DNA of 64,000 nt from Vibrio injensis (GTDB taxonomy: Bacteria > Pseudomonadota > Gammaproteobacteria > Enterobacterales > Vibrionaceae): NCBI RefSeq assembly GCF_001895205.1, contig NZ_BDJF01000027.1:62001-126000 (forward strand), written 5' to 3'. A program made the translations under genes and the position numbers. Shown here piece by piece: positions 1 through 64,000 of the stretch. How positions within the stretch are numbered: position 1 is the first letter of the stretch; every line of letters starts with the position of its first letter. A model generated the notes under the pieces. That model was not told the DNA's origin and ran no database searches. It worked only from the letters and a program-made list of their open reading frames with translations.

Positions 1-706
1 CAATTGTCGCGATCTCCAGAAAGATAAAATTGTTATGTGGCAACACAAATACTATCTACCACTGGCAGTCACGATGAATATAGGTGTACCGTTACTGCTC
101 GGTTGGTGGTATCAAGATATCATCGGTATGGTACTGGTTATCGGCGCGGTCAGATTAGTGCTCAATCATCACACCACTTTTTTTATCAATTCACTGGCCC
201 ATATTTGGGGCAAACAGCCCTATACCGATAAAAATACCGCACGTGATAACGGAATTTTGGCTTTCTTTACCTTTGGTGAGGGCTACCATAATTATCACCA
301 TATTTTTGAAAATGATTATCGAAATGGTATTCAATGGTGGCACTATGATCCGACCAAATGGTTAATTAAAGCCTGCTCATGGTTAGGTTTAGCGAAAAAA
401 TTACGTGTTGCACCAGCAATAAAAATAGAAAAAGCACGAGCTGAAATGCGCTTGAAATACGCTCAAGCAAAGCTTTGTCACCAGCATCAACGAATTTTTA
501 TCCACCTCCAACAAGAGTTTGATAGCTTTGTTGAAGTTCTTCACGATTATTACGATCTGAAAAAACAGCTTTTAGAAAGTAAAGCTAATTCAGCGATTCA
601 AAATTACGAGCGGTCACTACTTAAAACTCGCTATCAACAAGTGAAAATTCGCTTACAAGAGCAAAAGCAGCGTTGGTATCAGTTAACGAAGCAGTATGCT
701 TATTAA
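1..706 (+). CDS. Fatty acid desaturase (delta-9 acyl-lipid/acyl-CoA type), C-terminal part
   Basis: The reading frame is open from the first bases of the window, so the gene starts upstream and only about the last 235 residues are seen. The protein is a membrane di-iron desaturase that introduces a cis double bond into saturated acyl chains. Visible signs are the segment DLQKDKIVMWQHKYY at the left edge, a hydrophobic pair of helices, and the third histidine box GEGYHNYHH with its iron ligands. The last 100 residues form a charged helical, probably coiled-coil tail rich in Lys, Gln and Arg. The family is clear; the exact substrate is not. Confidence 0.9.
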   Translation, partial: NCRDLQKDKIVMWQHKYYLPLAVTMNIGVPLLLGWWYQDIIGMVLVIGAVRLVLNHHTTFFINSLAHIWGKQPYTDKNTARDNGILAFFTFGEGYHNYHHIFENDYRNGIQWWHYDPTKWLIKACSWLGLAKKLRVAPAIKIEKARAEMRLKYAQAKLCHQHQRIFIHLQQEFDSFVEVLHDYYDLKKQLLESKANSAIQNYERSLLKTRYQQVKIRLQEQKQRWYQLTKQYAY

Positions 707-743
707 GTGATTCGTTATCCCCTTTGACTGATGCTATTAGTAG

Positions 744-776
744 CCGCATGAAGATAATGATTGCATCTTCATGCGG
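744..776 (+). terminator. Hairpin after the desaturase gene
   Basis: A perfect 12-bp stem (CCGCATGAAGAT at 744-755 with its complement at 765-776) encloses a 9-base loop about 40 bases after the desaturase stop. The U-run after it is poor, so termination is probable rather than certain. Confidence 0.5.
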
Positions 777-1045
777 TGAAGATCTTTCTTATTGTTATAT
801 AGATTACAACGAGAAATATATGTCAGATCCATCACCAACAACTATCAATTTAACACCCAAACAACCAATAAAAATCAATGTAATAAAATAGTTAGACACT
901 TTTTATCCTATTAATATTTTCATTTGTTTTAGATCATACTAGTAGCAAGTTAAGCTCGTGCTATTGCCAAGTTTTCAGTAAATTCTCCAGTTACAAAAAG
1001 CCATAATTTGTTACATGGGTGAAGCCCATTTTACTGGAGAAGACT
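777..1045 (+). promoter_or_regulatory. Upstream region of dcuC
   Basis: This AT-rich stretch lies between the desaturase hairpin and dcuC and should hold the dcuC promoter. A small dyad, ATGGG and CCCAT, sits at about 1015-1029, just before the ribosome-binding site GGAGA. I looked for an FNR box (TTGAT-N4-ATCAA) and saw no convincing match. No gene is supported here. Confidence 0.35.
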
Positions 1046-2413
1046 ATGCTTGAGCTGCTGATTGGCGCAATCGTCACCATTGCGGTTGGTTATTTTATTG
1101 TTAAGGGTTATAAACCTGCTGGGGTACTACTGACCGCCGGAATAGCCTTATTATTAATGACTGGGATATTAGGCTACGCTGTTTTACCCACATCAATCAC
1201 ACCAACCGGTAACTTGATTACCGATTCAATGGAATATGTGAAGTTCACCCTGCAAAATCGCGGTGGCGGTTTAGGTATGCAAATCATGTTATTGTGCGGT
1301 TTTGCCGCTTATATGACCCATATCGGGGCAAATAACGTGGTGGTTAAACAGTTTTCTAAGCCACTTTCGATTATCCGCTCACCTTATGTCTTACTGGTTG
1401 CGGCTTACATTGTCGCTTGCTTAATGTCCCTTGCGGTAAGCTCTGCAACAGGGCTGGGTGTGCTACTGATGGCAACCCTCTTCCCCATGATGACGGCGAT
1501 GGGTATTTCTCGCCCTGCTGCAGTGGCGGTGTGCGCTTCTCCAGCCGCCATTATTTTATCGCCGACTTCTGGTGATGTGGTGATCGCGGCGGAAAAATCT
1601 GGGTTGGCTTTGCATGTCTTTGCCGTGGAAACCGTTCTTCCTGTTTCTATCAGCGCGATCATCGTGATGGCAATCGCTACCTTCTTCTGGAATAAATACC
1701 TTGATAAGCGAGACAATACTCCAATGGAGCGCGTAGACGTTTCTGCCATTGAAGTGAAAGCGCCAGCCTATTACGCGATTTTGCCATTCTTACCGATTAT
1801 TGGTGTTTTCCTATTTAATGGTGAAACTATCCCCGGCTTATCCTTGGACATTTACACTATTGTTGTCGTATCGATTTTTGCTGGTGCGGTGATTGATTTC
1901 ATCACCAAACGCTTTGATGGTAAGAAAACCCTCGAAGATCTGGAATCTTGCTATGAAGGTATGGCAGAAGCATTTAAAGGCGTGGTCATGCTATTGGTTG
2001 CAGCAGGGGTTTTTGCTCAAGGACTGATGTCGATTGGTGCGATTGACAACCTACTTGGATTAGCCGAAACCGCTGGCGCTGGTGGTTTAGCACTGATGCT
2101 AATTTTAACCATTTTAACCATGGCTGCAGCTATCGCCACAGGCTCGGGTAACGCTCCGTTTTATGCGTTTGTGGAACTTGCCCCAGCGTTAGCCGCGAAA
2201 ATGGGCGTTAACCCAGCGTTTTTAATTATTCCGATGTTACAAGCTTCAAATTTAGGCCGAACCGTTTCTCCAGTATCAGGGGTCGTAGTTGCCACCGCGG
2301 GTATGGCGCATATCAGTCCCTTTGAGGTGGTTAAACGTACTTCTGTTCCGGTGTTGGCAGGTCTTATTACTGTTATTATCGGCACTATGGTATTGGTACC
2401 AATGATGGCTTAG
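1046..2413 (+). CDS. dcuC: Anaerobic C4-dicarboxylate transporter, DcuC family
   Basis: This is an inner-membrane secondary carrier of 455 residues that by family exports succinate and exchanges C4-dicarboxylates during anaerobic fumarate respiration. The protein is almost entirely hydrophobic, with 11 to 12 likely membrane helices and Gly/Pro/Ser-rich conserved loops such as SPTSGDVVIAAEKSG and SNLGRTVSPVSGVVVATAG, typical of DcuC. I chose the ATG at 1046 because a GGAGA site lies just upstream; an in-frame GTG at 1019 has no such site. It is transcribed alone and ends at a strong terminator. The substrate is inferred from the family. Confidence 0.88.
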   Translation: MLELLIGAIVTIAVGYFIVKGYKPAGVLLTAGIALLLMTGILGYAVLPTSITPTGNLITDSMEYVKFTLQNRGGGLGMQIMLLCGFAAYMTHIGANNVVVKQFSKPLSIIRSPYVLLVAAYIVACLMSLAVSSATGLGVLLMATLFPMMTAMGISRPAAVAVCASPAAIILSPTSGDVVIAAEKSGLALHVFAVETVLPVSISAIIVMAIATFFWNKYLDKRDNTPMERVDVSAIEVKAPAYYAILPFLPIIGVFLFNGETIPGLSLDIYTIVVVSIFAGAVIDFITKRFDGKKTLEDLESCYEGMAEAFKGVVMLLVAAGVFAQGLMSIGAIDNLLGLAETAGAGGLALMLILTILTMAAAIATGSGNAPFYAFVELAPALAAKMGVNPAFLIIPMLQASNLGRTVSPVSGVVVATAGMAHISPFEVVKRTSVPVLAGLITVIIGTMVLVPMMA

Positions 2414-2448
2414 GGGCAGGGTCACTGCTGCATTTCATTAACAGATTT

Positions 2449-2480
2449 AAAAATAAGGCGCATTACTGCGCCTTATTTTT
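2449..2480. terminator. Bidirectional terminator between dcuC and the zinc permease gene
   Basis: A perfect 13-bp stem (2449-2461 with 2468-2480) has a 6-base loop. A-run and T-run flanks let it end transcription from both converging genes. Confidence 0.9.
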
Positions 2481-2497
2481 AAATTATCGTTTTTGAG

Positions 2498-3280
2498 TTA
2501 TGGGTTAAAAGCTGAATCTTGTTGACACAAGGCTCTTGCTTGAGCACCAAATACCATCACTACCGCGCACCACATCATCGCAAATACCACCGCAGGACCA
2601 ATCGGCCAATCCCAATAAAGAGAAGCCGCAAAGCCAGCTATCATCGCTATATAGCCTATCGCTAAACCGACAGCGGTTTTACGTTGCCAAGGTACATAGC
2701 ATACCGCTAAAGCCGGTATGATAAGTGACGCAAACTCTAGATATACGCCTAAGTTAATCACGAGCGGCGGGATGGCAAAAGCGAATAGAAAATAAAACGC
2801 TTTACCTTGTAGCCAAGCGAAGCGATAACGCACAACGATTAACATCGCGAGAGCAATAACCAATACGGGAATAACGTCTTGCCATTGAGCCCACAATAAG
2901 CGACCGTTTAATAAACTCTCTATACTTTCTTTACCATGCGGCTGCTGAGCAACCAATAACATTGCTGCACAAGCGGCTAACACATAAAACAGGCCAATGA
3001 AGGCTTCCAAGTGAGTTTTGATTCGCCCCTCAAAAAAGCACAATAACCCTGCCATATTGAAAGTAACAACACTAGCCGCTAGCATTTTCCACCATAAGGA
3101 GCTGCTGTACTGCGGCCACCATAACTCCATCGCTAACATACCGACCGCCGCCATTTGCGCCATCGCTAGGTCAATAAATATCACCCCTCGCTCTAGCACC
3201 TGCCTACCTAGAATCCAGTTGATCCATAAAGAGATAAAGCCAATTAACAATGGGGCTAACATCCATCCGTAAGCACTCAT
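2498..3280 (-). CDS. Metal (zinc) ABC transporter permease, ABC-3 family
   Basis: This 260-residue integral membrane protein has about eight hydrophobic helices and matches the ZnuB/AztB type of ABC-3 permease. Hallmarks are the early segment RGVIFIDLAMAQMAAVG and the central GKESIESLLNGRLLW loop. It would form the inner-membrane channel for zinc handed over by the binding protein encoded just upstream; the stop and start overlap by one base (TAATG), which implies translational coupling. No ATPase gene is adjacent on either side, so the energising subunit must be encoded elsewhere. Zinc specificity is inferred from the His-rich neighbours and the Zur operator. Confidence 0.85.
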   Translation of the reverse strand: MSAYGWMLAPLLIGFISLWINWILGRQVLERGVIFIDLAMAQMAAVGMLAMELWWPQYSSSLWWKMLAASVVTFNMAGLLCFFEGRIKTHLEAFIGLFYVLAACAAMLLVAQQPHGKESIESLLNGRLLWAQWQDVIPVLVIALAMLIVVRYRFAWLQGKAFYFLFAFAIPPLVINLGVYLEFASLIIPALAVCYVPWQRKTAVGLAIGYIAMIAGFAASLYWDWPIGPAVVFAMMWCAVVMVFGAQARALCQQDSAFNP

Positions 3281-4179
3281 TATTGCTCCTTAACTAGGCT
3301 CAATAAGCGCTCAATAGAATCATCAACTAGCGCGATCAATGAGGCCGTATTCGGCTGTCCTCCAACACTTTGCGCTAATTCCACTACCGGCACATTAGTA
3401 CGCGATGCTAACCAGTAAGCCGCGTCTTTAGGCTGGTGAGAAGCATAGACAATACCAGATAAACTCGACCAATCTTGCTGTGCCAAGCGATTTAAATGAC
3501 CCGCCGTTGGTGGGATACCGGGTTTAGGCTCTAAATCCGCAACTTGCTCCATGCCTAACCAATCAAATAAGTAGGCAAAGGTAGTATGATAACCTGCTAC
3601 TTCTCGCCCATTGAGTGGAGCGGCTCGCTCTTGCCACTCTTGCATTTTTTTATGCCATTGCCAGCGAAAACGTGCGCCATTGGCTTTAAACTTCGGAGCA
3701 TCATCGGGGGCTAGCAATGCCAGACGATCACTCAATGCTCGTGACACAGCAATCATATCACCAATCGCAAACTGAACGTGGGGATTACCATGCGCATGAA
3801 CATCGCCCATGGAGCGATCAACATGATCATGCTCATCCAGTAAACGCACATAATCACTGACCCAAAACAAACCAGGCTGACCATGTTGTACTTGACGATT
3901 ACGGCTCTGCCTCTGCAGCTCAGGCAGCCAACCAATTTCCAGCTCAGCTCCAGAGCAAACCACCAAATCGGCATTGCGCATACGCGCAATGAGCGAAGGG
4001 CGAGCTTGTACATAATGAGGATCTTGCAATGCCGTAGTGGCTGAAAAAACTTGTGCCTGCGGCGCATGGGCATGGACTAAGTCAGCCCAATCGGGCTGAC
4101 AAACAAACACATTTAAGCTGGCCATCGCTGGCATACTGACACAAGCGACTAGACTCAATAATTTAAAACGCATGAGCAT
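3280..4179 (-). CDS. Periplasmic metal (zinc) ABC transporter substrate-binding protein
   Basis: This is a ZnuA/AztC-type cluster A-I binding protein of about 299 residues. It starts with a signal peptide (MLMRFKLLSLVACVSMPAMA). A His-rich loop in the middle contains DEHDHVDRSMGDVHAHGNPH, where HGNPH resembles the metal-ligand loop of the family, and a further likely ligand sits in GYHTTFAYLFDWLG. I chose the ATG at 4179 because GGAG lies six bases upstream; it overlaps the end of the outer-membrane gene by 17 bases. An ATG two codons later is possible. It should deliver zinc to the downstream permease. Confidence 0.85.
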   Translation of the reverse strand: MLMRFKLLSLVACVSMPAMASLNVFVCQPDWADLVHAHAPQAQVFSATTALQDPHYVQARPSLIARMRNADLVVCSGAELEIGWLPELQRQSRNRQVQHGQPGLFWVSDYVRLLDEHDHVDRSMGDVHAHGNPHVQFAIGDMIAVSRALSDRLALLAPDDAPKFKANGARFRWQWHKKMQEWQERAAPLNGREVAGYHTTFAYLFDWLGMEQVADLEPKPGIPPTAGHLNRLAQQDWSSLSGIVYASHQPKDAAYWLASRTNVPVVELAQSVGGQPNTASLIALVDDSIERLLSLVKEQ

Positions 4180-5323
4180 GGTGCGCTCCAAAAGACATGA
4201 CATACTGTAAGCTAAAGAGGGTTTGATCGCCCTGAGTGTGATTTTCACGGGTAATTTGTCCACGTACCCGACCAAAATGAGAAGCATGCCAATCTAATGC
4301 GAGATCCCACTCTTTCAAATCATCACGACTGAATTCACCATGGAAATGATCATCATGAGCATGGACATCTCCACTCACGGTGCGCATTTCTCCATAACGG
4401 GTACTGACTGTCCAAGTCGGATTAAATTGATAAGCCACTTCTGCGTACCAACCATTAGCACTTTGTTTTGCGCCCGGAGCTGTCGCCATTTGTGTATCAA
4501 AGCGATTGTCCAAATACCAAAACTCGGTTGTCGCTCTCACATTACGTTGACGATAATTGCCTTCCGGTGCCCATTTCCACGTGAAATCCGTACCGTACAA
4601 ATTACGACCCGTTAATGAGGGCCCATGCGAATGACCGGCATGATCGTGATCATGGTCATGATCGTGGCTGTGATCGTGTGCACCTGAAAACTGACGACCA
4701 TTACCGTTATACAGTGAACTGATTCCCAAACGCCAACTGTGTTCAAGCCCAATATCGGCCCCCACTTGGAGATTAGCCGTGTACACACCCACCGTCGCGG
4801 GCTTATCATAACCAGCATCTAATGGCTTACCACCTAACGCTTCGACGCTGGCTTGCAGATAAAAATCGGTTGGTAATAACCAAGTCATTTGCACACCATC
4901 ATCAAAATAATGGCCGCCAAGTAAGGCGCGATACACTGCCGGACGCTCAACAAAGGCGTCTTCATGCATGTGCTTACTGTTTAAGTAGCCGACATTGGAT
5001 AACAGACGTCCTGCTTTAAGCTTTAAGCCAAACGGTAAACTCATGGTTTCTATCCAGGCCTCTTCCAGCTCTAACTCGGTTTTAGAACCATGGCTATCTA
5101 ATACCGCCACCAATTGACCTTTAAAGTTATGATCGATGTTACTGCTTAACATCAGCTCAGAATGACCAAGGCCAAATCCCTTGTCACGACTTCCCCAATG
5201 GCGATTGTCGCTCTGATAAGCACCATCTAAAACAACACCAATATCGACTTGTGGTGATGCTAAGCTTTGTCCAATAAAACCCATTACACCAAACCCAATC
5301 ACCGCTACGACTGATTTATTCAC
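4163..5323 (-). CDS. Putative zinc-regulated outer-membrane beta-barrel protein with His-rich loop
   Basis: The product has 386 residues and a signal peptide ending near GQSLA-SPQ. The rest has the alternating, aromatic-rich pattern of an outer-membrane barrel and ends in Phe. An internal loop carries alternating His-Asp pairs (HDHSHDHDHDHDHAGHSHG) and a second cluster HAHDDHFHG, well suited to catching zinc. I place the start at the GTG at 5323 because AGGAG lies seven bases upstream; AGGAG would be coding if the longer frame were used. It is first in a three-gene set with the binding protein and permease and is controlled from the Zur site. A zinc-uptake porin role is inference. Confidence 0.7.
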   Translation of the reverse strand: MNKSVVAVIGFGVMGFIGQSLASPQVDIGVVLDGAYQSDNRHWGSRDKGFGLGHSELMLSSNIDHNFKGQLVAVLDSHGSKTELELEEAWIETMSLPFGLKLKAGRLLSNVGYLNSKHMHEDAFVERPAVYRALLGGHYFDDGVQMTWLLPTDFYLQASVEALGGKPLDAGYDKPATVGVYTANLQVGADIGLEHSWRLGISSLYNGNGRQFSGAHDHSHDHDHDHDHAGHSHGPSLTGRNLYGTDFTWKWAPEGNYRQRNVRATTEFWYLDNRFDTQMATAPGAKQSANGWYAEVAYQFNPTWTVSTRYGEMRTVSGDVHAHDDHFHGEFSRDDLKEWDLALDWHASHFGRVRGQITRENHTQGDQTLFSLQYVMSFGAHHAHAF

Positions 5324-5379
5324 CAAGTTTCTCCTATAAATGTACACAATGATTATTGATTACCTATTGATGGCAATGA

Positions 5380-5396
5380 ATGTTATGTTATAACAT
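5380..5396. promoter_or_regulatory. Predicted Zur operator in the divergent zinc promoter
   Basis: The 17-base site ATGTTATGTTATAACAT has perfect 7-base arms (ATGTTAT and ATAACAT) separated by three bases, which matches the core of the gammaproteobacterial Zur box as I recall it. It lies between the His-rich outer-membrane gene (minus) and the His-rich lipoprotein gene (plus), only 41 bases before the latter's start, where a bound repressor could block both promoters when zinc is plentiful. Confidence 0.8.
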
Positions 5397-5437
5397 ATCA
5401 ACAATCAACTACTACTATGGTACTTAAGGAAAAATCC

Positions 5438-6721
5438 ATGTTGTCTCTATCTCATCGTCAAGCCCCTCGGCTGGCTGCACTGTCACTCAGCGTATTATTG
5501 CTATTAGGTTGTCAAGAAGGTGAAAATAACGCCACCAGTAACGAAGACTCCGATCATCATCACTCGATTATTACTTCTCGGCTGCTGATTTCAGAACACA
5601 ATAGCCAAACACTACACCTGTTTGATAGCCAAGCTTGGCGTCAGCGCACCCAATTTACTTTGCAACAAACACCCTCAGGGCTGAAAACCAGTCCGAAGGG
5701 ACGATACGCTCTAGCTCTGCAACGAAATTTTGATCAAGTCGAAGTGATTGATAGTGGTATTGTCGCCGAACAACATGGCGATCATTATCATTTGCACAAT
5801 CATAGTCCGAGATTATTGTCTGATCGCTATCAGGGAGTAAAGCCAACTCACTATGACGCCACACAAGATCAAGTCGCACTGTTTTTTGATGGGGATAGCA
5901 CAAGTAGTGCCAACGCGCAATTTCGCGTGTTAGATGAGCAATCGATAGGTCAAGTCTCTACTGTCGCCTCTCACTCCTTTGATCATGCTCAACATGGCAC
6001 TGCTCAATTGCTGGGTGATTTCGCTTTTACTGGGATTAAAGATCAAAGCACCACTAGCTTGCCGGATAAGGTGATTGCTTTGCAAAGGCATAATGATCAT
6101 TTTCATCAACTTCATAGCTTCCCCGCTCAAAACTGCCCCGCTTTACATGGCAGCGCGCAAACGACAAATTCCGTAGCGTTTGCGTGTTTAGAGCACGTTC
6201 TGATCATCAATGTACAGGGGGAAACGATAACTTCACAAACCATCAACAACCCAACATTTGACAACGGCACTCGCTTTGGTACGTTATTCGGCTATCCAGC
6301 CAGTAATGCGCTGCTTGCGGTGGCGAATAACCAGCAATTCTTTACTTTGAAAAATGGTCATTTTCAGGAAATCAACTGGAAAACTGAGCAAACACAACGC
6401 ACCCTCGCCTATTTAACCACTGAGGATCACTTATTCATTATCACCCCACAAGGAAAACTGATTGCGTACCGAGCGGCGGATGATTTCGCTCAACAATTCA
6501 GCTTATCGCTCTGGGACAATGTACCAACATTAGCTGAAGGTCAACGGATCCAAATGGCTTTTGATCCGAGAAATCAACAGTTATTCATCACCAATCCGGC
6601 AGATCAAACGGTGCTGCAACTCAGCGTGACTGAGCCACGGATTGTACAGCGTCATCAATTAGGCTTTATCCCTCAGTTTATTACTTGGTTAGGCACCACT
6701 GAGCACGAGCATCATCACTAA
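5438..6721 (+). CDS. His-rich lipoprotein, AztD-like beta-propeller zinc chaperone candidate
   Basis: This 427-residue protein starts with a lipoprotein signal peptide and lipobox (LLLLGC). The mature part begins with a flexible acidic/His segment (EDSDHHH) and contains repeated beta-rich blades with conserved turns such as SPKGRYAL and FDPRNQQLFITNP, as in a beta-propeller. His clusters recur (HGDHYHLHNH, HNDHFHQLH) and the last residues are EHEHHH. This fits AztD, the periplasmic zinc chaperone of aztABCD systems, which hands zinc to the binding protein AztC. The ATG at 5438 follows AAGGA at the right distance; an upstream ATG at 5417 lacks one. Chaperone function is inferred from resemblance and context. 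Confidence 0.65.
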   Translation: MLSLSHRQAPRLAALSLSVLLLLGCQEGENNATSNEDSDHHHSIITSRLLISEHNSQTLHLFDSQAWRQRTQFTLQQTPSGLKTSPKGRYALALQRNFDQVEVIDSGIVAEQHGDHYHLHNHSPRLLSDRYQGVKPTHYDATQDQVALFFDGDSTSSANAQFRVLDEQSIGQVSTVASHSFDHAQHGTAQLLGDFAFTGIKDQSTTSLPDKVIALQRHNDHFHQLHSFPAQNCPALHGSAQTTNSVAFACLEHVLIINVQGETITSQTINNPTFDNGTRFGTLFGYPASNALLAVANNQQFFTLKNGHFQEINWKTEQTQRTLAYLTTEDHLFIITPQGKLIAYRAADDFAQQFSLSLWDNVPTLAEGQRIQMAFDPRNQQLFITNPADQTVLQLSVTEPRIVQRHQLGFIPQFITWLGTTEHEHHH

Positions 6722-6729
6722 ACCTGCCT

Positions 6730-6758
6730 TTGCAGCCCATCGTTTCGCTGGGCTGCAA
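6730..6758 (+). terminator. Hairpin after the zinc lipoprotein gene
   Basis: A perfect 10-bp stem TTGCAGCCCA/TGGGCTGCAA with a 9-base loop begins eight bases after the stop codon. The following bases are AT-rich without a clean U-run. Confidence 0.55.
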
Positions 6759-7087
6759 TAAAGCCATTCACTCCATCAATCGTTCAACATTTGACCTCGA
6801 TAGACATTTAAATGTGATTGGTATCATATTTTTTTGGCTTAATCGTCCACTTGATGCTAGAATCCGCGCCAATTAGGTAGTCAGATAATTCTTACACACT
6901 GACTATTGCTAGGGATAACTTACCCACAGTACTTGAAGTGGCTCGCTATATAGCAAGTAAATGTATGCTTGATACACAAAGAGAAGCTTTGTGGTGAAAA
7001 GAATGCAATACCGCTATCTTCCAGCAGCAGGGTATATCATCATACGGATGTGACCGATTAGTTTTTACCGCGAGGTCACCCACTACC
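6759..7087 (+). promoter_or_regulatory. Leader region of the chemoreceptor gene
   Basis: This 329-base gap should hold the chemoreceptor promoter. Close to the start codon GTGACC (7050-7055) can pair with GGTCAC (7074-7079), a stem that would partly cover the GAGG ribosome-binding site. I compared the stretch by eye with the cyclic-di-GMP (GEMM) riboswitch and did not find its conserved core. No other gene is supported. Confidence 0.3.
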
Positions 7088-8719
7088 ATGTCGTTTTTAA
7101 AAAATTTAGCCATTCGTAAAAAAATTGCGCTAGCGTTTAGTATTATTGCTGCCGTCAATATTGTTTTTGGTGCTTATCTTTACCGCTCTCTCAATACGAT
7201 TCAGCACGATGTACTTAACCTAACCGACGATACCTTACCATCAATGATGATGGTCAATACCATTAAGTACAATATGTCATCGGTACGTCGAGCACAAATT
7301 GGTCTACTTTCCTCTGATGACAGCCATGAAATCGCCGAAGATATCCGCTGGATGGATGATCACTATCGTGCTATTGATGCCGATTTAGCTCGTTATGAAA
7401 GCAGCATTTGGACCGATTATGAGCGCTCGATTTTTATGCCTGTCAAAAACTTATGGCAAGAGTACTTGCGTGCTTTAAGTTCTTTTAATAACGATATTTT
7501 GAGTAATAACATTACTGAAGCTCAGCGTGATTTACAAAATGCCTATCCAACTTTTGAGCGTCTAGAACTGGCGGTGGATGAGTTACTAAAACTTAATCTT
7601 TCCTATGTCGATAATAACCGCACTGAATTAACAGATTTAATTGATACTATTAGTCAATTCTCTATTTCCAGTATTGTTGCCCTACTTGGCTTTATGGTCT
7701 TTATGACTTGGTTACTGGCGAATTTAATCTGTCGTCCTTTACAACAAGTGGTTACTCAAGCCAACGCGATTGCTGATGGTAACTTAGGCCATCAAATGGA
7801 TCGCCAACAAATTGGTCAAGATGAGCTTGGTGAACTGGCTGACGCTTGCACCACCATGCAAAATAATTTACGTGTGATGGTCGAAGAAATCGTTGCCGGC
7901 GCAACACAATTAACTCAAGCGGTTGATGAAGTCAGCGCGGTATCGGAGCAAACTTCGCAAGGTATGCGAGAGCAGCAAGAAGAAGTGATGCAAATTGCGA
8001 CCGCAATGACAGAAATGAAATCCACCGTGGCAGAAGTGGCACGCAGTACCGAAGTGGCTTCAGATTCTGCCCGTAATAGTAACCAACAAGCCATCACTGG
8101 CGCACAGCAAATGAATGTGGTGGCCAACTCGATTATTCAGGTAACACAAGAGATCTCGCAAGCCGAGCAACGCGTGCTGGAGCTCGAAGATCAAGCGCAA
8201 CAAATTAATATGGTCGTCGATGTGATCAGCAATATTGCTGACCAAACCAATTTGCTTGCTCTCAATGCCGCAATTGAAGCCGCGCGAGCTGGTGAACAAG
8301 GTCGTGGCTTTGCCGTGGTTGCCGATGAAGTGCGAGCCCTTGCAGGCAAAACGCAGCAATCAACGGGTGATATTGTGGCTATTATCCAGAACTTACAAAG
8401 TTGCGCAGCAAAAGCACGCCAAGCAACAGCACAAAGTAGCGAGTTAATGGGCCAATGTGTCAATCAAAGTCATCAGACTCAAGAAGCGATTGAACAAATC
8501 AGCACCCAAAGTGCGCAAATTGCCGATATGACGATTCAAATTGCGAGCGCTTGTGGTGAGCAAGATTCCGTCAGTGAAGAACTAAGCCGCAACATTGAAC
8601 GGATTAATGAGTCAGCGAAACAAGTCGCGCAAGGTTCATCAAGTGCAGCTCAAGCCTGCGTTGAACTTAGTCAACTCGCCGCTCAATTACAAAGCACGGT
8701 CAATCGCTTTCGCGTATAA
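7088..8719 (+). CDS. Methyl-accepting chemotaxis protein
   Basis: This 543-residue transmembrane chemoreceptor signals to CheA/CheW. In order it has a membrane helix at about 13-31, a periplasmic four-helix-bundle ligand domain to about 190, a second membrane helix at about 195-215, a HAMP domain, and a long cytoplasmic coiled coil with the conserved hairpin tip ([21 protein letters not shown], here split over about 378-398). The ligand domain resembles 4HB_MCP; its ligand cannot be told from sequence. There is no C-terminal CheR-docking pentapeptide, so adaptation would depend on other receptors. It is a single-gene unit ending at a strong terminator. Confidence 0.93.
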
Positions 8720-8758
8720 AGCGATGGTTTGATAACCTGTACTTAATATTGAATACAG

Positions 8759-8789
8759 AAAATGGCGAGCTGTTATGCTCGCCATTTTT
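8759..8789. terminator. Bidirectional terminator between chemoreceptor and gamma-lyase genes
   Basis: A 12-bp stem (8759-8770 with 8777-8788, core ATGGCGAGC) and a 6-base loop are followed by T-rich sequence, and an A-run precedes it for the opposite strand. Confidence 0.9.
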
Positions 8790-8790
8790 A

Positions 8791-9978
8791 TTATAAAACA
8801 GACACAAATGCCCCCTTAACTTTATCATGAGCCAACGCTATCGCTTGGCTTAGATCAGCAATGAGATCATCAGGATGCTCAACACCGATACTTAAACGGA
8901 TCAGTTTATCGGTTATCCCATATTTCTCCCTCTGCTCTTTATCTAAGCCAGCATGAGTTGTCGTCGCAGGATGACAAGCTAAACTTTCCAAATCACCCAA
9001 ACTTACCGATTGCTTGAATAGCACCAGACTATCTAGGCATTTTCTTACCGCATTAAGATCGGATTTTAATTCAAAACTGACCATCGCTCCCCATGCTGGC
9101 GGATTTTTATCATCACGACTTTCGGTTTCTAATCCAGGGAAATAGACTCTTGCTATCAGAGGATGCTTTGCTAAAAACTCCGCGACTTTAAATGCTCCAT
9201 TTTGGTGCAGTTCCATTCTCAAAGATAAAGTCCTTAAACCTCGATGTAATAAGTAGGCTTCTTGAGGACCAAGGCATGATCCAAGTTGCTTATTGGATAT
9301 TCCACGGATGAGATTTAAATAATGGTCGCTCCCTGAAATCACGCCAGCAATAATATCTCCATGACCACTTAAATACTTGGTGGCACTGTGTATAACAATA
9401 TCAATACCCAATTCTATCGGCTTGAGTACAGCAGGAGATAAAAAAGTATTATCACAGACTGTAATCGCACCTATATTTCTAGCTGTACTAACAACTGAAT
9501 GAATATCATTAACTCTGACGGTTGGGTTAGAGATAGATTCAAAAAATATGACTCGAGTATTGGGATTTGCTCGCAGAGTTAAATCCGATACATCAGCGTA
9601 ATGAACAACTTTTATGCCCATTCGAACCAGTAAGTTATCACATAAACTTTGTGTTCCTCCATAAATAGGATCGACAATCGCTAATTCATCGCCGGTATCT
9701 AATAAAGAGAGTAATACACTACTGATTGCTGACATACCACTCGAAACGGCTAAAGATTGTTCAGCCCCCTCCATATTCGCTAATTGAGTTTCTAACATAC
9801 TAATGGTTGGATTACGCATTCGACTATAAACATAACCATTTTCTTCGCCTGAAAAAATCTTTTTACCATTTTCAAAATTATGGTATTCAAATGCACTACT
9901 TTGATAAATGGGTATAGTTAATGAGCCAAATTGATCTTCTATTACACCACTGTGTAGTAATTGTGTTTTATTATTCAT
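8791..9978 (-). CDS. PLP-dependent Cys/Met metabolism gamma-lyase (methionine or cystathionine gamma-lyase type)
   Basis: This 395-residue enzyme belongs to the Cys/Met metabolism PLP family (fold type I). The PLP lysine is K201 in SATKYLSGH, D176 lies in VCDNTF, and phosphate-binding residues are in YSRMRNPT (51-58) and SSGMSA. It would eliminate or replace the gamma substituent of methionine, homocysteine or a related amino acid. After Y106-G107 it has Gly108 where classical methionine gamma-lyases carry a Cys, so true methionine lyase activity is doubtful. It follows the oxygenase gene by 13 bases and is surely co-transcribed with it. Substrate unknown. Confidence 0.85.
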   Translation of the reverse strand: MNNKTQLLHSGVIEDQFGSLTIPIYQSSAFEYHNFENGKKIFSGEENGYVYSRMRNPTISMLETQLANMEGAEQSLAVSSGMSAISSVLLSLLDTGDELAIVDPIYGGTQSLCDNLLVRMGIKVVHYADVSDLTLRANPNTRVIFFESISNPTVRVNDIHSVVSTARNIGAITVCDNTFLSPAVLKPIELGIDIVIHSATKYLSGHGDIIAGVISGSDHYLNLIRGISNKQLGSCLGPQEAYLLHRGLRTLSLRMELHQNGAFKVAEFLAKHPLIARVYFPGLETESRDDKNPPAWGAMVSFELKSDLNAVRKCLDSLVLFKQSVSLGDLESLACHPATTTHAGLDKEQREKYGITDKLIRLSIGVEHPDDLIADLSQAIALAHDKVKGAFVSVL

Positions 9979-9991
9979 ATTTATCTACTTT

Positions 9992-10987
9992 TTAGTTTTT
10001 AACGATAGTTTTATAATATTTATTAGCCACTTCAGGATGAGATCTTAAACGTCCTTTTAATACATTATCTCCCACTTGATAGAATAGTGGATTATTGGGG
10101 TCTGAAGTTGGGCCCAAAGCTTGATTTTTTAACTTTTCTGGTAGTAATAATTTAGGAACCCGACTCTCTAATCTAGGGCCCATAAAATAAGCAATAGAGA
10201 ACCGCTCCTGTCCATGATTAGGGCTTACTACACGATGTTCAGTTGCCTTTAAATAGCCATCTGAAGCAAGCTCGAGTAATTCACCAATATTCACAATTAA
10301 GGTGTCTTTTTTCGGTGGAACCGCGAGCCATTTATCATTAATTAATACTTCGAGACCACTAACCTTATCTTGGAGAAGTAACGTTAAATAACCTGGGTCT
10401 TTGTGTGCTCCTACGCCTTGACGTGAAGAGCTCTGTGCCGAATCAACATAAGGATAGCGGATCAACTTTAGATGTTGATATGGATTACCCATTATCGAGT
10501 GATTAAATACATCAGGATCTTGTTCTAACGCCAAAGCAAAGGCTGATAACAACTCTTGAGCAATAAAAGACAGATCATTCATAAAGTCTAAAATAAGCTC
10601 ACGCATATGAGGAATACTTGCTGGCCATTGATTAGGACCATAAATATTCATCCATAGCGGTGAGTCTTCTAATTGCCTTGCTGGTTCTTCATTCATGACA
10701 TCAAACTGTTCACGTATATCTATGCTCCCTTTAGTTTTTTCCTCTCCAATACCAGAAAAACCTCTGAAATGTGGGGAGTTAATCATGGAAACTTTATTTT
10801 TCTCTTCTGAAGATAAAGTGAAAAAATCAGTGGCTATATGATGAATATGATTGATTTTTTCATTATTAATACCAAAATCTGATAGATAAAAAAAACCAAC
10901 CTCTCTTGCAACTCGGCTAAGTGAATAAATAAATTGGTCTCTATTGGAGTAAAGTTCAGCTAAAGATAGCGTTGGTAATTCATGCAT
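9992..10987 (-). CDS. 2-oxoglutarate/Fe(II)-dependent oxygenase, isopenicillin N synthase-like
   Basis: This 331-residue enzyme has the double-stranded beta-helix core of the isopenicillin N synthase-like group: an N-terminal DIOX_N segment with GFFYLSDFGI, then the iron ligands H195 and D197 (GAHKDPG) and H251 (ATEHRV), and the co-substrate residues R262 and S264 (ERFSIAYF). It would use O2, and usually 2-oxoglutarate, to hydroxylate, desaturate or cleave a small molecule. It leads the gene pair with the downstream gamma-lyase, which suggests an amino-acid substrate. Ribosome-binding site GGAG precedes the ATG. Base composition is more AT-rich than in the flanking genes. Exact reaction unknown. 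Confidence 0.85.
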   Translation of the reverse strand: MHELPTLSLAELYSNRDQFIYSLSRVAREVGFFYLSDFGINNEKINHIHHIATDFFTLSSEEKNKVSMINSPHFRGFSGIGEEKTKGSIDIREQFDVMNEEPARQLEDSPLWMNIYGPNQWPASIPHMRELILDFMNDLSFIAQELLSAFALALEQDPDVFNHSIMGNPYQHLKLIRYPYVDSAQSSSRQGVGAHKDPGYLTLLLQDKVSGLEVLINDKWLAVPPKKDTLIVNIGELLELASDGYLKATEHRVVSPNHGQERFSIAYFMGPRLESRVPKLLLPEKLKNQALGPTSDPNNPLFYQVGDNVLKGRLRSHPEVANKYYKTIVKN

Positions 10988-11045
10988 TGTTATTTTCTCC
11001 GTAGTTTATATTCTATTTTAATAAAACCATTATCACGAAACGTTA

Positions 11046-11055
11046 TCACTAGTGA
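11046..11055. promoter_or_regulatory. Palindrome upstream of the oxygenase gene
   Basis: TCACTAGTGA is a perfect 10-bp palindrome about 60 bases before the oxygenase start. It is flanked by ACGTT on the left and AACGT on the right, extending the symmetry loosely. It may be an operator, but short palindromes also occur by chance. Confidence 0.3.
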
Positions 11056-11121
11056 GTAAAAACGTAGGTGTTTAATAAATCACAAAATTAAGATTTAATA
11101 GGCCCTTACCATAAAAAGTGA

Positions 11122-11319
11122 TATACCCAAACAACTTGGAGTTGCAGGTAGACGGCAAGTGAGTGACAAATTTGTCTGGAACAAATTTGAACAGCCGTAG
11201 GCTGGCCTTTGGTGAGAGCCACGGATGGCTCTCATAATCCCCATGAGCATAGATAGACTATGTGATTGGGGCGAACGAACGTAGCCAACACCCCTGCAGC
11301 TTCAAGTAGGAAGGGTATA
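11122..11319 (+). repeat. ERIC-type (IRU) repeat with an internal insertion
   Basis: The ends TATACCC and GGGTATA are complementary. The left part (CCCAAACAACTTGGAGTTGCA...GGCAAGTGAGTGA) and the right part (TGATTGGGGCGAACGAACGTAGCCAACA) match the enterobacterial repetitive intergenic consensus as I remember it. The full length of about 198 bases exceeds the usual 127. The extra block of about 70 bases after GAGTGAC holds hairpins, including GAGAGCC/GGCTCTC, like the long ERIC variants known from Yersinia. It lies between the hydrolase and oxygenase genes. Confidence 0.8.
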
Positions 11320-11439
11320 TTTAAATTTAGGCCAAGTTAAATGTTCTATTAATAGCTAATCTAGTCGTTTTTAAGCATGGATATTGATATCTATTATTTC
11401 TCCATAAAATTAAATCTAATTGCTAATTTTAAATAAATA

Positions 11440-12027
11440 TTATTTAAATGAATTAACATTTCGTTGGACTTGTAATTGAATATCATCAATAAGTGCTTTT
11501 ACTTCCGGCCATGGTCCATGTCCTGACTCAATATTAATATGACCAACATAACCCGCATCGTAAGTCAGTAAGCCCAAATCAGAAGCTAAACAGCAAGCAT
11601 GGTCATAGTTCATCCAAGGATCATTTCTACTTACTACCATGGTCCCCAAAACACCAAGGGCGCGAATTGTTAACGTTTCAACAATCGAACGTTCGTTCGG
11701 AAAATCAGCCCTATGACCATAAGAAGTGAATCGATACGGCGAAGCCGGTGCAACAAATAAGACACCACTCACTTTTGATTGTAACTGTTTTCGAACGATA
11801 GCATCTAAAGCGGCTAAGCAACCGAAGCTATGAGCAATGATGATAATGGGTAGCGTTTGCTGCTCTAGATACTGTTGGATCTGTGCTGACCATTGACTAA
11901 GAATCGGTTTATGGTGATCAATCTCCTTTATCCTCTCCGTGTTAGGGTATTGAGTCTGAAGCCATGTTTGCCAATGCCCATTAGGGCTGCCTTTATAACC
12001 TGGAATCACCAAAATTTTATCTATCAT
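11440..12027 (-). CDS. Small alpha/beta serine hydrolase, RBBP9/YdeN family
   Basis: This 195-residue cytoplasmic hydrolase has the compact alpha/beta fold of the RBBP9/YdeN group. The nucleophile is S67 in AHSFG, with probable partners D136 (VSRNDPW) and H163 (GHINIESGHGPWPE), which is the conserved end of the family. The ATG at 12027 follows AGGGA by seven bases; a TTG two codons earlier lacks this spacing. A sigma-54-like promoter sits 42-57 bases upstream. It may be the first gene of a cassette continuing through the ERIC element into the oxygenase and gamma-lyase genes. The substrate is unknown; family members are esterases or amidases. Confidence 0.82.
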   Translation of the reverse strand: MIDKILVIPGYKGSPNGHWQTWLQTQYPNTERIKEIDHHKPILSQWSAQIQQYLEQQTLPIIIIAHSFGCLAALDAIVRKQLQSKVSGVLFVAPASPYRFTSYGHRADFPNERSIVETLTIRALGVLGTMVVSRNDPWMNYDHACCLASDLGLLTYDAGYVGHINIESGHGPWPEVKALIDDIQLQVQRNVNSFK

Positions 12028-12068
12028 ACTCAATCCCTAATCAATATAGATGAATGTAACCTATTGAT

Positions 12069-12084
12069 TGCACAAGTCATGCCA
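12069..12084 (-). promoter_or_regulatory. Candidate sigma-54 promoter of the hydrolase gene
   Basis: On the minus strand TGGCATGACTTGTGCA has the invariant GG and GC separated by exactly 10 bases and differs from TGGCACGN4TTGCA at only two positions. Transcription would begin near 12058, leaving a leader of about 30 bases before the ATG at 12027. A sigma-54 activator gene is divergent and adjacent. Confidence 0.6.
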
Positions 12085-12167
12085 AATCAGCGAATTTTAT
12101 AAATTAGTTAAATATCAATGTAATCAACTGAAAATTAATGGTTTTCACATCTCTATTTCACTAAAAA

Positions 12168-12199
12168 ATTCCATATAACTTTTTATTACTATATGGAAT
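12168..12199. promoter_or_regulatory. Candidate upstream activator site for the sigma-54 activator
   Basis: Perfect 10-base inverted arms ATTCCATATA (12168-12177) and TATATGGAAT (12190-12199) lie about two helical turns apart. The centre is about 100 bases upstream of the -24 element of the hydrolase promoter, a usual distance for enhancer sites, and about 75 bases before the activator's own start. Confidence 0.5.
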
Positions 12200-12257
12200 A
12201 AAAACTCATTTCTAAATAACAATAAACCCTTTAAATTTAACAGGTATTCCTCGAAAA

Positions 12258-13259
12258 ATGAGTATGAAAAAAATGGTTATTGGCGAAAATCACGGTCTAA
12301 AACAAACAATGCAGCAAGTACAATTGGTTTCATTGACTGATTCTACAGCTCTTATCCTTGGGGAGACCGGATCTGGAAAAGAAGTGATTGCCCGTTATAT
12401 CCATAATCACTCACAGCGATTTCAAAACGACTTTATCCGAGTAAACTGTGGTGCTATCCCTTCGGAACTGATTGATTCAGAATTATTTGGGCATGAAAAA
12501 GGCAGCTTTACTGGTGCAATCTCTCAAAAAAAAGGATGGTTTGAACGCGCCGATGGCGGTACGTTATTTTTAGATGAAATAGGTGAATTAAGTTTAGCGG
12601 CTCAAGTGCGCTTATTACGAGTATTACAAGAAGGCTCATTTACTCGGGTTGGAGGGGAAAGAGAAATCAGCGTTAACGTTCGTATTATTGCTGCTACACA
12701 TCGAAATTTAGAACTCTCTGTCCAGCAAGGATTATTTAGAGAGGACTTATGGTTTCGTATTAATATTTTTCCAATTCATCTACCAGCATTGCGCCAACGC
12801 TTTGGTGACATGCAACAACTCACCGAGCATTTTGCTCACAAAGCGTCCAATCGTCTAGGTTTACCCCTTTGTTTACCAAGTGATGAACAGATAGATTACT
12901 TAAAACGCTACCATTGGCCAGGTAATGTCAGGGAATTACAAGCCATTATCGAAAGAGCGGCGATTTTAGGACAGGGAAAATATCTTGCCATTGAGCAATC
13001 GTTAATCTTACAACCTGACTCTTTGCAAGAGCCCACCACATCTCCACTAAACAGTGAAAGTCATGCAGAAGTCTCATCATTCCTTAGTTTAGAGAAGGTG
13101 ATATATGACCATATTTGCAATGCGTTACGTCATTGCCACGGAAGAATAGAAGGTCCTTTTGGAGCCGCTAAACTACTCGCTATTAATCCAAATACTCTAC
13201 GTTCAAAAATGCGTAAATTAAATATATCTCGTCATGCTTGCCATCATTACCGTTCCTAA
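12258..13259 (+). CDS. Sigma-54-dependent transcriptional activator lacking a sensor domain
   Basis: This 333-residue bacterial enhancer-binding protein begins directly with the AAA+ domain. Visible are Walker A GETGSGKE, the sigma-54 contact loop as GSFTGA (usually GAFTGA), Walker B GGTLFLDEIGEL, and the family segment WPGNVRELQ. A Fis-type helix-turn-helix lies at the C terminus (GAAKLLAINPNTLRSKMRKL). The central domain resembles FhlA-type activators, but there is no receiver, GAF or PAS domain, so its activity must be set by abundance or a partner, as with PspF. It is divergent from the hydrolase, which has a sigma-54-like promoter. The start could also be the ATG at 12264. Confidence 0.88.
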   Translation: MSMKKMVIGENHGLKQTMQQVQLVSLTDSTALILGETGSGKEVIARYIHNHSQRFQNDFIRVNCGAIPSELIDSELFGHEKGSFTGAISQKKGWFERADGGTLFLDEIGELSLAAQVRLLRVLQEGSFTRVGGEREISVNVRIIAATHRNLELSVQQGLFREDLWFRINIFPIHLPALRQRFGDMQQLTEHFAHKASNRLGLPLCLPSDEQIDYLKRYHWPGNVRELQAIIERAAILGQGKYLAIEQSLILQPDSLQEPTTSPLNSESHAEVSSFLSLEKVIYDHICNALRHCHGRIEGPFGAAKLLAINPNTLRSKMRKLNISRHACHHYRS

Positions 13260-13263
13260 AATC

Positions 13264-13378
13264 TATACCCAAACCATTTGGAGTTGTAATGAGTGAGCGC
13301 CAATGAACATAGCGTGTCTATGTTCATTGTAGGATCGAACGTAGCCAACACCTTTTCAGCTTCACGTAGGAAGGGGAT
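13264..13378 (+). repeat. ERIC-type repeat, short variant
   Basis: The sequence starts TATACCCAAACCATTTGGAG and ends GCTTCACGTAGGAAGGGG, with GATCGAACGTAGCCAACACC inside. It has the same orientation as the copy at 11122 but lacks the internal block and part of the left arm. It lies just after the activator stop and before the secF terminator. Confidence 0.75.
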
Positions 13379-13385
13379 AAACCGT

Positions 13386-13417
13386 ATAAAAAACCCCTTG
13401 AGGTTATCAAGGGGGTT
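13386..13417 (-). terminator. Terminator of the vemP-secD2-secF2 operon
   Basis: Read on the minus strand, AACCCCCTTGA pairs with TCAAGGGGTT around a 5-base loop and runs into six Ts, a standard intrinsic terminator eight bases past the secF stop. Confidence 0.88.
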
Positions 13418-13424
13418 CCGATAT

Positions 13425-14327
13425 TTAAGGCGCCATATCAACTTCAACCGGCAGATAATGCTTGGACTCTAAATGTAACCATTCAGGGAGTACGGTACCG
13501 ATGGAAATGGATGACCACGTGCCAGAAATAATCCCGATAAACATGGCAATAGCAAAGCCTTGTAATGGTTCGCCACCCATTAACCAAAGAGCAGACACTG
13601 TCATTAATGAGGTACCTGAAGTCACCATCGTGCGAGAAAAAGTTGCAATCACCGCTTGATCATTGATCTCTGCCAGCGGTGCTTTGGGTTTAGCAACCAG
13701 CAGTTCACGAATCCGATCGGAAATAATGATCGAGTCATTCAGTGAGTATCCTAAGATTGCTAAAGTGGCGGCAAAAACGGTTAAGTTGAACTCCATTTGC
13801 GTCACCGCAAAAAAACCGAGTACTAAGATCACATCATGCAATAGCGCTAATAAAGCACCACTCGCCAACCGCCATTCAAAACGAAACGAAAGGTAGCCCA
13901 ATATACATAAGATACAAATCAATAATGCTAAGCCACCTTGATCGATCAATTCCTCACCAACTTGTGAGCCGACCATGCTATTACTCACCACTTCAATCTG
14001 AGATGAAATAGTACTCAGTAACGTCTCTATTTCTGGAGCACTTTGTTGCTCTTCTACTAACGGGTAGCGAATGACCCAACGCCCTTCCTCACCAGACTGA
14101 ATCACACTGGTAGAATCCCCCAGCTCCGGCTTGAGAGTATTTAAGACTTGATCATGGGTTAATGATTTATCCACTCTGACTTCGGTTACCATACCGCCAG
14201 TGAAATCTAGCCCCATATTAAGACCACGAATCGCAAAAGCCGCTAATGCTAACAGGGTTAAAGCAATCGAAACGATATTGGTAATGTGACGAATACGTCG
14301 AATATGTTGTTTTAGATAAGTCACCAT
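13425..14327 (-). CDS. secF2: Protein translocase subunit SecF (second, SecDF2-type copy)
   Basis: This 300-residue inner-membrane protein has six membrane segments and one periplasmic domain. The diagnostic GLDFTGGMVTEVRV follows the first helix, and the conserved LAILGYSLNDSIIISDRIRE block lies in the fourth. With SecD it pulls preproteins out of SecYEG on the periplasmic side using an ion gradient. It is two bases downstream of secD, in the same transcript. The vemP gene upstream marks this as the SecDF2 pair, which in V. alginolyticus is the proton-driven one; assignment here rests on that linkage. A sodium-driven SecDF1 pair would be expected elsewhere in the genome. Confidence 0.93.
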   Translation of the reverse strand: MVTYLKQHIRRIRHITNIVSIALTLLALAAFAIRGLNMGLDFTGGMVTEVRVDKSLTHDQVLNTLKPELGDSTSVIQSGEEGRWVIRYPLVEEQQSAPEIETLLSTISSQIEVVSNSMVGSQVGEELIDQGGLALLICILCILGYLSFRFEWRLASGALLALLHDVILVLGFFAVTQMEFNLTVFAATLAILGYSLNDSIIISDRIRELLVAKPKAPLAEINDQAVIATFSRTMVTSGTSLMTVSALWLMGGEPLQGFAIAMFIGIISGTWSSISIGTVLPEWLHLESKHYLPVEVDMAP

Positions 14328-14329
14328 CG

Positions 14330-16162
14330 TTATATCCTCACATCTCGGCGACTATCACGTCCCCAAATCAAATTAATTAATGCCCGTGATGCAAATACAC
14401 CGGTAAACATACTGGTGATCAACCCTAATCCCAGCGTTAATGCAAAACCTTGAATCGGTCCATTACCAATCGAATACAAAACAATCGCAGTAATCATCGT
14501 AGTCACGTTGGCATCCAAAATGGTGCTAAACGCACTGCTAAAACCTTTATCAATCGCTTGAGCAAAACTACGCCCTTCATTTAACTTATCGCGAATTCGC
14601 TCAAAGATAAGTACATTGGTATCCACCGCCATACCGACCGTCAACACTAAACCAGCAATCCCCGGTAAGGTTAATACCGCTCCCGGCAATAACGCAATTA
14701 AACCAAATAAACACACCATGTTGATCAACAAAGCAGCGTTCGCTACCCAACCTAAACGGCGATACCATAACGCCATAAAGGTTAACGTTAATGCCATCCC
14801 TAGCGCCAAGGCTGCAAAACCATTTTCAATATTTTCAGCACCGAGCGATGCACCGATGGTTCTTTCTTCGACGATTGTCACTGGAGCAGTGAGTGATCCG
14901 GCTCTTAACAACAATGCCAGTTGTTGAGCATCTTGATTCGAACCTGCGCCGGTAATTCTAAACTGGCTCCCCAATTGCGATTGAATCGTCGCCACACTGA
15001 TCACGCGTTCGCTGCGTTCCGTCTCTCCATTAGCATTGGTTTTGTACTCTCGATACACGGTCGCCATGGGTTTGCCAATATGCTTGGCCGAGAAGTCACT
15101 CATTAGCTTACCACCCGCATGGTCAAGCGAAATATTGACTTCAGAAAGACCCATTTTATCCATACCCGCGCGAGCATTAACGATATGATCCCCTGTGAGT
15201 ACTGGACGTTTATGCAAAATGACTAACTGACCATTATTGTCTTTCAGTTGTAAATCATCACGGCCAGCTATACCGCTGGTATTAACTTCATAAAACGCCA
15301 AGCTTGCTGTCGCACCAATGACGTTTTTCGCTTGCGCAGGGTCTTGTACCCCAGGTAGCTCAATACGAATACTATGCTCACCCTGACGCTGAACTAAAGC
15401 TTCGGTAATGCCAAGTTCCTCAATACGATCACGCATGATTTTCAAGTTTTGCTGGATGGTCGCTGATTGAAAATCCAACTTGTTTTGTTTACTCGGTTGT
15501 ACAGTCAGCTGATCGGAAGATTGCTTGACCTCCCATCCTTGATAATTTTCTTTGACAAACTGACTGATTTTATTGAGTGGGGCTCGTGAGTTGACGGTGA
15601 CTAAAAAGCCATCATTACCTTCATGCTCAATTCTCACACCGCGAATGTGTTGATTCACGAGCATGTCTTTTATTTCATCAGTAATGCCATCTCGTTGCTC
15701 TTGAAACGCCTTATCCACGTCAACATTTAATAGAAATTGCACCCCACCCCGTAAATCTAGGCCAAACTTGATCGGAGTAAATCCCATCTGCGTGAACCAA
15801 GAGGGTGCGACCGAAACATAAGAGAAAGTTAAACTTTCTCCTTCTTGCACGAAATTATCTAATAACTTGCGTGCTTGGCTTTGCTCGGTTTCAGTTTTAA
15901 AAACCAGCGTCGTGTGGTTATTTTCTTGACGGATTTCTTGGGCAGCAATTCCTTGCTTTTGCAATAATTGATTAACCGTTACCACATTATTTAAAGGGCT
16001 GTCTTTTTGATTAGACTCAATTTGAATTGATGGTTGTTCACCATACCAAGTAGGAATGGCACTTAAACCGAGTAAGATAACGGTTATAACCAATACCACG
16101 TATTTCCATGTCGCATAGCGATTCATAATACGCGCTGGCGTTTTAGCGGTTTTTCTCTGCAT
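14330..16162 (-). CDS. secD2: Protein translocase subunit SecD (second, SecDF2-type copy)
   Basis: This 610-residue subunit has one N-terminal membrane helix (about 20-38), a large periplasmic region (P1 head and base) to about residue 440, and five C-terminal membrane helices. FGLDLRGGVQFLLNVD and AVDTNVLIFERIRDKL are SecD hallmarks. The start is taken at the ATG at 16162 because GAGGAGAGAG lies directly before it; the upstream ATG at 16180 lies in the loop of a hairpin. Translation is probably controlled by ribosome stalling on vemP upstream. It cooperates with SecF2 in the last step of Sec export. Confidence 0.93.
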   Translation of the reverse strand: MQRKTAKTPARIMNRYATWKYVVLVITVILLGLSAIPTWYGEQPSIQIESNQKDSPLNNVVTVNQLLQKQGIAAQEIRQENNHTTLVFKTETEQSQARKLLDNFVQEGESLTFSYVSVAPSWFTQMGFTPIKFGLDLRGGVQFLLNVDVDKAFQEQRDGITDEIKDMLVNQHIRGVRIEHEGNDGFLVTVNSRAPLNKISQFVKENYQGWEVKQSSDQLTVQPSKQNKLDFQSATIQQNLKIMRDRIEELGITEALVQRQGEHSIRIELPGVQDPAQAKNVIGATASLAFYEVNTSGIAGRDDLQLKDNNGQLVILHKRPVLTGDHIVNARAGMDKMGLSEVNISLDHAGGKLMSDFSAKHIGKPMATVYREYKTNANGETERSERVISVATIQSQLGSQFRITGAGSNQDAQQLALLLRAGSLTAPVTIVEERTIGASLGAENIENGFAALALGMALTLTFMALWYRRLGWVANAALLINMVCLFGLIALLPGAVLTLPGIAGLVLTVGMAVDTNVLIFERIRDKLNEGRSFAQAIDKGFSSAFSTILDANVTTMITAIVLYSIGNGPIQGFALTLGLGLITSMFTGVFASRALINLIWGRDSRRDVRI

Positions 16163-16240
16163 AACTCTCTCCTCGGGCATAGCCGAGTTAAAAAACTAAA
16201 ATTGTGACATTGTCACGTAAAAGTGAGATTAAGCAGAAAG
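16163..16240 (-). promoter_or_regulatory. vemP-secD2 translational control region
   Basis: On the minus strand the short hairpin CTCGG-loop-CCGAG (16183-16187 with 16172-16176) abuts and partly covers the secD2 ribosome-binding site (16165-16174). Further up, GTGAC/GTCAC (16204-16216) forms another stem. The CTTTCT run at the 3' end of vemP (16235-16240) can also pair with AGAGAG of the site. A ribosome stalled on vemP would break this last pairing, as described for V. alginolyticus; the particular pairings are my inference. Confidence 0.6.
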
Positions 16241-16705
16241 GAAATGGCTATTTAGTGCCACGTACATGGCGTTGGTCTCTTTCCAACCGGAAAGACGATG
16301 TGAGGCATGAAAATGCTGATAAGGAATGGACGTCCAAGTTTGAGCGGCATAGCGATCCGCATCGATAGAACGAGGCAGAGCGTCATTTCCTTCAAGATGA
16401 GGAAAATCAAAGCCATTATCGAGAGGTAAGTTAATCTCGGTGAGCTGCAAGCGAGGCGGATTAAGAATCGCTTGAACTATACTTTTCGCCAACGTGTCGC
16501 TGGTTGGCACCGAGTCAACATCGATCGGACTCTCTTGAGAATCAAACTCAAATGGATTTTGTACGCCATGTGAAGCCGCATTCCAAACAGAATGGTTGAG
16601 AGTAATGCTTGAATTAGCGTAATTTTCCGAGCACGCCAACGCTTGCGAAGGTAATAACAACGCAAGAAAAGCTAACCAGAAAAAATACGTTATACGTTCG
16701 AGCAT
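16229..16705 (-). CDS. vemP: VemP, export-monitoring ribosome-arrest peptide
   Basis: This 158-residue secreted regulator has an N-terminal signal peptide (about 1-25) and a C terminus bearing HRLSGWKETNAMYVALN at residues 136-152, six residues before the end. That motif is practically the arrest sequence of V. alginolyticus VemP, a protein of almost the same length. While VemP is being exported the arrest is released; when export is slow the ribosome stalls and exposes the secD2 start. The position immediately upstream of secD2-secF2 is diagnostic. I chose the ATG at 16705 because it gives the family length and a good signal peptide; an upstream start would add 19 atypical residues. The middle region is poorly conserved. 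Confidence 0.9.
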   Translation of the reverse strand: MLERITYFFWLAFLALLLPSQALACSENYANSSITLNHSVWNAASHGVQNPFEFDSQESPIDVDSVPTSDTLAKSIVQAILNPPRLQLTEINLPLDNGFDFPHLEGNDALPRSIDADRYAAQTWTSIPYQHFHASHRLSGWKETNAMYVALNSHFLSA

Positions 16706-16831
16706 GATCAATTCATTCTTAATAGGACAGCTCAGTGTAGAACTGAGTAGAGTGTGACTCAAGTAAAATTTTCGTCAAATATAACTAATGCGTTTATCGC
16801 TAATCGTAAGCTATGGCTAATATCTTAATCA

Positions 16832-17500
16832 TTATTGATAAAAAATGGCCCCAGTTTGTGCATTAAGATAAATTTTATTTGCTTGGTTTAAACCACCACA
16901 ATAGACAAAATAAACGTCCTCAGACTGATAACGAACGGAGCGAACCCAACCTCCTAACTCTTTAAAATCACCCGGAACACAAGTTTTATCACTCAGTAGC
17001 TGATCCGTGGTTTGAATAAACATGGTTTTAAACACCTCTAAATCATCTGAATTCATAATATAGCTCAGTACGGTTTCACGCCGTTCCTCTGGGGTGATCA
17101 CAGGCGGATCAACCACCAGCCCATCCAATGGGATCCACTCCGCCACTTCAGGTCCCCCTTCTTCATAGACGTAAAAAGGCGTTAGTCTTCCCCACCCCTC
17201 TTGTTTTTCATACAAAAATACCGGCTCACCACGATAAAGTAACCGATGAACAAACCCATCTTTATCCGGCTTCTCGCGCACACCAAGGGTGGGCTCATTG
17301 ACGTAGTAGTCCATGATATCTGGCATGACAAAAGCAGGAGCACTTGGTTCGTATTCTTGAGACATCGGTGCCTCAGGCGTCAAACGTTGATTTAGAGCCT
17401 CTAGCCGTTCTTGTTCTGGCTTGTAATAAAATAGGTAATAGCCAGCGCCCGCACACGCTAAACCAAAAATGAGAAGCAGCAGCATGAGTACTTTCTTCAT
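16832..17500 (-). CDS. Membrane-anchored protein with SH3-like domain, function unknown
   Basis: The product has 222 residues: one N-terminal hydrophobic segment (about 4-26) acting as anchor or signal, a charged Pro/Glu-rich linker, an SH3-like fold at about 60-130 (NVREKP-like turn LGVREKPDKDG, then GWGRLTPFYVYEEGGPEVAEWIPLDGL), and a C-terminal domain with two Cys (TCVPGDF and VYCGG) that may form a disulphide. It is probably periplasmic. It stands 126 bases upstream of vemP on the same strand and may be separately transcribed. I do not recognise a named homologue. Confidence 0.72.
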   Translation of the reverse strand: MKKVLMLLLLIFGLACAGAGYYLFYYKPEQERLEALNQRLTPEAPMSQEYEPSAPAFVMPDIMDYYVNEPTLGVREKPDKDGFVHRLLYRGEPVFLYEKQEGWGRLTPFYVYEEGGPEVAEWIPLDGLVVDPPVITPEERRETVLSYIMNSDDLEVFKTMFIQTTDQLLSDKTCVPGDFKELGGWVRSVRYQSEDVYFVYCGGLNQANKIYLNAQTGAIFYQ

Positions 17501-17697
17501 AATCGTTAACTCCTCATTCTCTCTTTTACTGGAAGGTTTTCTTGTTGGCCAATACTCAGTTTACATTGTAAATTTTCATTTTTCCTGATTACCGTATATG
17601 CACCAATGTTGAGCGAGCGCACGAACTGAACATATTGGAAGTAATCTCTCGCTTTAAAGGTCTATAATCACCGCTTAATAATCATTATAAGTTAATC

Positions 17698-19095
17698 ATG
17701 TCATCGTCACAGGCTAAAAATCTCGCTCAGTTTTTTATGGTATGGTGCATTCTCGGATGTGTGCCTTTTCTCTATTTCGCGCACGAGCTTGCAAAACTCG
17801 AACGTCACTCTGTACCGACTAACACAGAATCAACCATCGCCGTCGATACCTCACAATTTACGGCTTTAAATCACAATGGAGAAACGGTTCTTCATTTGTC
17901 GTCCTCCTCAGACGATGACGCTAATGATCCCATTGCCCATTTATCGCAGCAATCACCGGAACTCTGGCGATCGATTCAACAACAAGATCAAGGCTTGTTT
18001 ATTTATCAAGGCCGTCAATATCATTTTATGCAACTCTCGCTACCCAAGACTGAGCGAGAAGGGGCAAGCTTAATAATTTTCAACAGTCATGACCCACAGA
18101 CCCTAGAGCAACAACGCACCGCGAAACGTCACGATCTACTCGTGCAAGCTACCAGTATTTTTCTACTGCTGGGTATCGTGGCTGGAAGCGGCGTGGTTTG
18201 GAATATCACTCACCAAAAAAATAGCCTTGAGAGCCAATTAGCCTTGGCTGCGATGAATGGAATGTCTGCCATTGTGATTACTGATAAGCAAAACCGGATC
18301 ATTAAGGTTAATCACGAATTTACCCGTTTAAGCGGCTACCAGTTAGAAGAAGTTCAAGGTAAACAACCCTCTATATTTGCCTCCGGTAAACACAATCAGC
18401 AATTTTATGTCGATATGTGGAGATCGTTACAAAAAGAAGGCATTTGGGAAGGTGAAGTCATCAATAAGCGTAAAGATGGCTCACAACTAACAGAAATTCT
18501 CCGAATTCAAACCATTTTGGATGATCGAGGCATTATTCAATATTATGTCGCTTCATTTGTCGATATTACTCAATATAAATCGCTGGAAAATAAGCTGCGT
18601 GAACAAAGTGAGAAAGATGCCTTAACGGGGATCTGGAATCGACGTAAATTTGACCAACAAATTCACCTCGAATGCCATCGAGTTAAACGTTACCCAGAAT
18701 ATGAACACTCTTGTCTCGCCATTTTAGACATTGATCACTTTAAACGAATTAATGATCAATTTGGCCATAGTCATGGCGATTATATTATTCAGTCCGTCGC
18801 TGAAACGCTGCGTGATGGTCTACGCGAATCAGATTTTTTAGCGAGAATTGGTGGCGAAGAATTTGCGATAATTTTACCCCATACCCCCATCGAGGAAGCG
18901 CAAGCGGTTATTGAGCGATTACGCATCAAAGTTTATCAACTTCATGCTAAGCGTGTTTCGATTAGCGCAGGACTCACTGACATTATCGGTTCGGAACAAG
19001 AAGCTTACCAGCGAGCAGATAAAGCGTTGTATGAATCAAAAGCCACGGGCCGCAATCAGGTTTCCGTATTACTGAGTCGTGAAATGGCAAGATAA
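17698..19095 (+). CDS. cdgD: Diguanylate cyclase with PAS and GGDEF domains
   Basis: This 465-residue membrane protein makes cyclic di-GMP. It has an N-terminal helix (about 10-28), a periplasmic sensor region, a second helix (about 150-168), a PAS domain at about 180-290, and a GGDEF domain with the catalytic GGEEF at 385-389. The product-inhibition site RxxD (RESD) lies just before it, so feedback control should work. The symbol follows the V. cholerae gene next to glgC and the chitinase gene, as I remember the locus; treat it as a synteny-based guess. It probably favours attachment over swimming. Confidence 0.85.
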   Translation: MSSSQAKNLAQFFMVWCILGCVPFLYFAHELAKLERHSVPTNTESTIAVDTSQFTALNHNGETVLHLSSSSDDDANDPIAHLSQQSPELWRSIQQQDQGLFIYQGRQYHFMQLSLPKTEREGASLIIFNSHDPQTLEQQRTAKRHDLLVQATSIFLLLGIVAGSGVVWNITHQKNSLESQLALAAMNGMSAIVITDKQNRIIKVNHEFTRLSGYQLEEVQGKQPSIFASGKHNQQFYVDMWRSLQKEGIWEGEVINKRKDGSQLTEILRIQTILDDRGIIQYYVASFVDITQYKSLENKLREQSEKDALTGIWNRRKFDQQIHLECHRVKRYPEYEHSCLAILDIDHFKRINDQFGHSHGDYIIQSVAETLRDGLRESDFLARIGGEEFAIILPHTPIEEAQAVIERLRIKVYQLHAKRVSISAGLTDIIGSEQEAYQRADKALYESKATGRNQVSVLLSREMAR

Positions 19096-19489
19096 GTGAT
19101 GAAATTCAATCGACCATTCACCTCACCAGCAATGTGCACTTGCACAAATCTGGTGCAAAAGATAAGCATCACTCATCGTGTCTCTCTATTGTTCTAAAAT
19201 AATAACGATGCTTTTTCTTACTCTTTCAGTCGATATTTCAACTCTATAATGCAGTAGAAACACCGTAAGTATGTCATGAGGTTTTCTCTGCCATAGCGTT
19301 GCACCATCGTAGACTAACCTTGAATAAGCGCCAACGATGGCTAATCATTCATGGCGCATTTCAAAATATCAGCACCAGTACAGCCATATTAAGGGCGAGG
19401 ATAATATGATAAGCGCTTCACCATTTTGGCCCAATATTTGTACTATTCTGTATAAAATTATCCATTGCACAATAATAGGGAGATAAAAG
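19096..19489 (+). promoter_or_regulatory. Long leader region of glgC
   Basis: This 394-base gap holds no convincing gene. It contains a TATAAT hexamer at 19245-19250 with only a weak -35 element, and an inverted repeat CCATCGT (19304-19310) / ACGATGG (19334-19340). Another AT-rich promoter-like stretch runs up to the GGGAGAT ribosome-binding site at about 19480. A long untranslated leader with post-transcriptional control is possible. Confidence 0.35.
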
Positions 19490-20704
19490 ATGCAAGATAC
19501 CTTAACCGTCGTTTTAGCTGGAGGAATGGGTTCACGCTTATCTCCCCTAACCGATGATAGAGCAAAACCCGCCGTTCCGTTTGGCGGTAAATATCGTATT
19601 ATCGATTTTACCCTCACTAATTGCTTACATTCAGGTCTACGGCGTATTCTGGTACTCACACAATATAAATCACACTCCTTACAAAAGCATTTGCGCGATG
19701 GTTGGTCAATTTTCAATCCAGAACTGGGAGAGTTTATTACGGTCGTCCCACCTCAAATGCGCAAAGGAGGTAAATGGTACGAAGGCACTGCTGATGCGCT
19801 GTTTCATAATATGTGGCTGCTATCGCGCAGCGATGCAAAGTATGTTGTCGTGCTTTCCGGCGATCATATTTATCGCATGGATTATGCGGCAATGCTGGAA
19901 GAACATATTGAAAATAAAGCAGAACTGACCATTGCCTGTATGGAAGTGGCTCGCAAAGATGCCTCAGCATTTGGTGTTATGGCGATTGATGAAGCGCAAC
20001 GAATTTGCTCTTTTGTTGAAAAACCAAACGACCCACCTGCTCTGCCGAATAATCCTGATCGCAGCTTGGCGTCGATGGGCATCTATATTTTTACCATGGA
20101 CACACTAAGGCAAGCATTATTCGAGGACGCGGAGCTTGAGCATTCAAGCCACGACTTTGGTAAAGATATTATCCCCAAACTTATCCCATCGGGCCGAGTA
20201 TTTGCTTATCAATTTGCTAATGAAAAAGGACGTGTCGCTAAAGATTCTTACTGGCGAGATGTTGGCACACTTGACTCGTTTTATGAAGCCAATATGGATT
20301 TGCTAGAACCCGTCCCGCCGATGAATCTTTATCAAAAAAATTGGGCGATTCGCACCTATGAACCGCAACTACCACCAGCACGCACCGTCTCGTCAGCCAC
20401 CGGAAACGAAGGCATTTTTATTAACTCGATCATTGCCAATGGTGTGATTAATTCCGGAGGCTCAGTACAACACTCCATCGTCTCATCCAGCGTTAGGATC
20501 AATGATGGAGCAACGATAGTCGACAGTATTTTATTTGATGATGTCGAAGTCGGCGAAGGCTGCCAGTTAGTCGGATGCATTATCGATAAACACGTCAAGA
20601 TTCCACCTTATACCAAAATTGGTGTCGATCGCGCTGCTGATTTACAACGCTTTACGTTATCGGAAAAAGGCATTGTTGTCGTGCCGGAAAGTTACCAGTT
20701 TTAA
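19490..20704 (+). CDS. glgC: Glucose-1-phosphate adenylyltransferase (ADP-glucose pyrophosphorylase)
   Basis: This 404-residue enzyme makes ADP-glucose from glucose-1-phosphate and ATP, the committed step of glycogen synthesis. It shows the N-terminal nucleotidyltransferase motif LAGGMGSRLSPLTDDRAKPAVPFGG (here from about residue 9, split), the catalytic region GDHIYRMDY, the sugar-phosphate site FVEKP, and a C-terminal left-handed beta-helix with the VGCIIDK pattern. The ribosome-binding site GGGAG precedes the ATG. Other glycogen genes are not in the window, so this is an isolated glgC, possibly a second copy. Placement next to a chitinase and a cyclic-di-GMP synthase suggests storage of carbon from chitin, which is inference. 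Confidence 0.95.
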   Translation: MQDTLTVVLAGGMGSRLSPLTDDRAKPAVPFGGKYRIIDFTLTNCLHSGLRRILVLTQYKSHSLQKHLRDGWSIFNPELGEFITVVPPQMRKGGKWYEGTADALFHNMWLLSRSDAKYVVVLSGDHIYRMDYAAMLEEHIENKAELTIACMEVARKDASAFGVMAIDEAQRICSFVEKPNDPPALPNNPDRSLASMGIYIFTMDTLRQALFEDAELEHSSHDFGKDIIPKLIPSGRVFAYQFANEKGRVAKDSYWRDVGTLDSFYEANMDLLEPVPPMNLYQKNWAIRTYEPQLPPARTVSSATGNEGIFINSIIANGVINSGGSVQHSIVSSSVRINDGATIVDSILFDDVEVGEGCQLVGCIIDKHVKIPPYTKIGVDRAADLQRFTLSEKGIVVVPESYQF

Positions 20705-20741
20705 ACAACCTCGGCTTGAATCGTTAAGTAATAGCATAGAA

Positions 20742-20766
20742 AAGACCGCCATGTATCGGCGGTCTT
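20742..20766. terminator. Terminator between glgC and the chitinase gene
   Basis: A 9-bp stem AAGACCGCC/GGCGGTCTT with a 7-base loop lies between the converging genes. Confidence 0.75.
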
Positions 20767-20800
20767 GTTACCTGTTACCGTTAACCAGTCACACTAATAA

Positions 20801-23683
20801 CTATGGGCAAGCCACTTCATCCCAAAACCAATTGGTTTGCATCGGTGATTCCCAAGGTCCTGGGTTATTTTTGGCAATAAAACACTTTCCGTTATACGTC
20901 ACTGTCGTGCCATTAGCGACTTGGCTAACACCGGGTTGCCATTGCACAACGTCTCCAGGTGTGCTACCTCCATTGCCCGGGTCTTCACCATTACCACCGC
21001 CATTGCCATTGTCATCAGAAAGGTCGGCCAACGGTAAGTCTGGCTGCTCAGACTTAAAAGCGTACTCTCTGCCATTAATATTAACGCTGTAGTTCGCTGG
21101 CCCAGAAATCGGCAAGTAATACACCATATCCAGTTCATAACTCTCTCCCGCTGGTAATGCTTTCCATGCGGGCAATGAGAAGGCAACACGATGCATCGTA
21201 CCATCTAAGCCGCCAATATTATTGCCTCGCGTATGGCCGGAAGAAATAACCGCTAACCCTGCACCAGATTGATCCTTCGCGTTATCCGGTGTGGAAACGG
21301 GGATATCAAACTGGAACTGCGTGCCACCAGGAAGATCAACCCCAGTATGGTTAGTAAAGGTCAAGCGAGGGTTAATGGGATAGTTTTGATCGCCAACTTT
21401 AAAGCCATCAATAGTCACGCGAATATCCACCACTTGATCAGGGATGGCTCCCGTCGCTACTCGATTGCCGTAAGGGGCAGCAGATTTAAATTTTTCATAC
21501 ATGGCTTTGGTCATGGTATTACCCATGTGATACTCACCATTACCGCTCGCACAAGCTTGCTCTGTCCAATCGATTTGTCCACGCTGACCATTGGCATCAA
21601 GCACATAGCAGTTATAGTCTCCGGCTAATTCCCAGAACATAATACCGCCGATCTCTTTATCAATAACGTAGTCCGCTTTAATAGTGATCGATTGTTTATC
21701 TTCGGTAGAAAGGAAGACTCGTTTTTCCGCGTTCCATAACCAAGGAGCGATCGCAACACTGTCAAAGTGACGCTGGTATTGGCCTACCCATGGCGTACTC
21801 TCAGGATGCAATCCGTAAGCGGCTAAATAAGAGCCCCAAATACCTTGTTCAAGGTTTTTGGCATGCCACATTGGGTTAGAACCTGCGCCCATTTCATTCC
21901 CATTGGCATCCAAATCATGCCACATGTTATCTAATCCTAACGCCCCGTAACCGCAATTATTCTTTTCTCCTTCCCCAGTACCCGCAGGACACTCATTTTG
22001 ATTCGGTAACGGTGCTCGTCCCCAAAGGCCATTTTCACCTCCCGTCACCCCTTGCCAACCTCGCGTATAGTAAGGCACACCAATATTAATCCGTCCCGCT
22101 GGCATTGAGCCACGGAAATAATGGAAAGCCCAATCGGTGTTCAGATAGCCGATGCCACCATATTGTGCTGTCGTATAAACACCCCATTGAGCAAGTTCAG
22201 AGTCTTTACCGGTATCGTAAAGAGCGGCATTATGTCCAACATGATCATTCCACGCACCATGTAAGTCATAAGTCATGATGTTGACATAATCGAGGTACTT
22301 AGCCACTTCCATGGTTTCCATACCACGTAGTAAGTAAGCAGATGAAGGGGCGGCAATCGTCAGCATATAATGAATACCATCTTGCTCACTGGCGATATCT
22401 AATCGCTCACGTAGTACCCGCATTAACTCATGGTAAGAACGCATCAGATAAGGACGACGTGATTCTGCGGAGGCTTTATCATCGGGATTACCGGCACCAG
22501 ACATCGAGGTTGGATATTCATAATCGATGTCTAAGCCATCAAAACGGTATTGACGCATCATCTCTATTGCTGAATCAACAAAAGTAGAAATCGCCTGATG
22601 ATTAATAGAACCATCAGCATTGGTCGTCATTGTATAGAAACCACCATCGGCGATTCGTTCACCATTATCGGCAAAATGACCACCCGTTTCCGCCCATCCA
22701 CCAATCGAGATCAAGGTTTTGACATCATAACGTTCTTTATAGGTTGCTAACGCGCCAAAGTGACCTTTGAAACCGAGTGTCGGATCAATATCAACTCCCT
22801 CCCATTCTTTTCCGACTGCGGGGTTGTTGGGATCATCAACATTACCGATGTTGACCTTGCCATCAGAGCCAATACTGACAAACGCGTAATTAATGTGGGT
22901 CAAGTTTTGCCAAGGAATATCTTTCACTAAATAGGAGGTTTGAGGATCATCTCCCGCTCGCCAACTGGTGAAATAACCAATCACACGCCTTGGTTGGCCA
23001 CCCGCCATGATTTCACGTCCTTGCTCGTCGTAGACAGTACAATAAGGAACATTAACGCCTTCAGTTTGATACAAACCATCCGGACGACACGTATTGGCAA
23101 TAAGCGCATGGGCGACGGTTAATGTTAATATCGAAGAGCTGGATAGTGCACCTTTATCATCCGTTACTTTAGCTTGGATAGCTAAATTTCCAGAACGGGT
23201 GACTTCGTAATCAAAAATATATGGCGCTTGTGATACCGTTGCCACGCGTTGGCCGGAGATAAAAAATTCCACCTTAGCCACTTGACCATCGCTATCGTCG
23301 GCGTCCGCAGAAACTCTTACTGTATCACCCAACTCAGCGGTGTTAGTTGACAGAGTTATTTCAATCGTTGGCGGCTGATTATCATCCCCCTCCGTATCAC
23401 CATCTTCACCACCGTTGCCAGTATCACAGCTACCAAGTAATTGCCACGGTGCATAATCACCAGAGAACTGGGCTGGATTATTATTTTGTGTCCAATACTT
23501 CGCTTGATAGGCCACATGATTATGCTGAACCTGAGCACCGCCAGTGTATACCGCACTAGATTGCCAATCATCCAAACCATCGCAGTTTACGGCGGCATAG
23601 CTGTTCAACGCCAGTAAACAGGAGACGGAAAGTGTACTGAGTGTAAATACCGCTTTGGGTACATTTACTTGCTTTAAGCGCAT
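20801..23683 (-). CDS. Secreted multidomain chitinase (GH18)
   Basis: This 960-residue enzyme cuts chitin outside the cell. In order: signal peptide (about 1-30), a CBM5/12-type chitin-binding domain (about 34-87, [10 protein letters not shown]), an acidic Gly/Asp linker, an Ig/PKD-like domain (about 104-190), and the GH18 catalytic domain with DGLDIDYE at 382-389, so E389 is the proton donor. After it come a C-terminal beta-sandwich domain, a Gly-rich linker and a second CBM5/12 domain ending in [10 protein letters not shown]. It uses substrate-assisted catalysis with retention. The start follows AAGGA. In V. cholerae the comparable gene is annotated as a chitodextrinase. Chitin induction is likely but no operator was identified. 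Confidence 0.93.
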
Positions 23684-23972
23684 CTCATTTTCCTTAAGTT
23701 ATTGTTTCCACGTATTAAAGCGTACAGTCCTTACTCTGCATGCTTTAAATCTTTCGTGAAATAACTGTAGAACAGTCCACTTATTTAGCACCTAATAAAG
23801 TGTCAAACTTAAGAATCACTCGCAAAGGAGTGCTTAAAACGTACAAGGTTTACATACTTATTTTGCATCAAGAGCCAACTTATTAAACAAAGGCTAGCTT
23901 TCAAAGTTGGAGCATGATACGCAAGGACAACGGATCAATAGTGCACCACAAATAGGCTCAAGATGGTGATGA
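23684..23972 (-). promoter_or_regulatory. Upstream region of the chitinase gene
   Basis: The 289 bases between the AraC-type gene and the chitinase gene should hold the chitinase promoter. A small hairpin CACTC/GAGTG lies at about 23817-23832. No other gene or clear operator is seen. Confidence 0.35.
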
Positions 23973-24902
23973 TTAAACTTTCAATAAAGCACCACGTGGA
24001 GTGTGATTAAAATGGCGTTTATACTCTCGGCTAAATTGTGAAGGACTGGTATAACCGACCAGCCGCGCAGCATCATTGACTCGCTTACCCTCGATTTGAA
24101 TTAACTCTTTGGCTTTATTTAAACGGACTTTTTTAAGGTACTGCAAGGGCGATTCCATGGTAACACCACGAAAAGCTTGATGAAAAGCGGAAATACTCAT
24201 GTTCGCTTCTTCTGCTAACGCATTAACCGTTAAAGATGTGGCGTAATCACGATGTACTTTACTCAGCGCTTTCGCTATTCGAGCATAATGTCCCTCGTGA
24301 TGAGCCAATTCAAACAACACATACCCCTCTGCGCTGGTTAACGCTCGAAAAGCCATCTCTTCAAGTAAAGATTGCCCTAATAGCTCAGCCTCCAGTCCAT
24401 CAATCAAAGCATTCATCAGCCGTTTACAACTGTTAAGCATGGGCGGATTCATTTGTACCGATTTCAGGCCACAAGGATTATTAGCATCCACTGACGGTTG
24501 AAAACCGTTTTCCTCTAAAGCGGCGACCTGTTTGAGCAATAGTGAATGCTCAATATCAATCGTTAACCCCAATAATGGTTGATTCTGTTTCGCTACCGCT
24601 TCACATTCCAGTGGCATCGGCACCCCCACCACCAGATAGTCGTTCGGCCCATAATCGACGGCAATTTCCCCTAAATGGATGCGTTTCTGACCTTGACCTA
24701 AAATCACGATCCCAGACTGATAGATAAACGGCTGACGCGGGTTACCTTGACTACTGCGATAAAACCCTACCCCAGAGATCGCAGTGTCCACACAACCTTC
24801 GAGTTGATGCAACGCATATTTATCGACATAGTTTTGCATCAATTGCGCCAGATCGGCATTTTTCTCAGTTTGACTCACCATTCTGTCCATATCATCAACC
24901 AT
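23973..24902 (-). CDS. yqhC: AraC-family regulator, YqhC-like
   Basis: This regulator of about 309 residues has an N-terminal AraC_N cupin-like domain (about 15-175) and a C-terminal pair of helix-turn-helix motifs (about 210-305, with NMSISAFHQAFRGVTMESPLQYLKK split in two and a second in DAARLVGYTSPSQFSREYKRHF). It is divergent from a YqhD-type aldehyde reductase gene, exactly as E. coli YqhC stands next to yqhD, which it activates in response to reactive aldehydes. The start is uncertain: ATGs at 24902, 24890 and 24881 and a TTG at 24917 are all possible and none has a strong ribosome-binding site. Confidence 0.82.
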   Translation of the reverse strand: MVDDMDRMVSQTEKNADLAQLMQNYVDKYALHQLEGCVDTAISGVGFYRSSQGNPRQPFIYQSGIVILGQGQKRIHLGEIAVDYGPNDYLVVGVPMPLECEAVAKQNQPLLGLTIDIEHSLLLKQVAALEENGFQPSVDANNPCGLKSVQMNPPMLNSCKRLMNALIDGLEAELLGQSLLEEMAFRALTSAEGYVLFELAHHEGHYARIAKALSKVHRDYATSLTVNALAEEANMSISAFHQAFRGVTMESPLQYLKKVRLNKAKELIQIEGKRVNDAARLVGYTSPSQFSREYKRHFNHTPRGALLKV

Positions 24903-25084
24903 TGTAGAAATAGGCAATAAATTTACAGGAATGGCTCTATTATCACCACAACCATTCTACTATTATGCATCTTGCAATGTATCAACCCTATACTTGACTC
25001 CCCTAAAAACGATAGCCAGATCAGCCATGCTGCATCTTTAAAGAGGCTAAACGGTCGTCATTTCAACAATAAGAGGTACGAGTA

Positions 25085-26233
25085 ATGCAATTTACCTATG
25101 TCAATCCGACTCAGATTTATTTCGGTCAGCAGCAAATCGCAGCGATCAGCCAAGCGATCCCACGTCAGCATAAGGTTCTGGTCATCTACGGTGGTGGATC
25201 AATTAAACACAATGGCGTTTATCAGCAAGTGGTCGATGCCCTGCAAGAACATACTTGGCTGGAATTTTCCGGCGTCGAGCCAAACCCAACCAAAGAAACT
25301 CTTGATAAAGCCGTTGCTATCGTTAAGCAGCAAGAGATTGATTTTATTCTTGCTGTTGGTGGGGGATCAGTGATTGACGGTTCAAAATACGTCGCCGCCG
25401 CCGCTAAATACTCAGGGGATGGCTGGGATATCATGTTAGGTAAGCACCGTGTCACCGATGCCACACCGATTGGCGCGATTCTCACTTTGCCCGCTACTGG
25501 CTCTGAATCAAACTCTGGAGCAGTAATCACTAAAGCAGAGACTCAGGATAAACTTTCCTTCTTATCGCCACACGTACAACCTAAATTTGCCGTGATGGAT
25601 CCCGATGTAATGAAGACGCTACCAGAGCGTCAGCTTGTTAATGGTTTGGTGGATGCATGGGTGCATATTTGTGAACAGTATCTCACCTATCCAACCCAAG
25701 CGATGGTCCAAGATGGCTACGCTGAAGCACTACTGAAAAATCTATTGGTGTTGGGCGAAGGTTTTGCACAAAGAGATAACGACGCTTGGCGTGCTAATTT
25801 GATGTGGACGGCTAATCAAGCACTGAATGGATTAATCGGCAGTGGCGTTCCCCAAGATTGGGCGACACACATGATTGGCCATGAACTGACCGCGTTATGG
25901 CAAGTGGATCATGCTCGCTCATTAGCCATTGTCCAACCCGCTCTACTGCGTAACCAATTAGCCGCTAAGAAAGCAAAGTTGGAACAAATGGGGCAACGGG
26001 TATTTAACTTAGCACCGAGTGAAGATTTAGCATTATGTACTATTGATGCGATTGAAGCGTTTTATCATCAGTTGAATGTCGATACTCAGTTTTCTGCGCC
26101 CAATATGACCACTAAGCAAGCTGTCGATAAGGTAATTGAACAGTTGGAAGCGCATGGAATGATTGCTTTGGGTGAACATCAAGCGATCACCCTTGAACAA
26201 TCACGCAATATTCTTACACAAGCTTTTATTTAA
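25085..26233 (+). CDS. yqhD: NADPH-dependent aldehyde reductase / iron-type alcohol dehydrogenase
   Basis: This 382-residue cytosolic enzyme reduces toxic short and medium aldehydes with NADPH. It is close to E. coli YqhD along its whole length: coenzyme loop VGGGSVIDGSK, conserved LPATGSESNSGAVI, and the metal ligands in LVDAWVHICEQY and GHELTALWQVDHARSLAIVQP (one Asp, three His). The start ATG follows AAGAGGTACGAGTA. The divergent YqhC-like regulator makes an aldehyde-response pair. It could detoxify methylglyoxal made by the MgsA encoded 2.2 kb downstream, though that is only suggested by proximity. Confidence 0.92.
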   Translation: MQFTYVNPTQIYFGQQQIAAISQAIPRQHKVLVIYGGGSIKHNGVYQQVVDALQEHTWLEFSGVEPNPTKETLDKAVAIVKQQEIDFILAVGGGSVIDGSKYVAAAAKYSGDGWDIMLGKHRVTDATPIGAILTLPATGSESNSGAVITKAETQDKLSFLSPHVQPKFAVMDPDVMKTLPERQLVNGLVDAWVHICEQYLTYPTQAMVQDGYAEALLKNLLVLGEGFAQRDNDAWRANLMWTANQALNGLIGSGVPQDWATHMIGHELTALWQVDHARSLAIVQPALLRNQLAAKKAKLEQMGQRVFNLAPSEDLALCTIDAIEAFYHQLNVDTQFSAPNMTTKQAVDKVIEQLEAHGMIALGEHQAITLEQSRNILTQAFI

Positions 26234-26382
26234 TCGATCAGAGCAGTACTGCGGTGCTGCTCTTTCCTGCCGTATTTTTAATCCCCCAATAATAAGATTT
26301 TTAAATTTGTGACCGCTATCATTTTTTATTGACGGTAAATTGAATCTCTTCTACTATTTGCGCAACTTTTCATCTGAATAGT

Positions 26383-26841
26383 GTGACCATTGTGACCATT
26401 CATCGCCTTAACATACTGATGTTTGTATTGTTAATGAGCTTGTTTTTTGCTCAGGCGGGCGTGTATTCACAAAATCATCCGACATTTTCATTGAGTGATT
26501 CTCATCTTACTGTTGTTCAAGATGATGCAAGAGTTTTAGCTCCGACATCCAGTGACGTCAATTATAGTAAAGAAGCCTTACACCCTCATCATGCTATCCA
26601 TCATTTAAACCATTACCGATTAAATAGCGAAGATGAATACGCTTCATTGGGGCTGAGTCCTAACTACTACTTACTCGCTGAAATTGTCTTATTGCCTATT
26701 GCTATTCTATCGATTGGCTATCGCCCATTGTTCAACCCCAATATTCATTGGTCTTATTATACACATCGTTCATCAACCTGTATTTATGGCTGTAACAATA
26801 ACAACCTACAATACAAGTTTACCCATTCTCGTCATTACTAA
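26383..26841 (+). CDS. Hypothetical small membrane or secreted protein
   Basis: I do not recognise this 152-residue product. It begins with GTG and has a strong N-terminal hydrophobic segment (ILMFVLLMSLFFAQAGVYS), a polar His-rich middle (LHPHHAIHHLNHYR) and a second hydrophobic stretch at about 95-110 (YLLAEIVLLPIAILSIGY), so it may span the membrane twice. There is no good ribosome-binding site before the GTG. It lies upstream of a 42-codon ORF and chaA on the same strand in an AT-rich stretch. It may be a lineage-specific gene or a fortuitous frame. Confidence 0.45.
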   Translation: MTIVTIHRLNILMFVLLMSLFFAQAGVYSQNHPTFSLSDSHLTVVQDDARVLAPTSSDVNYSKEALHPHHAIHHLNHYRLNSEDEYASLGLSPNYYLLAEIVLLPIAILSIGYRPLFNPNIHWSYYTHRSSTCIYGCNNNNLQYKFTHSRHY

Positions 26842-27002
26842 TTTAAGACTGGTTTAGTCTTTCATAAATACCATATTGCTAAAAACTGATCTTCTTTGAT
26901 AGACGGTATGTATTTCTATACCTAATCAACTAACCATCAGTAAGATAATGGTTTATCTTTCTAACCACTTAAATATTTTTAACTAATAACGAGTTATATA
27001 CG

Positions 27003-27131
27003 ATGAAACTTAAACATAAACTTATTCTTTCTTTATTAATACTCATTTTCATCATGAGTAGTTTTACTGCTTGGTCTGCATCTCATCATCCTGTTATCGA
27101 CAGTATTGTATCCACTTATAACCCTACATGA
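27003..27131 (+). CDS. 42-residue hydrophobic leader peptide or microprotein upstream of chaA
   Basis: ATG at 27003 opens a 42-codon frame ending in TGA at 27129-27131, ten bases before the chaA start. The peptide begins MKLKHKLILSLLILIFIM and continues SSFTAWSASHHPV, which looks like a signal peptide or a single membrane helix with a short periplasmic tail. Its stop codon overlaps the GAGGTG ribosome-binding site of chaA, so translation of the two is likely coupled. It could be a leader that tunes chaA or a small partner of the carrier. No homologue is known to me. Confidence 0.5.
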   Translation: MKLKHKLILSLLILIFIMSSFTAWSASHHPVIDSIVSTYNPT

Positions 27132-27141
27132 GGTGCACATA

Positions 27142-28230
27142 ATGAAATTCATCCGTAATGAATGGGTATTATTTATAGGATTATTAACTGTCCTATTTTT
27201 CAAAACAATCGGTAATGATCTTTTACTAGGCTCTAGCAGTAGTTTTTTGTATTGGTCATCCGCTGGTTTTCTATTTATTATTGTTATGTTGTCTATCTTT
27301 GGTGTTGTAAAACACTCTGATGCATTAGCAATTAATCTTGGCGATCCGTTAGGGACTTTGATATTAACGCTATCGGTGATTTCCTTAGAAGTAATCATGA
27401 TTTCATCAGTGATGTTGACGGGAGACTCGAACCCAGTATTAGCCAGAGATACTATGTTTGCTGTCATCATGTCGATACTCAACGGCTTAGTCGGTGTAGC
27501 ATTACTCATTGGAGGTCATAAATATCATATACAGAAATATAATATTCAAGGTATAAATTCTTATTTAGTCGCAATTGTGCCCTTAACTATTTTATGTTTA
27601 ATACTACCCAATTTTACCAGTAAGAATGAGTTTGGTGAAATGTCCTTCATCCTTGCTTCGGCTTTGGTGGTTATCTCTATTATTCTTTATGGTATCTTTT
27701 TATATGTACAAACAAAAAGCCATAGTTACTTTTTTATCGATGAAGATAACGATCATACCGATGAACACCATAGTATTCTAGGTAGTAATACTTATCACTT
27801 TTTATTATTATTTGGCTATTTGATTGTGGTTATCTTTCTTGCCAAGAGTATTGCCATACCTATTGATGCAAGCATTGGACACTTAGGTGCTCCCGCAGCA
27901 TTAGGTGGACTAGTCGTTGCATTGTTAGTACTCGCTCCTGAAGGTGTGGGAGCAATCAAAGCATCTTTAAATAATCAGTTACAAAGGGCTATGAATTTAT
28001 TCTTTGGTTCAATATTGGCAACGATATCACTGACAGTACCTGCCGTCATTATTATTTCTAATATCATTGGAGAACCCATTATATTAGGTTTAGAACCCGC
28101 ACAAATGATTCTTTTGATCGCAAGTTTAATGGTCGCAAGTATTAGTTTTAGACATGGTAAAACAAATATTCTTAATGGAGTCACTCACTTATTTTTGTTC
28201 TTTATCTATCTTGTGCTGATTTTCGACTAA
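27142..28230 (+). CDS. chaA: Sodium-calcium/proton antiporter, ChaA type
   Basis: This 362-residue inner-membrane carrier belongs to the Ca2+/cation antiporter superfamily and exchanges Na+, K+ or Ca2+ for protons, helping in alkaline or salty conditions. It has 10 to 11 hydrophobic helices. The two conserved alpha repeats appear as GDPLGTLILTLSVISLEVIM and the later APAALGGLVVALLVLAPEGV, each with an acidic residue for cation binding. A His/Asp-rich cytoplasmic loop (DEDNDHTDEHHS) separates the halves. The ATG at 27142 is preferred over a TTG at 27106 because GAGGTG precedes it. Confidence 0.88.
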   Translation: MKFIRNEWVLFIGLLTVLFFKTIGNDLLLGSSSSFLYWSSAGFLFIIVMLSIFGVVKHSDALAINLGDPLGTLILTLSVISLEVIMISSVMLTGDSNPVLARDTMFAVIMSILNGLVGVALLIGGHKYHIQKYNIQGINSYLVAIVPLTILCLILPNFTSKNEFGEMSFILASALVVISIILYGIFLYVQTKSHSYFFIDEDNDHTDEHHSILGSNTYHFLLLFGYLIVVIFLAKSIAIPIDASIGHLGAPAALGGLVVALLVLAPEGVGAIKASLNNQLQRAMNLFFGSILATISLTVPAVIIISNIIGEPIILGLEPAQMILLIASLMVASISFRHGKTNILNGVTHLFLFFIYLVLIFD

Positions 28231-28237
28231 TCACTCC

Positions 28238-28272
28238 CCCCCATCATTGGTTTGTCGCTATCTTGATGGGGG
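28238..28272 (+). terminator. Hairpin after chaA
   Basis: CCCCCATCA pairs with TGATGGGGG across a 17-base loop directly after the chaA stop codon. There is no strong U-run. Confidence 0.6.
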
Positions 28273-28430
28273 AATGGCGTTTACAAGATTCAACGCCATC
28301 GTCAACCAGATAAAATAGCTTAAATCGTACCATAGCAAGCGCCAGTTCGAGTTTTTGTCGTAAAGTCATTGAATAAGCGTATAGTTTTAGTTATTTAACT
28401 CTGACTCTCTACCGATTAGGAAAGATGGCA

Positions 28431-28886
28431 ATGAAAAAAACAACACGCATTATGGCTGCGAAAAAGCACGTCGCTTTAGTTGCTCATGATAACTATAAAG
28501 GCGAATTGCTACGTTGGGTGGTTGAAAACCAATCTAAGCTTGAAAAACATGAACTGTACGCAACGGGCACAACTGGTCATATGCTCAATAAAGAAACCGG
28601 ATTAGCGATTACCAGCATGATCAGTGGTCCAATGGGTGGCGATCAACAACTAGGCGCTAAAATTGCCGAGGGGAAAATAGATGTCTTGATTTTCTTTTGG
28701 GATCCGCTCAATTCTGTACCACATGATCCAGACGTTAAAGCTTTATTGCGGATTGCGAGTGTGTGGAATATTCCTGTCGCCACTAACCGCGCTACGGCAA
28801 AATTTTTATTTAATTCAATACTCATGGAGCAAGAAGTCGAGATCGAAATCCCTGATTATCATGCCTATCTTGCTGACAGAACGTAA
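28431..28886 (+). CDS. mgsA: Methylglyoxal synthase
   Basis: This 151-residue cytosolic enzyme converts dihydroxyacetone phosphate to methylglyoxal and phosphate, a bypass of lower glycolysis under phosphate shortage or sugar overload. It matches E. coli MgsA from start to end: [14 protein letters not shown], the phosphate loop ATGTTGHML, the catalytic aspartate in [10 protein letters not shown], and [20 protein letters not shown] (20 residues). I chose the second ATG (28431), which gives the family length; AGGA lies about 9 bases upstream. It is a single gene ending at a shared terminator with pncA. Confidence 0.95.
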
Positions 28887-28964
28887 TGACTTCATACCAT
28901 ATCGATAAGCGGCGATTGGATCCTTAAATACTTTCGCGTTGTCGATGAATGATAGCAGTAAGAG

Positions 28965-28989
28965 AAGAGGCGTGTTATCACGCCTCTTT
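28965..28989. terminator. Bidirectional terminator between mgsA and pncA
   Basis: A perfect 10-bp stem AAGAGGCGTG/CACGCCTCTT with a TTAT loop sits between the converging genes. Confidence 0.85.
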
Positions 28990-28995
28990 ACCGAC

Positions 28996-29613
28996 TCAGG
29001 CCATCGCCTGTTGCGATAAAATCACTCTGCAACCCGCCTCTTCCATCGTTTGCCAAGCCTTATCAATATCACCTTGTGCCAAATCAACCCCGCGACAAGC
29101 ATCTTTAATGACCCAAGTTTTAAATCCTAATGACACAGCATCCAAAGCGGTAAATTTTACGCAGTAATCTGTAGCCAGTCCGGCAATATAGACATCACTG
29201 ATCGCGTGTTGCTGTAAGTACTCGGCTAATCCTGTTGCATGGCGACGTTGGTTATCAAAAAAACCACTATAGCTATCGATATCAAGATGAGTCCCTTTGT
29301 AGATAATATGTTCGATAGCATCGAGATTAAGGCCTGCGATAAACTCCGCACCGACGGTATCTTGCACACAATGATCCGGCCATAATATCTGTTCAATGCC
29401 AGAGAGCGAGATGACTTCCCCAGGCGTTTTACCTTGAGTAGAAGCAAAGCTCGCATGCCCTGCAGGATGCCAATCTTTGGTGGCAATAACATGGTCAAAA
29501 TGGGGCATTAATAAATTAATCACTGGGACGACACTCTGTCCTTCAGGAACTGGCAAAGCGCCATCGGATGCAAAATCATTTTGCACATCTACTAAAATCA
29601 AAGCCTTATACAT
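28996..29613 (-). CDS. pncA: Nicotinamidase
   Basis: This 205-residue cysteine hydrolase turns nicotinamide into nicotinate for NAD salvage. The catalytic Asp lies in ILVDVQNDF, the metal ligands in KDWHPAGH and DSYSGFFD region, the Lys in IYKGTH, and the nucleophilic Cys in GLATDYCVKFTALDA, all typical of PncA. The start follows AAGGA that lies at the end of the helicase gene 13 bases upstream, so pncA is the second gene of a helD-pncA transcript. Confidence 0.95.
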   Translation of the reverse strand: MYKALILVDVQNDFASDGALPVPEGQSVVPVINLLMPHFDHVIATKDWHPAGHASFASTQGKTPGEVISLSGIEQILWPDHCVQDTVGAEFIAGLNLDAIEHIIYKGTHLDIDSYSGFFDNQRRHATGLAEYLQQHAISDVYIAGLATDYCVKFTALDAVSLGFKTWVIKDACRGVDLAQGDIDKAWQTMEEAGCRVILSQQAMA

Positions 29614-29626
29614 ACTATTCCTTTAT

Positions 29627-31690
29627 TTATATCGATTTACTGACTGGATACCCCTCGGTGAGTAACTCTTGAATAAAGCAAGAGCCATTTCCGCTATAAG
29701 TTATCCAGACTTTCTCTTTGGCTCGGGTCATGGCGACATAAAATAGACGGCGTTCTTCTGCAAACGGAAAATCCACTTTAGATTGAGTTAAAGCACTATC
29801 TAAGTGACAAGTTTTCACTCGTGCAGGAAACTGCCCTTCATTGACCGCTAAGATAATAACAAAATCCGCCTCTTTGCCTTTGCTTGCATGACAGGTCATA
29901 AAGTTGATCTGCAGCGAGGCATAACGCCGTTGCCATTCTGCCAGATGCTCTGGCTGATGATAATGGTTACGACCTAATAACAACACTTGTTTCGGCACTT
30001 TAGCCTGACGATTAAGTTTATCGAGTATTTTTTCAATTTGATTACTGGCGCAAAGGACCACCGCTTTCTGCTTCTGCGATTTAAAACTATTCAGCGTCTT
30101 GGGTAACTGATGAGGATTTTTCTGCACAAACTGATTGGCCACCAAACCAATTTGATCGTTAAAACGATAAGTCGTATCAAGATGATGAATGGTCGACTGC
30201 GGAAAGCGCGCTGCAAATTCCGTGGTTAAATTGACATCCGACCCAGCAAATTGATAAATCGACTGCCAATCATCGCCTACCGCAAATAAATTGGGGCGAT
30301 GCGGAGCCTGTTCACACAACGCTTGTATCAACGCCAAACGAGGGGGAGAAATATCTTGATACTCATCGATCATGATGAATTTCCAAGGCACAGAAAACTT
30401 CCCTTTGCGTACATAATCCGTCGCTTGGCTGATCATGATATTAAAATCGATCTGCTGCTCATCTTTCAACATTTGCTGCCATGCTTGGTAGCAAGGCCAA
30501 CACAAAGCAAGTTCACTATTCAAACGAGGATAATCAATATGATCAATAAGTTGCTGCTGAATCGCTTTTTTCGTCGTTCCCAGTTGAGCGAGTTGATCGA
30601 GCTGCTTTTCCAACCATGCGATCAGTTTAGGGTTTTCAACGTGACTCCCTAGCTCATCATCACCGACTAAATAAGCAATCGGCCACTGTGCTAGATGTTT
30701 CTGCCAACGCTTAAAATTGGTTGGTGTCATCCAGTGCCGCTTCAACCAGTCCGTACACCAAGCTTTTTTCAGCTTATCATCCAATGCCAACGGAGAGATC
30801 ACAGCGGGTTGATCTTCCACTTGATTAATTATTGATAATCCCAGTTGATGAAAGGTGTTAATACGAATGTTATCGGCGGCAAGACCAATCTTATTTTTTA
30901 GACGTTGTTCCATCTCATTAGCAGCGTCTTTACCAAAAGCCACCAACAATAATTGCTCCGCTTGCGCCAAATGGCTCTGTAATAAATAAGCCACTCTTGC
31001 GGTTAATACACTGGTTTTCCCTGAACCTGCACCAGCAAGCACTAAGTTATGATCATCATTGAGCAACACGGCTTGCTGCTGAGATACATTAAGCGGTGAA
31101 GATTCAAGCTGTGAAAAAAGAATCGTCCAATTTTGACGCTCAATATCTAACCAAGTTTGATTACGTCCTTGTAAGGCTTGATCAGGAGTTAACAACCAAG
31201 GCACTAATGATTCCATCGCATGAGGCAAATGCTTGATGGCCTCTTCTAAGCTCATATTCATGGCTGCCAGATCGGTAAAGACTTGATTGATCCACTGCTC
31301 TAATGGGGAATGCGGTAAAAAAGCTGGCAAATGTTGTAAATGGTGCAGTTCTTGCTGCCATTGAGGTAAATGTAATCTCAATTGCTGACATTGCTGATGA
31401 AACCATTGTTGATAAACACTGACGATATGATGTGCAAATTGTCGAGCTTGTGGCCAAGGTAAACCTTGTACGACCCAAACGCGTTGTGTGTCTTGTTCCG
31501 GATGAGCAAAAAACTGTAACTCAGCCCACAAAATGCCCCGTCGAATTTTGACCTGTCCATTCCAGATGGTAAAAGGGATCCGTTCTTCACTGTGCAACGA
31601 AGAAAGCACCAAACGCTGATTTTCTAAGCCAACATGGTGATATTCATTAGCAATAAAAAATTGTGCAGTTTGGGTTGCACTTAGCTGCAT
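29627..31690 (-). CDS. helD: DNA helicase IV (UvrD/Rep superfamily 1)
   Basis: This 687-residue 3'-5' DNA helicase is close to E. coli HelD. After an N-terminal region of about 200 residues that is typical of helicase IV, it has the Q motif LNVSQQQAVL, Walker A AGAGSGKTS, motif Ia LVAFGKDAANEM, Walker B MIDEYQDIS, motif III VGDDWQSIYQFAGSD, motif IV TYRFN, motif V TCHASKGKEADFV and motif VI RRLFYVAMTRAKEKV. It acts in recombination and repair. Length is normal for the family and no domain is missing. Confidence 0.94.
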   Translation of the reverse strand: MQLSATQTAQFFIANEYHHVGLENQRLVLSSLHSEERIPFTIWNGQVKIRRGILWAELQFFAHPEQDTQRVWVVQGLPWPQARQFAHHIVSVYQQWFHQQCQQLRLHLPQWQQELHHLQHLPAFLPHSPLEQWINQVFTDLAAMNMSLEEAIKHLPHAMESLVPWLLTPDQALQGRNQTWLDIERQNWTILFSQLESSPLNVSQQQAVLLNDDHNLVLAGAGSGKTSVLTARVAYLLQSHLAQAEQLLLVAFGKDAANEMEQRLKNKIGLAADNIRINTFHQLGLSIINQVEDQPAVISPLALDDKLKKAWCTDWLKRHWMTPTNFKRWQKHLAQWPIAYLVGDDELGSHVENPKLIAWLEKQLDQLAQLGTTKKAIQQQLIDHIDYPRLNSELALCWPCYQAWQQMLKDEQQIDFNIMISQATDYVRKGKFSVPWKFIMIDEYQDISPPRLALIQALCEQAPHRPNLFAVGDDWQSIYQFAGSDVNLTTEFAARFPQSTIHHLDTTYRFNDQIGLVANQFVQKNPHQLPKTLNSFKSQKQKAVVLCASNQIEKILDKLNRQAKVPKQVLLLGRNHYHQPEHLAEWQRRYASLQINFMTCHASKGKEADFVIILAVNEGQFPARVKTCHLDSALTQSKVDFPFAEERRLFYVAMTRAKEKVWITYSGNGSCFIQELLTEGYPVSKSI

Positions 31691-31855
31691 TTTCGGCGAT
31701 TCCTATCGATTTTATCAACCTACATCATAACTCAATCATCAATAGCAATGAAAAATTAATGTCAATAATGAACAACTCACTAAGACAGAATGACAGTTTT
31801 ATTATTCTTGATCAGAATGTTAGCGTAAAGTTCTGCTAAACTGAGTGTTTTAGGC

Positions 31856-34027
31856 TTGGCATCGATTCTCACTGTGCAGCGACTTCATTTACTTCGCCTT
31901 TATTGGGCAAACAAAACCATTAATTACTGCCTACTGATCCTGATCACGCTCTTAGGTGTTGTCATTCCCGCTTGGCACTACCAAGTCAACACTTGGATAA
32001 CGCCCCTGATCCTGGGAGTCATTGCCGCCGCCTTAGCAGAGCAAGATGATAAATTTACTGGTCGCTTAAAATCGATCATCCTAACCTTTATTTGTTTTGC
32101 GATAGCGGCCTTTTCTATCGAACTCTTATTTGATATGCCATGGCTATTTACCATTGGTTTATTTATCTCAACCTTCACTTTTATCATGCTGGGGGCTATC
32201 GGTACTCGTTATGCCAGCATTGCCTTTGGCTCTTTATTGATCGCCATTTACGCCATGCTGGGGGCAGACAAAAGTACTAACCTTTGGTTCCAGCCGTTAT
32301 TATTACTGACCGGCAGCGCGTGGTATTACCTTCTGTCAATGCTGTGGCATGCATTTTGGCCAATGCAACCCGTCCAACAAAGTTTGGCTAACGTATTTGT
32401 TCAACTTGGTCACTATTTTGAGGCTAAGGCCGAATTATTTTATCCTGTCTCCAATTTAACACCTCAACCCCATCGAATTAATGAAGCCAATTTAAATGGC
32501 GCAACAGTGAATGCGTTGAATCAATGTAAAGCAACCTTGCTTGCCCGCTCAAAACGAGGGCATGTTGATGGCGCCAGTGACCGTTTCCTTAGTCTGTACT
32601 TCGTGGCGCAAGATATCCACGAGAGGGCCAGTTCAACGCATTATCGCTATCAAGAACTCGCGGAATCTTTTGCACGTAGTGATGTTCTGTTTCGCTTTAA
32701 ACATCTGTTACAAGCACAAGCCCAAGCCTGCCACGATATTGCGCTTTCCATTCAGCTCGGACAACGATATCAGCACCGCAGTGATTCGATCATCGCTTTA
32801 GATGAATTACAGCTCTCTTTGGCGTATCTACAAGAGCAACAACAGCGAGAGTGGAAGCAATTTCTAGCTCAGCTCAGCTATCTATTTAACAATCTCGCGA
32901 CGGTTGAAAAACAGCTCAGCAACGTCAGTAATCCTGATGTGCAAAAGACCGAGGATGATGTCTTACATGACACAGAAGCGCACTCGGTCAAAGCCATGTG
33001 GCAACGAATTCAAGCCAACTTCCATCGTGACTCATTACTGTTTCGTCATGCCATTCGTATGTCTATTGCTCTCACCGCAGGCTACGGGATTTTACAAGGA
33101 TTGGATTTAGACCGCGGATACTGGATACTGTTAACCACCCTGTTTGTTTGCCAGCCTAACTACGCGGCAACACGGCAAAAGCTGGTTTCACGTATTATTG
33201 GTACTCTCGCTGGGTTATTAATTGGCGTTCCGCTTCTAACCCTGTTCCCCTCACAAGAGAGCCAGTTAGCTTTTATTGTAATTTCCGGTGTGATGTTTTT
33301 CGCATTTCGTCTCAATAACTACGGTTATGCGACCGGATTTATTACCTTGTTAGTGCTGTTTTGTTTCAACCAACTCGGTGCGGGTTACGCGGTAGTACTG
33401 CCACGTTTAGCAGATACCCTGATTGGCTGTGCTCTTGCTGTTGCCGCGGTGGTGTTTATTTTTCCAGATTGGCAATCAAAACGGCTTCATAAAGTCATGG
33501 CCGAAGCGATACAAGCCAATAAACAATATTTAGCACAAATTATTGGTCAATATCGTATCGGTAAAAAAGACAGTCTAAGTTATCGCATTGCGCGACGTGA
33601 TGCTCATAATCAGGATGCTGCTCTTGCTGCAGCGGTCAGTAATATGCTCGCAGAACCGGGAAAATATCGCTCCGCGACCGATGAAAGCTTTCGTTTTTTA
33701 ACCCTCAATCATGCACTACTGAGTTATATATCAGCGCTCGGTGCACACCGTACTCGAATCGATGATGAAAGTATCCACCAGTTAGTGCTCGATGCCCATC
33801 GAGTTATTCATCAACATCTTGAGGTATTGTATCAGCAATTATTCACCCATTGTGAACAGTGTGATACCAGCGATATCGACAATATTGGCTTGGAGAAGCG
33901 ACTTTCTGAATGGCGAGAAGAGGATGATAGCTCTGCACGTATGGTGCTCCAGCAGTTGTATCTTATTTATCGGATGTTTCCAGAACTGCACTCCCTCGCC
34001 AGTAAATTTGCCGTCCGAGTGCAGTAA
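31856..34027 (+). CDS. yccS: YccS/YhfK-family inner-membrane protein (FUSC domain)
   Basis: This protein of about 723 residues has two blocks of membrane helices (about 20-165 and 395-525), each followed by a soluble helical domain, as in E. coli YccS. FVAQDIHERASSTHYRYQ, YWILLTTLFVCQPNYAATR and LAYRIARRDAHN-like RIARRDAHNQDAALAA agree with that family. These resemble aromatic-acid efflux and FUSC proteins, but the substrate is unknown. The start is uncertain: the longest frame opens with TTG at 31856, GTG at 31874 is equally likely, and neither has a clear ribosome-binding site. It is divergent from helD. Confidence 0.87.
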   Translation: MASILTVQRLHLLRLYWANKTINYCLLILITLLGVVIPAWHYQVNTWITPLILGVIAAALAEQDDKFTGRLKSIILTFICFAIAAFSIELLFDMPWLFTIGLFISTFTFIMLGAIGTRYASIAFGSLLIAIYAMLGADKSTNLWFQPLLLLTGSAWYYLLSMLWHAFWPMQPVQQSLANVFVQLGHYFEAKAELFYPVSNLTPQPHRINEANLNGATVNALNQCKATLLARSKRGHVDGASDRFLSLYFVAQDIHERASSTHYRYQELAESFARSDVLFRFKHLLQAQAQACHDIALSIQLGQRYQHRSDSIIALDELQLSLAYLQEQQQREWKQFLAQLSYLFNNLATVEKQLSNVSNPDVQKTEDDVLHDTEAHSVKAMWQRIQANFHRDSLLFRHAIRMSIALTAGYGILQGLDLDRGYWILLTTLFVCQPNYAATRQKLVSRIIGTLAGLLIGVPLLTLFPSQESQLAFIVISGVMFFAFRLNNYGYATGFITLLVLFCFNQLGAGYAVVLPRLADTLIGCALAVAAVVFIFPDWQSKRLHKVMAEAIQANKQYLAQIIGQYRIGKKDSLSYRIARRDAHNQDAALAAAVSNMLAEPGKYRSATDESFRFLTLNHALLSYISALGAHRTRIDDESIHQLVLDAHRVIHQHLEVLYQQLFTHCEQCDTSDIDNIGLEKRLSEWREEDDSSARMVLQQLYLIYRMFPELHSLASKFAVRVQ

Positions 34028-34128
34028 TTGTGCATAGTCAAATCAACCACTCTCGACGGCCTATTATGGGATAAAGTTGCACTCAACCGCAGACAGGCGT
34101 ATGCTTAAAAAAACAGCGAGGAAGTATT

Positions 34129-34422
34129 ATGTCTGTCTCTGCCGTCTCTTCTGGTTATCCTATCATTCAACAGTCATCGAAAATGGCGGGTGAAGCGGCG
34201 CATGAAATTCAACAGGCTCAAATCCACTCTTCTCGTGTGCAGCAAGACCCCGCTTTGCAACTCAATGCTCTTGATAATAAGCCAACTCCCCCAAGCAAAA
34301 AACCCGACTCCGTTAATGCATTAATCAATCTCAATCAAGCTCAACAATACAATCGTGTAGGAGCAAGCGTCATTCAACGTGAACAAGAGATGATCGGCAG
34401 CCTACTGGATGTTCGTGTATAA
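34129..34422 (+). CDS. Small conserved-looking protein of unknown function
   Basis: The product has 97 residues and no membrane segment. It begins MSVSAVSSGYPIIQQSSKMA, has a Pro-rich linker (KPTPPSKKPDS) and ends with an amphipathic helix (NLNQAQQYNRVGASVIQREQEM). This helix faintly resembles the C-terminal helices of flagellar axial-type proteins (ALGNLI-like endings), but I would not assign it on that basis. GAGGAAG precedes the ATG at the right distance, so the gene is real. Confidence 0.65.
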   Translation: MSVSAVSSGYPIIQQSSKMAGEAAHEIQQAQIHSSRVQQDPALQLNALDNKPTPPSKKPDSVNALINLNQAQQYNRVGASVIQREQEMIGSLLDVRV

Positions 34423-34554
34423 TCCCTCGTTCAGCGATAAGTAGTCACAGCCATTGACATTATTAACAACCATAAATTGTCAGCACCGATGACTAGTTAT
34501 TGAGTTTGCTGACTCGCTCAGTACAATGCTCGAAAAATTTTAATTGTGATCTCT

Positions 34555-35814
34555 ATGTCTAAATTTACTCTGCCATCGTGCGGAGAAAGTCGTGCTTTCT
34601 CCGCTCTTTCATCTGCTGATTCATTACAAGATGCCTTAGCACCACATTTTGAGCCAGCAAGCAAAACGCTGATCGCAAGCTCAAAAATGACGCCACACCA
34701 TGTAGAAAAACGTTGGCAAGCCCTTAACCAACCTGAAGCGCAGGCACAATTATGGGATAACCAGACTCAACAAGATCTCGCTCATTACAGTAAAAATATT
34801 GAATATTTTATCGGTACCGTGAAAGTTCCTGTGGGCATTGCTGGTCCGCTGCGAGTCAATGGCCTGCATGCTAATGACGACTTTTTGATCCCTTTAGCGA
34901 CCACTGAAGCGGCCTTAGTGGCCTCTTATCATCGGGGATGTAAATTGATCACTGCCGCTGGCGGAACCAGTGTGATGCTTCTCAATGAAGGCGTCACTCG
35001 TACTCCAGTCTTTGCTTTTGATGACCTAGCGCAAGCTGGGCAATTTATCGCTTGGGTAACCACACAATACGAGCAGTTTAAACAGCTAGCTCAAGCGACT
35101 ACCGCCCACGGTCAACTGCATGATATAAACGTGACGATGGAAGGTAACCATGTTTATTTGGTGTTTGATTATCTAACCGGCGATGCCTGTGGGCAAAATA
35201 TGGTGACCATTGCCACTAATGCTGTCTTTGAGTTTATCGTTCGTCACTCTCCTATTGAGCCGCGGCATGCTTTTTTAGATGGCAATTTATCGGGTGATAA
35301 AAAAGCCAATAGCCATGTTTTACGTCATGTACGCGGTAAAAAAGTCACCGCTGAAGTGCATATCTCCGCAGAACTGATCAAAAAATATCTGCATACGACT
35401 CCCGAAAGCATGGTGAAATTTGCAGAAATGACCACAATTGGTGGCGTAATCAGTGGTAGCGTCGGAATTAACGCACATTATGCCAATGCTCTCACCGCTT
35501 TCTCTATTGCTTGTGGTCAAGACCCCGCTTGTGTGGCGGAATCTGCCGTGGGAATCACGCGGATGGAACTCAACTCACAAGGCGGATTGTACACTTGCGT
35601 TACCTTACCGAACTTGATGGTCGGCACCGTCGGTGGAGGCACGTCATTGCCCAGTCAAAAAGCATGCTTAGCACTACTTGGACTGACGGGAAGCGGTAAA
35701 GCTCGAGCCTTAGCCGAAGTCGTCGCTGGTTTATGTTTAGCGGGAGAGTTATCAATCGCAGGGGCTTTCAGTGCTGGACATTTTTCAAGGGCGCACCGCA
35801 AACTTGCGCGCTAA
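34555..35814 (+). CDS. Hydroxymethylglutaryl-CoA reductase, class I type
   Basis: This enzyme of 419 residues reduces HMG-CoA to mevalonate with NADPH. Motifs follow the class I (eukaryotic/archaeal) form: VPVGIAGPLRVNG, LATTEAALVAS with catalytic E118, TGDACGQNM, GDKKANSHVL with the catalytic Lys region, AVGITRMELN, and a final GHFSRAHRKLAR carrying the catalytic His. Most bacteria use the non-mevalonate route, so this gene is an acquired trait in Vibrio. No other mevalonate gene is in the window. The ATG at 34555 is chosen over a GTG three codons earlier; neither has a strong ribosome-binding site. Confidence 0.93.
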   Translation: MSKFTLPSCGESRAFSALSSADSLQDALAPHFEPASKTLIASSKMTPHHVEKRWQALNQPEAQAQLWDNQTQQDLAHYSKNIEYFIGTVKVPVGIAGPLRVNGLHANDDFLIPLATTEAALVASYHRGCKLITAAGGTSVMLLNEGVTRTPVFAFDDLAQAGQFIAWVTTQYEQFKQLAQATTAHGQLHDINVTMEGNHVYLVFDYLTGDACGQNMVTIATNAVFEFIVRHSPIEPRHAFLDGNLSGDKKANSHVLRHVRGKKVTAEVHISAELIKKYLHTTPESMVKFAEMTTIGGVISGSVGINAHYANALTAFSIACGQDPACVAESAVGITRMELNSQGGLYTCVTLPNLMVGTVGGGTSLPSQKACLALLGLTGSGKARALAEVVAGLCLAGELSIAGAFSAGHFSRAHRKLAR

Positions 35815-35825
35815 TCCATTCATAA

Positions 35826-35845
35826 AGGGAAGGTTCACCTTCCCT
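35826..35845. terminator. Terminator between the HMG-CoA reductase gene and modC
   Basis: GGGAAGG (35827-35833) and CCTTCCC (35838-35844) pair around a TTCA loop; on the minus strand the stem is followed by TTTAT. It serves the two converging genes. Confidence 0.7.
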
Positions 35846-35881
35846 CTCAGCGGGGTGGACTTAATCATTATTCAATCAGCG

Positions 35882-36994
35882 TTAAGAGTGAGTCACCACA
35901 ATGTCTCGCTGAGTGACACTTACCCCTTTAATCTGAGCATAGACCTGCATACCAACGTGTAAACCTAGCTCTTGTAGCGCCCATTCAGTAATCGTTGACC
36001 ATAACCAACAGCCGTCGGCTAAAGTTAATTGTAGCGCGACACTTTTACGGATTTCTCCTTGCTGAAGATGCTCGATACGGGTGATTTTTACCGGCAAGAT
36101 ATTGCGAATTGATGTCGCTTGAGGAAACTGCCGTGCCACTGACACATCGGTAGCGCGGATTTGTAAACGCACTCTCTGCCCCTCTACAGCATCTTCAATT
36201 TGCTGTACCCATAAACCGACCTGCTCACTCAAAGCAACATAACTCAGACCATAATCTAGACGGTGATGAGTAAGATTGCCTACTAGCAAAGTACTTTGTT
36301 CGCTGAACGACTGCCATGGACGCATCAACGAGGAGGACCATACCTGCTCAATCGGCCCAGATAACCGCTCTCGTCCTTGATCTAATAGCACCAAATGATC
36401 CGCTAAGCGTAAAATCTCACTCATGCTATGCGTCACATACAAAATAGGAATGTTGATCTGCTGACCAAGGCGCTCTAAAAAAGGCATGACTTCTCTCTTA
36501 CGAGGTAAATCTAACGAAGCCAGTGGCTCATCCATCAATAATAAGTCAGGTTTGGATAATAAAGCCCGACCAATCGCGACCCGCTGTTTTTCGCCTCCCG
36601 ATAAATCATGTGGATAACGTTCAAGTAACGCATTTAGACCTAACAGACTCACTATCGACGTAAAATAGCCATCGTCGGCAACCGATACACCATAAGTCAG
36701 GTTACCACGCACTCGATAGTGGGGAAAAAGTCTTGCTTCTTGGAAGACATACCCTATTCGACGCCGCTCAACAGGAATATTAATCCCCTGCTCAGAATCA
36801 AATAACACTCGATTCGCTGTTTTTATATAACCGGAATCTGGTTGTTCTAAGCCACTGAATAAGTTAATTAATGTCGTTTTTCCTGCACCTGAACGGCCAA
36901 AGATGGCACTGACACCACGGCTGGGCAAGCGCAAATCAACATCAACCTGCATACAACCAAGCTGCTTTTTCACTTTTAGATGGAGGTCGGTCAT
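35882..36994 (-). CDS. modC: Molybdate ABC transporter ATP-binding protein
   Basis: This 370-residue ATPase energises molybdate import. It has Walker A GRSGAGKTT, signature LSGGEKQRVAIGRALL, Walker B LLLMDEPLASLD, and a C-terminal TOBE (Mop-like) molybdate-binding domain (about 280-365). The ATG at 36994 overlaps the modB stop as ATGA, so the frame's upstream extension is not used. It is the last gene of modABC. Confidence 0.95.
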   Translation of the reverse strand: MTDLHLKVKKQLGCMQVDVDLRLPSRGVSAIFGRSGAGKTTLINLFSGLEQPDSGYIKTANRVLFDSEQGINIPVERRRIGYVFQEARLFPHYRVRGNLTYGVSVADDGYFTSIVSLLGLNALLERYPHDLSGGEKQRVAIGRALLSKPDLLLMDEPLASLDLPRKREVMPFLERLGQQINIPILYVTHSMSEILRLADHLVLLDQGRERLSGPIEQVWSSSLMRPWQSFSEQSTLLVGNLTHHRLDYGLSYVALSEQVGLWVQQIEDAVEGQRVRLQIRATDVSVARQFPQATSIRNILPVKITRIEHLQQGEIRKSVALQLTLADGCWLWSTITEWALQELGLHVGMQVYAQIKGVSVTQRDIVVTHS

Positions 36995-37692
36995 TGATTC
37001 ATCCCTAAGCGACGGCGTGTACGCCGATTCAACCATTCAGAAAAAAACAGCGACAATAAGGCAATCACAATCGAAATAAGACACAAACGGGCGGCTTCCA
37101 TTTCTGAACCGGGAGTCTCGAGAAAATTGAACATCGCTAACGGTAGGGTTTGTGTCTCTCCTGGAATATTGGAGACAAAACTGATCGTCGCACCAAACTC
37201 ACCTAAACTGCGTGCAAAAGAGAGCATCGTGCCGGTAATAATCCCAGGTAAAGTCAACGGTAAGGTGATGGTAAAAAAAACTTTCAGCGGCGACGCTCCT
37301 AATGTGCGCGCAGCTTGCTCAAGCCGAGGATCAACCATTTCAATACTCAAACGAATCGCTCTGACCATCAAAGGCAAAGAAATCACAAAACAAGCGAGTA
37401 CGGCTCCACGCCAGCTAAAACTAAAAGACACGCCAAGCCATGTCTCTAACCAGCGACCAATAACGCCTTGTTTGCCCATAGTAATTAACAATAGATAACC
37501 GACGACAATTGGTGGCAATACCAAAGGGAGATGAATAAGACTATCGAGAATGCCTTTACCGATGAATGTTTTTCTCGCCAATACCCAAGCAAGGATAATA
37601 CCAATCGGCAGCAACCAAATAATGGTATAAGTGGCGACTTTCAGACTGAGTTGCAAAGCAAGCCATTCATAATCACTGAGCAAACGGTTCAT
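36991..37692 (-). CDS. modB: Molybdate ABC transporter permease
   Basis: This 233-residue membrane protein has five to six helices and the ABC permease EAA loop LEQAARTLGASPLKVFFTITLPL (here from about residue 130, split). It forms the molybdate channel as a dimer. I place the start at the ATG at 37692, which overlaps the end of modA by 20 bases and gives the usual length MNRLLSDYEWLALQLSLKVA; longer starts run far into modA. Confidence 0.93.
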   Translation of the reverse strand: MNRLLSDYEWLALQLSLKVATYTIIWLLPIGIILAWVLARKTFIGKGILDSLIHLPLVLPPIVVGYLLLITMGKQGVIGRWLETWLGVSFSFSWRGAVLACFVISLPLMVRAIRLSIEMVDPRLEQAARTLGASPLKVFFTITLPLTLPGIITGTMLSFARSLGEFGATISFVSNIPGETQTLPLAMFNFLETPGSEMEAARLCLISIVIALLSLFFSEWLNRRTRRRLGMNQ

Positions 37693-38455
37693 GCGCCATC
37701 TCTGTGGTAAATCCATAGCGAGCCAATATCGACTTTCCCGTTGGTGACGTGGCATAATCAATAAAAGTTTGGTTGCTTGGCTTATCCGTCAACCTCAATA
37801 GAGGATAATGAATGGTATTGTGTAAACTGACATCAAATACGGTCAAGGTCGTCACTTTATCACTCGATTGAGCATCAGTTTGGTAAACCATTCCCAAAGA
37901 TGCCTCGCCTCGCTCGACCAAAGCCAGAGCTGAACGAGCATTATTAGTCGGAGCCAAATAAGATCGCACCTCATCCCAAACCCCAAGCGAACTCAGCACT
38001 TGCTGAGCATAAATACCAATAGGTACGGCCTCCGTATTACCAACCGCTAAACGGCTTTTGGCTAATCGCTGTAGCCATTGCTGCGAGTCAGCGGCATCAA
38101 ATGGTGCAGAGGAAGCCGTAGCCGGCTGGATCAACACCACACGGTTACCAGCAATTAAAGTTACATTTTCACGGCCAATATGTAGCTTCTCGATCAGATA
38201 CAGTGCCCAGTCATCATTGGCGGCTAAAAATAGATCCGCTGGCGCACCACGCTCAATTTGTCGGGCTAAAGCGGAAGACCCACCAAAAACAGGCACGACT
38301 TTTGTAGGATGGCTCGCCTGATAGTGCTTAATCAATTCGTTGACGGCGTTGGTCATCGACGAAGCGGCATATAAGTGGAGCGTCTGTTGTGCCAACAACG
38401 AGGGACTGAACACCAGCAGCAATAATGAAAATGCACCTTTTAACCCTTTCAACAT
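37673..38455 (-). CDS. modA: Molybdate ABC transporter substrate-binding protein
   Basis: This 260-residue periplasmic protein captures molybdate or tungstate. A signal peptide (about 1-22, ending LLAQQ) is followed by LHLYAASSMTNAVNELIKHY, the oxyanion-binding serine region, then FGGSSALARQIERGAPADLFLAA and a C-terminal TNNARSALALVERGEASLGMVYQTDA, all typical of ModA. It is the first gene of modABC. Control by ModE is expected but I did not find its operator by eye. Confidence 0.94.
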   Translation of the reverse strand: MLKGLKGAFSLLLLVFSPSLLAQQTLHLYAASSMTNAVNELIKHYQASHPTKVVPVFGGSSALARQIERGAPADLFLAANDDWALYLIEKLHIGRENVTLIAGNRVVLIQPATASSAPFDAADSQQWLQRLAKSRLAVGNTEAVPIGIYAQQVLSSLGVWDEVRSYLAPTNNARSALALVERGEASLGMVYQTDAQSSDKVTTLTVFDVSLHNTIHYPLLRLTDKPSNQTFIDYATSPTGKSILARYGFTTEMAHEPFAQ

Positions 38456-38643
38456 AGTGATATTGCTTCCCTAAATGGCAACCCAAACGGATTAACTAAA
38501 GTTCGAACTTTGGTTAACCGCTCATTTTGCGCCTATTTTACCAGCAAAGTATGAATAGAAGATTGATTAATTTACTGAAATGGCCTGTAATTCGCATACG
38601 ATTATTGTATCTTTACGCTTTCTTCTTCTAGGATGAACATTTC

Positions 38644-39168
38644 ATGCTCCCAAGACTCTCTAGCAGCATTCTTTTATTGTTAGTAACGCTAACCTCACAT
38701 GCCGCTTTCGCCAATAATTTTAATTACAACTTTTTTGAGATCAGAACGGCACTAAATCCTGAATCGTTCGGTGGAGAGTTTAATACTTATTTTACCGAAA
38801 ATTCGCACATCATTGGCCGAGTCGATTCCCGTTTTGAAGGGGATTGGGATGCCGCCGTTGGTATGGGCTTCAATGGTCCAATCAACCCTTTTGCCGATAT
38901 CTATGGCCAAATGCTCGTTCATAGCACACGAGGCAGTCGTGAGGAAGGCAGTAAAAATGACATGATGATCGAACTAAACGTCGGTACTCGAGTATGGCTG
39001 ACCGAAACTTTAGAGGGGCATATGCGCATTGGCCGTAATGAGGATAACTCGATATTTATCGCGGGCATCCGCTTTCACTCAACCCAACAAATGGCACTAA
39101 CCGCTGAAGTCCGTAATGCTGGTATTTGGGGACCACAAATTGGTATGGGAGTTCGCTTCCATTTTTAA
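38644..39168 (+). CDS. Small outer-membrane beta-barrel-like protein, function unknown
   Basis: This 174-residue protein has a signal peptide (about 1-23, ending AAFA) and then alternating polar and hydrophobic strands with frequent Gly and aromatic residues, ending GVRFHF with a terminal Phe, as expected for an outer-membrane barrel of eight strands. No catalytic motif is seen. It is monocistronic, divergent from modABC and convergent with luxQ. Confidence 0.65.
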   Translation: MLPRLSSSILLLLVTLTSHAAFANNFNYNFFEIRTALNPESFGGEFNTYFTENSHIIGRVDSRFEGDWDAAVGMGFNGPINPFADIYGQMLVHSTRGSREEGSKNDMMIELNVGTRVWLTETLEGHMRIGRNEDNSIFIAGIRFHSTQQMALTAEVRNAGIWGPQIGMGVRFHF

Positions 39169-39205
39169 TCGATTAGTAGCATCCTCTCTGTTGTGATATC
39201 GACTT

Positions 39206-39237
39206 GAGCGCTGATACTTCAACAATCATCAGCGCTC
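39206..39237 (-). terminator. Hairpin at the end of luxQ
   Basis: GAGCGCTGAT and ATCAGCGCTC form a perfect 10-bp stem that overlaps the luxQ stop codon. It could end transcription from both sides, though no U-run is present. Confidence 0.5.
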
Positions 39238-41781
39238 TGAGTTAGCGCGTTCTTGTTTAAAAAAGCACAGAGCTTGATAAAACATCTCTTCCTTGAGCGG
39301 CTTCACTAACACGTATTCCGCTCCCGCCTCAATGAAGGCTTGTTGTGTCTCTAGCAAACCATCGGCAGTGCAGGCATAGATCGGTAACGAGCGTTTCATC
39401 TCATGCCGAATAATCCGCGTGGTATCAATCCCCCCCAAATAGGGCAATTGATTATCCATAAAAATCAGATCGTAATCTTGTTCCTTTACCCGCTCGATAG
39501 CTTGTAAACCATCACTGACCCAATCAACCTGTATTGAATATTTCTTACAAAACGCTTGTAAAATAAAGGCATTCGTACGGTTATCCTCTACCAATAATGC
39601 ACGTACAGGCTGAGTAAATAATTGATAGCGATCCGTATTAGCCTGTTGGGCTTCCCTCAAGTCCTCATTAACAACAATACGAATAGGAAACTGCAAATCA
39701 AAACGCGTACCATAACCAATCGCTGATTTTACCGCGATTTCACCATGCAATAATTCAACCAAACTACTGACTATCGATAAACCTAAACCACTGCCGCCGT
39801 ATTCGCGAGTCGTGGTCGATTCCGCCTGTACAAACGGCTCAAAAATGCGCTGTAAATCCGTTGCCGCGATCCCGATACCCGTGTCTTCTATGCAAATCAT
39901 TAACCTATCGATGTCGCCTTGTTGAATAAGCCCTAATTTAATGCTAATCGACCCCTGATGGGTGAATTTAACCGCATTACTGAGCAAGTTGAACAAGATT
40001 TGATTTAGGCGTATTTGATCACTATACAAGCGAATTTCAGGTTCAATAGCACATTCAATCATTAGCTCAAGTCCCTTTTCTTTACATAGAGGGCCATAGA
40101 TACGCTGAATCGCCGAAATCACATCCAGGATCGGAAAGTCACTATTTTGGATGAGAAATTTTCCCTGCTCAATTTTTGAAAAATCGAGAATATCATTCAA
40201 CACAGCGAGTAAATGCTCACCGCTGCTGCACAATACATTCACTAACTCTTGTTGCTCTTGAGTAAGCGCGTTTTGTTTTAATAATTGAGAAGCACCTAAA
40301 ATACCGTTTAATGGCGTCCGTAATTCATGACTCATTTTGGCGAGAAAATCAGCCCGCAACCGAGCAGATTCTTCAGCTTGTTCACGAGCGAGGCGGCTTT
40401 GCTGCTCTGCTTCCACCATCGACGTGATATCTTGTCCTTGAGTCATGATCGAAACAATCCGCTCATCTAATATGATCGGTGACAAATTCCATAAAATGGT
40501 TTTACCATCAAGCTCTGTTTTGAGCGCTTTGATAATGTTACCTTGTGCCGCTTGCTGTACCGCGACAATCAACTGAGGTTTTACCCGAGCAAAAAGAGAA
40601 TGCTGTTGAGAATAATGACTGAGGAAATAAGCCTCAGCCGACGGATTCATGCGAATCAATCCCCCCTGAGCCGTCCATAGCAGAGTCGGCAATAACGAAA
40701 AATTAAAGAGATCCTCAAACTGTTTTTCTTGCTCGGCCAGTTGATGAAAGGTGCTTTCTAACGTACGTCCAAAGTGATCAAACTCAACAATTTGAGACCC
40801 CGGGAAATAGGCACCTTCACGTAGCTCAACCACTTGATGGGTATAGGTCATCAAACGTGCCATTTCGTTTTCAATTTTACGTTGTAACCACCAACGAACA
40901 ATAATGAAAACGAAAGCGATCGCCGCAACGACAGCAAACATCCAAAATAAGTAATTATTACGCAGAGAAAGCGCATTTTGGTTACTCTGCACAGCGTATA
41001 CCGTGAGAACGGTTGGCGCTCCGGCTAAAGTTAATGGTGTGCGACTCACTACATACTTACCATGAACGTCGTAACCTTCTTCGCCTTCTTTAACTACCTC
41101 ATCCGCTTGATAAGCTTCTACCCCTGTGAGGGTAGAGGCTAACACGTGCTCTCCCGCAGCAAGTACCAGCTGTTGTGAGTCACTGCGCTCACGTAAGTTT
41201 TCGACTAAAGCAACATTATTATTCAGCACCAGACTAATGTATAAAAAACCTAAAGACTCACCGCTTACGGTATCAACAATCGGCGCGCGGCGAACCAAAA
41301 GGTAAACATCACCCATTACCGATGGCGTAGTGATTAAATGCCAATCATGACTAAAAGCCACTTGTTCAATAATATGAGTAAACGTGCTGTCCGCTAAACC
41401 ATAAAACTGGGCATTGCCATCATCCCAAATCGGCTGACTGACATTAGCGACAAATCGAAAATCCGCCATATGGCTGATATCCGTTTGATCAATACTCAGA
41501 AAATACTGTTCCAGCTCATTGGTTAACCGACCGTGCAACGCATGAATTAAGGTGGCATTTTTCGCGCTGCTGTCTTGGTGGACTTTTAAGATAGTCAGAC
41601 GAGAATTAAAGATATTCTGAATCAGATTAGCCGTTTGATTAGTGGTCCGTATCACTTCTTGAGAAATTAATCGGCTACTAACTTGATAAGTATGAAGTAA
41701 AAGACCAAGCGTTAATAAACTCAACGTCATCACTATCGCTCGACTGATCAGGGTCGCTATATTGTTTTTTTTATCAGCCAT
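39229..41781 (-). CDS. luxQ: Autoinducer-2 sensor kinase/phosphatase LuxQ
   Basis: This 850-residue hybrid kinase sits in the inner membrane and reads the AI-2 state of LuxP. It has a first membrane helix (about 15-35), a periplasmic tandem-PAS region, a second helix (about 276-295), a HisKA domain with H485 in AKMSHELRTPLNG, a HATPase domain with DTGIGI and GGSGLGLSI, and a C-terminal receiver with LIFMDNQLP. Phosphate passes through LuxU to LuxO at low cell density. The ATG at 41781 follows GAGG by six bases; a TTG ten codons earlier has no site. It follows luxP by 36 bases. Confidence 0.95.
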   Translation of the reverse strand: MADKKNNIATLISRAIVMTLSLLTLGLLLHTYQVSSRLISQEVIRTTNQTANLIQNIFNSRLTILKVHQDSSAKNATLIHALHGRLTNELEQYFLSIDQTDISHMADFRFVANVSQPIWDDGNAQFYGLADSTFTHIIEQVAFSHDWHLITTPSVMGDVYLLVRRAPIVDTVSGESLGFLYISLVLNNNVALVENLRERSDSQQLVLAAGEHVLASTLTGVEAYQADEVVKEGEEGYDVHGKYVVSRTPLTLAGAPTVLTVYAVQSNQNALSLRNNYLFWMFAVVAAIAFVFIIVRWWLQRKIENEMARLMTYTHQVVELREGAYFPGSQIVEFDHFGRTLESTFHQLAEQEKQFEDLFNFSLLPTLLWTAQGGLIRMNPSAEAYFLSHYSQQHSLFARVKPQLIVAVQQAAQGNIIKALKTELDGKTILWNLSPIILDERIVSIMTQGQDITSMVEAEQQSRLAREQAEESARLRADFLAKMSHELRTPLNGILGASQLLKQNALTQEQQELVNVLCSSGEHLLAVLNDILDFSKIEQGKFLIQNSDFPILDVISAIQRIYGPLCKEKGLELMIECAIEPEIRLYSDQIRLNQILFNLLSNAVKFTHQGSISIKLGLIQQGDIDRLMICIEDTGIGIAATDLQRIFEPFVQAESTTTREYGGSGLGLSIVSSLVELLHGEIAVKSAIGYGTRFDLQFPIRIVVNEDLREAQQANTDRYQLFTQPVRALLVEDNRTNAFILQAFCKKYSIQVDWVSDGLQAIERVKEQDYDLIFMDNQLPYLGGIDTTRIIRHEMKRSLPIYACTADGLLETQQAFIEAGAEYVLVKPLKEEMFYQALCFFKQERANSER

Positions 41782-41817
41782 GATGAACCTCGGCACTGCA
41801 ATTACCTTCAATCATGA

Positions 41818-42924
<1,107 letters not shown>

Positions 42925-42959
42925 TTATGGCTCGGTTTCGGTTATCTGCAACTCAGTGA

Positions 42960-43241
42960 TCAGGGGAGATCAAATCCCCCCATAACTAAACGCTCTTTTT
43001 GCGCTTTGGTCAGGCTTTTGATCCGATGTTCTAATTGCAAAGCTTGGCTTTTACTCGGTCCAACATGGTGCTGCCACACTAAGCTAAGCGGGCCTTTACC
43101 ACGCAAAGCTTTAGCGCCACGTCCTTGTTGATGTTGAATAAAACGCCGATCGATATCGGTTGTTATTCCACAATATAGTGCATTTCTAGACGTTCGGATC
43201 AAATAGACCCACCAATCTGAGTATTGAATGGGATCAGACAT
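42960..43241 (-). CDS. GIY-YIG nuclease-domain protein, YhbQ-like
   Basis: This 93-residue single-domain protein has the UvrC-type nuclease core: [28 protein letters not shown] (WVYLI and YCGIT are the two signature strands), the catalytic Arg in DIDRRF, and a C-terminal acidic residue in [14 protein letters not shown]. The cellular role of this small family is not settled; DNA-nicking activity has been reported for relatives. It lies two bases after the yceH stop, in one transcript. Confidence 0.9.
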
Positions 43242-43243
43242 AC

Positions 43244-43876
43244 TTAGTGATTGGTGATCAACGCACGTAATTCAGCCACTTCATGACGTAACATCGCCAC
43301 TTGTTGCTCCAGTTCATCAATACGTGATGATGGTAACTCCATCTCTGTGCTTGCAGCGACACTGTGCATATCGACTTCACCGCAAAATAAATGCTGATAA
43401 CGCGATTCTCGTTTCCCTGGTTCGCGAGCTAACTTAACCACCAAACCGCGCTCTAATAACTGCTCTAAAATACTTTCGGTTTCTTTCACATCACTAAAAT
43501 GGCACAAACGGTTAGTACGAGTGCGCAATTCCCCCGGTGTTTGCGGGCCACGCAACAGCAAACAACAAATAACCGCTAATTCTTGGTTATTGAGCTTTAG
43601 ATCACCAAACTCTGTGTTACAAAAACGATGCTGATACTTAGGCGTGCGACTATTAAAACTACTTTCATCACTGACTAGGCGACGGGCAATCAGCGCTTCA
43701 ACCGTATCTTGTACCTGCGCCTCTGATAAATTGACTACCGGATCGCGATTACTTTTTTGATTACAAGCAGTCATCAAACTGTTCAGAGTTAATGGATAAT
43801 ATTCTGGCGTCGTGATCTCTTTTTCTATCAAACAACCGATAACCCGTGCTTCTAAAGCGGATAGTTCACTATGCAT
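43244..43876 (-). CDS. yceH: YceH-family protein (DUF480)
   Basis: This 210-residue protein consists of two winged-helix domains (about 5-85 and 95-170) followed by a short coiled coil (about 180-205, [20 protein letters not shown]). [20 protein letters not shown] and [16 protein letters not shown] are typical of YceH. The fold suggests DNA or protein binding, but no function is established that I know of. It sits upstream of the GIY-YIG gene. Confidence 0.9.
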
Positions 43877-43918
43877 GTTGATTTCCTTCTAGTTAGCATC
43901 TGCACCTTGTACAGTAAA

Positions 43919-44122
43919 TTAATGTTCAAGCATCAAACTCAAGCGGATGATTCTTCCTTGCTCATCAATGACAATCACTTTCGAACGGTTGAGCTCAATC
44001 TCACAAGCTAATAATTGCTCTCTTTCATGAAGATAAGCTTGGCGAAGCTGTTGATGGGCTTTGCTTTCATGGTGGGACGCAGATTGTTTAGGAATGACAA
44101 TGTCTGAAAAACTAAGTAGCAA
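43919..44122 (-). CDS. Small hypothetical protein
   Basis: This 67-residue product has no membrane segment and is largely helical (HESKAHQQLRQAYLHEREQL) with a short beta-like end (KVIVIDEQGRIIRLSL). It starts with TTG, but AGGA lies seven bases before it, which supports translation. It precedes yceH by 42 bases on the same strand and may be part of that transcript. No family is recognised. Confidence 0.5.
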   Translation of the reverse strand: MLLSFSDIVIPKQSASHHESKAHQQLRQAYLHEREQLLACEIELNRSKVIVIDEQGRIIRLSLMLEH

Positions 44123-44222
44123 AGTATTGTCCTGTTATACGTTAAGGCAAAGAGAGATGACCGAATGGCTGAGACCAGTCCGAGCAATAGGCATACTTTA
44201 TCTCCATACGCTGAGATAATCC

Positions 44223-44462
44223 ATGCATCCGCAGAAATACGTATTGCAAAGCTGGTCAACGCAGCAAGTGGAAGGGTATAGCGTATTTCAAGTCCACAAT
44301 ACAAGCCCCGATAAAATAAAATCGATTTACTCGCTATTTATTGGTGATTTCTTGGTCAATACGGAAATAGGTTTGATCTTAGGTCTGTTATGCGCCTTTG
44401 CAATGTGTTTTAATTTCTCTGCCCAAGTTACCTCAAGAGGCAATGCATTCGTACCACGCTGA
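44223..44462 (+). CDS. Doubtful small ORF upstream of tmaR
   Basis: A 79-codon frame with ATG after GAGA and one hydrophobic segment (GLILGLLCAFAMCFNFSA). Codon choice looks ordinary for this genome, but nothing else supports it and I recognise no family. It occupies the 398-base gap 44123-44520, where no other feature is evident. Confidence 0.25.
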   Translation: MHPQKYVLQSWSTQQVEGYSVFQVHNTSPDKIKSIYSLFIGDFLVNTEIGLILGLLCAFAMCFNFSAQVTSRGNAFVPR

Positions 44463-44520
44463 ATTTGGCGTCTTGATATCGCCTGGGTAGATAGTGGCAC
44501 TCATTATAGGAAAGGGATCT

Positions 44521-44844
44521 ATGAACAGCGTATTTGAAATTGTGAGCTTGGCTCGTCGTAAGAACAAACTGAAGCGTGAACTGCTCGATAACGAGAAAAA
44601 AGTTCGCGATAACCGTAAACGTGTAGATTTACTGGAAAACTTAGTCGATTACATCAAGCCAGATATGACTCAAGAAGAGATCATTGAGATTGTGAAAAAC
44701 ATGAAGTCTGACTACGAAGATCGCGTCGATGATCATATCATCAAAAGTGCTGAAATTTCTAAAGAGCGTCGTGATATTAGCCGCCGGATCCGTGAGTTAA
44801 CTGAGCAAGATAAACTCATGACCCAAGGTGGCGCTAAAAAATAA
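44521..44844 (+). CDS. tmaR: Pole-localizer protein TmaR (YeeX, DUF496)
   Basis: This 107-residue protein is almost wholly coiled coil and follows E. coli YeeX/TmaR closely: [46 protein letters not shown] and [15 protein letters not shown]. In E. coli, TmaR clusters at one cell pole and holds enzyme I of the sugar phosphotransferase system there. The ATG at 44521 follows AGGAAAGGGA; a GTG nine codons upstream does not have such a site. It is monocistronic with its own terminator. Confidence 0.9.
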
Positions 44845-44896
44845 TTGATTTCATATCAGTAAGCCGAATAAACATGAGATTTATTCGCTGCGATGC

Positions 44897-44924
44897 AAGT
44901 CCGCTATCAAGCGGACTTTCTTTT
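44897..44924 (+). terminator. Terminator of tmaR
   Basis: AAGTCCGC and GCGGACTT form a perfect 8-bp stem with a 6-base loop, followed by TTTCTTTT-like sequence. Confidence 0.85.
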
Positions 44925-45171
44925 GTCATTTATTCAATAATCAACAAAATATGTAATAACAAAACTATTATTAGCATTAATCGTTTGCGTAATCGCTAAC
45001 CCTCTCCGAAGCTATTTTTGAGGGTTTTATCACACATTCACCGTTGCTATAGTTTTAGTTAGTTAAATTAATCCAGCCATTATCGGTAAAGCGTTGTTCA
45101 TTTTTCATCGTGAAAAGCAGCGTAGCGCGACTGACCCGGCTTGGGCCAACGGCAAGAGGAACACACAAATA
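44925..45171 (+). promoter_or_regulatory. Upstream region of the YgjV-like gene
   Basis: This AT-rich 247-base stretch between the tmaR terminator and the small membrane protein gene should hold its promoter. I see no clear regulatory motif and no gene. Confidence 0.3.
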
Positions 45172-45423
45172 ATGGATATGAATATGGTTGATATCATGGG
45201 CTATGCGGCCTCTATCATGGTTGCAATTTCCCTAACGATGAAAGACATCGTAAAACTTCGCGTACTTAACTTTATTGGTTGTAGCTTATTTGTCGGCTAT
45301 GGACTGATGATCGATGCTTGGCCAGTGGTCGCAACCAACGCCTTTATCGCTTGTGTTAATGTCTATTTTTTAGCTCGGATGCAACAAGCAAAAAAGAGTG
45401 AAGGCGTACAGAACGCCGCTTAA
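45172..45423 (+). CDS. Small YgjV-like inner-membrane protein
   Basis: This 83-residue protein has three hydrophobic helices (about 5-22, 28-47 and 52-69) with the pattern GYAASIMVAISLTMKDIVKL, then NFIGCSLFVGYGLMI and NAFIACVNVYFL. This resembles the YgjV and SemiSWEET-like half-transporters, but transport has not been shown for this group to my knowledge. I chose the ATG at 45172 (GAGGA about 12 bases upstream) because the longer frame adds a polar extension without homology. It converges on glpK. Confidence 0.65.
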   Translation: MDMNMVDIMGYAASIMVAISLTMKDIVKLRVLNFIGCSLFVGYGLMIDAWPVVATNAFIACVNVYFLARMQQAKKSEGVQNAA

Positions 45424-45440
45424 ACTCTGTAACCAATTAA

Positions 45441-45482
45441 AAACCACGCGCCGAACAGTAAGAGACTCCGAGCGCGTGGTTT
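45441..45482. terminator. Bidirectional terminator between the YgjV-like gene and glpK
   Basis: AAACCACGCGC (45441-45451) pairs with GCGCGTGGTTT (45472-45482) across a 20-base loop. Confidence 0.75.
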
Positions 45483-45526
45483 ATCTTCACTAGTTTTAGG
45501 CTAGTTTATCCATCAGCGATATCGAT

Positions 45527-47047
45527 TTAGTCCTCTTCGTGATGCTCAGCCGCCCATGATTGAGCGCACTTCACCGCACGTTTCCAACCTTTATAACGAC
45601 GTTGACGTTTTTCTTCATCGTGGTGTGGCATAAAGGAGCGATCAATTTCTGCTTTATTTTTCAGCTCATCCAAACTATCCCAGAAACCAACCGCGATACC
45701 CGCTAAGTAGGCGGCACCTAACGCAGTCACCTCGGTCACTTTGGGGCGATGCACTTCAGTATCCAACACATCGGATTGGAACTGCATTAAGAAGTTATTG
45801 GCGACAGCTCCGCCATCAACTCGTAAAGCAGCCAATTTAATGCCTGAGTCCGCTTGCATGGCATCCAAAACATCTCGAGTCTGATACGCAATACTTTCTA
45901 ATGTCGCCCGAATGATATGGTTCGAATTCACACCACGCGTTAAACCGACAATAGTACCGCGAGCATAAGCATCCCAGTATGGCGCACCTAAACCTGTAAA
46001 GGCAGGCACCACATAAACGCCATTGGCAGTATCGACCTTAGTAGCAAAATATTCTGAATCGTGAGCATCGGAAATTAATTTCAACTCATCACGTAGCCAC
46101 TGAATGGATGCCCCACCCATAAACACCGCGCCTTCAAGAGCATAACTTGGCTCACCTTTAGGGCCACAAGCCAACGTCGTCAATAGACCATTTTTTGAAG
46201 TCACTTTCTCTTTGCCCGTGTTCATCAACAAAAAGCAGCCCGTACCATAGGTGTTTTTTGCTTGTCCTGCTTCAACGCACATTTGACCGTAAAGTGCCGC
46301 CTGTTGATCGCCAGCAATCCCAGCAATTGGGATACGAGTTCCGCCTTTACCACCAATGTTGGTTTGGCCATACACTTCTGAAGAAGACTTCACTTCAGGC
46401 ATCATGCTTAATGGAATATCAAACTCTTTGAGGATTTTCTCATCCCAGTGTAAGTTATTGATATTAAATAGCATCGTCCGAGAAGCGTTGGTGTAATCCG
46501 TAACATGAACACGACCTTGAGTCATCTTCCAGACCAACCACGTATCTACCGTACCAAACAGCAGTTTACCCGCCTGCGCATCTTCACGGGCTCCGGGGAC
46601 GTTATCTAAAATCCATTTGACCTTAGTGCCTGAAAAATAAGGGTCAAGCAGTAAGCCAGTATTCTCACGCACATACGCTTCTAACCCATCACGCTGTTTT
46701 AGTTGCTCACAAATTTCAGCGGTACGGCGACATTGCCAAACAATCGCATTATAAACGGGTTTCCCCGTCTCTTTGTTCCAAACAATGGTGGTTTCACGCT
46801 GGTTGGTAATACCAATCGCGGCAATTTCATCACTACGGATGCCCGATTTGCCCAGCACCTCAATCAATGTTGAACTTTGTGTAGCATAAATTTCCATTGG
46901 ATCATGTTCGACCCAACCAGCTTGTGGATAAATCTGAGTAAATTCACGCTGAGAAACACTGACGATATTGGCATCATGGTCAAGCACGACCGCCCTTGAG
47001 CTGGTTGTACCTTGATCCAATGCAACCACATATTTTTGCTCAGTCAT
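45527..47047 (-). CDS. glpK: Glycerol kinase
   Basis: This 506-residue cytosolic FGGY-family kinase phosphorylates glycerol to glycerol-3-phosphate with ATP. Signatures are [31 protein letters not shown], the FGGY motif [14 protein letters not shown], and [15 protein letters not shown], with [15 protein letters not shown] near the end. Length is standard. It follows glpF by 50 bases, in a glpFK transcript. In enteric bacteria its activity is held down by phosphotransferase IIA(Glc); whether that applies here was not checked. Confidence 0.97.
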
Positions 47048-47097
47048 GGTCTATTCCTTATTCACGTTCTAATAAATGGGTTAATAAATTATGCACG

Positions 47098-47952
47098 TTA
47101 AACATGTGCTTGTTCGTTATCTTCTACCACATCGCATTGATTAGGTATGGTACAGCCCGTGCCTTCTGTTGGCAGGTAAGCAGCGATAAATTTAGGGTAA
47201 GCCCATGCACCAAAACAAGCTCCAGCAATCGGCGCAATGATCGGCACAATAAAGTATGGGATCTCTTTCGCTCCGGTTAGGGCATAATCCCAACCAGCAA
47301 AATAAGCAAATAATTTAGGTCCAAAATCACGAGCTGGGTTCATTGCAAAGCCAGTTAGTGGGCCAAGAGAGCCACCAATGACAGCAATCAAAATACCAAT
47401 CAATAGTGGGTTCATCGCGTTACGATGCGCACCATTATTCTCATCACCGAGAGCGAGAATGACAAACATCAGTACTGCGGTGATCACAAACTCTACGGAT
47501 ATTGCCCCAAAGAAAGAGAGAGAAGGATGAGAATAGGTCGAGAAAATCCCTGCGGTCGCTAAACCAGCTTCACTGCTACGGACAAAATTGTGGGCGATTT
47601 CATAATCGACAAAAAGGTTGCTGTATAAACCGTAAACCAGCGCAGCAGAACAGAATGCCCCAAGCAATTGCGCGATAATGTAGGGCAGTACTTTCGCTTT
47701 ATCAAAACCATGAAATGCAGCTAAAGCGATGGTCACCGCTGGGTTAATGTGTGCACCGGAAACACCTGCGGTACAATAAATAGCAATGGCGACCCCAAGT
47801 CCCCAGATAATACTAATTTCCCACTGACCAAATTGCGCTCCAGTCAGTACTAGCGCAGCGACACAGCCTACGCCAAAAAATATCAGCAATCCTGTGCCGA
47901 TAAACTCTGCGATACACTCTCCTAAAAGAGTCTGTTGTTTTGTTCGAGCCAT
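47098..47952 (-). CDS. glpF: Glycerol uptake facilitator (aquaglyceroporin)
   Basis: This 284-residue membrane channel lets glycerol diffuse in. It has six helices and both NPA-type half-helices: SGAHINPAVTIALA and GFAMNPARDFGPKLFAYFAGW. The Asp after the second motif is typical of glycerol channels as opposed to water channels. The ATG at 47952 follows AAGGA and gives the usual N terminus MARTKQQTLLGECIAEFIGT; the frame extends upstream without support. Glycerol trapped by GlpK is the downstream step. Confidence 0.95.
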   Translation of the reverse strand: MARTKQQTLLGECIAEFIGTGLLIFFGVGCVAALVLTGAQFGQWEISIIWGLGVAIAIYCTAGVSGAHINPAVTIALAAFHGFDKAKVLPYIIAQLLGAFCSAALVYGLYSNLFVDYEIAHNFVRSSEAGLATAGIFSTYSHPSLSFFGAISVEFVITAVLMFVILALGDENNGAHRNAMNPLLIGILIAVIGGSLGPLTGFAMNPARDFGPKLFAYFAGWDYALTGAKEIPYFIVPIIAPIAGACFGAWAYPKFIAAYLPTEGTGCTIPNQCDVVEDNEQAHV

Positions 47953-48603
47953 AAGTAAGTGTCCTTTTCCGTTTACACCGTTATTGCACACCGCCACAGG
48001 GTGATACGGGGCAAAATCTCGCATAAAAAGATCACTTCGAAAATGAAAAAACCTCACAAATGAGCGTTCGAACACAATTTTGTAATCAATAAGAGTAGTT
48101 TTTGTTAATTAGAGCCGTATTTTGATCTCAAAAAATATCGCCATCACGGTGAAAAATCACCGCTATTAACGCAGACGAATTACGTGATGTGAAGAATGCT
48201 TTGATGGTAATGAAAGGCGTACTTATAACTAAATATTAGCAAAAATTGATATAAACATCGAAGATATGTCAAATCGGAAGGCAGAAACCATTAAAGCAGT
48301 GATCAAGTAACAAAGTTTAAATCAAAGACCAAGATACTTTTTATTCACTCATTTAAAAAATTTGCGTTTACGTTCGTGACTCTACGCTTTATCACTCACC
48401 AGTCCATCATGTGAACAATAAGTAAATAAACGTCGTCAAACATTGCTCATTTTGTTTATTTATTCTCTATCAATAAGCAACTTGATGACAAAAACCTACT
48501 ATTAAATTTTCGTTCGAGCTTTTGTGAGCAACCTATCGAACATTTTAAGCTTAAAATGACACACTAATGGTAAGTTTATTGTAAATAGATTGAGGCAGAG
48601 GTC
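47953..48603. promoter_or_regulatory. Divergent control region of glpFK and glpABC
   Basis: This 651-base AT-rich region drives both glycerol operons. GlpR-like pieces are TGAGCGTTCGAACA at 48061-48074 and TATCGAACATTTT at 48534-48546, each with one good half of the TTCG/CGAA dyad. A hairpin CGGTGA-AAAA-TCACCG lies near 48143-48158. I looked for CRP sites (TGTGA-N6-TCACA) and found only weak half matches. No gene is supported in the region. Confidence 0.5.
48541..48558. promoter_or_regulatory. 18-bp palindrome upstream of glpA
   Basis: CATTTTAAGCTTAAAATG is a perfect 18-bp palindrome 46 bases before the glpA start and touching the GlpR-like half-site. The position fits an operator or a promoter-proximal hairpin. 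Confidence 0.45.
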
Positions 48604-50256
48604 ATGACGACGAAGCAAACCATAGAAACCGATGTGGTGATCATCGGCGGCGGCGCGACAGGAACTGGAATTATGCGTGATTGTGCCTTGCGAGACATTC
48701 GCTGCATTTTGGTTGAAAAAGACGATATCGCCTCTGGTACAACCGGAAGAAACCATGGTCTACTCCATTCCGGCGCTCGTTACGCCGTCACTGACCATGA
48801 ATCCGCCAAAGAATGTATTCAGGAAAACCTGATTTTAAAACACATTGCTAAACATTGTGTGGAAGCAACGGAAGGCCTATTCATCACACTGCCCGAAGAT
48901 GATATCGCGTTTCAAGATACCTTTATCACCGCTTGCCAATCAGCAGGCATTGCCACCAAACGACTCACTGCAAAAGAAGCGCTGCGCCTTGAACCGAATG
49001 TCAACCCAGCTTTAATTGGCGCAGTGCAAGTTCCTGATGGCACTTTAGACCCCTTTCGGTTATGTGCGGCTAATGTGCTTGATGCCAAAGAGCATGGCGC
49101 GCAAATCCTTAACCGCACTGTCGTTACCGGCCTTATTCGTCAAGGTGATACTGTGCTCGGTGTCCACTGCCAGCAACTTGGTACTCAGCTTCAATTTGAT
49201 ATTTTTGCTAAACAAGTGATCAATGCCGCTGGGATCTGGGGACAAAATATCTGTGAGTATGCTGATCTCAATATCAAAATGTTCCCAGCCAAAGGCTCAC
49301 TGCTCATCCTCGATTATCGCATCAATAACCTAGTGATCAATCGCTGCCGAAAACCCTCCGATGCCGATATTTTAGTGCCCGGAGATACCATTTCTTTGAT
49401 TGGTACCACTTCAGAGCACATCGACTACGACCAGATTGACAACTTACACGTCAGCGAGCAAGAGGTGGATATTTTGCTTTCTGAAGGGGCAAAATTAGCT
49501 CCCATCATGGCCAATACCCGAGTATTACGTGCTTACGCAGGAGTAAGACCGTTAGTGGCGGTGGATGATGATGGCAGTGGCCGCAATATCAGCCGCGGGA
49601 TTGTGTTATTAGATCACCAAGAGCGCGATGGCCTGAAAGGGCTAACCACCATTACTGGCGGTAAATTAATGACTTATCGCTTAATGGCTGAATGGGCGAC
49701 CGATATGGTTGCCAAAAAATTAGGCAATACGGTTGCCTGCACCACTCATACTCGCCCTCTTCCCGGCTCCAACCAAGCAGAAAAACCCATCAAAAAAACT
49801 GCTAGCCTAGCTAAGCCTGTTTATGCATCGGCGCTTTATCGTCACGGTGAGCGAGCTGAACAGTTTTTGTCGGCGGATAGCAAAAGCCAAGCCATCATTT
49901 GTGAATGTGAAATGGTCACCGCGGGTGAGATTGAGTACGCCATTAAACAGTTAGATGTTAATAATCTCGTTGATCTGCGTCGCCGTACACGCCTGGGTAT
50001 GGGGCCATGCCAAGGGGAATTATGCAGTTACCGAGCTGCCAGTTTATTTCAAGACTATGCAGGCATCTCCGGCCAACAATCAAGCCAACTGTTGGTCGAG
50101 TTTTTAGAAGAACGCTGGAAAGGTATTAAACCCATTTTCTGGGGAGACGCACTGCGCGAAGCAGAATTCAGTTATTGGATTTATGAAGGACTATTGGGTG
50201 CGAGCGATCTCCCTCCCTCTGCAACGCAACCTAATCAAGAGGAGACGCTAGGATGA
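48604..50256 (+). CDS. glpA: Anaerobic glycerol-3-phosphate dehydrogenase subunit A
   Basis: This 550-residue flavoprotein oxidises glycerol-3-phosphate to dihydroxyacetone phosphate. It has the N-terminal FAD dinucleotide motif VVIIGGGATGTGIMRDCALR, the family motif GRNHGLLHSGARYAV, and a C-terminal BFD-like [2Fe-2S] domain with CECEMVTAGEIEYAIK and GPCQGELCSYRAA. GlpA and GlpB form the catalytic dimer, anchored by GlpC. Electrons go to menaquinone and on to fumarate or nitrate. It overlaps glpB by four bases (ATGA). Confidence 0.97.
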   Translation: MTTKQTIETDVVIIGGGATGTGIMRDCALRDIRCILVEKDDIASGTTGRNHGLLHSGARYAVTDHESAKECIQENLILKHIAKHCVEATEGLFITLPEDDIAFQDTFITACQSAGIATKRLTAKEALRLEPNVNPALIGAVQVPDGTLDPFRLCAANVLDAKEHGAQILNRTVVTGLIRQGDTVLGVHCQQLGTQLQFDIFAKQVINAAGIWGQNICEYADLNIKMFPAKGSLLILDYRINNLVINRCRKPSDADILVPGDTISLIGTTSEHIDYDQIDNLHVSEQEVDILLSEGAKLAPIMANTRVLRAYAGVRPLVAVDDDGSGRNISRGIVLLDHQERDGLKGLTTITGGKLMTYRLMAEWATDMVAKKLGNTVACTTHTRPLPGSNQAEKPIKKTASLAKPVYASALYRHGERAEQFLSADSKSQAIICECEMVTAGEIEYAIKQLDVNNLVDLRRRTRLGMGPCQGELCSYRAASLFQDYAGISGQQSSQLLVEFLEERWKGIKPIFWGDALREAEFSYWIYEGLLGASDLPPSATQPNQEETLG

Positions 50257-51563
50257 AATATGATGTGATCATTATTGGGGCTGGCATTGCAGGTTATAGT
50301 GCTGGGATCCGCTGCTTGCAAGCGGGGTTAAAGACCGCCTTGATCAGCCAAGGACAAAGTGCGCTGCACTTTTCATCCGGTTCCATTGATGTCCTGGCTA
50401 AGTTACCTAGCGGACAACTGGTTGATTATCCTTTTCAAGGGATTACCCAACTGAGCGAACAAGAACCGAATCATCCTTATAGTAAAGTCGGCGCCTCAAC
50501 GTGCCGCCAAGCCCTGTCTTGGTTTCAAGCTACGCTTCAACAACATGGTCTGCCATTAAAGCAGCAAAGGGATGACAGTAATCATTGGCGCATTACTCCT
50601 CTAGGAACCTTGAAAGCGACTTGGCTATCACAACCTTATGTCTATCAACATAAAAAGTCGTGCGATTTTAAACGGCTTGTGTTGGTGTCCATCGAAGGTT
50701 ACCGAGACTTTCAGCCACCGATGCTACAAGATAACTTACGTTATTTACCGGAGTTCTCAACCATCCCCAGCACGATTGTCTCAATCTCGATTCCTGGTTT
50801 TACTGAGCTACGGCATAATCCCCATGAGCTACGCTCGATTGATATTGCAAGGCTACTTAAAACGCCCACGGCATGGCAGGCATTTTGTGATCAATTAACG
50901 CAAGCAGCTAGCGGTGATGATTTAGTCATTCTACCCGCGATTATGGGCAACGGTGATGGACTACAGCTACTCAACAAATTGCATTCCACGACGGGTTTAA
51001 CCTTGCACGAAGTGCCGACCATGCCGCCGTCATTGATGGGAATAAGAATCGAAGAGTCGCTGAACCGAACCTTCTTATCCCTTGGTGGTGTTCATTTAAA
51101 AGGCGATAAAGTCTGCAAAGGCGAGTTTAGCCATCAGCGCTTGAACGCGATATACACTAAAAACCTAACGGATATGCCGCTTTACGCTGATCATTTTGTC
51201 ATGGCGACAGGCAGTTATTTCAGTCAAGGCTTAGCCGCTAACCATCAGGGGATCAATGAGCCTGTCTTTGAGCTGGATATGAGCTGTATTCAGGATCGGA
51301 AACGATGGCGTAACCACGATTTTTTTGCTCAGCATCCTCATCCTTTTATGGGCTTTGGCGTCACCACTACCGCTTCCTTGCATCCGAGTCGTCAAGCTGA
51401 AGTGATTAATAATCTCTATTGCTGTGGCTCGATGCTTGCGGGCTATGATCCCGTCTTCGAAGGCTGTGGCGGCGGTGTTGCCATTGCGACCGCTTACCAT
51501 GCGACATCGCAAATCATCACTCAATATCAGGCGCAAGCATCGACTCAGGAGGCTCTGGTATGA
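50253..51563 (+). CDS. glpB: Anaerobic glycerol-3-phosphate dehydrogenase subunit B
   Basis: This 436-residue flavoprotein partner of GlpA has an N-terminal FAD/FMN-binding motif VIIIGAGIAGYSAGIRCLQA, a central STIPSTIVSISIPGF region, and the GlpB-specific ending CGSMLAGYDPVFEGCGGGVAI (split). It is needed for activity of the complex. It overlaps both neighbours by four bases, so the three subunits are probably made in step. Confidence 0.96.
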   Translation: MKYDVIIIGAGIAGYSAGIRCLQAGLKTALISQGQSALHFSSGSIDVLAKLPSGQLVDYPFQGITQLSEQEPNHPYSKVGASTCRQALSWFQATLQQHGLPLKQQRDDSNHWRITPLGTLKATWLSQPYVYQHKKSCDFKRLVLVSIEGYRDFQPPMLQDNLRYLPEFSTIPSTIVSISIPGFTELRHNPHELRSIDIARLLKTPTAWQAFCDQLTQAASGDDLVILPAIMGNGDGLQLLNKLHSTTGLTLHEVPTMPPSLMGIRIEESLNRTFLSLGGVHLKGDKVCKGEFSHQRLNAIYTKNLTDMPLYADHFVMATGSYFSQGLAANHQGINEPVFELDMSCIQDRKRWRNHDFFAQHPHPFMGFGVTTTASLHPSRQAEVINNLYCCGSMLAGYDPVFEGCGGGVAIATAYHATSQIITQYQAQASTQEALV

Positions 51564-52786
51564 ACCATTCTTTTGTTGCCAATGCACCGAAAAACACCTC
51601 ATTTGATCAGTGCATCAAATGTACCGTGTGTACTGTGTACTGCCCCGTTGCCAAAGCGAATCCACTGTATCCTGGACCCAAACAGTGCGGCCCAGATGGC
51701 GAGCGCTTGCGGATCAAAAGCGCGGAATACTACGATGATTTACTAAAATTGTGCACCAATTGTAAACGCTGTGAAACCGCGTGCCCTTCTGGTGTGCGCA
51801 TTGGTGATTTGATTGCCGTTGCACGAGGTAAATACGCGAAGAAACCTTTAAATCCTAAATTAATGCGTGATTATGTACTCAGCCATACCGACTTGTTTGG
51901 CTCTCTCGCGACACCTTTTGCTCCCGTCGTCAATTTTGCCACCTCACTGCCGCTGGTGAAAAAAATCATGCACAAAACCATCGGTGTGCATGATCACAAA
52001 GCTCTACCGAAATATTCTCATGGCACCTTTCGTCGTTGGTTCAAACAACAAAAACAGCAACAAGCCAGCTATCGCCGCCAAGTCAGTTACTTTCATGGTT
52101 GCTATGTCAATTACAATCATCCCCAATTAGGGAAAGATTTTGTGAGAGTGATGAACGCGATGAATATTGGCGTCAGCTTGTTAGATAAAGAAAAATGCTG
52201 CGGCGTACCTTTGATTGCCAATGGCTTTCACGATAAAGCGCGCAGTAATGCTCTACTTAATGTCAAAAGCTTAGAAACCGCAGTGTTGGAAAGACAGACC
52301 AAGGTGCTCTCAACCTCATCGACCTGCTCTTTTACTCTGCAACAAGAGTATCCGCATGTGCTAGGCGTTGATAATAGCCAAGTGGTGGCAAGCATTGAGT
52401 ATGTCACGCGTTTTTTACTCAAAGAGTTTATGAGTGGCAATGCGCCGAAGATGAAGCCGGTTAATCTTAAAGTGGTTTATCACACTCCTTGCCATTTAGA
52501 ACGCAGTGGTAATGTTATCTTTACGATTGAACTTCTGAAAATGATCCCAGGTTTAGAGTTGGTGGTTTTAGATAGTGAGTGTTGTGGTTTAGCCGGTACT
52601 TATGGCTTTAAAGCGGAAAACTACGATGTGTCAATGAAGATCGGCTCACACCTGTTTGATTCCATCAACACGGCCAAGGCAGATTTCGCGGTCACCGACT
52701 GTGAAACCTGTAAATGGCAGATAGAAGAAAACACCACCGCCGAAAGCATTCACCCGATCACACTGCTGGCAATGGCGTTAGCCTAA
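51560..52786 (+). CDS. glpC: Anaerobic glycerol-3-phosphate dehydrogenase subunit C
   Basis: This 408-residue iron-sulfur protein attaches the GlpAB dimer to the membrane and passes on electrons. Two ferredoxin-like clusters are seen near the N terminus (CIKCTVCTVYCPVAKA and CTNCKRCETACPSGVR), followed by two CCG domains (KCCGVPLIANGF and ECCGLAGTYGF). It ends the operon. Confidence 0.96.
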   Translation: MNHSFVANAPKNTSFDQCIKCTVCTVYCPVAKANPLYPGPKQCGPDGERLRIKSAEYYDDLLKLCTNCKRCETACPSGVRIGDLIAVARGKYAKKPLNPKLMRDYVLSHTDLFGSLATPFAPVVNFATSLPLVKKIMHKTIGVHDHKALPKYSHGTFRRWFKQQKQQQASYRRQVSYFHGCYVNYNHPQLGKDFVRVMNAMNIGVSLLDKEKCCGVPLIANGFHDKARSNALLNVKSLETAVLERQTKVLSTSSTCSFTLQQEYPHVLGVDNSQVVASIEYVTRFLLKEFMSGNAPKMKPVNLKVVYHTPCHLERSGNVIFTIELLKMIPGLELVVLDSECCGLAGTYGFKAENYDVSMKIGSHLFDSINTAKADFAVTDCETCKWQIEENTTAESIHPITLLAMALA

Positions 52787-52791
52787 AACAG

Positions 52792-52823
52792 GATAGCCAG
52801 CGTATTCATGTACGCTGGCTATC
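52792..52823. terminator. Hairpin between glpC and the fabH homologue
   Basis: GATAGCCAGCGTA and TACGCTGGCTATC form a perfect 13-bp stem with a 6-base loop between converging genes. U-runs are short. Confidence 0.7.
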
Positions 52824-52876
52824 AACAGTGGCGCTCATTCACTGAACCCCAAAAGGGTTACCGTTGCCACTAAACT

Positions 52877-52900
52877 GCTATTGAGCTATTGAGCTATTGA
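52877..52900. repeat. Three tandem copies of an 8-base unit
   Basis: GCTATTGA occurs three times in direct succession; the last copy contains the stop codon of the fabH homologue. It probably reflects slippage. Confidence 0.7.
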
Positions 52901-53985
52901 GATAATGGGCGCTGCTGACAATGCTCAATCGCTTTTTCTAGCAATTGCAATGCGCTTTGCTCACAGGCCGGTAAGTGGGCATCACTACGGCCTAAAGGCG
53001 TTACCCGTGAACCCCACTTAATATGGCCAGCGCCCCAGGTTAAGCCTGCACCGAACGCGGCAAGTAACACATTATTATTCGGTTGAATCTTACCTTGTTC
53101 CAATGCTTCACACAGGGCAATCGGCACGGTTGCGGCTGATGTATTGCCGTATTTTTGAATATTGATAAACGCTTTATCTTGGCTGATCCCCGACAAATCA
53201 CACAGGGTTTGGATAATGCGAATATTCGCTTGGTGTGGGATAACCACATCCACGTTCTGCTGCGCTAAACCACTGGTGGTTAATACTTGCGCCGCCGCCG
53301 CTCCCATCCCTTTAACGGCTCTTTTAAAGATCTCTTTGCCAACGAAATCAAACGCCCAATAACCATTATCTGCGGCAAAACGATCCATTGAGCTACCAAA
53401 TTTCGGTACCGCTAAAATGTCACGTCCTTGGGCGTCACAGCCAATTTTGGCTTCTTGTAGACCGACTGCTTGCTCTGTCCGGCTTAACACCACGGCACCA
53501 GCACCATCACCAAATAAAACAGCGGTGTCACGCTTAGTCCAATCGATATAAAAAGACAGTCTTTCTGCACCAATCACTAAAGCATGTTGGTAGCGCCCCG
53601 CTTGCATCAAGCGAGTCGCTGTTTCTAAACTGTAGATAAAACCAGTACAAGCAGCATTAAGATCAAAAGCGGCTGCACTGTCTATGGCTAAGTTCTGCTG
53701 GATTTTTGAAGCAATATTAGGGATGAGTGAATCGGGTGAACAACTGGCGACAATAATTAAATCGATATCTTGCGCATCAATCCCGGCACAAGCCATCGCG
53801 TGTTGAGCTGCCACGGTAGCCAAATCAGAGGTGTTCACGTGGCTAATACGACGAGATTCAATCCCAGTACGAGTACGGATCCACTCGTCATTGGTCTCTA
53901 AAAAGGTGCTTAAATCATCATTTGAGAGCGTGGCAGGTGGCAAACATTTACCCCAACCGGTAATTTCAGCATAATATTGAGTCAT
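52894..53985 (-). CDS. fabH2: Beta-ketoacyl-ACP synthase III homologue (second FabH)
   Basis: This 363-residue condensing enzyme joins acetyl-CoA or another acyl-CoA to malonyl-ACP. The catalytic triad is C113 (AACTGF), H251 (IPHQAN) and N281 (KYGNTSAAT). It runs about 40 residues past the usual FabH end with a short helical tail ([16 protein letters not shown]). The locus has no other fatty acid synthesis gene, so it is likely a paralogue with a different primer preference. The ATG at 53985 follows AGGA. Paralogous copies occur in other vibrios. Confidence 0.92.
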
Positions 53986-54164
53986 TATAATCCTGCTTTT
54001 CGTTGTTATGCTCTTGCTACTGGTGAGATCAAATAGCAAAGAAATAGGCATTTATTGTTTGGAATGTTCAGCACATTCACTTAACCAAACGGCTAGTATA
54101 CGCTGATTTGCCTCATCGCGCTAAGCGCGGATTGGCAAAGCAACACCATTATAAAGAGGAAACC

Positions 54165-54599
54165 ATGTCAACGTTCACCACTCGCTGCCCAGCTTGCCAT
54201 GGGCTTAATCGTATCCCAACAATCCGTGTGTCTGAAAGCCCACGCTGTGGAAAATGCCAAGCCGCTCTGCTTGATGGCGCACCGATTGAAGGAACAATCG
54301 ATAACCTAGAAGCACTGTTAGCCAGTGAACAGCCGATCGTCATCGACTTTTGGGCACCTTGGTGTAATCCCTGCGTCGGTTTTGCCCCCATTTTTCATGA
54401 CGTAGCCGTCGAACGTCAAGGGCAAGTGAGATTTATCAAAATCGATACTGAAGCTCAGCAGGCGCTGGCAGGAAAATATCAGATTCGTAGCATTCCCACC
54501 CTAATGGTATTTAAACAAGGCAAAAGAGTCGATGTTCTCAATGGCGCTTTACCAAAAAGTCAATTCGAACAATGGTTAAACCAAGCATTAACCAAATAA
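54165..54599 (+). CDS. trxC: Thioredoxin 2 with variant active site WCNPC
   Basis: This 144-residue redox protein has an N-terminal zinc-binding part with C8/C11 and C28/C31 (RCPACHG, RCGKCQ), then a thioredoxin fold with the conserved cis-Pro in SIPTLMVF. The active site is W66-C67-N68-P69-C70, not the usual WCGPC; the codon AAT at 54366-54368 gives the Asn. The change may alter redox potential or partner choice. The ATG at 54165 follows GAGGAAACC. Known TrxC proteins reduce disulphides during oxidative stress. Confidence 0.93.
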   Translation: MSTFTTRCPACHGLNRIPTIRVSESPRCGKCQAALLDGAPIEGTIDNLEALLASEQPIVIDFWAPWCNPCVGFAPIFHDVAVERQGQVRFIKIDTEAQQALAGKYQIRSIPTLMVFKQGKRVDVLNGALPKSQFEQWLNQALTK

Positions 54600-54793
54600 A
54601 TTTCATCGAAAAATAAAATGAAAAGTTGGCATTTTTCTGCCGATTATGTCAACTTTACTACACTTAATCATGGCTTATGAATTGATAAATTTATTTTATC
54701 GTCATGAGCATTATTTTTCGTTTTACCTTTCTATTTTTAAGTCCCATATTCGCCGCGAAACCCCAGTCCAATTCTTCATTCGAGGCGATAACT

Positions 54794-55948
54794 ATGGACA
54801 TGATTACTTCTCCCGTTCATCGTATTTCAGTACCTGTTATTGCACTCACTTTGTATGCTATCGCTTCAGGATATCTGATGAGTGTTATCCCACTCATGCT
54901 GCCACATTATGGGTTAGAGCTTTCTTTAGCCAGTTGGCTAGCCAGTGTTTTTTACGCTGGCTTGTTACTGGGAGCGCTGTTTATGGAGCAGTTAGTCAAT
55001 CGCTTTGGGCACCGTAATACCTTTATTGGCTGTCTATTAGTGCTATTAGCTTCTATCGTGATTTTGCCCGTTTTTGCCAATAGTCTAACTTGGCTTAGTG
55101 CACGTTTTATCGCGGGCATTGCGGTGGCGGGTGTCTTCGTTGTGGTTGAGTCGTGGTTACTGCATGGTAATGAAAGTGGCCGCGCAAAACGGTTAGGTAT
55201 TTATATGGTATCGCTCTATGGCGGTACTGCGATGGGACAACTGGGAATTGGTTACTTAGGCGTAAATGGCTTGATTCCATTTATTGCAATTGGCTCCTTA
55301 TTGTGCTTCGCAACGGTGATTTTAATCTTTGGTCAATCTGATCAACCGTCTACCGAAGCAGGACAAAGTCTGTCTTGGAAACAAGTGACCAAATTAAGCC
55401 ATGCTGCCATCATTGGTTGTTTAGTTTCAGGACTGATATTGGGCGCTATTTATGGCCTCATGCCAGTAGAGTTAACACAACGAGGCATTAGTCACTCAGA
55501 AATCGGCAGCTTAATGGCACTGATTATCCTTGGCGCAATGGTCGTTCAACCGATTGTTCCTTGGCTATCCAAACATCTGGGTAGAACCTTATTAATGGCT
55601 TTCTTTTGTTTATTAGGGGCTTCTGCGGCGGTATTACCACTATTAGACAGTAGTGTGACAACGCTCGCGATCAGTTTATTTGTACTGGGGATGGCCACCT
55701 TTGCTCTCTATCCAATCGCAATTAATCTAGGTTGCGACAAATTAGATGCCCATTATATTGTCTCTGCCACTCAGGTTATGTTGTTTAGTTATAGTATCGG
55801 TTCTGTTTTAGGACCCGTTATCGCTGATTGGTTCATTTACACCAATCAAAGCTTACTCGGTTACCTTTTTGTGACGTTATTGATCACTTGTTTGTATATG
55901 TTGATGGCAAGTATGAAAACCAAGCGTCAATGGGTGGCCGGAGAATAA
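54794..55948 (+). CDS. Major facilitator superfamily transporter, YcaD-like
   Basis: This 384-residue carrier has 12 likely membrane helices and the RFIAGIAVAGVFVVVESWLL motif near helix 4, like the E. coli YcaD group. The cytoplasmic loop motif after helix 2 is NRFGHRNTFIG. Substrate is unknown. The ATG at 54794 follows GAGG by eight bases; a longer frame starting at 54704 would add a hydrophobic extension not seen in the family. It stands alone between trxC and the DUF2986 gene. Confidence 0.82.
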   Translation: MDMITSPVHRISVPVIALTLYAIASGYLMSVIPLMLPHYGLELSLASWLASVFYAGLLLGALFMEQLVNRFGHRNTFIGCLLVLLASIVILPVFANSLTWLSARFIAGIAVAGVFVVVESWLLHGNESGRAKRLGIYMVSLYGGTAMGQLGIGYLGVNGLIPFIAIGSLLCFATVILIFGQSDQPSTEAGQSLSWKQVTKLSHAAIIGCLVSGLILGAIYGLMPVELTQRGISHSEIGSLMALIILGAMVVQPIVPWLSKHLGRTLLMAFFCLLGASAAVLPLLDSSVTTLAISLFVLGMATFALYPIAINLGCDKLDAHYIVSATQVMLFSYSIGSVLGPVIADWFIYTNQSLLGYLFVTLLITCLYMLMASMKTKRQWVAGE

Positions 55949-56049
55949 CAACACGCAATAAACTTGATTGAGTTCGCCCTTAAAAACCAGTATGCTGCGC
56001 GGCTTTAGGGCCACTTGGCCCTAAATTGATTGTCATCGAGCAGATAAAT

Positions 56050-56241
56050 ATGAACCGTAAAAAGAAAATCAATCAAACACTACAAAAGCATCTTAAAAAG
56101 AAAAATGCCAAGCTACATGGTACCAATAAACCTCGTTATATTTCTAAAGCGGAACGTGCCAAATTAGAAGCCGAACAAACCGTTTTAGAAACCACAATAA
56201 CCGATGCTGAACCGCAGGCCGATAACGGGTTACAACAATAA
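56050..56241 (+). CDS. Small basic protein, DUF2986 family
   Basis: This 63-residue protein is highly basic at the start (MNRKKKINQTLQKHLKKKNA) and Glu-rich at the end, with the family segment KPRYISKAERAKLE. The function is unknown; the basic part suggests nucleic-acid or ribosome binding. Its last 12 bases overlap the end of the convergent NYN gene. Confidence 0.75.
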   Translation: MNRKKKINQTLQKHLKKKNAKLHGTNKPRYISKAERAKLEAEQTVLETTITDAEPQADNGLQQ

Positions 56242-56703
56242 GTCTTGCTCTATTGGCACAAATTGACTGGCGACATCAATTAAGCTTTGTGCCGTCAGTC
56301 TTGGCACACCATACACCTCAACCTTAACCTGAAAACGCTGCTGAATGCGTTCTACTAAAGGTTCAAAATCGCCATCACCGGACACTAAAACGATCGTATC
56401 CACTTGTTGAGCTAGCTCATAGGCATCAAGCGCAATTCCCACATCCCAATCTCCTTTCGCGCTGCCATCACTCCGTTGGATAAAAGGTTTCAACATCACC
56501 TCAAAACCCACGCCACGTAAAATATGATGAAATTGCCGCTGTTGAGGTTCTTTACTAGCAATTGCATAAGCGTTCGCTTTGAATACATGACGGCCTTGCG
56601 TTACTTGTCGCCAGAACTGATTATAATCAAAATGACGCCCGTATCGCTCTCGACAAGTGTAATAAACGTTTTGTACATCAACTAAAATGGCAATTTTTTC
56701 CAT
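56230..56703 (-). CDS. NYN-domain ribonuclease-like protein (LabA/DUF88)
   Basis: This 157-residue protein has the PIN-like NYN fold: the first catalytic Asp in ILVDVQNVYY, a middle GDWDVGIALDAYE, and LVSGDGDFEPLV, giving the cluster of acidic residues that binds metal. Related proteins cut RNA. No partner gene is nearby apart from the overlapping DUF2986 gene. The start ATG is the first in the frame. Confidence 0.88.
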   Translation of the reverse strand: MEKIAILVDVQNVYYTCRERYGRHFDYNQFWRQVTQGRHVFKANAYAIASKEPQQRQFHHILRGVGFEVMLKPFIQRSDGSAKGDWDVGIALDAYELAQQVDTIVLVSGDGDFEPLVERIQQRFQVKVEVYGVPRLTAQSLIDVASQFVPIEQDLLL

Positions 56704-56734
56704 CTCATCCTGCTTATTGTATTAAATTCAACTT

Positions 56735-56754
56735 AACTCCAATCACTTGGAGTT
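56735..56754. repeat. Small palindromic element, possible ERIC remnant
   Basis: AACTCCAA and TTGGAGTT pair around TCAC. The right arm reads CACTTGGAGTTGCA, like the left end of the ERIC copies in this window. It follows the NYN gene start in a 298-base gap without genes. Confidence 0.35.
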
Positions 56755-56972
56755 GCAAAAAAGATGAGAGCAAATTATCGCACTCACCCTTCTACGAATG
56801 ATGCAAACTTTACCACAGCAAACGAAGTTTACTGACATAAAATAAGCAACTATTTTAGTATTTTAAACAGCATAAAAATTTATAAATTTGACTTTAAAAC
56901 AAAATTGTCGCTATTATCTGCATCGAAAAATGATTTGTACTCTAATCATTTATTTACCTTTTGACGTATTCA

Positions 56973-56998
56973 TCACTGGTCTACACGTAGACGAGTGA
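56973..56998. promoter_or_regulatory. Long dyad directly before the BCCT gene
   Basis: TCACT-G-GTCTAC, AC, GTAGAC-G-AGTGA is symmetrical apart from one G/G mismatch. Its right arm forms the GAGTGA sequence next to the ATG at 57002. It is either an operator or an RNA hairpin covering the ribosome-binding site. Confidence 0.5.
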
Positions 56999-57001
56999 CG
57001 A

Positions 57002-58609
57002 ATGCGAAGAACATGTTTGAGTCATCGTATGCAAAACACATTAAAAAAATACAGTATTGAAACAACCGATTATCATGTCGGTAGGGATAATGTACAAAAA
57101 TGGGGATTTGATGTTCATAATCCCGTCTTCGGTATCAGTGCCGGATTCATTCTACTATTCCTTCTCTCCATTATCTGGGTCGGCCCTGAGATTGCTAAAT
57201 CCGCACTCGACACACTTAAAAATGGCATTATTGAACAATTTGATGCCTATTTCATGTGGATAACCAATTTCTTCCTTCTCTTTGCTATGGGATTAATGAT
57301 CTCTCCTTTAGGTAAAATTCGCCTTGGTGGACGAGACGCAACCCCTGATCATTCTAGAATATCTTGGCTATCGATGCTTTTTGCCGCAGGTATGGGCATT
57401 GGTTTATTATTTTGGAGTGTCGCCGAGCCAACCGCTTACTATACCAATTGGTGGGGAACGCCCTTTAATGTCGAGGCTTATACGCCAGAAGCAAAATCTC
57501 TTGCTATGGGCGCGACCCTATTTCATTGGGGAATACATGGTTGGGCGATTTATGCGATTGTCGCCTTAGCATTAGGCTTTTTCTCTTTTAATAAAGGTTT
57601 ACCACTTTCCATTCGCTCGGTCTTTTACCCTATTTTTGGTGACCGCGCATGGGGCTGGCTTGGTCATGTTATTGATATTATGGCCGTATTAGCCACTTTA
57701 TTTGGTTTAGCGACCTCGCTGGGTTTAGGGGCTCAGCAAGCCACTAGCGGTATTAATTACGTTTTTGGCACCCAAGGTGGGATCGGGATGCAATTTGCCG
57801 TGATTATCTTTGTGACCTTGATTGCGATCATTTCTGTCGTGCGTGGCATCAATGGTGGTGTCAAGGTATTGAGTAATATCAACATGGCTTTTGCTCTTGC
57901 TTTATTGATTTTTATTATCAGTGTCAGCTTTCATACCGCATTACAATCGATCCCTGCGACCTTCATGGCTTATATCGAAAACATTCTTCCCCTAAGTAAT
58001 CCTCACGGTCGTGATGATGAAATCTGGATGCATGGCTGGACAGTCTTCTACTGGGCTTGGTGGATCTCATGGTCACCATTTGTCGGTATGTTTATTGCGC
58101 GAGTATCAAGAGGCAGAACGGTCCGTGAATTTATTCTTGCGGTGATATTTATTCCAACCTTACTGATCATCGTTTGGATGTCCGTGTTCGGCGGTATTGC
58201 TTTAGATCAGGTTTCTAATAACATTGGTGCGCTGGGAGCACATGGGTTGACGGACATTTCGTTAACATTATTTCATGTCTACGAGCAGATACCATTGGGT
58301 AGCGCACTGTCGCTAATCTCGATTGTGCTGATCCTAATATTTTTCATTACTTCAGCCGATTCAGGCTCTCTGGTCATCGATAGTATTACCGCCGGAGGAA
58401 AAGTCGATGCTCCAGTATTACAACGTATCTTCTGGGCAACGGTAGGCGGTTCCATTGCTGCCGTACTACTCTGGGTTGGCGGCTCAGAAGCGCTACAAGC
58501 ACTGCAATCCGGCGTTGTCGCTACAGCCCTACCTTTTAGTTTTGTCTTGTTACTGATGTGCGTAAGCTTAATCCAAGGCTTAAGAACCGAGCAAGGGCTT
58601 TACTCTTAA
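57002..58609 (+). CDS. BCCT-family betaine/choline/carnitine transporter
   Basis: This carrier of 535 residues (526 if the ATG at 57029 is used) has 12 likely membrane helices. The BCCT signature WTVFYWAWWISWSPFVGMFI and the substrate-site Trp/Gly segment AAGMGIGLLFWSVAEP are present. Members bring in glycine betaine, choline or other quaternary amines during osmotic stress. There are no long charged tails, so direct osmosensing is less obvious than in BetP. The substrate cannot be fixed from sequence. A dyad covers the start region. Confidence 0.92.
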   Translation: MRRTCLSHRMQNTLKKYSIETTDYHVGRDNVQKWGFDVHNPVFGISAGFILLFLLSIIWVGPEIAKSALDTLKNGIIEQFDAYFMWITNFFLLFAMGLMISPLGKIRLGGRDATPDHSRISWLSMLFAAGMGIGLLFWSVAEPTAYYTNWWGTPFNVEAYTPEAKSLAMGATLFHWGIHGWAIYAIVALALGFFSFNKGLPLSIRSVFYPIFGDRAWGWLGHVIDIMAVLATLFGLATSLGLGAQQATSGINYVFGTQGGIGMQFAVIIFVTLIAIISVVRGINGGVKVLSNINMAFALALLIFIISVSFHTALQSIPATFMAYIENILPLSNPHGRDDEIWMHGWTVFYWAWWISWSPFVGMFIARVSRGRTVREFILAVIFIPTLLIIVWMSVFGGIALDQVSNNIGALGAHGLTDISLTLFHVYEQIPLGSALSLISIVLILIFFITSADSGSLVIDSITAGGKVDAPVLQRIFWATVGGSIAAVLLWVGGSEALQALQSGVVATALPFSFVLLLMCVSLIQGLRTEQGLYS

Positions 58610-58626
58610 TCCATCTGATCAAAATA

Positions 58627-58662
58627 AAAAAAGCCAGCCACGATTAATGGGCTGGCTTTTTT
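58627..58662 (+). terminator. Terminator of the BCCT gene
   Basis: An A-run plus GCCAGCC pairs with GGCTGGC plus six Ts across a 10-base loop, 17 bases after the stop codon. Confidence 0.9.
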
Positions 58663-58753
58663 CTAATTGGAATACCCGCCCTCAATATCATTAAGTTAAA
58701 TAGAGAGATTAATATTGCGGCGATATAAATGAAAAATTAGAAACAACAGAGAC

Positions 58754-58778
58754 AAAAAAACCAGCATCTAGGCTGGTT
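58754..58778 (-). terminator. Terminator of the tRNA operon
   Basis: On the minus strand AACCAGC pairs with GCTGGTT, followed by a run of Ts (58754-58760), ten bases after the tRNA-Cys end. Confidence 0.85.
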
Positions 58779-58788
58779 ACTTAAAAAA

Positions 58789-58862
58789 TGGAGGCGCGTC
58801 CCGGAGTCGAACCGAGGTTCACGGATTTGCAATCCGCTGCATGGCCACTCTGCCAACGCGCC
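58789..58862 (-). tRNA. tRNA-Cys (GCA)
   Basis: On the minus strand the 74-base cloverleaf starts GGCGCGT, has the anticodon loop TTGCAAA (anticodon GCA), the T-loop GGTTCGACTCC, and ends with an encoded CCA. The acceptor stem GGCGCG/CGCGCC is fully paired. Confidence 0.97.
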
Positions 58863-58888
58863 TTTGTATCAGTATGTATCTTGGCTGA

Positions 58889-58975
58889 TGGTGCCCCGGG
58901 CCGGACTTGAACCGGCACGACTCGAAAGTCGAGGGATTTTAAATCCCTTGTGTCTACCAATTTCACCACCAGGGC
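58889..58975 (-). tRNA. tRNA-Leu (TAA)
   Basis: This 87-base minus-strand tRNA has the acceptor stem GCCCTGG/CCGGGGC, the D-loop with GGTAGACAC, the anticodon loop TTTAAAA (anticodon TAA), a long class II variable arm (TCGACTTTCGAGT), the T-loop GGTTCAAGTCC and encoded CCA. It is 26 bases upstream of tRNA-Cys, in one operon; the order Leu then Cys on the transcript is reversed relative to E. coli glyW-cysT-leuZ. Confidence 0.97.
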
Positions 58976-59038
58976 AACGCAAATTGCGGTATGGCAACAC
59001 CATCTGCTCTTTTGGGCTTTGCCCTGAGAACGAGGCGT

Positions 59039-59066
59039 ACTTTACCGCATTCCTCAGCAAGGTCAA
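59039..59066 (-). promoter_or_regulatory. Promoter of the tRNA-Leu/Cys operon
   Basis: On the minus strand TTGACC (59061-59066) and TAAAGT (59039-59044) are 16 bases apart. The GC-rich discriminator after the -10 (ACGCC) is typical of stringently controlled stable-RNA promoters. It lies about 64 bases before the tRNA-Leu start. Confidence 0.75.
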
Positions 59067-59326
59067 TAAAAAAATGTGATTTATCAATCAAGTGATCAAT
59101 AAATGAACCACGCCGTATAATAGACAACCGAACCGAACAAAGTTCAAACACCGAGTAGGCTTTATTCTCTAGATTGAGATTTTCAAATAACAGTAGGATT
59201 TCTGGATTACTTGATCAAGATGGGGCCAGCCGCATCATCGAAGCCTCTCAGCGTTTCTGACCTCGAGGTATTAGCCCATCAAATTGTTTTCATTTTTAGA
59301 CTGCCGAACTTTATTCTTTACCGCCA
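59067..59326. other. Gap between the tRNA promoter and the XRE gene
   Basis: No gene or clear motif is seen in this 260-base AT-rich stretch. A TTGATCAAG/CTTGATCAA type of repeat occurs twice (near 59086 and 59211), perhaps by chance. Confidence 0.3.
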
Positions 59327-59671
59327 TTAAGCATAATGAACATATTCGATAATGACTTGATTACCTTCTATCGACACATTCTGAATATCACCATCAATGA
59401 TCACTCGACTTTTGAGACTGATCACCTGCTTATCATAAGCAGATGCCGTTTTTAAGCTCGGTATCACCCTATGAGGCTCAAGGTGCAAATGCCGACAAAA
59501 TTGGCTAATGAAGCTCATCGATAGCGGTCTATCGCCCCGCAGCAATTGAGAAAACTCTATCTGAGTTAAGTTGAGTTGTTTCGCCATCTGCATCTGAGTT
59601 AAATGCATTTTCGCTTTTTGTGACATCCATACATTATACAAGGCTTGGCGATCTTCGGCGCTAAACTCCAT
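59327..59671 (-). CDS. Small XRE-type helix-turn-helix regulator
   Basis: This 114-residue protein carries an XRE/Cro helix-turn-helix at about 22-70 (LTQMQMAKQLNLTQIEFSQL and a following LLRGDRPLS), then a short beta-rich C-terminal part (VIIDGDIQNVSIEGNQVIIE). It is monocistronic. It may bind DNA as a dimer. No partner such as a toxin gene is next to it, so a stand-alone regulator is more likely than an antitoxin. Confidence 0.8.
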   Translation of the reverse strand: MEFSAEDRQALYNVWMSQKAKMHLTQMQMAKQLNLTQIEFSQLLRGDRPLSMSFISQFCRHLHLEPHRVIPSLKTASAYDKQVISLKSRVIIDGDIQNVSIEGNQVIIEYVHYA

Positions 59672-59800
59672 TTTTCATCCTTTAATGAGTGCAATAGATA
59701 ATACTTTACACAGGGTGACAAAAAGGACTCGTGATAATGTCAGTGGCAAGTTAAGGTCTGTTTAAATTTCGCTTGCTTAATATTGAATATTATTCAGCCG

Positions 59801-59823
59801 CCAGCATTTACTGAGCGCTGGCT
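59801..59823. other. Small hairpin upstream of the XRE gene
   Basis: GCCAGC and GCTGGC pair across an 11-base loop. It lies between the XRE gene and the ERIC element; its role is unclear. Confidence 0.3.
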
Positions 59824-59851
59824 AATCAAAAATGAGTAAGATATATAATCA

Positions 59852-59979
59852 ATATTCCCTTTCTACTTGACGCTGCAACGGTGTTGGCTAGGTCCGTTAT
59901 CCCAATCACATAGTCTGCCTATGCTCATAGGGCTGCATTCACTTACCGCCTACCTGCAACTTCAAATAATTTGGGTATC
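59852..59979 (-). repeat. ERIC-type repeat, full-length form
   Basis: Read on the minus strand it begins GATACCCAAATTATTTGAAG, contains GGTAGGCGGTAAGTGAATGC and GTGATTGGGATAACGGACC, and ends CAAGTAGAAAGGGAATAT. At about 128 bases it matches the standard ERIC length. It has the opposite orientation to the copies at 11122 and 13264 and sits downstream of the carboxypeptidase gene. Confidence 0.8.
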
Positions 59980-59982
59980 GAG

Positions 59983-60017
59983 TGTAACAGCAGAGAAAAT
60001 GTCTCTCTGCTGTTACA
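59983..60017 (-). terminator. Hairpin after the D,D-carboxypeptidase gene
   Basis: TGTAACAGCAGAGA and TCTCTGCTGTTACA form a perfect 14-bp stem with a 7-base loop, 17 bases past the stop codon. The U-run is missing, and the ERIC element begins right after. Confidence 0.65.
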
Positions 60018-60033
60018 TGATGAGAGAGGGGGC

Positions 60034-61200
60034 TTAGAACCAGCTAGCGAATAAACGCTTGATTCTATCGACTGTTCGCTTAAACCAACTGCCTTGCTCA
60101 ACGCTTTCTAAAGCAACCAAGGAAACCTCACCGACCTTGCGATCATCGACTTGGTATATCACTTTACCAACGATATCACCTTTTTGGATCGGAGCTTGTA
60201 AATCCTTATTCATCTCGATCAAGCCACTGAGTTTAGGTAACTCACCTTTAACGACGGTTAAATAAGTTGTCTCGGCAACCCCAACAGGCAACTGATCTTT
60301 TTTGCCCATCCACACCCTCGCCTGCTCAATCGGCTCTCCTGCTTGATGAGGCGCTATGGTTTCAAAGAAACGGAAGCCATAGCTTAGCAACTGCTTACTG
60401 TCGGCTTCTCGGCCTTTAGCGCTATTGGAACCCATAACGACAGAGATCAAACGCATGTTACCATTGGTCGCCGAGGTGGTTAGACTAAAACCAGCCCCGC
60501 TAGTGAACCCAGTCTTCATACCGTCAACATTCATGCTCCGATCACGCAATAAACCATTACGGTTATATTGAGTGATGCCATTATAAGTAAACGATGTTTC
60601 ACTGTAGAGCGGGTAAATTTCCGGTAGATCACGAATAATCGCTTGCGCCAGCTTAGCAATATCATAAGGCGTACTGTATAGACCTGAGCTGTCTAAGCCA
60701 TGAGGATTAGTAAACGCCGTATTGGTTAGTCCAAGTGTGGCTGCCCAAGAATTCATTAAATCAACAAACGCGTTTTCAGAGCCAGCGACGTGTTCTGCGA
60801 TAGCCACACTCGCATCATTACCAGATTGAACAATCAAGCCGCGATACAAATCCATCATATTGACTTTGGTACCGACCTCAATAAACATTTTTGAGGAATC
60901 GGGAAAGTTTCTTGCCCATGCTCTTTGGCTAATCACCACTTGATCATCAGGGCTAATGTTACCCCGCTTCATTTCTTGTCCGGCAACGTATGACGTCATC
61001 AGTTTCGTTAAACTCGCTGGATTCAATTTATTATGAGCATTATGTTCAACTAAAACCGTACCCGTATGGTAATCCATCAAGACATAACCTTTCGCAGAAA
61101 GCTGCGGAGGATTGGGTACCACAATCGGTGTTGCATTACTTACCAGGGGAATAAAAGACAAGCACGTCGCAGAAACGACAATAGACTTGATATTTTTCAT
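60034..61200 (-). CDS. D-alanyl-D-alanine carboxypeptidase, PBP5/6 family
   Basis: This low-molecular-mass penicillin-binding protein of 388 residues trims the terminal D-Ala from peptidoglycan pentapeptides. It has a signal peptide (about 1-24, ending SNA), the SxxK motif SLTK in ASLTKLMTSY, SGN in VQSGNDASVAIAEH, and KTG in DGMKTGFTSGAG. A C-terminal beta domain follows, and the last 15 residues (WFKRTVDRIKRLFASWF) form the amphipathic membrane anchor. The ATG at 61200 follows GGGATG; another ATG nine bases upstream is possible. It could be called dacA or dacC; synteny does not decide. Confidence 0.93.
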   Translation of the reverse strand: MKNIKSIVVSATCLSFIPLVSNATPIVVPNPPQLSAKGYVLMDYHTGTVLVEHNAHNKLNPASLTKLMTSYVAGQEMKRGNISPDDQVVISQRAWARNFPDSSKMFIEVGTKVNMMDLYRGLIVQSGNDASVAIAEHVAGSENAFVDLMNSWAATLGLTNTAFTNPHGLDSSGLYSTPYDIAKLAQAIIRDLPEIYPLYSETSFTYNGITQYNRNGLLRDRSMNVDGMKTGFTSGAGFSLTTSATNGNMRLISVVMGSNSAKGREADSKQLLSYGFRFFETIAPHQAGEPIEQARVWMGKKDQLPVGVAETTYLTVVKGELPKLSGLIEMNKDLQAPIQKGDIVGKVIYQVDDRKVGEVSLVALESVEQGSWFKRTVDRIKRLFASWF

Positions 61201-61380
61201 AACTCGCATCCCAAAATCAAAGAGAAAAATAGTATAACTAACTGACTAGATTACCCTGTTTTTCTTTACTCACTCTTACAGTAGTGTAAATGAACGTAAC
61301 AAGCCTTCCCATACTTAACCACTGGAAAAGCGAAAAGTGCCAATAATTCGTCTTTATCACTGAGAATGTGTGCGTTAGTT
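61201..61380 (-). promoter_or_regulatory. Upstream region of the D,D-carboxypeptidase gene
   Basis: The gap of about 180 bases between the speB terminator and the carboxypeptidase gene should contain its promoter. No distinct motif is seen. Confidence 0.3.
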
Positions 61381-61411
61381 AACAAAAAACCGAGCCTGAT
61401 GACTCGGTTTT
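61381..61411 (-). terminator. Terminator of the speA-speB operon
   Basis: On the minus strand AAAACCGAG pairs with CTCGGTTTT across an 8-base loop, running into TTGTT. It lies 22 bases after the speB stop. Confidence 0.88.
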
Positions 61412-61433
61412 AAAGTGGATACAGCCAAAAAAT

Positions 61434-62360
61434 TTAGGCTTTATTTTGATTGGCAGACCAAACGTACAGCAATTCTAGTGCGATGGTAGCGCCCGCTAAC
61501 GCGGTCATTTCACTTTGATCGTAGGCCGGAGCGACTTCAACCACATCCATCCCGACTAAGTTGATGCCTTTCAATGCGCGAATGATCTTCAAAATTTTAT
61601 CGGTGTTCAGTCCGCCACACACGGGTGTACCAGTACCTGGAGCAAACGCAGGATCGAGGCAATCGATATCAAAGGTTAAATATACCGGTTTGTCTGCAAT
61701 GATAGTGCGAATTTGTTGCACAATCTCTTCCACCGACATATCGTTGGCTTGCATCGCATTGATAACATTAAAACCATGCCCTTCTTGCTTATACTCAGTG
61801 CGAATACCGATTTGCACTGAATGTTTAGGGGAAATCAACCCCTCTTTCGGCGCATGATAAAACATCGTACCGTGATCGTAAGCACTACCATTGGCATAAG
61901 TATCGGTGTGTGCATCAAAATGAATCAGCGCCATTTCACCAAACTGTTTAGCATGAGCACGTAAAATCGGTAGCGTCACAAAGTGATCGCCGCCGAGTGC
62001 CAGTAAGGTTTTACCACTTTTGATAATTTCGCCCGCCGCCGCTTCAAGACGATAAGTAAAATCTTCCGCATCGCCGCAATCGAACACCAGATCACCAGCA
62101 TCAATCACTTTTGTCTGAGCAAATAAGTTGAAATCCCATGGGAATTTCTTTCCTTCCCAAGCAAGATTCACCGAAGCGCGACGAATAGCATCTGGCCCCA
62201 TACGAGCGCCAGAACGACCTGAAGTGGCCATATCTAAAGGCACACCCAGTACGACGACATCCGCATCGCTATCGATCGGGTTTCTCATATATGGACGACG
62301 GACAAAGGTCATCGCATTGGAGTAGAGTGAATAATCAGTTTTCGTAAACAAATCATTCAT
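61434..62360 (-). CDS. speB: Agmatinase
   Basis: This 308-residue ureohydrolase splits agmatine into putrescine and urea. The binuclear manganese site is visible as [17 protein letters not shown] and [40 protein letters not shown] is the substrate-loop region of the family. Its ATG lies directly after the speA stop codon (TAAATG), so the two are one transcript and act in sequence: arginine to agmatine to putrescine. Confidence 0.96.
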
Positions 62361-64000
62361 TTAAAAGTCCTCTAAATAAGTATAACCACTCAAGCCCTGC
62401 TCTAGCTCTGCTAAAACAATCGCTTGTTCTTCGGTCGCCACACGTTGGCTAACCAATTGACGATAATTGGCACGAATCGCATCAACATCGATATGCACAT
62501 AACGCATCATATCTTCTACGGTATCCCCTTCATTGATCGAGGTAATTTCCGCGTCTCCGTTATCAGTAATATTGACCACGACACTGTGGGTATCACCAAA
62601 CAAATTGTGCATATCACCCAAAATTTCCTGATAAGCACCCACTAAGAAAAAGCCCATCAAATAAGGCTTATCTTTTGACCAAGCTGGTACTGGAAGGGTG
62701 GTTTCAATCCCTTGCCCCTCGACATACTGTTCAATCGCACCATCTGAATCACAGGTGATGTCTAGCATGACAGCACGACGATCTTCAACATTATGTAAGT
62801 CTGATAAAGGAAGTACGGGGAACACTTGATCGATACCCCAGGCATCCGGTAATGATTGAAATAAAGAGAAGTTGACAAAGAATTTGTCGGCTAATCTTTC
62901 TTGCAACTCATCAAGTATTGGGCGATGGAAACGATTCTTAGTGCTCATTTTCAAGCGTAATTCATAGTAAATACGCAGTGAAAGCTGCTCAATCCATGCA
63001 CGATGTTGTAAGTTGATCACACCTGAAGCAAACAGAGTATGCGCTTCTGATAAATCACTTTGCGTATCATTATAAATTTCAATTAATGCACGCGCATCAG
63101 TACCTTCACGTAAGGTTTCCCAGCTACGCCACATATTTTGCATCAAAATTGGATCATCGGTTTCTGGTTCGCTGATCTGCTCAGGCATATACGCTTCAGT
63201 ACCAATAACATTGGTAATCAATACCGCATGGTGAGCAGTGATTGAGCGACCAGATTCAGAAATGATGATCGGTTTCGGTTGCTCATACAGATTACACATA
63301 TCGGCAACAACATTGACAATATTGCGAGCGTATTCTTGTAGACCATAGTTCATCGAGTTCGATGATTGGCTCCGTGTACCGTCATAATCTATCGCTAAAC
63401 CGCCACCGACATCAAAGTAATCAATCTTGGCACCAAGTTCTCTGAGTTCACAATAAAAACGAGCGGCTTCATTGACGCCATTACGTACGTCACGAATATT
63501 GGCCATTTGCGATCCCAAATGGAAATGCACTAACTGCAGAGCTTCAAGTTGGTCTTCAGCTCGTAGACGCTCAACCACCGTTAATACTTGTGAAGCTGCT
63601 AAACCGAACTTAGATTTTTCACCACCACTGGATTGCCATTTACCAGCGCCCTGCGACGCTAAACGAATGCGTAAGCCTAAGCGAGGTTTTACGCCAAGGC
63701 TTTTGGCTTCTTTTAGGATCAGATCGAGCTCGGAAAGCTTCTCCAAGACGATGAAGACTTTATGACCTAATTTCTCACCGATCAACGCAAGACGAATGTA
63801 TTCGCGATCTTTATAACCATTACAAACAATGACTGAACTGGCCTGTTGCGCCATCGCGAGTACGGCAAGAAGTTCTGGTTTACTGCCCGCTTCCAGACCA
63901 AGTTGCTTAGTTTCAAGTTCAGCTTGACTGGCGAGTATCTCATCCACCACTTCTTTTTGTTGGTTAACTTTAATCGGGTAAACCAACAAATATTTATTAG
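62361..64000 (-). CDS. speA: Biosynthetic arginine decarboxylase, 5' end cut by the window
   Basis: The frame is open to the last base of the window, so the N-terminal part (about 90 residues) is missing; about 546 residues are seen. This PLP enzyme of the alanine-racemase fold turns arginine into agmatine. It begins here with [18 protein letters not shown], where the Lys of VYPIKVN is the PLP lysine. Later come the PLP-phosphate motif [15 protein letters not shown], the active-site Cys region [13 protein letters not shown], and [20 protein letters not shown]. It feeds agmatine to SpeB. Confidence 0.95.

Follow-up and report, generated by a model that had tools for sequence, protein, structure and literature searches.

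The DNA analysed here, referred to as the window, is a 64-kb stretch of a 3.67-Mb Vibrionaceae genome. The host is a Vibrio close to V. metschnikovii, with a hydrolase that is 96% identical to the counterpart in V. metschnikovii CIP 69.14. At the locus, this serine hydrolase gene and the gene of a sigma-54 activator diverge from an intergenic region of ~230 bp, which contains a candidate -24/-12 promoter, two overlapping dyads and a conserved block (Table 1). The listed open reading frame of the hydrolase starts slightly upstream of the ATG, at an in-frame TTG (12033). Residues S67, D136 and H163, which we take from the family assignment to be the catalytic triad, are invariant in all nine aligned homologues (the window genome, two Vibrionaceae and 6 of the 21 distant loci discussed below). 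The hydrolase shares family and catalytic residues with the RBBP9/YdeN serine hydrolases (PDB 1uxo, 3bdv), while its own sub-group differs by being linked to sulfate operons.

Table 1. Features of the hydrolase-activator locus; positions refer to the window.
Feature	Position	Strand	Basis or remark
Cys/Met-metabolism PLP enzyme gene, downstream of the hydrolase	8791-9978	-	PF01053
2OG-Fe(II) oxygenase gene, next downstream of the hydrolase	9992-10987	-	Pfam PF14226, PF03171
Serine hydrolase gene, RBBP9/YdeN family	11440-12027	-	ATG 12027-12025; Pfam PF06821, 168 bits (cut-off 22)
Candidate sigma-54 (-24/-12) promoter of the hydrolase, TTGGCATGACTTGTGCA	12069-12085	-	Sequence; best weight-matrix site of the window
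Perfect dyad ATTCCATATA-N12-TATATGGAAT	12168-12199		Perfect over 10 bp
Conserved intergenic block of 53 bp, putative regulator-binding region	12173-12225		38/53 columns identical
Overlapping dyad TTTTTATT-N9-AATAAAAA	12180-12204		Better conserved than the perfect dyad
Sigma-54 activator gene (333 aa) encoding an AAA+ domain with GSFTGA loop and a putative Fis-type HTH; N-terminal sensor domain absent	12258-13259	+	Pfam

The activator combines a full AAA+ domain (PF00158, 234.1 bits) with a probable Fis-type HTH, which scores 21.8 bits on PF02954 at a cut-off of 22, aligns with the relatives over the HTH and reaches 28.7 bits in the relative from P. piscicida. As the AAA+ domain starts at residue 7 and the open frame of 347 aa adds just 14 residues, there is hardly any sequence in front of it. 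The open frames of the four Vibrionaceae activators measure 347, 344, 344 and 328 aa, and a sensor domain is absent from all of them. An A-run lies inside the gene at 12526-12533, and in V. metschnikovii CIP 69.14 (L041) the frame is broken at this homopolymer, which may reflect a sequencing error in the draft assembly, a real loss or a variable tract.

Both genes downstream of the hydrolase are on its strand. At E 1e-80 or better the oxygenase was found in 2 of 286 family genomes, those of the window and of V. metschnikovii, and the PLP enzyme is methionine gamma-lyase-like, below the family cut-off (TIGR01328, 401 bits; cut-off 549.7). The weight matrix described below gave no -24/-12 site scoring above 9 in 10988-11440, i.e. 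none private to these two genes. Terminator-like sites were not found in 10950-12300, hence transcription may read through from the hydrolase into the oxygenase and PLP-enzyme genes. A repeat element of ~200 bp (11121-11322), which is absent from this position in V. metschnikovii, is inserted between hydrolase and oxygenase and could alter such read-through. Partial copies are located at 59851-59978 and 13264-13379, and matches occur in 29 records of a plasmid collection, mostly from Enterobacteriaceae and Vibrio, with 76-94% identity among the ten matches listed. Further along the same window, three consecutive ORFs at 3280-6721 carry histidine-rich stretches; one of them resembles, by eye, a metal-binding periplasmic protein, and together they are perhaps a zinc-uptake island.

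Sigma-54 promoters are characterized by a GG and a GC exactly 10 bases apart, in the surroundings YTGGCAYR and TTGCW. On the minus strand of the intergenic region, GG (12083-12082) and GC (12071-12070) show exactly this spacing, and TTGGCATGACTTGTGCA departs from the consensus at a single position, a G for a T in the -12 element. Counting 12 bases from the C of the -12 element puts the predicted transcription start near 12058, with a leader of ~31 bases to the hydrolase ATG. A preliminary description of the locus had reported a sigma-54-like site with 10-base spacing, a leader of about 30 bases and a perfect 10-base dyad, and all of these are in the sequence as described. With a weight matrix built from the published consensus, the site has the top score of the whole window. 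Two more matches score high, at 5897-5913 and 24835-24851 on the minus strand; the former, antisense inside an ORF, is probably due to chance.

In first-order random sequence, 0.65 sites per 64 kb score as high or higher (mean of 20). The motif by itself therefore proves little, and its position and conservation must carry the argument. Its score was not matched by any of 400 shuffles of the 200-bp stretch in front of the hydrolase. The pattern TGGCAYRNNNTNTGCW occurs five times genome-wide, versus twice for a reversed-pattern control, and 10 of 319 control tiles (200 bp, window, both strands) reach a score of 11.5, about the level of the sites in the related loci G098, G038 and G295. The genome encodes RpoN (510.9 bits, cut-off 277.35).

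Close relatives of the pair are rare. Activators at E 1e-100 or better were found in 3 of 196 genus genomes, the window genome included, and 5 of 296 family genomes, including those of the window and V. metschnikovii, gave hydrolases at E 1e-30 or better. The informative loci are G098, G038 and G295, with activators 70-71% and hydrolases 53-56% identical to the window copies; G098 and G038 are nearly identical to each other (98% for the activators). No additional close activators emerged when the neighbourhoods of G098, G295 and the window genome were searched, with 148 genomes in each case. Plasmid records yielded the P. piscicida relative and more distant activators; the three of these distant ones whose surroundings were inspected lay beside other genes, two being Nit6803 clusters in Acinetobacter.

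When the window genome, G098 and G295 were aligned on the GG, 8 of the 18 columns of the promoter core were identical, versus 5/42 upstream and 5/36 in the leader (9% by chance). Three of the eight belong to the anchor TGG itself; without it, 5 of 15 columns are identical (binomial p ~0.009). All three informative loci retain the -24 element TGGCA, a T, the TG of the -12 element and the position of the site. Their -12 element reads TGAT, not TGCA, and the resulting change of GC to GA in 3/3 suggests that the promoter is weakened there, which is the chief finding to speak against a perfect promoter in these loci; the window promoter also outscores all three sites.

The comparison was extended to nine units beside related activators (the window genome, G098, G038, G295, P. 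piscicida, G937, G988, G947 and G918), eight of which contain sulfate-transport genes. In every one, the top-scoring -24/-12 site within 200 bp upstream exceeds at least 95% of shuffles, with 0/400 in four units, p values of 0.005-0.01 in three, and 0.035 and 0.0475 in the others. The distance from the GG to the start codon is 51-61 bases in 8/9 units (for G098, 58 if the three bases of the start codon are counted in and 55 in the column alignment), while the site of G918 is 135 bases away. The P. piscicida site is weak (score 6.4). The sites of the distant units were first spotted by eye and then shuffle-tested, and the start codons of G937 and G947 were chosen by us. Left out of the test were G836 (L059), where the first gene is unclear and a loose search gave a -24/-12-like site at 8716, and G428, G399, G469 and G932, where no sulfate genes lie close by. 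In G947 (L060, 4235-5900) a small DUF2292 protein and a Porin_O_P porin are encoded between a strong -24/-12 site and the gene of the sulfate-binding protein, the DUF2292 protein coming first, then the porin, then sbp.

We think that this recurring position is the strongest evidence, as far as sequence comparison goes, both for the identity of the promoter and for its service by activators of this kind. The site at 12069-12085 is very probably a sigma-54 promoter, and we consider it likely, with only slightly less confidence, that the divergent activator serves it. It is very unlikely that the hydrolase instead owes its expression to a sigma-70 promoter, with the -24/-12 match being fortuitous. 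The rate of equally good sites in random sequence would allow this, and one sigma-70-like pair, matching at 9 of 12 positions, is present on the hydrolase strand (12216-12188). This pair, however, lies ~160 bp before the ATG; a simple scan detected nothing close before the hydrolase and fewer sigma-70-like sites than in shuffles (1 vs 5.5), and the -24/-12 site recurs at the corresponding position in relatives.

In a tree of 27 activators, the window activator falls into a clade of 13 (support 0.961). Nine of the 13 are encoded near sulfate transporters; for G836 the transporter is ~4 kb away, and the members with none nearby are those of the window genome, G428, G399 and G469. The binding proteins of G918 and G836 score as sulfate-binding. 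Outside the Vibrionaceae, members of the clade have at least 468 aa and carry an extra N-terminal region, for which a weak Pfam match was obtained in G918 only (GAF, below the cut-off). The phage shock activator PspF is likewise short and sensorless, an AAA+ domain plus HTH, and the window activator appears to have the same build. It does not, however, pass the PspF family cut-off (TIGR02974, 262.8 bits versus 443.55), and its clade is tied to sulfate transport.

The hydrolase shows the same tie. Its gene is directly followed by sbp-cysT-cysW-cysA in G098, G038 and G295, and a gene for a Cbl-like regulator adjoins the operon in G098, with a partial match in G038. Close to its 5' end, the cysA of G098 (L038, 2853-3889) gives matches in two overlapping frames and may be frameshifted at this point. 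More distant homologues, 35-40% identical, occur in Acinetobacter, betaproteobacteria and a few others, and sulfate-transport genes share the locus in 17 of 21 (L010-L030), a count that leaves out L009 (V. metschnikovii, no transporter nearby); the negatives are L010, L011, L029 and L030, all but L029 being short loci. The full order sbp-hydrolase-cysT-cysW-cysA-cbl is found in 11 of the 17. A sigma-54 activator match at E 1e-10 was found in none of the 21 distant loci. In L012-L028 (17 loci), an RBBP9-type hydrolase thus accompanies sulfate-transport genes, mostly between sbp and cysT, without a sigma-54 activator.

In the window genome and V. metschnikovii the sulfate transporter is absent from the unit, which leaves a sulfur role here by descent only. 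The window itself contains only weak matches to cysA, cysT and cysW at 36332-37734, 24 kb away, with 32-34% identity and no sbp match; they probably belong to another ABC system. Elsewhere in the genome there are two additional genes for sulfate-binding proteins, one of them accompanied by a cysTWA set, so the transporter missing from the unit is not its only one. Since relatives of both activator and hydrolase adjoin sulfate-uptake genes, the unit is probably a sulfur-scavenging switch, and from this linkage we consider it probable that it is sulfur-related in the window species, too. The description of the locus as a "private" switch with "unstudied output" therefore calls for revision, as activator and hydrolase are members of a larger group associated with sulfate ABC transporters.

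The arms of the perfect dyad are 22 bp apart from centre to centre, and the dyad centre is ~100 bp from the promoter GG. With up to three mismatches, the pattern has a single occurrence in the window and none in 100 shuffles. Perfect 10-bp inverted repeats as a class are not rare in the window; with spacers of up to 20, there are 40 overlapping start positions (16 places), versus 0-4 in ten random sequences. All 10 pairs are present in the window genome and V. metschnikovii, which count as one observation because they are nearly identical here. In G098, G038 and G295 only 3/10 remain, the level of shuffled letters (mean 2.8-2.9 of 10). Judged by this alignment, the perfect dyad is not a conserved enhancer. 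The overlapping dyad keeps 8/8 pairs in the window genome and V. metschnikovii, 7/8 in G098 and 6/8 each in G038 and G295. It is part of the conserved block, whose flanks are identical in 9/16 columns on the activator side and 4/23 on the promoter side (window genome, G098 and G295; chance 9%). The conservation of the block suggests that something probably binds there; the candidates are the activator itself and a regulator of CysB/Cbl type acting on the activator gene.

For the preliminary description, these comparisons have a mixed outcome. Its assignment of the perfect dyad as the enhancer is not upheld, since the dyad is lost in three orthologous loci that keep both genes, while the overlapping dyad and the block are largely kept there. 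The proposed sigma-54 promoter with its divergent activator is supported by rpoN, the full AAA+ domain and sites in 9/9 units, 8/9 of them at 51-61 bases, apart from the -12 GC, which is not kept in the three orthologous loci. The description had also named the conservation of both sites in relatives as a check and their joint loss as a counter-argument. The -24 element and its position are kept in 3/3, the perfect dyad drops to 3/10 pairs, and because one motif alone is lost the claim survives.

Two readings of the block can be weighed. In one, a tentative reading, the perfect dyad is still the enhancer of the activator, which would bind there, ~125 bp upstream of the start, as two dimers aligned on the same helix face. 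The dyad-to-start distance falls in the usual range of enhancers, the perfect 10-bp arms 22 bp apart are unique in the window, and the dyad sits in the most conserved intergenic block. Its right half, GTTATAT, is kept in the window genome, G098 and G295 and reads ATTATAT in G038. The GTTATAT arm recurs in a 7-bp dyad of P. piscicida, ATATAAC-N9-GTTATAT, located upstream of the porin. On the other hand, the left half is not kept and the pairing is lost in G098, G038 and G295 despite 70% identical activators. With the exception of P. piscicida, the more distant units have no comparable sequence in front of them as judged by eye; inspection of inverted and direct repeats by eye in L034, L058, L060, L061 and L062 gave no common enhancer motif, and some AT-rich repeat candidates in distant units overlapped start codons. 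By eye, a pair of GTTATWT repeats 42 bp apart is also present in the window locus, with similar spacing in the Vibrionaceae.

In the other, equally tentative reading, dyad and block would form a CysB/Cbl-type (LysR) box for the activator gene, so that sulfur starvation acts via CysB/Cbl on the activator and from there via sigma-54 on the hydrolase, as in the SfnR arrangement. The dyad centre lies ~55-60 bp before a plausible activator start (by eye), matching the placement of CysB sites. CysB activation sites consist of convergent half-sites centred 50-60 bp upstream of the start, and the CysB consensus is very weak, a point against this reading (PMC11329422). The heptamer TTATTCC (a dyad arm plus two bases) occurs in the same orientation upstream of E. 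coli cysP, cysK, cysD and tauA (4/6) and of cysP in the window genome (1/2), with shuffle fractions of 0.04-0.09 each (either strand) and a background of 19 per 100 kb in E. coli and 9 in the 64-kb window (both strands). The Cbl-like gene beside the G098 operon and the partial match in G038 also fit this reading. TTATTCC is, however, absent upstream of E. coli cysJ and ssuE and of sbp in the window genome; in G098 and G038 it is on the other strand, nearer the activator, and in G295 it is absent. Being chosen after viewing the locus, not positionally kept and without a sigma-70-like activator promoter on the plus strand in the simple scan, the motif is a lead rather than a result. The two readings of the block stay level.

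The missing transporter also raises the question of whether the unit is a decaying remnant, the V. metschnikovii lineage having lost the transporter and hydrolase and switch having gone out of use. The broken activator frame in V. metschnikovii CIP 69.14 and the repeat element behind the window hydrolase would agree with this. We regard it as unlikely, because in the window both activator and hydrolase are intact with the catalytic residues kept, the promoter outscores those of G098, G038 and G295, and the frame break, at a homopolymer of a draft assembly, may be a sequencing error.

Taken together, the comparisons favour the following mechanism, which as a whole we hold to be fairly probable: a sigma-54 promoter opened by a sensorless activator that is controlled by its amount, descended from sulfate acquisition and responding to sulfur limitation. 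The unit would descend from a sulfate-acquisition switch, the same activator and promoter standing before hydrolase-sbp-cysT-cysW-cysA in related Vibrionaceae. As the activator lacks a sensor domain, the signal most likely controls its amount; sulfur limitation would most likely raise this amount via the block at 12173-12225. The activator would then form a ring, meet sigma-54 polymerase at the promoter and drive transcription of the hydrolase gene, perhaps together with that of the downstream oxygenase and PLP-enzyme genes. The motif, its partial conservation, the domain make-up and the gene linkage can be read directly; from them we infer the use of sigma-54, the binding of the activator, the sulfur signal and the co-transcription.

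The nearest known design is SfnR of Pseudomonas, a regulator that, going by the title of its reference, is reportedly under CysB control, dependent on sigma-54 and essential for the metabolism of dimethyl sulfone. By description, it resembles the activator studied here as a sigma-54 activator for a sulfur-scavenging unit, and SfnR, too, is not known to carry a sensor domain. The outputs differ: sulfone and sulfonate monooxygenases for SfnR, the hydrolase with oxygenase and PLP enzyme here, and the hydrolase with the sulfate transporter in relatives. sbp-cysTWA operons with Cbl/CysB share the transporter set and the hydrolase in G098, G038, G295, Acinetobacter, betaproteobacteria and a few others, whereas in the window species the sigma-54 activator and promoter are present and the transporter is missing.

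A search for sulfur-related words in the main text, as far as available, of two surveys of sigma-54 regulons and a study of RpoN in V. parahaemolyticus gave no such unit (PMC12316311, PMC3162934, PMC9817140), and among the matches listed from CC-licensed PMC papers, in the parts seen, none describes this arrangement. In an A. baumannii cysteine auxotroph, the available part of the report states that cysTWA, cbl and sfnG are raised together, which was read as sulfur starvation; this fits the sulfur setting of the distant hydrolase relatives, the hydrolase not being named in that part (PMC13344012).

On a wider view, which we put forward as speculative, the small activator clade (9/13 with the extra N-terminal region, four sensorless) would form, in scattered Gammaproteobacteria, a sulfate/sulfur-acquisition regulon laid over CysB/Cbl control, with the RBBP9-type hydrolase regularly accompanying sulfate transport. 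Within the V. metschnikovii group, this switch would have been cut from the transporter and rewired to the hydrolase-oxygenase-PLP set for organic sulfur. For the activator and hydrolase, which had no prior assignment here, the analysis provides a testable function, sulfur scavenging, and it suggests a link between sigma-54 control and the uptake of sulfate. Several proteobacterial groups keep the serine hydrolase next to sulfate transporters, as an unexplained component of a textbook pathway.
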